From a virus, in the IMG/VR virus record IMGVR_UViG_3300025426_000141, positions 1-20,718 of that record: a stretch of 20,718 bases of DNA; one strand, given 5' to 3'. Shown here one piece after another: positions 1 to 20,718 of the stretch. Position numbers and translations under genes: made by a program. How positions within the stretch are numbered: position 1 is the stretch's first letter; each line of letters starts with the position of its first letter. The notes beneath the pieces are model-generated. The model worked only from the letters and a program-made list of their open reading frames with translations. It made no database searches and was not told where the DNA came from.

Positions 1-1
1 A

Positions 2-466
2 ACAGCCGCTTGGCAAAAAAAATCTGGTAAAAATCCTTCTGGTGGTCTAAACCAAAAGGGTGTAAACAGCTATCGCAGAGAGCATCCAGGTAGTAAGTTA
101 AAAACAGCAGTTACTACTAAACCTAGTAAACTGAAGAAAGGTTCCAAGGCTTCTAAACGTCGAAAGAGCTTCTGTGCCCGAATGAAAGGTATGAAGAAAC
201 ATCGTACCGGTGCTAAAACAAAGCATGATCCAAATAGCAGGATAAACAAGAGCCTACGCAAATGGCATTGTGAGAGCATTGAGGAAATGAGGGATCTAAT
301 CATTTTTGCTGAACAGTATATTAATGATATGCGATTCTTACAAGAAGCCGTAACTCGAGAAGATGATAACGGAAATACGCACTGTTGGACTGGCTATCGC
401 AAAGTTGGCCTTAAGAAAAAAGGCGGCAAAATGGTCAATGATTGTCGTCCTATAAAGGGTAAGTGA
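2..466 (+). CDS. DUF6321-like small basic phage protein (5' partial)
   Basis: The frame is open from the left edge, so the true start lies upstream; an internal ATG at 182 would discard the recognisable domain. The visible 154 residues begin with TAWQKKSGKNPSGGLNQKG, then SYRREHPGS, a lysine-rich linker and KSFCARMKGMK...SLRKWHC. This order (AW..K.GKNP.GGLN.KG, then a KSFCARM-like block, then a LR.W.C end) matches the DUF6321 family of phage proteins, recognised from memory. About 65 further residues follow the usual end of that domain (ESIEEMRDLIIFAEQYI onward) and finish in a Lys/Gly-rich tail. The protein is strongly basic, which would suit nucleic-acid contact, but no function is established. 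The stop TGA overlaps the next ATG (TGATG), indicating translational coupling. Confidence 0.8.
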   Translation, partial: TAAWQKKSGKNPSGGLNQKGVNSYRREHPGSKLKTAVTTKPSKLKKGSKASKRRKSFCARMKGMKKHRTGAKTKHDPNSRINKSLRKWHCESIEEMRDLIIFAEQYINDMRFLQEAVTREDDNGNTHCWTGYRKVGLKKKGGKMVNDCRPIKGK

Positions 467-732
467 TGTCAAAAAATGGTATAGCAGAACTTTCTACTAA
501 GCAGGCTAGACAGGTTGCTAAACTTAATATAGCACAAGCCAAACGTCAAGGGAAAACTGTAGCAGCAGACGGAACTATTAGCGGATCTTTGGACATTACT
601 AAAAACTATTATCGTGCTAATAATACCTATGATATTACAGAGTTACCAACTCAATATAGCGACAACAATGTAATCGATAATCCAAATGTAGGTGGTTTGC
701 AATCAGCAAGACCTTGGAAACCTTCAGTATGA
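466..732 (+). CDS. small phage protein of unknown function
   Basis: An 88-aa protein starting MSKNGIAELS. The ATG at 466 shares its A with the upstream TGA stop, the usual coupled arrangement in this cluster; a GTG one codon earlier is possible but less likely. The first 35 residues are basic and helix-prone (STKQARQVAKLNIAQAKRQG). The rest is polar, rich in Asn and Tyr, and ends GGLQSARPWKPSV. There are no membrane segments, cysteines or catalytic motifs. It sits just upstream of the fibre genes among other small virion-region genes, so a minor structural or assembly role is possible, but this rests on position only. Its stop overlaps the next start (ATGA). Confidence 0.75.
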   Translation: MSKNGIAELSTKQARQVAKLNIAQAKRQGKTVAADGTISGSLDITKNYYRANNTYDITELPTQYSDNNVIDNPNVGGLQSARPWKPSV

Positions 733-1091
733 AAGCTACAGATATCATACGCAACATACTAGACACCATTGATGGTATCGAAGCTGAAAGGGTGCCCATT
801 GAAGCTGAAGTAGTTGAACTAGAGCCTGTAGCTACAGCCGAGATAACAACTGTTGCTCCTGCAGACGATATGAATCATTTCAAACAGATAGTAGATGTAG
901 TGTCTAATGGTATTGGTGGTAAGTTTGGTAATAGTCCAAACGAGCAGTATTCAACTATAGATGCTGTGACTGTAGATGCAGGCGGTGGGATAAACGGTCC
1001 AAAACATCCACACGATCTACGTGTTAAGGATCCGCCAGCACAGCTAGAACATAAGAGCTTTAAAGATTATCTCAACGAACGAGGTATCTAA
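729..1091 (+). CDS. conserved phage protein, possible minor virion component
   Basis: A 120-aa acidic protein beginning MKATDIIRNILDTIDGIE. The ATG at 729 overlaps the preceding TGA as ATGA; an in-frame TTG at 714 is a weaker alternative. The N-terminal 18 residues form a probable amphipathic helix. An acidic linker rich in Glu, Val and Ala follows. The C-terminal half carries FKQIVDVVS, NSPNEQYSTIDAVTVDAGGG and GPKHPHDLR, an arrangement I recall from uncharacterised proteins of large T4-like phages, where annotation is at best 'virion structural protein'. No enzymatic motif is seen. The stop TAA overlaps the next ATG (TAATG). Confidence 0.75.
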   Translation: MKATDIIRNILDTIDGIEAERVPIEAEVVELEPVATAEITTVAPADDMNHFKQIVDVVSNGIGGKFGNSPNEQYSTIDAVTVDAGGGINGPKHPHDLRVKDPPAQLEHKSFKDYLNERGI

Positions 1092-1228
1092 TGACCTATC
1101 AAAGAGATACCTTTGATCCCAATCTAAACAACATACATTCAGCGATGGCGTATAATACCGCCGATGGAACCAGCCCGACTAGACCAGTTGCGCCCAGTGC
1201 TACCATTACTATCAAGAGATTCAAATAA
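1091..1228 (+). CDS. 45-aa phage microprotein
   Basis: A short open frame, MTYQRDTFDPNLNNIHSAMA continuing to ...PSATITIKRFK. Its ATG shares its A with the stop of the upstream gene (TAATG), exactly as at the other junctions of this cluster, and it fills the otherwise empty 1092-1228 gap. Codon use (acc, cta, aga, ata) resembles its neighbours. It has no cysteine, membrane segment or known domain. The positively charged end (TITIKRFK) resembles the N-terminal strand of the fibre proteins downstream (TIKIKRS, TIQLKRS), but it is too short to infer homology. I call it real from spacing, coupling and frame continuity; the function is unknown. Confidence 0.6.
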   Translation: MTYQRDTFDPNLNNIHSAMAYNTADGTSPTRPVAPSATITIKRFK

Positions 1229-1231
1229 ATA
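1224..1231 (+). promoter_or_regulatory. T4-type late promoter box (AATAAATA)
   Basis: The TAAATA core ends 5 nt before the ATG at 1237. In T4 the late box TATAAATA covers -13 to -6, so this box would place +1 at 1237, the A of the start codon. It partly overlaps the stop of the 45-aa gene. Low complexity (aaataaataaa) lowers certainty. Confidence 0.45.
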
Positions 1232-1236
1232 AACTT

Positions 1237-1503
1237 ATGAGAGCGCACGAATTTACTATAAACATTCCCATCAACATCAAGATCAACGGTGACGGTAAGC
1301 CTGAGATTAGTGTAGATCAAAACAATGCTAACGATAATGATCCTGAGGAACTAGATCAAAATCCTGTGATGGTGAGCCCTCTACAGCAAGAACACGAACT
1401 TAAAAAAGCAGCACTAGGCAAGGAAAGCCCAGTTATAGATAAGCTAACAGCCGACGAAGATATCGGCGAAGAACCACAACCATTCTTTAATAATCGTCGC
1501 TGA
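1237..1503 (+). CDS. small acidic phage protein of the structural region
   Basis: An 88-aa protein beginning MRAHEFTINIPINIKINGDG. The N-terminal 25 residues alternate hydrophobic and polar residues and look like beta strands. The rest is acidic and low-complexity (NNANDNDPEELDQNP), followed by PLQQEHELKKAALGKESPVI, a block I recall from small proteins of T4-like marine phages; none has a known role. No Shine-Dalgarno sequence precedes the ATG. Instead a TAAATA box lies 5 nt upstream, so the message may start at or very near the start codon. Location between other small genes and the fibre block suggests late expression. Confidence 0.75.
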   Translation: MRAHEFTINIPINIKINGDGKPEISVDQNNANDNDPEELDQNPVMVSPLQQEHELKKAALGKESPVIDKLTADEDIGEEPQPFFNNRR

Positions 1504-1509
1504 TAAATA
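1502..1509 (+). promoter_or_regulatory. T4-type late promoter box (GATAAATA)
   Basis: GATAAATA, one or two mismatches from the T4 late box TATAAATA, lies 5 nt before the ATG at 1515. With the box at -13 to -6, +1 is 1515, the first base of the start codon. There is no Shine-Dalgarno sequence between box and start. Confidence 0.6.
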
Positions 1510-1514
1510 TCAGT

Positions 1515-2336
1515 ATGACACAATATTTCCGTAAAGTAGTCGCAGGACTTGTTAAAAACGACATAGATTCTTTCGTTGGCGAAGCAGGAAATCTTTTCTT
1601 TGGTATAGATACAGGCGAATTCCGCCTCAGTGACGGTACTACTCCCGGTGGTATACCTTTAGGTTCAGGTGGTGGTGGTTATGTATTACTACCTGCTACA
1701 ACTACCCAACTAGGCGGTGTGAAGGTCGACGGCACTACTATAAAGATAGATAGTCATGGTGTGATCAGTAGCAGTAATGGAAATGCTAATATCACCGTTT
1801 CCGATGCCAGACCTACAACGACCACCGAAGGAGCGCTATGGTGGGATACAGTAAGCGGTAATCTCTTTATTCTATTCCAATCACAGTGGGTTTCTGCTGT
1901 AGCTTCTATCGTGGGGCCAAAGGGCGACACTGGCGACATAGGACTAAGTGCCTATCAAGTGGCAGTTTCTGATGGATTTGTCGGCACAGAACAAGAATGG
2001 TTAGCTAGCCTACACGGACAAAAAGGTGACAAAGGCGATACAGGTGCCAAGGGAGATCCTGGAGCTGCTGCAACTAATATAGCTACTGCTGATGTAGCAG
2101 GTGTAGTTAAAGTAGCTGGTGGTAATACCTACGTAAACATAGACGTTAGTGGCACCATAAGCGTTCCCAAGGGGGCTGGAATAAATACAGTGATAGATAT
2201 ACCAGATGTATATACCGGTGGTGCTGGAAATCCTAACCTAGCAGATGGCGCACTGTTAGTATATAACACAGTATCATCTAGATGGGATACTAAAACGAGT
2301 TTAACTGCCGAAGCTATGGATGGTGGGGAATATTAA
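1515..2336 (+). CDS. collagen-containing tail fibre-type protein
   Basis: A 273-aa protein of the phage tail fibre type. The N-terminus (residues 1-50) has the plan QYFRK..GL...DID.F.GE.GNLFFGID.GEFRLSDG, a compact beta domain also found at the head of other phage fibres, with a role probably in attachment to the particle. Residues 134-143 and 169-183 are collagen-like Gly-X-Y triplets (GPKGDTGDIG; QKGDKGDTGAKGDPG). They are separated by LSAYQVAVSDGFVGTEQEWL, an insert common in phage collagen-like fibres. Such repeats form trimeric rods in fibre proteins. The C-terminus is beta-rich and ends AMDGGEY, similar to the end of the next gene. No Shine-Dalgarno sequence; a late box precedes the ATG. 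Confidence 0.85.
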   Translation: MTQYFRKVVAGLVKNDIDSFVGEAGNLFFGIDTGEFRLSDGTTPGGIPLGSGGGGYVLLPATTTQLGGVKVDGTTIKIDSHGVISSSNGNANITVSDARPTTTTEGALWWDTVSGNLFILFQSQWVSAVASIVGPKGDTGDIGLSAYQVAVSDGFVGTEQEWLASLHGQKGDKGDTGAKGDPGAAATNIATADVAGVVKVAGGNTYVNIDVSGTISVPKGAGINTVIDIPDVYTGGAGNPNLADGALLVYNTVSSRWDTKTSLTAEAMDGGEY

Positions 2337-2348
2337 TGGAGAATACAG

Positions 2349-4130
2349 TTGGCATCAACTATTAAAATCAAACGTTCCGGAACGTCGGGCAACCCTAGTA
2401 CACTAGCAGCAGGCGAATTAGCCTACAGTTATCTAACAGACAATGGTTCTAACGGTGGTGATAGGCTCTATATTGGTACGGGTACTGAGACTTTTGGCAA
2501 CGCTGCCAATCACACTGTTGTTGGTGGACGTTATTATACAGGACTAGTTGATGCTACAATAAGCGCAGGTACGCTAACTACCAATGCAAAAAGCATACCT
2601 ATATTAAGTGCTACAGGAACCATCGATCAATGGTACGTGGGTAATTTACATCTTAGCAGTGACACCATTTCAACCACAGATACTAATGGTAATTTGGTTT
2701 TAAATCCAAATGGTACCGGAATGGTGCAGATAGCAGGTAATTGGACGCTACCCAGGAGTGCCGGCACTAGCAATTATATCTTAAAAACAAATGGAACAGA
2801 CACTGCCAGTTGGGCGGAACCTAAGATTTATATCGGTACCACTGCTATTGATCTCTTTAATTCGAGCGGATCGATTACCAGTCTAGCAGTTGACATTAGC
2901 GGGACTGCTGGAAATGTTGCAAATGCACTATCGATAGGGACAGGTCTAACCTATAGCAATACACAGACCTTCGACGGCTCTGCTGCTACCACAGTAAGTG
3001 TGACAAATCCAGTACCGGGAATTGGTGGGAATGGTGGGAAATACCTCTATACAGACGGCAGCACTATAAGTTGGCAGGGTGTAGGAAGTCTCTTACCTAC
3101 CCAAACAGGACACGCAGGACAATACTTAACTACGGACGGCAGCAATCCAAGTTGGGCTAGCCTAAGCAGCAGCTTTTATATCGGTGATACTAGCGTATCG
3201 TTGGGAAATTCAAGCGGTAGTGTTACTACTGTTAGTGGATTATCAGAAGTAGATGTTGGAAATTTAAAACTATCCGGTGACACTATCGCTACAACAGATA
3301 CTAATGGGAATCTCGTGCTTGCACCTAACGGAACTGGTTATATCAGTGCTAGCAGCGCATATATCAGGAATGTTAAAGATCCGCAACAGGCACAAGATGC
3401 TGCTACCAAATACTATGTAGACAGCGTAGCACAGGGATTAAACATACACGGTCCTGTTTTAGCAGCTACTACAGATACATTAGCTAGTCTAACTGGCGGT
3501 AGCGTAGACTATTCAAATACAAACGGCGGAACTATAACACTAGGGATAGCACTTACTGCACTAGATGGTATAAGTTTATCGGAAAATTCTAGGATACTGA
3601 TCAAGAACGAAGCAGGATCCAATCGACCATATAACGGCATCTATACTATAGATTTTACTTTCAAGATACTGACAAGGGCCCTAGACAGCAATACAGCAGC
3701 AGCATTTACCGGTGGCGACTTCACTTTCGTAGAACGCGGTGCTACTTATGCTGCTACTGGTTGGGTACAGACACAATACGTTACCACATTAGACTCAGAC
3801 AACATAATTTGGAGCCAGTTCTCAGGTAGTGGAACCTATACTGCAGGTACTGGGATCACACTCGACGGTAATCAGTTTTCTATTTCTGCTACGTATAATG
3901 GACAATCGTCTATAACTACCGTAGGAACTATCAGTTCGGGCACTTGGCATGGCGACACTATTACAGAAACCTACGGCGGTACTAACCAAACAGCTTATGC
4001 CAAAGGCGATATACTATATGCAAGTGCCACTAACACACTGACAAGGCTTAGTGCAGGAGCAGATGGCCAGGTCCTACAGTTATTAAACGGTGTTCCGGAG
4101 TGGGCAAGCCTAGATGGTGGTAGTTATTAA
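2349..4130 (+). CDS. tail fibre-like protein with Mtd-like N-terminus (TTG start)
   Basis: A 593-aa fibre protein. I choose the TTG at 2349: GGAG at 2338-2341 is 7 nt upstream, translation gives ASTIKIKRSGTSGNPSTLAA immediately, and the ATG at 2336 is out of frame. The N-terminus resembles the particle-binding Mtd_N type domain (IKIKRS...LAAGELAYSY). Two internal repeats follow at about residues 99-130 and 305-335, each with DT...TTDTNGNLVL.PNGTG, each preceded or accompanied by a YIG.T...N.SGS element. Around residues 350-440 is a module common in phage fibres (KDPQQAQDAATKYYVDSVAQ...ILIKNEAGSNRPYNGIYTI). The end has SGTWHGDTI.ETYGGTNQTAYAKGDIL and finishes ASLDGGSY, as in many marine T4-like phage fibres. 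Probable role: distal or accessory fibre in host recognition. Confidence 0.85.
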   Translation: MASTIKIKRSGTSGNPSTLAAGELAYSYLTDNGSNGGDRLYIGTGTETFGNAANHTVVGGRYYTGLVDATISAGTLTTNAKSIPILSATGTIDQWYVGNLHLSSDTISTTDTNGNLVLNPNGTGMVQIAGNWTLPRSAGTSNYILKTNGTDTASWAEPKIYIGTTAIDLFNSSGSITSLAVDISGTAGNVANALSIGTGLTYSNTQTFDGSAATTVSVTNPVPGIGGNGGKYLYTDGSTISWQGVGSLLPTQTGHAGQYLTTDGSNPSWASLSSSFYIGDTSVSLGNSSGSVTTVSGLSEVDVGNLKLSGDTIATTDTNGNLVLAPNGTGYISASSAYIRNVKDPQQAQDAATKYYVDSVAQGLNIHGPVLAATTDTLASLTGGSVDYSNTNGGTITLGIALTALDGISLSENSRILIKNEAGSNRPYNGIYTIDFTFKILTRALDSNTAAAFTGGDFTFVERGATYAATGWVQTQYVTTLDSDNIIWSQFSGSGTYTAGTGITLDGNQFSISATYNGQSSITTVGTISSGTWHGDTITETYGGTNQTAYAKGDILYASATNTLTRLSAGADGQVLQLLNGVPEWASLDGGSY

Positions 4131-4132
4131 CT

Positions 4133-4140
4133 GATAAATA
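4133..4140 (+). promoter_or_regulatory. T4-type late promoter box (GATAAATA)
   Basis: The same octamer as at 1502, lying 6 nt before the ATG at 4147. T4 geometry puts +1 at 4146, one base before the start codon. There is no Shine-Dalgarno sequence. Confidence 0.6.
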
Positions 4141-4146
4141 TTGACA

Positions 4147-5418
4147 ATGTCAGCGACGTCAACGACTATACAACTAAAACGCAGTAGTACACCCAGTAGT
4201 ATACCTTCTACTACGGCACTAGCTGACGGTGAACTAGCTGTAAACACCAACGATGGTGTGCTCTATTTTAAAATATCTCCTAGTGGATTAGCAGACTCTA
4301 TTGTTGCCCTACAACCTATAGGAACAGGCACAGGATTAGTAGTAGGTGATACAAATGCTACTATTAACAGTCCTACCATTAATAATGCTGTTTTTCAGCA
4401 AACGTTGTCAATCGGTACACAGATATTTTATCCTCATACAAACGGATTCAGCGTAAACGAAAACTTCGATATCACTGATCCTAGTCAAGATCCTGCTTAT
4501 CAGGCTAACTTCACAGGTTATCATTTTACATCAGGTGCTGGCAAAGATGGCGTAGCATTTACGCTTGCTCGTAGCGGAAACTTCACAGACGGTTTTGGTA
4601 TCACAGGCGATGCTTATAACAACAATTTTGTTATAGGATCAGAAACATCCAACACCGATTATGTGTTCAAAACAGGCATCGGTATGCCATTCAATGTTAG
4701 TGGTGGTACAACAATTTTTACTATCACCCGCAATGGAACATTAACATTATCTAATGGATCTACTATACAAGATTTACCGGATGAAGGTAGCCCGCAAGGT
4801 TTATTCCTCACAGTAAACAGTAATGTTACACAATTTGATACTGGTGGTAGAACACATTTCCCCAATGATCTAGTAATTAATTATGGTGGAATCTCTTTTC
4901 CTAATTCTAGTTATCAAACCACTGCTTGGTTAGGTAGTGTAAGCCAGTTAGTTAATAATACAGTAACTCTTACACTTAATTCGGATGGGTCAGTCCAGTT
5001 TCCCTATTATACCTTCCCAGCTACTAGTGGATTACCTGGGCAGATACTAACTGCGACTAACACAGGTGTACAATGGCAGTATGCAGGAGGTGGCGGGACA
5101 CCTACACCAGTAAAAACATTCAACATATTAGGCAATTTTAGTGGATTTTTAGCTGGAACAGCCCAATTCATACCTTTAGCAGCGGATGCTATAAAGACCA
5201 TAGTGTTAGTAAATGCCTATGCGGTTTCACAAGATCTAGTATTAGCACTATATAGGAACAATACATTTGTTAGCTATTTCACTTTACCTGCAGGACAGTA
5301 CACTTATAAATATAACAGCTTGAATATCTTAATAAACACTAACGAATCTTACACTGTAAACGTAGTATCTGGCTACGGAAACAGTCTTAGTATGTCATTG
5401 TATAACATTATTTTATAA
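4147..5418 (+). CDS. tail fibre-like protein with Mtd-like N-terminus
   Basis: A 423-aa protein if started at the ATG at 4147; a TTG at 4141 would add two residues but directly abuts the TAAATA box. Residues 5-40 (TTIQLKRSSTPSSIPSTTAL, then ADGELAVNTNDGVLYFK) are a clear example of the N-terminal domain of Mtd-type and related phage fibres. A central beta-rich Gly/Ser/Thr/Asn region follows. SSYQTTAWLGS and LPGQILTATNTGVQWQYAGG in the later part are typical fibre connectors. After a PTPVK hinge, the last ~95 residues form a separate, more hydrophobic beta domain (FNILGNFSGFLAGTAQFIPL onward), probably the receptor-contacting tip. The receptor is unknown. It is the third of three consecutive fibre genes. 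Confidence 0.83.
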   Translation: MSATSTTIQLKRSSTPSSIPSTTALADGELAVNTNDGVLYFKISPSGLADSIVALQPIGTGTGLVVGDTNATINSPTINNAVFQQTLSIGTQIFYPHTNGFSVNENFDITDPSQDPAYQANFTGYHFTSGAGKDGVAFTLARSGNFTDGFGITGDAYNNNFVIGSETSNTDYVFKTGIGMPFNVSGGTTIFTITRNGTLTLSNGSTIQDLPDEGSPQGLFLTVNSNVTQFDTGGRTHFPNDLVINYGGISFPNSSYQTTAWLGSVSQLVNNTVTLTLNSDGSVQFPYYTFPATSGLPGQILTATNTGVQWQYAGGGGTPTPVKTFNILGNFSGFLAGTAQFIPLAADAIKTIVLVNAYAVSQDLVLALYRNNTFVSYFTLPAGQYTYKYNSLNILINTNESYTVNVVSGYGNSLSMSLYNIIL

Positions 5419-5431
5419 ATGTGGGTATGAT

Positions 5432-5439
5432 GCTAAATA
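5432..5439 (+). promoter_or_regulatory. T4-type late promoter box (GCTAAATA) with leader and strong SD
   Basis: GCTAAATA sits in the 57-nt gap before the 1371-aa gene. T4 geometry predicts +1 near 5445, giving a ~31-nt leader that carries GAGGAG (5462-5467), 8 nt before the ATG at 5476. A second look-alike, TATAAATG, is at 5414-5421. Confidence 0.5.
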
Positions 5440-5475
5440 TACAAAACGATTAATTTAATCTGAGGAGAATTTTTA

Positions 5476-8400
5476 ATGGCAACCCTAAACGAACTCGGAA
5501 GAAATAGCTCTTCTATTACTTATGGACCATTCGCAACTGGTCAGGACCTATTTCCAACGCTACAGGCAGTTGATACTTGGTTCAGGAACGATACTTGGCA
5601 GGGCACTGCTACTGGTTCGAGCACTTCATTAACTGGCGTAGGTACCATATGGACTACACAGGCACGTGCAAGTGACGTTATAATGGTAGCGGGACAGCTT
5701 AATACAGTATTAAGCACACCATCATCGGATACTGCACTAACAACTGGTTCGGCTTTTGGTACTGCCATTACTTTCCCAAGCGCAGTAAAGGTCATCAACC
5801 CAGTACAGAATACACAAACACAGGGATATGTTTCATCGTTTGCTAGGGGTAGTACTAACGGTACTGTTTACGTAACCAACGGCTCCTCAACCATCAGCGG
5901 TGTTGGTACATACTTTTTAACAGACGCTACAAACTCTGTTACTACGGTAGCAGTAACAGGTACTATAGCTATAGACGTTAGCGGTAACATCACAGGAACT
6001 AGTACTTCGTTCCAGACGTCACAGCCTGGACAGAACGGTCTTTATCCTGGAGATAGCATCTCCGTTACTACTAACGGTGCTGTTTATTATTTCATTGTCG
6101 CTACAGTAACCAGCGATACCGCTGCTACTGTTACGGTTGCTCCAACTATCGCTATCGGTTCAGGTGCTACTTTAGCTAAAGCAACTAACGGTACTGTCGG
6201 TCGTTATATAAACATAAACGGTCGTGTGCGTCAGATCACAGCTATCGCAAGTAATACTTCAATGACTGTAAACTTTGCCATGGATTTCACTGACAGCAAC
6301 TTGCGTTATAAGGTTTATCCACGTGGTACTTTATCAAATGCTACAACAGCAACTGGTACACTTTATGGTTCAACTAGTGGTACCGGTTCTACTACTACAC
6401 TAACTGTAGCTGCTACATTGACAGGTTTCATAGTACCAGGTGCTGTTCTCTATGCTACTTCGGGTATACCTGCAGGTACTACTATAGTTAACCAACAGTT
6501 TGGTGCTTCGGGTGCTTCGGTGACTAGCACGACAGCAACTGGTACTAATGGTCAGAACACACTGTCATTGACATCTGCAGCAAGCGTAGTTGTTGGTCAG
6601 CTAGTCTGTGGTAACGGTGCTGCAATCACTGGCATTCCAGCAGGAACTTATGTCGTTGCTATCAGCGGTACTACTATCACTATAAGCAACAACCTAACTG
6701 GTGCTATCAGTACTACTGTTTACTTCTATACCCCAGGCGGTCTCGGAGCTTATACTACATCACAGGCTACTACTATATCAGGTGCTGCATTTAACGTGAG
6801 CTCACTACAGGGAACAGGTACTAACTTCTTCTGGGATTTAGGCTATCAGAACCTAAATACCACAACATACACCCCATATATGTACCAAACTAGCTTGCTT
6901 GATCAAGTATGGTTAAGTGACGAAGTTAGGACTATCAACTTTAGCAGCTTCTCAGGAACAATTAACACTTCACTAACTGCTGCAACTAACTGCTACGTAA
7001 CAGATTATGTAGGTTATTCCGGCGTTACTACTGGTATACTACGCCAAACAGTTTATCTAATACCATTTAAGCGTGACGATACATTCATAAACGGTAATAT
7101 ATATGGTACTACTACTATTTTCTTATCAGATCTACGTGTAGGTGACGACTTGATCATTAACGGTACTGAATGTACCGTTACATCAATCATTAACAACACA
7201 CAGTTTAAGATCAACACTGATTTTACACACACTACTGCTAACAACGCAGGTGCGACTGCTACAGCTTCTACGACTTATTCAAGTGGTGGTGCTCCCGCAG
7301 CTACAACATTCGTTGTTAACAGTGCTTCCAACATAGCCATCGGACAGTTAGTAACTGGATCCGGTATAGCTCCACAGACTTATGTGACTAACGTAAGTTC
7401 AACTACTATCACTATAAGCCAGGCATTTAACACACAGGCAACTGGTACTTACAACTTCTATAACGGTGTTAGCTTCTATAAGAAACTCAAGCTACACGGA
7501 TACGTTCTAGAAGGTACACGTGAAGGTGGAACAGCTGGTGCGGGTAACAACACTAAATGGACACAGTCTACTACACTAGCAGGCGGTACTGGTACTGTAT
7601 ATGGTATAGGTGCTACTACACTAACTGTTTCTGCTGCTGCTACTTCAGGTCCAACTTATAACTTCGTTAAGATCAGCGGTGGTGGTGGTACTCCGCTAGT
7701 GCTAGCAGGACAGATCAACACTGTTTCAGCTTCAACTACTATAACAGGAACTAACACACTGTTTACATCACAGCTACATATTGGTGCTGAAATCGTTGTT
7801 GCCGAGCAGTATCTAACTGTTACTGCTATAGCTTCAGATACTTCGCTAACTGTGTCTCAGACTGTATCAGTAACTGGTCCAACCCCATACTATAGGAGCG
7901 TACCTCTTTACACTTATATCACAGCTGGTACTACTACTATCACACTAGCTACACCTCTCAAGAATAACTTATATGTAGCTGCTGCTAATCCACCGACTGT
8001 GTATTATCCATCAACTGGCGGTGACTTTATCGAGTATGTATACAGCGCACCAAACTATAATGCACAGTTTACTACAGCAGGCGCTAACCAGAGCTCCACT
8101 ACTATCAACCAGTCATTGGATCGTAAGTATGTTGGATTCCGTATGTTCCCTCTATTCCAGAGCACTATGACTTCACTTGCTACTACTGTTTCTTCAGCTA
8201 TTACTACTGCGTTTGGGGCTTATTCTACTCCGGTTTACGAACGCTGGGTAGCAAGTTATGCCCAAACGCACGGTGTGGGCATCAACCAAGCAGATCTAAG
8301 CGGCGGTGTCGTGACACAGGGATCACAGACTACTACTGTATACACTATAGCACAGCCAATCGCAGGATCACTAACTGCTGCGATGAGCACTCCTATACTG

Positions 8401-9591
8401 GCTAGCGGATATCCACAAACTCCACCAACTGGTACGACAGGTACTGTAGGTACAGCAACCGCTACATATACTGGTATGGGTACTTCTCAAACGATCGCTG
8501 CTTCGTCGATCGTAGCACATTCACTATATGGTGTATATGATATAACTGCTATGTCTCAACTAACAGGTGGATTCTTATATCTATTTGGTAACACTCGTTA
8601 TTTTGCGATACAGGGCAAGACATTTAGTAACATACAGGCACAGATGACAGGCTGTATCGAATACGAACGTGCGCAGCCAGAAGACGCAAGCACTGGTACA
8701 GGTACGGGCGGTGTTACATTTGGTGGTACTTACGGTGGTACCCAGCTATCACAGGGTGCATCACCTCCAACGCAGTTACTTGCTGGTTTCAACCAGAACG
8801 TTATCCAGTATACTCCAGGCGTTGCTCCGTGGCCTTGCTTTGCTTATTTTAACGGCAATAGATTGCCAACAGGTGCGCAGCAGATCCCAACATTGCCTGT
8901 ACTACAGAGCTATCTAATACACGGATGTGTGCTATCTCCACCGAGGGTACGTAACTCCTCAGGCGACTTAGTTGGATTCAATGCTCACGTTTATAGTTCA
9001 TTAACTATAACTACAGGACGTTGGGGTCATCAAGTTGAGTTTGGTAACTATGGTGGATCTTACAATCCAGCATATCTAAACAGCCCACCAACTGTAACAT
9101 CAAACACGCTAACTAACGCTGCTAACAGCATACCACAGACGCATATGGGACAGATTGTTCCAGTGTATACTAACGTATATAACGCAAAACGCTTTATGTT
9201 TAGTCCAGTAGTCGTGCTTGGACCAGCATATGATCCAGATGTGAGGGGTCGTATATATGGTATGAAGATACTACCAAGCAACTTAGGAACGCTAATGGAT
9301 ACAGTATCAATAACTATTAATACCACTACTCCAACTGCATTTTTCCCAGATTATTTTTATAATACATCGGGTGCAGCAGCAGACCATTGGGTAACTACTA
9401 CTCCTCCTAATAACATGAGTACAACATTAGTTCCAGGACAACAGCCAGTGCTAACATATCGTTTTGCTCTTACACAGAACGCAAGTGCTGGTCCACAGCA
9501 GGAATGGAGGAGCTTAGAAGATCCTAGTACCCAGTCTTCTTCCTCAGCAACACTATTTGTAAACAACTTCCGTTTTGCTTTCCCAGCGTAA
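5476..9591 (+). CDS. large modular virion structural protein (1371 aa)
   Basis: A very long Thr/Ser/Gly/Ala-rich protein beginning MATLNELGRNSSSITYGPFA, with a strong Shine-Dalgarno sequence (GAGGAG) 8 nt before ATG. The N-terminal two thirds consist of degenerate beta modules with the plan (T.ITG.GT.F......GD.I.V.....V..I.SDT.LTV), for example near residues 47-95, 545-575 and 745-795. A second type has the plan (...VGQLV.G.GI..GTYV..ISGTTITIS), seen around residues 355-405 and 610-660. Such small sandwich-like repeats are usual in fibre, baseplate or decoration proteins. The C-terminal third (from about residue 900) is non-repetitive, with YGVYDITAMSQLTGGFLYLF and GRIYGMKILPSNLGTLMDTV, probably a globular particle-bound domain. 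There are no signal peptide, membrane segments or catalytic motifs. It ends just before a strong terminator. The exact place in the virion is not decidable. Confidence 0.8.
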   Translation: MATLNELGRNSSSITYGPFATGQDLFPTLQAVDTWFRNDTWQGTATGSSTSLTGVGTIWTTQARASDVIMVAGQLNTVLSTPSSDTALTTGSAFGTAITFPSAVKVINPVQNTQTQGYVSSFARGSTNGTVYVTNGSSTISGVGTYFLTDATNSVTTVAVTGTIAIDVSGNITGTSTSFQTSQPGQNGLYPGDSISVTTNGAVYYFIVATVTSDTAATVTVAPTIAIGSGATLAKATNGTVGRYININGRVRQITAIASNTSMTVNFAMDFTDSNLRYKVYPRGTLSNATTATGTLYGSTSGTGSTTTLTVAATLTGFIVPGAVLYATSGIPAGTTIVNQQFGASGASVTSTTATGTNGQNTLSLTSAASVVVGQLVCGNGAAITGIPAGTYVVAISGTTITISNNLTGAISTTVYFYTPGGLGAYTTSQATTISGAAFNVSSLQGTGTNFFWDLGYQNLNTTTYTPYMYQTSLLDQVWLSDEVRTINFSSFSGTINTSLTAATNCYVTDYVGYSGVTTGILRQTVYLIPFKRDDTFINGNIYGTTTIFLSDLRVGDDLIINGTECTVTSIINNTQFKINTDFTHTTANNAGATATASTTYSSGGAPAATTFVVNSASNIAIGQLVTGSGIAPQTYVTNVSSTTITISQAFNTQATGTYNFYNGVSFYKKLKLHGYVLEGTREGGTAGAGNNTKWTQSTTLAGGTGTVYGIGATTLTVSAAATSGPTYNFVKISGGGGTPLVLAGQINTVSASTTITGTNTLFTSQLHIGAEIVVAEQYLTVTAIASDTSLTVSQTVSVTGPTPYYRSVPLYTYITAGTTTITLATPLKNNLYVAAANPPTVYYPSTGGDFIEYVYSAPNYNAQFTTAGANQSSTTINQSLDRKYVGFRMFPLFQSTMTSLATTVSSAITTAFGAYSTPVYERWVASYAQTHGVGINQADLSGGVVTQGSQTTTVYTIAQPIAGSLTAAMSTPILASGYPQTPPTGTTGTVGTATATYTGMGTSQTIAASSIVAHSLYGVYDITAMSQLTGGFLYLFGNTRYFAIQGKTFSNIQAQMTGCIEYERAQPEDASTGTGTGGVTFGGTYGGTQLSQGASPPTQLLAGFNQNVIQYTPGVAPWPCFAYFNGNRLPTGAQQIPTLPVLQSYLIHGCVLSPPRVRNSSGDLVGFNAHVYSSLTITTGRWGHQVEFGNYGGSYNPAYLNSPPTVTSNTLTNAANSIPQTHMGQIVPVYTNVYNAKRFMFSPVVVLGPAYDPDVRGRIYGMKILPSNLGTLMDTVSITINTTTPTAFFPDYFYNTSGAAADHWVTTTPPNNMSTTLVPGQQPVLTYRFALTQNASAGPQQEWRSLEDPSTQSSSSATLFVNNFRFAFPA

Positions 9592-9608
9592 TAGGATCGA
9601 CTGTAAAC

Positions 9609-9639
9609 AAAAATAGCTGCCTTGTGCAGCTATTTTTTT
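9609..9639 (+). terminator. Rho-independent terminator after the 1371-aa gene
   Basis: A perfect 12-bp stem, AAAAATAGCTGC (9609-9620) pairing with GCAGCTATTTTT (9626-9637), closes a 5-nt loop CTTGT and runs into a T7 tract (9633-9639). It lies 17 nt after the stop codon and only 14 nt before the next start codon. It is the only clear intrinsic terminator I see in the window. Confidence 0.9.
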
Positions 9640-9640
9640 A

Positions 9641-9648
9641 GGTAAATA
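9641..9648 (+). promoter_or_regulatory. T4-type late promoter box (GGTAAATA) between terminator and start codon
   Basis: The box starts two bases after the terminator T-tract and ends 5 nt before the ATG at 9654. T4 geometry gives +1 at 9654, the A of ATG. There is no room for a conventional leader or Shine-Dalgarno sequence after the terminator. Confidence 0.6.
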
Positions 9649-9653
9649 TTGAT

Positions 9654-12551
9654 ATGCCGGCGACAGTATTTCCAGCCCCAGGGGCTTCTAGTGGTATACA
9701 GTGGAATACATATACCTCAACTACTACAGCATCAAGTAGTGGTTCCACTGTGACAATAACTGGCACGACTGATTCCAGATGGGTCGGTACTACTCCGGTC
9801 GTTAATAGCGGTACTGGACAATTTGCAAACAATACTATCATCACATCTGTTATTAATAGTAATTCATTTTCAGTTAATATAGCACCAACTGTGGCATTAT
9901 CTAGTGCATCAATAACTATATCCGAAGGTGCTATAAATGGGATAACTGATAATCGATTAACCGGAAAAACCAAGGATGGATTCTTAGCTAGAGGCAGTGC
10001 TAGCCTGAATACAATATCAATAGGCAAAACTAAAGATGGATTTGTAGCTAGAGGTGGTGCTAGTAGTAATAACATATTAGTTACTAATCTACAGAAACAA
10101 ATTGAAGTAATACGTGGCGGTGCTAGTATCAATTCTCTAGCTAATACCTATAACGTAAACAAATTAAAAATTCCATACACTAACACAGAAGTATTCTATA
10201 CTACTAGTCTATTTGGTAAAACCAAAGACAATTTTTTAGCTAAAGGAAGTATTAACAATATATTAACTACAAATCTACAAAAACAACTAGAAGTGATACG
10301 TGGCAGTGCTAGTCCGAATTTAATATTAACTACTAATCTGCAAAAACAGCTGGAGATAATCAAAAATCCCACACCAAATGACACGGTCGTTTGGGATATC
10401 AATAATATCACAAAACTCAAAATTCCATACACTAACGCAGAAGTATTCTATACGATATCTTCAAGTAATCTGCAGAAACAGATAGAAGTTGTACGCGGTG
10501 GTGCTAGTAGCAATAATATATTAACTAGCAATCTACAGAAACAGATAGAAGTGGTACGCGGTGGTGCTAGCAGAAACATCATATTAACAGGTAAAGCACA
10601 AGACAACTATGTGGCTAGAGGTAGTGCTAGTCCGAATACTATATTGCTTAATAATATAAACAAATTAAAAGTTCCATATACTAATACAGAAGTATTCTAC
10701 ACAATATCTTCTAGTAATATGCAAAAGCAATTCGAAATTGTGCGTGGCGGTGCTAGCAGCAATAATATATTAACTAGCAATCTACAGAAACAATTAGAAA
10801 TCGTTCGTGGTGGGGCTAGTAGTAATAATATATTAACTAGCAATCTACAGAAACAGATTGGGATAATCAAAAATCCCACACCAACTGATGCGATAGTTTG
10901 GGATACCAATAATATCACAAAACTCAAAGTTCCATATACTAATACAGAAGTATTTTATGCTGCTAGTCTATTTGGTAAAGCACAAGACAACTATGTGGCT
11001 AGAGGCAGTGCTAGTCCGAATACTGTATTAACAGGTAAAGCACAAGACATCTATGTGGCTAGAGGCAGTGCTAGTCCGAATACCGTATCTCTCAGCAATA
11101 TAAACAAACTCAAGATTCCGTATACTAATACAGAAGTATTTTATGCTGCCAGTCTATTTGGTAAAGCACAAGACAACTATGTGGCTAGAGGTAGTGCTAG
11201 TCCAAATACCGTATCTCTCAGTAATATAAATTCAACTATACTACAAAGCACTGTATTTACAACCACTAGCACAGGGATTCCTAGAGAAAATCTATACTAT
11301 GCCCAAATAGCACAAGGTCGATATGGATCTAGATTCCCATACTTCTATCCAGCTGCTATGCCAAATAACTTATCTCCATCTAACCTGCAGAAGCAGATCG
11401 AAATCGTGCGTGGGGGTACGAGCAGAAATATTATATTAACTGGTAAAGCACAAGACAGTTTCGTAGTTCGAGGTAGTAGTAGTCCTAATACAGTATTATC
11501 TGCTAACCTGCAGAATTTTTATAATCAAACATATACTAGTGCTACTGTATCTATATCTTCATCTGGTATTTTACTTTCCGGTGGAAATTTACTTTATTAC
11601 TTAATATACAATTCCACAACTCCTGCTAATCCAAACTGGATAGGTTGGACAGTTACTAGCAGTGGACAGGCTAATAGCGGTGTTTATCCAACGGGCACTG
11701 TTGTTACTAGTGTCTCGGGTAATACCATATATATTAGCCAAGCACCCACATCACTTCCATCTAATAGCACTGTACTGCTATTTGCTCCTGGCATCTCCAC
11801 AACCACTAGCACAGGTGTTCCACGTGAAAACTTATACTATGCTCAAATAGCACAAGGTCGATATGGATCGCGTTTTCCTTACTTCTATCCAGCTGCTATG
11901 GCAAACAATATAATTTCAACTAATCTACAGAAACAGATTGAAGTGATAAAGAATCCTGTACCTAATGATGCTGTCTTTTGGGATGCATATAATATAAACA
12001 AACTTAAAGTTCCATATACTAACACAGAAGTATTTTACACAGCAGCTATATCAAATCTACAGAAACAATTAGAAGTGATAAAGAATCCTGTACCTAACGA
12101 AGCAACGATTTGGGACATTTCTAATCTACAGAAACAGCTTGAGGTAGTAAAGAATCCTGTACCTAACGAAGCAACGATTTGGGATGTATACAACGTAAAT
12201 AAATTAAAAGTTCCATATACTAAGATCGGATTATTCTTTTCGCCTTCTATAAGCAATCTACAAAAACCAATCGAAGTGATAAAAAATCCTGTACCAAAAG
12301 AAGCGACAGTTTATGATGTATCTATTATCGGAGACGGATATAGGGCAAAAGGTATTGGTAATATATCCTATCTCTCATTAATAAATCGTGTAGAAAAACA
12401 GAAGATAAATATTTCAACAACTGAAGTATTCTTTAGTCCAAATTACGGTTCAGTAATTAAACTAAAAACTGGATCAAGTCCGGGGCTAGGTATTGCTGAT
12501 CCTGCTTTTAATCGTAGTTCGATTCCCGTACCGATACAATTCTGGAATTAA
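9654..12551 (+). CDS. mosaic repeat protein, probable fibre or virion protein (965 aa)
   Basis: The first 103 residues are a Thr/Ser-rich beta module like those of the preceding gene (STVTITGTTDSRWVG...). Residues 104-930 are almost wholly short units of four types in irregular order: NLQKQIEVVRGGAS (seven copies), NLQKQLEVIKNPVPNEATIW (six), GKAQDNYVARGSASPN (eight plus one decayed) and NKLKVPYTNTEVFY (seven plus one decayed). A 34-residue element containing PRENLYYAQIAQGRYGSRF occurs twice, flanking further units and an inserted beta module. The last 35 residues are unique and end PVPIQFWN. Each unit looks able to form one or two beta strands, which would suit an elongated fibre shaft, but the fold is inference. 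The start is the ATG at 9654; no Shine-Dalgarno sequence. I do not recognise a characterised homologue. Confidence 0.8.
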   Translation: MPATVFPAPGASSGIQWNTYTSTTTASSSGSTVTITGTTDSRWVGTTPVVNSGTGQFANNTIITSVINSNSFSVNIAPTVALSSASITISEGAINGITDNRLTGKTKDGFLARGSASLNTISIGKTKDGFVARGGASSNNILVTNLQKQIEVIRGGASINSLANTYNVNKLKIPYTNTEVFYTTSLFGKTKDNFLAKGSINNILTTNLQKQLEVIRGSASPNLILTTNLQKQLEIIKNPTPNDTVVWDINNITKLKIPYTNAEVFYTISSSNLQKQIEVVRGGASSNNILTSNLQKQIEVVRGGASRNIILTGKAQDNYVARGSASPNTILLNNINKLKVPYTNTEVFYTISSSNMQKQFEIVRGGASSNNILTSNLQKQLEIVRGGASSNNILTSNLQKQIGIIKNPTPTDAIVWDTNNITKLKVPYTNTEVFYAASLFGKAQDNYVARGSASPNTVLTGKAQDIYVARGSASPNTVSLSNINKLKIPYTNTEVFYAASLFGKAQDNYVARGSASPNTVSLSNINSTILQSTVFTTTSTGIPRENLYYAQIAQGRYGSRFPYFYPAAMPNNLSPSNLQKQIEIVRGGTSRNIILTGKAQDSFVVRGSSSPNTVLSANLQNFYNQTYTSATVSISSSGILLSGGNLLYYLIYNSTTPANPNWIGWTVTSSGQANSGVYPTGTVVTSVSGNTIYISQAPTSLPSNSTVLLFAPGISTTTSTGVPRENLYYAQIAQGRYGSRFPYFYPAAMANNIISTNLQKQIEVIKNPVPNDAVFWDAYNINKLKVPYTNTEVFYTAAISNLQKQLEVIKNPVPNEATIWDISNLQKQLEVVKNPVPNEATIWDVYNVNKLKVPYTKIGLFFSPSISNLQKPIEVIKNPVPKEATVYDVSIIGDGYRAKGIGNISYLSLINRVEKQKINISTTEVFFSPNYGSVIKLKTGSSPGLGIADPAFNRSSIPVPIQFWN
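11259..11360 (+). repeat. 34-codon duplicated element, copy 1
   Basis: It encodes TTTSTGIPRENLYYAQIAQG and continues to FPYFYPAAM. Copy 2 begins exactly 540 nt downstream, in the same frame. Differences between copies are mostly silent. Confidence 0.85.
11799..11900 (+). repeat. 34-codon duplicated element, copy 2
   Basis: It encodes TTTSTGVPRENLYYAQIAQG through FPYFYPAAM, differing from copy 1 by one residue (V for I). The 438 nt between the copies hold an RGGTS unit, a GKAQD unit and a unique beta module. Confidence 0.85.
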
Positions 12552-12559
12552 AATAAATA
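12552..12559 (+). promoter_or_regulatory. T4-type late promoter box (AATAAATA) with SD
   Basis: The box overlaps the stop region of the repeat protein and would put +1 near 12565. A GAGGAG Shine-Dalgarno sequence is at 12563-12568, 9 nt before the ATG at 12578; a start exactly at 12565 would cut into that SD, so either the geometry is slightly different or transcription comes from upstream. Confidence 0.35.
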
Positions 12560-12577
12560 CTAGAGGAGAATTTTAAA

Positions 12578-12802
12578 ATGACACTATATGAAGAACTAGA
12601 TACTATGTTTCCATCACACTCTTATTTCTATTCTGTATCACTAACAGATATGAACGAAGCATTGGAAAAGTGCGCTCGCCTAACAGATCAACCTACAAAC
12701 GTTTTTACTTACAGTGGCCAAATGATCATGAGTGTGCAACATTCACTCGGTAATGATATTCCTTGGTTAACAGCAGTACCAGGAAGTCCAGAAGAAGAAT
12801 AA
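12578..12802 (+). CDS. small acidic phage protein of unknown function
   Basis: A 74-aa protein starting MTLYEELDTMFPSHSYFYSV and ending WLTAVPGSPEEE. A strong Shine-Dalgarno sequence (GAGGAG) lies 9 nt before the ATG. It is acidic and has one cysteine, with a probable central helix (DMNEALEKCARL). No membrane segment or known motif is seen. The stop TAA shares its last A with the next ATG (TAATG), so it is coupled to the following gene. It stands at the boundary between the virion block and the replication block; no function can be assigned. Confidence 0.75.
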   Translation: MTLYEELDTMFPSHSYFYSVSLTDMNEALEKCARLTDQPTNVFTYSGQMIMSVQHSLGNDIPWLTAVPGSPEEE

Positions 12803-13035
12803 TGGACGTTATACGACTCGACGTTCCTCTCTTTATAAGGCTTTTAGAATTAGCTAGAGAGGAAATAAAAGAAGATGCTGACATACACGACGTGACAGAA
12901 ATCGTTACTAAGTTAAGTCAGCACGGAGTCGTTGGTATGGACAAATATAACGAGATCGTCAGATACATGACCAAACAAGGTGATGATACTGAACTCGCAA
13001 AGATAAGAAAACTAAGCGGATTAGGCAATGACTGA
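12802..13035 (+). CDS. small conserved phage protein, helical
   Basis: A 77-aa protein beginning MDVIRLDVPLFIRLLELARE. The ATG at 12802 is chosen because it overlaps the previous stop; an upstream in-frame alternative at 12763 would overlap the preceding gene by 40 nt. The sequence is mainly helical and amphipathic, with VTEIVTKLSQHGVVGMDKYN in the middle, a pattern I recall from uncharacterised proteins of T4-like marine phages. There are no cysteines or catalytic motifs. It may be a small adaptor or regulator, but nothing in the sequence decides this. It overlaps the next gene by 8 nt. Confidence 0.75.
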   Translation: MDVIRLDVPLFIRLLELAREEIKEDADIHDVTEIVTKLSQHGVVGMDKYNEIVRYMTKQGDDTELAKIRKLSGLGND

Positions 13036-13231
13036 ACATCTGGATCCCAGCAAATCACCATCTGACTATCCAATAACGCCAAATAATTCCACCATGGATG
13101 TGCGTAAACAGCTACAAGATCCCCAAAGCGCAGGATCTAGAGGACTAGCTAATCTAGCAATGCATAAGCTAAGTCCAAACAATCCAATACGCCAGTATAT
13201 CAAAACAGAAAATCCTTGGAATAAGAAATAA
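13028..13231 (+). CDS. small phage protein of unknown function
   Basis: A 67-aa polar protein, MTEHLDPSKSPSDYPITPNN onward, rich in Pro, Asn and Ser and ending NPWNKK. It is likely disordered in its first half. The second half has QDPQSAGSRGLANLAMHKLS followed by NPIRQYIKT, possibly one short helix. The ATG lies inside the end of the previous gene (8-nt overlap), a common coupled arrangement. There are no known domains. The stop is followed by a 54-nt gap that carries a promoter for the next gene. Confidence 0.65.
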   Translation: MTEHLDPSKSPSDYPITPNNSTMDVRKQLQDPQSAGSRGLANLAMHKLSPNNPIRQYIKTENPWNKK

Positions 13232-13236
13232 AAAGC

Positions 13237-13265
13237 TTGAACTAAACAGACTTTCTCTATATAAT
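13237..13265 (+). promoter_or_regulatory. sigma70-type promoter upstream of the DsbA-like gene
   Basis: The -35 is TTGAAC (13237-13242, four of six consensus bases) and the -10 is a perfect TATAAT (13260-13265), separated by 17 bp. Transcription would begin near 13272, just before the AAGGAG Shine-Dalgarno sequence at 13274-13279 and the ATG at 13286. It is expected to be read by unmodified host RNA polymerase, so it is probably an early promoter. Confidence 0.7.
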
Positions 13266-13285
13266 AACAACATAAGGAGAAATAC

Positions 13286-13543
13286 ATGAGCCGAGTTTAT
13301 GGATCTGAAGAAAAAGCCAAGCTTATCAGCGTTATCGATCAAGGATCGCAGGTATTGCAAGAAGTAGACGACCTCAAGGGCGGGCTACGTGACACCATCA
13401 AAGCTGTCGCAGAAGAACTAGATATCAAGCCAAGCCTGCTTACTAAAGCAGTCAATATCGCACACAAGCGCAATTGGTCCAAGGCTAGCGAAGAGTACGA
13501 TGAACTTGAGACTATCTTAGTCACTACAGGTAGAGACGTTTGA
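13286..13543 (+). CDS. dsbA: DsbA-like double-stranded DNA-binding protein
   Basis: An 85-aa protein, MSRVYGSEEKAKLISVIDQG and on. After a charged N-terminal helix comes DLKGGLRDTIKAVAEELDIK, then PSLLTKAVNIAHKRNW and an acidic end (EEYDELETIL). This small helical layout, with a helix-turn-helix-like centre, matches what I recall of DsbA proteins in T4-like phages. T4 DsbA binds double-stranded DNA near late promoters and helps late transcription (known for T4; inferred here). The name is not the bacterial disulfide enzyme; there are no cysteines. A strong Shine-Dalgarno sequence (AAGGAG) lies 6 nt before the ATG, behind its own sigma70-type promoter. Its stop overlaps the TTG start of the next gene. 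The assignment rests on remembered similarity and size. Confidence 0.55.
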   Translation: MSRVYGSEEKAKLISVIDQGSQVLQEVDDLKGGLRDTIKAVAEELDIKPSLLTKAVNIAHKRNWSKASEEYDELETILVTTGRDV

Positions 13544-13824
13544 TAACAAAGATAAAAAACTTTTGGATTAATAGCTATAAGTCAGATAAAATAGCATTTT
13601 ACATAGAAATGTTTAGTGCTATTTTTACTATAGCAGGATCGTTAACATTAGCACTGCACGCTAGGCATCCAGATATGACCATAGTTTATCCTATGTTTTT
13701 CTTGGGTAGCATTAGCCAAGTAATGGCAGCGTACCGACGAGGAGCAGCTTGGGTAATGGTATTAACTATGTATTTCAGCTGCTCTAATATATTTGGATTT
13801 TGTATCGCTAACGGCTGGATCTAA
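13540..13824 (+). CDS. three-helix membrane protein (TTG start)
   Basis: A 94-aa protein. The likely start is the TTG at 13540, which overlaps the upstream TGA (TTGA). The next in-frame ATG (about 13609) would remove the basic head and half of the first helix. After a basic N-terminus (ITKIKNFWINSYKSDK), three hydrophobic segments lie near residues 20-41, 46-64 and 69-92, joined by short loops with RHPDM and YRRGAA. The positive residues suggest a cytoplasmic N-terminus. The YPMFFLGSISQ...AAYRRGAAWVM pattern is one I recall in unnamed membrane proteins of T4-like marine phages. It could be holin-like, a host-membrane modifier or a superinfection factor; nothing distinguishes these. Confidence 0.72.
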   Translation: MITKIKNFWINSYKSDKIAFYIEMFSAIFTIAGSLTLALHARHPDMTIVYPMFFLGSISQVMAAYRRGAAWVMVLTMYFSCSNIFGFCIANGWI

Positions 13825-13846
13825 AATAAGTAAATTTATAAGGCAG

Positions 13847-13898
13847 GCGAGGCCACAATCCGCATTAGGGTATTTTGCGAGCCACAAGTCGCAATAGG
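13847..13898 (+). repeat. imperfect direct repeat in the DNA polymerase leader
   Basis: The 13847-13869 segment (GCGAGGCCACAA then TCCGCATTAGG) recurs at 13877-13898 (GCGAGCCACAA then GTCGCAATAGG), about 30 nt apart. About 19 of 23 aligned columns are the same. The second copy runs straight into the polymerase Shine-Dalgarno sequence. Confidence 0.8.
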
Positions 13899-13900
13899 AG
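13875..13900 (+). promoter_or_regulatory. putative gp43 translational operator hairpin plus SD
   Basis: TTGCGA (13875-13880) pairs perfectly with TCGCAA (13889-13894) around the 8-nt loop GCCACAAG. The Shine-Dalgarno core GGAG (13897-13900) follows directly, 7 nt before the ATG. T4 gp43 represses its own translation by binding a hairpin with an 8-nt loop next to its ribosome-binding site (established for T4). The likeness here is in position and shape, not in loop sequence. Confidence 0.6.
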
Positions 13901-13907
13901 AAAATAA

Positions 13908-16577
13908 ATGAGTTATGTAGATGCATTGTACGATCGCGACAACGATCTAGTCAAAGTAGTTGAGCGTGTTAACGGTAAACGTCAATTTAGAGAATATCCT
14001 GCAAAGTATGTTATCTATTATCCAGATCCAAGAGGCAAGCACGATAGCGTCTATGGAGAAAAACTCAGTAAAATCGTTGCCAAGAACCAAAAAGATTTCC
14101 ATAAAGAACTTAAGATACATAGTGGAAAAAGGCTGTATGAAAGTGATATCAATCCAGCATTCCGCTGTTTAGAAGAAAACTATCTCAATCTAGATGCACC
14201 AAAGCTAAACATTGCTTTCTTCGATATTGAGACTGACTTTGATCCAGAACGGGGATTTGCTGATCCTAGCGACCCGTTTATGGGCATTACTGCTATCAGT
14301 ATACATCTCAAATGGCTGAATAGGCTAGTAACACTTGCTGTACCTCCAAAGAAACTCAAACTCGAAGATGCTAAGAAGCAATGCGAGGAGTTTAATGACT
14401 GTTTCCTCTTTGAAGACGAAGCAGATATGCTAGAAACTTTCTTAGATCTGATCGAAGATGCTGATATATTAACAGGCTGGAACAGCGAAGGTTACGATAT
14501 TCCTTATACTGTTAATAGAGTAGCTAGAGTATTAAGCAAAGATGATACAAGACGCTTCTGTCTTTGGAATCAATTCCCCAAGAAACGCGAGTTTGAGAAG
14601 TATGGGCGCCAATTGATCACTTATGATCTAGTTGGTAGAGTACATCTTGATAGTTTGGAGCTCTATCGCAAGTATACCTACGAAGAGCGACACACTTATC
14701 GGCTCGATGCTATCGGTGAAATGGAGATTGGTGAGAAGAAAACAGTCTATGAAGGTACTCTTGACAGTTTGTATAATAATGATTTCCGTAAGTTTATCGA
14801 ATATAACAGGCAAGATACTGCACTATTAAACAAATTAGATGATAAACTAAAATTTATCGACCTTAGTAATGAGCTCGCACACGCAAACACAGTGCTACTA
14901 CAGACTACTATGGGTGCTGTTGCTGTTACCGAACAGGCAATCATCAATGAAGCACACCGCAGAGGACTAGTTGTTCCAAATAGACCCAAACGTAACGAAG
15001 ATGAAAGCACACAAGCAGCAGGTGCATACGTAGCTTATCCAAAAAAAGGATTGCACGATTGGATCGGTTCTATGGATTTGAACAGTCTATATCCAAGTGC
15101 TATTAGAGCACTGAATATGGCACCAGAAACTATCGTTGGACAGTTATGTCCAATAATGACTGACGAGTACATTGAACGCCAAATGACAGTTCATAAGAAG
15201 AGTTTTGCTGCTGCTTGGGAAGGTATGTTTGGCAGTTTAGAATATGAAGCTGTAATAAACCGAGACAAGGCTGTAGATCTAACAGTTGATTGGGAAAATG
15301 GCGAAAGCGTAGTTATGAGTGCTGCTGAGATCTATAAAATGGTTTATGATAGCAACCAACCCTGGATGTTAAGCGCAAACGGTACTATCTTTACTTATGA
15401 ATTTGAAGGTGTTATCCCCGGATTGCTCAAGAGATGGTACGCAGAGCGCAAAGAACTACAGGCCAAACTAAAGGTTGCTAAGGATGCAGGCAACCACATA
15501 GAGGAAGAGTTCTGGGATAAGCGCCAGTTAGTCAAGAAAATTAACCTAAATAGCTTGTACGGAGCTATCCTAAACCCAGGTTGCCGCTTCTTTGATAAGC
15601 GCATTGGGCAAAGTACTACGCTAACAGGTCGTGCTATCGCTCGACATATGGCTGGTAAGACGAACGAGATCATAACAGGTGACTTCGACCACATTGGTAA
15701 GAGCATTATCTACGGTGATACTGACTCAGTTTACTTCAGTGCTTACAATGTTTTGAAGAAAGACATCGAAAAAGGACTTATACCCTGGAACAAAGACAGT
15801 GTGATCCAGCTCTATGATCAGATAGCTGACGAAGTCAACGGAACTTTTCCTAAGTTTATGCTAGATGCGTTCCATTGTCCCAAGAGCAGAGGTGATGTTA
15901 TCAAGGCTGGACGCGAAATTGTGGCTATCAAAGGATTGTTTATCACTAAGAAGCGATATGCGGTGCTTTATTATGATAAAGACTCCAAAAGGTATGACAC
16001 AGAAGACAAACCAGGTAAGATCAAGGCTATGGGGTTGGACCTAAAACGATCAGATACTCCAGAATTCATCCAAAACTTCCTCAGTACTATCCTAGAAAAG
16101 GTGCTCACCGGGCATGGAGAAGAAGAAGTGCTGGAAATGATAACTGATTTCCGTACCGAATTCAAAAATAGACCAGGTTGGGAAAAAGGATCACCTAAGA
16201 GAGCCAACAATATCACTGAATATATGCGCAAGGAAGCCAAAGCCGGCAAAGCTAATATGCCAGGACACGTCCGGGCCAGCATTAATTGGAATACGCTCAA
16301 GCGTATGTATGGTGATAACTATGCGCAGTCTGTTAGCGATGGTGCAAAAGTCATCGTGTGCAAGCTTAGGAACAATCCCATGGGCTTCACTAGTGTAGCG
16401 TATCCAGTTGATGAGCTGCGATTGCCGCAATGGTTCAAAGATCTACCATTTGACGATGCAGAGATGGAATCTACCATCATCGACGCCAAACTAGACAACC
16501 TGATAGGTGTTCTAGAATGGGATATCATCAGTACTGAACAAACTAATACCTTTAACAAATTATTTACATTTGAATAA
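13908..16577 (+). CDS. 43: family B DNA polymerase with 3'-5' exonuclease (T4 gp43-like)
   Basis: A complete 889-aa replicative DNA polymerase, close to the ~900 aa of T4 and RB69 gp43. It copies the phage genome and proofreads. The exonuclease motifs are present: Exo I FFDIETD (D106, E108), Exo II TGWNSEGYDIPY and Exo III YNRQDTA. The polymerase motifs follow in order: motif A MDLNSLYPS (D390), motif B KKINLNSLYG (N546 to G552) and motif C YGDTDS (Y602; D604, D606). All expected metal-binding aspartates are visible, so it should be active for both functions. Unlike some marine phage polymerases, it is not split and contains no intein. ATG at 13908 with GGAG 7 nt upstream, behind a hairpin repeat that may serve for autoregulation. 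The sliding clamp gene follows. Confidence 0.97.
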   Translation: MSYVDALYDRDNDLVKVVERVNGKRQFREYPAKYVIYYPDPRGKHDSVYGEKLSKIVAKNQKDFHKELKIHSGKRLYESDINPAFRCLEENYLNLDAPKLNIAFFDIETDFDPERGFADPSDPFMGITAISIHLKWLNRLVTLAVPPKKLKLEDAKKQCEEFNDCFLFEDEADMLETFLDLIEDADILTGWNSEGYDIPYTVNRVARVLSKDDTRRFCLWNQFPKKREFEKYGRQLITYDLVGRVHLDSLELYRKYTYEERHTYRLDAIGEMEIGEKKTVYEGTLDSLYNNDFRKFIEYNRQDTALLNKLDDKLKFIDLSNELAHANTVLLQTTMGAVAVTEQAIINEAHRRGLVVPNRPKRNEDESTQAAGAYVAYPKKGLHDWIGSMDLNSLYPSAIRALNMAPETIVGQLCPIMTDEYIERQMTVHKKSFAAAWEGMFGSLEYEAVINRDKAVDLTVDWENGESVVMSAAEIYKMVYDSNQPWMLSANGTIFTYEFEGVIPGLLKRWYAERKELQAKLKVAKDAGNHIEEEFWDKRQLVKKINLNSLYGAILNPGCRFFDKRIGQSTTLTGRAIARHMAGKTNEIITGDFDHIGKSIIYGDTDSVYFSAYNVLKKDIEKGLIPWNKDSVIQLYDQIADEVNGTFPKFMLDAFHCPKSRGDVIKAGREIVAIKGLFITKKRYAVLYYDKDSKRYDTEDKPGKIKAMGLDLKRSDTPEFIQNFLSTILEKVLTGHGEEEVLEMITDFRTEFKNRPGWEKGSPKRANNITEYMRKEAKAGKANMPGHVRASINWNTLKRMYGDNYAQSVSDGAKVIVCKLRNNPMGFTSVAYPVDELRLPQWFKDLPFDDAEMESTIIDAKLDNLIGVLEWDIISTEQTNTFNKLFTFE

Positions 16578-16582
16578 TTTTG

Positions 16583-16611
16583 TTGACATTTGTTCACGAT
16601 CTAAATATAAT
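16583..16611 (+). promoter_or_regulatory. full-consensus sigma70 promoter upstream of the sliding clamp
   Basis: TTGACA (16583-16588) and TATAAT (16606-16611) are both perfect and separated by exactly 17 bp. Transcription would start near 16618, giving a ~22-nt leader with AAGGAAAGG (16624-16632) as Shine-Dalgarno region. It occupies most of the only gap between polymerase and clamp, typical of a strong early phage promoter. Confidence 0.85.
16600..16607 (+). promoter_or_regulatory. possible late box overlapping the early promoter (TCTAAATA)
   Basis: TCTAAATA overlaps the first two bases of the -10 TATAAT. It would put a late start near 16613, a few bases from the early start. This may be coincidence in an AT-rich promoter. 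Confidence 0.3.
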
Positions 16612-16639
16612 CATAATATAATCAAGGAAAGGCAAAATT

Positions 16640-17371
16640 ATGAAAGACATTCTTAAAGACTTAGTCGCACATACACATTCATTAGGCTTTATTAACTTAA
16701 TCCGCGTTACAGGTGACGATACCGAGACAGCGATCGATGCTATGGAAGATAACAGGATCGTTATCCTCAAGGCAAAAACTAAAAATTCCTATCCGGAGTT
16801 CAAAGGCACATTTGGTATGCCTAATCTAAACAAACTCGATCTGCATCTCAAGAATCCAGAATATAAAGAGGGCGAAGAGATCAAGGTCGTGTGGGAAATG
16901 CGCAACGGTGAGAATCGTCCAGTGGCTATCCATTTTGAAAATGCCGCTGGTGACTTCAAGAACGATTATCGTCTAATGGGTCAAGAATTAGTTAACGAAA
17001 AGCTAAAGAAGTCCACATTTAACGGATCAAATTGGCAAGTAGTAGTTGACCCTACTGTTGCTAGCATCAGTCGTCTCAAGTTGCAGGCAGCAGCACATAG
17101 CGAAGAAACCACTTTTGTTGTTAGCACAGATGGTGATCAGTTAAAGATCTCGTTTGGTGATGCTAGCACACATGAAGGCAGCTTTGTGTTCCAGTCAGGT
17201 ATTACAGGTAAGTTGAAGCAGTCTTGGAGCTTTCCGGTCACACACTTTATCAGCATCTTGAATCTAAGTGGCGATAAGATGGTCAAGTTTGGTGATAACG
17301 GTATAGCATTGATCACAGTCGATAGTGGTTTAACCGAATATGATTACTTTATTCCAGCAATGACAAAGTAA
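16640..17371 (+). CDS. 45: DNA polymerase sliding clamp (T4 gp45-like)
   Basis: A 243-aa protein, close to the 228 aa of T4 gp45. The N-terminal half has a helix (LKDLVAHTHSLG), strands and EFKGTFGMPNLNKLDLHL, typical of a clamp domain. HFENAAGDFKNDYRLM forms the linker. The second half (WQVVVDPTVASISRLKLQAA; TFVVSTDGDQLKISFGD; FPVTHFISILNLS; a final strand YDYFIPA) has the order expected for the second clamp domain. I recall close relatives annotated as sliding clamp in large T4-like phages. A trimeric ring would tether polymerase to DNA; in T4 it also activates late transcription with gp33 and gp55. Position directly after the polymerase supports the call. It is driven by a consensus sigma70 promoter. 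Confidence 0.78.
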   Translation: MKDILKDLVAHTHSLGFINLIRVTGDDTETAIDAMEDNRIVILKAKTKNSYPEFKGTFGMPNLNKLDLHLKNPEYKEGEEIKVVWEMRNGENRPVAIHFENAAGDFKNDYRLMGQELVNEKLKKSTFNGSNWQVVVDPTVASISRLKLQAAAHSEETTFVVSTDGDQLKISFGDASTHEGSFVFQSGITGKLKQSWSFPVTHFISILNLSGDKMVKFGDNGIALITVDSGLTEYDYFIPAMTK

Positions 17372-17378
17372 AATCAAA

Positions 17379-18914
17379 ATGAACAAAAATCTCACTGCAA
17401 CACAGAACGATTATGCCGTATTCCTTCCCGCGGTGAGCAGTTTCTATAGCACCTTTATAGGCAAGCAGCGATACGGCAATTATGTTGATCCTGCTCGCTT
17501 ACCTGCTCAGTTTACGCAAGGTGTAGAAGGATTAAACTTTTTCGATCCAGAAAAAGGCTACTTCTACTACAAATGGGGATTGTATTCCGCAGGGCATGCC
17601 GAGATAGACATCACTAAGCAATCTGAAAAAGAAGATATGTTTCGCAAGCGTCCACGGAACGGTGATAGCATCGTTGTCGGCGATAGCGGCGGCTTCCAGA
17701 TCGGTAAAGGCGTATGGGAGGGCGATTGGAAAGATCCTAACTGTCCAAAAGCACAAAAAAAGCGTAGCCAAGTACTGTCTTGGATGGATGACATGATGGA
17801 TTACGGAATGATCTTAGATATTCCAGCATGGGTTGCTCGTAGTCCTGCAGGTATGAAGGCGACGGGGATATCAAGTTATCAAGAAGCAGTCAATGCTACA
17901 TATATCAATAACGATTATTTCATCAATAATCGCAACGGCAACTGTAAATTCCTAAACGTGCTACAGGGCGAGAATCATACAGAAGCCGAAGATTGGTATC
18001 AGCGTATGAAGAAATACTGCGATCCAACCCAATACTCTAATCACTTTAATGGATGGTCGATGGGTGGTCAGAATATGTGTGATGTGCATCTCACGTTGAA
18101 AATGTTAGTTAATATGCGATTTGACGGATTACTAGAAAGCGGTAAACAGGATTGGATGCACTTTCTAGGAACTAGCAAACTAGAATGGGCGTGTTTGTTA
18201 ACAGATATACAACGTGCTGTACGCAAACATCACAATCCTACATTCACTATCAGCTTTGACTGTGCGAGTCCGTTCCTAGCAACGGCTAACGGACAGTTGT
18301 ATATCACGAACGAGATAGAACACTTTAAGAAATGGACCTATCGCATGGTTCCTAGTGTCGACGATAGGAAATATGCATTAGACACACGAAAGTTTAGTGA
18401 TGTGGTTATAAACGACGCTGTCTTTAAAACATTTACAGAATCGCCTATAAGCGACAAGTGTCTAATCAAAGATGTCTGCATCTATAAGCCCGGAGATACA
18501 AACAAGAACGGAAAAGTCGGCAAGACCAGCTGGGATAGTTTTAGCTATGCTATCCAGATGGGCCATAATGTTTGGATGCACATTAATGCTGTGCAAGAAG
18601 CCAATCGCCAGTATGATCAAAAGATAATTCCAAATATGTTGCACTTCGAATCTTATGATAGAGAATATTTCCGAGATGTTGTAGATCGTATATTTGCTAC
18701 GGATGATCGAAATAAGGCAATCGCATTAGTAGAAAACTTTAATAGGTTTTGGTTAAAGATTATTGGTACACGTGGAGCTACTGGTAAGAAGACTATTAAT
18801 AGTTCAACATATGCAAACAAGAATTTTACCTACGAAGATGTAGCAGAATATACGAGAGACGATAGCGGACTGGATAACAAGAAGCTAGAAAAACTAGAGG
18901 AGTCAGTTGAATGA
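17379..18914 (+). CDS. tRNA-guanine transglycosylase-like (DpdA-like) base-exchange enzyme
   Basis: A 511-aa protein with TGT-superfamily active-site motifs in order: VVGDSGGFQ (D102-Q107), GMILDIPAW (D147), WSMGGQ (G229-G230) and FTISFDCASPF (D294). In Zymomonas TGT the equivalents are D102/S103, D156, G229-G230 and the nucleophile D280, so the guanine pocket and both catalytic aspartates appear kept. TGTs swap guanine for a 7-deazaguanine in tRNA; phage and bacterial DpdA do this in DNA. In a phage, DNA modification is the likelier role (inference). The canonical CxCxxC...H zinc site is not evident; only C361-x5-C367 and H396/H401 are nearby. The C-terminus has a charged tail. It starts 7 nt after the clamp gene with no clear Shine-Dalgarno sequence, and its stop overlaps the next gene (ATGA). 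The substrate is unproven. Confidence 0.72.
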   Translation: MNKNLTATQNDYAVFLPAVSSFYSTFIGKQRYGNYVDPARLPAQFTQGVEGLNFFDPEKGYFYYKWGLYSAGHAEIDITKQSEKEDMFRKRPRNGDSIVVGDSGGFQIGKGVWEGDWKDPNCPKAQKKRSQVLSWMDDMMDYGMILDIPAWVARSPAGMKATGISSYQEAVNATYINNDYFINNRNGNCKFLNVLQGENHTEAEDWYQRMKKYCDPTQYSNHFNGWSMGGQNMCDVHLTLKMLVNMRFDGLLESGKQDWMHFLGTSKLEWACLLTDIQRAVRKHHNPTFTISFDCASPFLATANGQLYITNEIEHFKKWTYRMVPSVDDRKYALDTRKFSDVVINDAVFKTFTESPISDKCLIKDVCIYKPGDTNKNGKVGKTSWDSFSYAIQMGHNVWMHINAVQEANRQYDQKIIPNMLHFESYDREYFRDVVDRIFATDDRNKAIALVENFNRFWLKIIGTRGATGKKTINSSTYANKNFTYEDVAEYTRDDSGLDNKKLEKLEESVE

Positions 18915-19132
18915 GTACACCTGAAAAAATTATCGGACACTATGAAAGTTTGAAATCCAAGCACGATTTACTTGACAAACAAATAGAAGAAGCATATAAT
19001 CATCATGAAGACGACTTAAAGATACAACAGATGAAGAATAAAAAGCTTCATCTTAAAGAACAAATGTTCGAATTTGAAAAGAAGTTAGGAACAACAAATG
19101 GAAAGACCATACTCCACGGGAACGAAAAATGA
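18911..19132 (+). CDS. small coiled-coil protein, DUF465 (YdcH)-like
   Basis: A 73-aa highly charged protein (MSTPEKIIGHYESLKSKHDL, ...). The pattern L..KHDLLDKQIEEA......D...IQQMKNKKLHLKEQM resembles the DUF465/YdcH family of short helical hairpins: a KH-LD-I helix, a turn with acidic residues, then a K.KL.LK helix. The sequence is almost all helix and probably an antiparallel coiled coil. Its function is unknown in bacteria and phage. The ATG overlaps the TGT-like stop (ATGA), with AGAGGAG of the preceding codons serving as Shine-Dalgarno, so it is co-translated with that gene. The last 35 nt overlap the next gene. Confidence 0.65.
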   Translation: MSTPEKIIGHYESLKSKHDLLDKQIEEAYNHHEDDLKIQQMKNKKLHLKEQMFEFEKKLGTTNGKTILHGNEK

Positions 19133-19616
19133 TGTAGTTTTCTTCGTCGGCGACGAAGTAGAGAAAACTCCAGCATTTGGTAAAAAGACTCTTTTTGTAG
19201 TTGGATTGCAGCCTGTAGAAGAAATAGTTGCTATGGCTACACGCAAGCGTTGTGACCATATTTATGTTGGTGCTAATCAAAGTTTCTCATTTAGTTTAGA
19301 AACTATTGAATCTTGGGAAACAATGATTTGCGAATTATTAAAATTAGATTTCTGGGTTACTTGGGATTTTGATATCTGTGATTATCAAAGCATTACCGAT
19401 TCAATGGTCTTCACTTGTGCATATGACAGATTCATTCCGCAGATATCGATTAAACTTCCGTATATATCAAATCTAAATTATAATGCAACTATCAAGATCG
19501 ATGATCAAGACTTCCGTTCTACTAACCCTGGTGTATGGGTACACACATTACACAACCTAATGGATCGAGAAGTATTCACTGATTGGTCCGAATATACAAA
19601 CGACAGTATAATCTAA
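19098..19616 (+). CDS. conserved phage protein of unknown function
   Basis: A 172-aa protein, MERPYSTGTKNDVVFFVGDE onward. The ATG at 19098 overlaps the preceding gene by 35 nt and gives the full conserved N-terminus. Blocks I recall as conserved in marine and other large T4-like phages are FFVG.EVE.TPA.G.KTLFVVG.QP, HIYVGANQSF, WVTWDFDI and NPGVWVHTLHNLMDREVFT. The central part looks alpha/beta (alternating strands TLFVVG and HIYVGA with intervening helices), and the Asp/His-rich segments could bind a metal, but no named catalytic motif is present. Being coupled between the TGT-like gene and the QueD-like gene may indicate a shared pathway; that is inference. Confidence 0.78.
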   Translation: MERPYSTGTKNDVVFFVGDEVEKTPAFGKKTLFVVGLQPVEEIVAMATRKRCDHIYVGANQSFSFSLETIESWETMICELLKLDFWVTWDFDICDYQSITDSMVFTCAYDRFIPQISIKLPYISNLNYNATIKIDDQDFRSTNPGVWVHTLHNLMDREVFTDWSEYTNDSII

Positions 19617-19628
19617 AGGAAAGATAAA

Positions 19629-19958
19629 ATGTTAAAGGATAAAAGCGAAACTATCTACATCGGTTGCCAATGTCATTCACCGTATCATATCGTGCGTGTG
19701 TCTTTTTATGATTGGATAGCGGATGATGTTCCGGAGTTATACCTAGAACTGCAGGCAGATAGAGATAAAGGTCTATGGGGCAGGCTAAAAGAAGCTGTTT
19801 GTTATGTATTTGGCAGCGAAAATCTAGGATGGCACGATGTTATCCCCAATCACGACGACGTTGTTAATCTCAAAAGAGTGATTGACAACTATATGGAGGC
19901 TCATGTATTATATAATAAGAAAGAGGATGAGATAAATGGCCAAACGACCAGCAACTAA
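19629..19958 (+). CDS. small phage protein of unknown function
   Basis: A 109-aa protein, MLKDKSETIYIGCQCHSPYH and so on. A Shine-Dalgarno region AAAGGAAAG lies about 6 nt before the ATG. The N-terminal CQCHSPYH carries two cysteines and two histidines close together, which could bind a metal, but no second pair follows except one distant Cys (VCYVFG). An acidic stretch (DWIADDVPELYLELQAD) leads to LWGRLKEAVCYVFGSENLGW, then HDDVVNLKRVIDNYME. The layout suggests a small alpha/beta protein. I recall similar unnamed proteins in T4-like phages. It overlaps the next gene by 23 nt. Confidence 0.75.
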   Translation: MLKDKSETIYIGCQCHSPYHIVRVSFYDWIADDVPELYLELQADRDKGLWGRLKEAVCYVFGSENLGWHDVIPNHDDVVNLKRVIDNYMEAHVLYNKKEDEINGQTTSN

Positions 19959-20139
19959 TAATATCATCGACGGATTGGATCTAGTTATAACTAATCCCAA
20001 AGAGAAAAAATCAACAGTTAAAGAAGAAACAACTACAAACACAATGACAGATTCTGAACGTATGATTGAATTACTAGAAGCTATCGATTGGAAGCTATGG
20101 GTAATGTATAAGAAATTCAATAGCGAGGAAGCAGAATGA
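19936..20139 (+). CDS. small phage protein of unknown function
   Basis: A 67-aa protein, MAKRPATNNIIDGLDLVITN onward. GAGGATGAG upstream provides a Shine-Dalgarno sequence. The first 40 residues are polar and Lys/Thr-rich, likely disordered. The C-terminal 27 (ERMIELLEAIDWKLWVMYKK) form one amphipathic helix with two Trp, typical of a protein-binding helix. There are no other features. Its start lies inside the previous gene (23-nt overlap) and its stop overlaps the next start (ATGA), so the three genes are translated as a coupled set. Confidence 0.72.
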   Translation: MAKRPATNNIIDGLDLVITNPKEKKSTVKEETTTNTMTDSERMIELLEAIDWKLWVMYKKFNSEEAE

Positions 20140-20528
20140 TAATCAGAGAAGATATTCGTCCTAAAAAGATGATCTGGGTTACATTTACACAGGAAGGTGT
20201 ACATCGGTATCCGGCAGCAGCAACAGATCCTAAACTAGCGACCGGCGGGTGGGATGATGTTAGTTTCCTAGCTAGCCCACATCGTCATATCTTCCATTTT
20301 AAGGTATACCTTGAAGTGTTCCACGACGATCGTGATGTTGAGTTTATCCAGTTTAAGCGGTGGATGCAGCGTCTGTATAGCATAGAACAAGTCCTCAATT
20401 TAGATTACAAGAGCTGCGAGATGATCGCAGAAGAACTATACGATGCAATCATTGCAAAATATCCAGATAGAGAAGTTTGGATCGACGTCAGCGAAGATGG
20501 CGAAAACGGTACCTTTATTAAGTTTTAA
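20136..20528 (+). CDS. QueD/PTPS-like T-fold protein with altered active site
   Basis: A 130-aa protein whose motif order follows 6-carboxytetrahydropterin synthase (QueD). F17 to P26 (TFTQEGVHRYP) aligns with the F-x-AAHRLP strand, SPHRHIFHFKVYLEV (H49, H51) with LHGHSF.V.L.., DRDVEFIQFKRW with the G.I.DF..LK turn, KSCEMIAEELYDAI with the PT.E..A..I helix, and WIDVSEDGENG (E120) with the closing V..KE strand. H23, H49 and H51 could hold the zinc. The catalytic Cys before HGH and the LDH (Asp-His) pair are not seen, so normal QueD activity is doubtful. It may be a re-purposed T-fold protein, possibly tied to the TGT-like gene upstream. The ATG overlaps the previous stop. The alignment is by eye. 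Confidence 0.5.
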   Translation: MIIREDIRPKKMIWVTFTQEGVHRYPAAATDPKLATGGWDDVSFLASPHRHIFHFKVYLEVFHDDRDVEFIQFKRWMQRLYSIEQVLNLDYKSCEMIAEELYDAIIAKYPDREVWIDVSEDGENGTFIKF

Positions 20529-20543
20529 CAAGGAAAAATAAAA

Positions 20544-20718
20544 ATGGCATACAAGTATCCAGATATCAATAAGATTTTCGACGACCTAGATATTTACAGA
20601 GATTTCTGTAGAGACTTTGGTCATGTTTTTAACGAGGCACATCTCTATGATGCACGGACACCCTGGGGTCAGTACAATCGTTACAAGCAGGGCCAGCGTG
20701 TAGTTAACAACTGGAAGG
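20544..20718 (+). CDS. phage protein of unknown function (3' partial)
   Basis: The frame is open to the right edge; 58 codons are visible, starting MAYKYPDINKIFDDLDIYRD and including FCRDFGHVFNEAHLYD. AAGGA (20530-20534) lies 9 nt before the ATG. The segment is charged and aromatic-rich with likely helices. KYP...I..DL..YRDFCR..G..FNEA.LY recalls small uncharacterised proteins of large phages. Nothing about function can be said from this piece. Confidence 0.7.
   Translation, partial: MAYKYPDINKIFDDLDIYRDFCRDFGHVFNEAHLYDARTPWGQYNRYKQGQRVVNNWK

Follow-up and report, generated by a model that had tools for sequence, protein, structure and literature searches.

Does the short leader in front of the DNA polymerase gene of an uncultured phage contain an RNA operator through which the polymerase could repress its own synthesis? 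The DNA analysed here (the window, 20,718 nucleotides) is a 20.7-kb virus-record fragment from an uncultured T4-superfamily phage, with tail/head-type genes on its left and the polymerase gene from position 13908. A textbook case of translational control is gp43 of T4 and RB69: when the protein is not occupied with replication, it attaches to a hairpin located upstream of the Shine-Dalgarno (SD) sequence of its mRNA and represses translation (PMC3014915). By analogy with T4/RB69 gp43, the leader at 13840–13907 is probably an autogenous translational operator of the phage polymerase (probability roughly 0.75), and belongs to a conserved, operator-like RNA family spanning a large uncultured clade.

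Two hairpins ahead of a gp43-like polymerase gene

The gene presumed to be both the regulated gene and the source of the repressor (13908–16577, + strand) encodes a gp43-like family B DNA polymerase of 889 aa (Pfam DNA_pol_B, 3.5e-36). RB69 and T4 gp43 are its nearest solved structures in a PDB sequence search (best match RB69 gp43, E about 1e-60), and polymerases of the clade are only about 26–27% identical to T4/RB69 gp43. A leader of 83 nt separates the polymerase ATG at 13908 from the end, at 13824, of a 94-aa ORF (13540–13824, + strand), the relative of which runs into the polymerase start in an operator-less sister (L003). Further upstream, an 85-aa ORF (13286–13543) is weakly similar to the T4 DsbA transcription regulator family. 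Downstream of the polymerase, a 511-aa ORF (17379–18914) had no match in Pfam, PHROG and PDB sequence searches.

The conserved start of the leader (13840–13846, + strand) reads AAGGYNN before hairpin 1 in relatives, where the first A and the final G of AAGG each show conservation of 90% or more (alignments A1 and A2). It is followed on the same strand by hairpin 1 (13847–13863), a spacer (13864–13874) and hairpin 2 (13875–13894), the SD-proximal core. As the initial annotation described, hairpin 2 has a perfect 6-bp stem, TTGCGA[GCCACAAG]TCGCAA (arms 13875–13880 and 13889–13894, 8-nt loop GCCACAAG at 13881–13888), and adjoins the polymerase SD: it runs into TAGGAG, in which the SD sequence AGGAG occupies 13896–13900 (+ strand) immediately 3′ of the hairpin. 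In relatives, the distance from the hairpin end to the start codon is 7–16 nt.

The weaker, imperfect upstream duplicate was likewise correctly recognised. It lies 29 nt earlier and folds in isolation at only −2.9 kcal/mol, versus −7.1 kcal/mol for hairpin 2. We draw hairpin 1 with a bulged A, GCG(A)G[GCCACAAT]CCGC, which preserves the loop register of the family; the form given previously, GCGA[GGCCACAA]T(C)CGC, depicts it equally well. Hairpin 1 is degenerate in the window, where its best form (−2.9 kcal/mol) has a closing G-U pair within the loop and its segment can adopt a more stable fold. The 161-nt leader region is ordinary in stability (z = −0.5) and the word GCCACAA is no rarer in the window than chance; the window by itself would therefore be weak evidence, and the decisive evidence comes from relatives. 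A cross-pairing of 5′ arms in the long fold of the window was rejected as a conserved feature, judged from stem sequences, because the stems differ in most relatives.

Covariation and a constant loop in relatives

Leaders of 80 polymerase homologues (73–98% identical to that of the window) contain two hairpins in which the stems vary and the loop is constant, for example GATCA[GCCATAAA]TGATC and TGTAG[GCCACAAA]CTACA. When hairpins with loops of 3 to 13 nt were counted blind to the loop letters in 52 distinct leaders, 8-nt loops were far in excess (67 seen vs 7.8 in shuffles), followed by 9-nt loops (20 vs 8.4). Both hairpins share the loop consensus GCCAYAAR, with GCCATAAG, GCCACAAG, GCCATAAA and GCCACAAA dominant. 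Hence, the expectation of a conserved loop was borne out in relatives, with the consensus being GCCAYAAR rather than the CCACAA originally singled out. Free stem variation around a kept loop is, on the sequence evidence, a mark of loop recognition.

Covariation was scored for both stems in alignment A1, comprising 39 distinct leaders, and was strongly positive, as the initial annotation had anticipated for a genuine element. Paired cells reached 90.5% compared with 66.4% in shuffles (87.7% for hairpin 1, 93.3% for hairpin 2), double-changed cells numbered 117 versus 42.3±6.8, and the covariation score was 0.748 versus 0.321, falling to ≤0.22 when one side was slid by 1–3 columns. All five helix pairs of hairpin 1 and four of five in hairpin 2 covary. 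RNAalifold, unaided, recovered the same two helices, with compensatory changes in 9/9 predicted pairs. The duplication itself is maintained across many relatives: the distance from loop start to loop start is 29 or 30 nt in 36/39 leaders, across spacers of near-fixed length and free sequence (only 41% mean identity).

Inverted repeats of 5–6 bp resemble DNA palindromes, and could in principle be read at the DNA level by a transcription factor or replication protein. The alignment renders this extremely improbable. One hairpin 2 pair (51–67) is G-U in 9/39 leaders, which pairs in + strand RNA and is a mismatch on the other strand; this places the element in + strand RNA. Moreover, the loop is asymmetric and conserved on one strand, and placement is fixed between the gene start and the SD.

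A further alternative is that protein-free hairpins tune translation or mRNA stability, via SD access, temperature, 5′-end protection or RNase processing. Consistent with this, hairpin 2 lies directly against the SD, and its 3′ strand runs on into the SD in the leaders of distant relatives (CCG[GCCATAAA]CGGAG). In addition, a TAAATA box lies upstream of the polymerase leader in 43/96 relatives (7.9 expected) and ends 72–80 nt before the start codon in 34/43 tandem leaders, a position that suggests that the hairpins are near the 5′ end of the transcript. Nonetheless, structure alone seems a quite unlikely explanation, given that the same 8-letter loop occurs in both hairpins despite unrelated stems and that the 29-nt spacing is kept. 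TAAATA boxes resembling T4-type late promoters also occur shortly before other genes of the window (1226, 1504, 4135, 5434, 9643, 12554 and 16602).

The element is specific to the polymerase gene

We searched IMG/VR for three exact hairpin patterns, GATCAGCYAYAARTGATC, GCGAGCCAYAARTCGC and GTTGGCCAYAARCAAC, blind to the position of polymerase genes. Among the matches listed, 118/120, 105/119 and 112/120, respectively, precede the gene for a gp43-like polymerase. Taken together, 335 of 359 copies among these matches precede such a gene, mostly within 120 nt of its start; the other 24, most of them lone hits inside unrelated coding regions, include at least two leaders cut by the end of a stretch (L285 and L519). 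By comparison, the first pattern had 29 matches in GTDB genomes (about 60 expected at random), none of which was before a gp43-like polymerase (0/29).

Results were similar with R2, a covariance model of the single hairpin. In the window it matched hairpin 2 only, a score that is partly by construction since the training set included the window hairpins. Across 29 long relatives (42–608 kb), strong hits and all close pairs were at the polymerase leader, with a few weak single hits elsewhere. A relocated operator was also sought in operator-less genomes, and none was found in G003, G009, G014, G018, G022 and G023. These computations show a conserved RNA structure that is specific to the polymerase gene.

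Such specificity bears on whether the hairpins bind another trans-acting factor controlling polymerase translation, such as a different phage-encoded protein that binds RNA, a protein of the host or a small RNA. The loop is unlike T4 gp43 targets, and the leader is conserved whatever its ligand, both of which favor another factor. We nonetheless consider this unlikely, as a regulator with a general role should have sites at more than one gene, whereas strong hits were at the polymerase only. In addition, RegA, which was listed in all T4 relatives examined to 2010 (PMC2993671), was not found (PF01818) in 14 long records of the clade (L056, L053, L441 and others), which are possibly incomplete, while T4 and P-SSM3 were positive.

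The leader had no Rfam 15 match near the gathering score, and eight relatives had none up to E = 1. No similar leader was found in a named-phage collection, and no named phage was found with the element; the hairpin model had no hit at the polymerase of the named relatives Phosso, Atu_ph07, 121Q, Vibrio 2.275, Ettore, Munch and GAP32. A literature search of incomplete coverage found no description of it.

Relation to gp43 operators, alternative leaders and losses

From T4 and RB69 we infer that the polymerase is the ligand and repression the effect. The mRNA would fold into two hairpins presenting the common loop GCCAYAAR, and free polymerase, when not replicating, would bind the SD-proximal hairpin as in T4/RB69, covering the SD and so blocking ribosome loading. 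The upstream copy, ~29 nt away, might conceivably act as a second site conferring higher affinity or steeper repression.

In the leaders read here, the T4 hairpin is AGCCU[AAUAACUC]GGGCU and that of RB69 is AGAC[AAUAACUC]GUCU. Like the present element, both are short hairpins with an 8-nt loop upstream of the SD of a gp43 family gene and are exclusive to the polymerase, and in RB69 the stem and the SD adjoin in just the way seen for hairpin 2. In contrast, their loop carries UAAC, the recognised core (PMC3014915), and has only the A at loop position 4 in common with GCCAYAAR; T4 also possesses RegA. The present leaders differ further in that they usually contain two such hairpins at a spacing of 29–30 nt, or one accompanied by a hairpin of a different type. 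Because the loop differs from AAUAACUC, homology with the T4 operator is no more than possible. Natural variation in gp43 loops does occur, as the RB49 gp43 leader hairpin has UAAA in its loop (PMC3014915), recalling the YAAR end of the present loop, although that review describes a single hairpin for RB49. The T4 gene 32 operator is also an autogenous control of a replication protein by leader RNA structure (PMC3014915), as would be the case here by analogy, but consists of a pseudoknot and an A+U-rich stretch instead of tandem hairpins with a conserved loop. Specific gp43 operators have been described for few coliphages only, and not every T4-related gp43 regulates itself (PMC3014915).

As a separate observation, Serratia phage Muldoon (L719) carries GTCC[GAGCAACCT]GGAC about 19–37 nt upstream of gp43. 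We take its loop to be the major variant from T4 gp43 SELEX, AGCAACCU, with a CAAC core. A natural phage with that variant loop was asked for in PMC3014915.

To assess breadth, we added 159 further loci, with polymerases down to about 62% identical to that of the window. The SD-proximal hairpin is the conserved core across the whole range (~62–100% identity), while the upstream position holds either a duplicate (the tandem form) or a hairpin of another type, variable in sequence, with CATGTAGANGG and then hairpin 2 after it (alignment A4; L347–L425, L433–L505 and L015–L021). The stem of this different hairpin varies in step by inspection, without a control score (GTTG/CAAC, GTTC/GAAC, GTCC/GGAC, GCCC/GGGC and GCTC/GAGC). 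In total, 66 of 245 loci are tandem, 82 show the alternative form or a hairpin 1 that went unrecognised, in 13 an inserted ORF sits between operator and polymerase, and 84 lack an operator, although four counted among the last (L370, L371, L435 and L437) carry a variant loop. Leaders with an operator are mostly 47–90 nt long, whereas in about two thirds of operator-less loci the polymerase start falls from −4 to +12 relative to the stop codon of the upstream gene. Several lineages have lost the leader, mostly with a start overlapping the preceding gene; on a FastTree phylogeny of 175 polymerases, operator presence versus absence needs 10 changes, or about eight once the four variant-loop loci are corrected.

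Doubling is not essential, since many relatives keep a single such hairpin. Within the small clade of the window, the upstream copy looks to be in decay, because the sister L003 (polymerase 95% identical) has no leader or operator and hairpin 1 of the window is weak. The doubled operator of the initial annotation is therefore upheld as a tandem form in many relatives, with the copy in the window itself decayed and other relatives having a different hairpin or no leader. The broader proposal of a distinct T4 gp43-like operator holds with respect to the tandem hairpins, the gp43-like gene, the 8-nt loop, the RB69-like site and the un-T4-like loop, and repression by the polymerase would follow by analogy. 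If so, the type of control, gp43 autorepression, is known, and the loop sequence and doubling would be new.

These variable forms are also compatible with a more tentative reading, that of a separate, possibly convergent polymerase-autoregulation RNA. This would be a cooperative two-site operator of fixed spacing, able to bind a pair of polymerases, or a single one together with a second factor, with an exchangeable upstream module (the duplicate or the CATGTAG hairpin), and replaceable by translational coupling to the preceding gene. For the autogenous, T4/RB69-like operator that we prefer, we counted the covariation, the + strand G-U pairs, the kept loop, the fixed distance, the polymerase-only location, the kinship with RB69/T4, the failure to find RegA in the 14 long records and the operator-less starts that mostly overlap the upstream gene. 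Counted against it were the un-T4-like loop, the gp43 relatives that do not autoregulate (PMC3014915), the weak hairpin 1 of the window (−2.9 kcal/mol), the operator-less L003, the single-hairpin relatives and a null test for polymerase changes. In that test, conserved sites were changed no more often in polymerases of operator-less lineages than in controls (9 columns in each), and repeated changes as a footprint of RNA binding were rejected as a candidate, with K629 changed in 3/8 lineages (not significant).

The clade offers hundreds of natural variants, often with two loops per message, an exchangeable duplicate and repeated losses, and so constitutes a natural data set in which to study how a replicative polymerase may find the mRNA that encodes it, and how lineages acquire, double or discard this kind of control. 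The ORFs inserted between operator and polymerase encode ~200 aa (L063:1368–1988, and in L353, L366–L369, L372, L373, L375, L416 and L422) and mostly overlap or touch the polymerase start. The type in L353 and L416 is 2OG-Fe(II) oxygenase-like, slightly below the Pfam cutoff, and that in L063 matches a PHROG labelled ferrochelatase.
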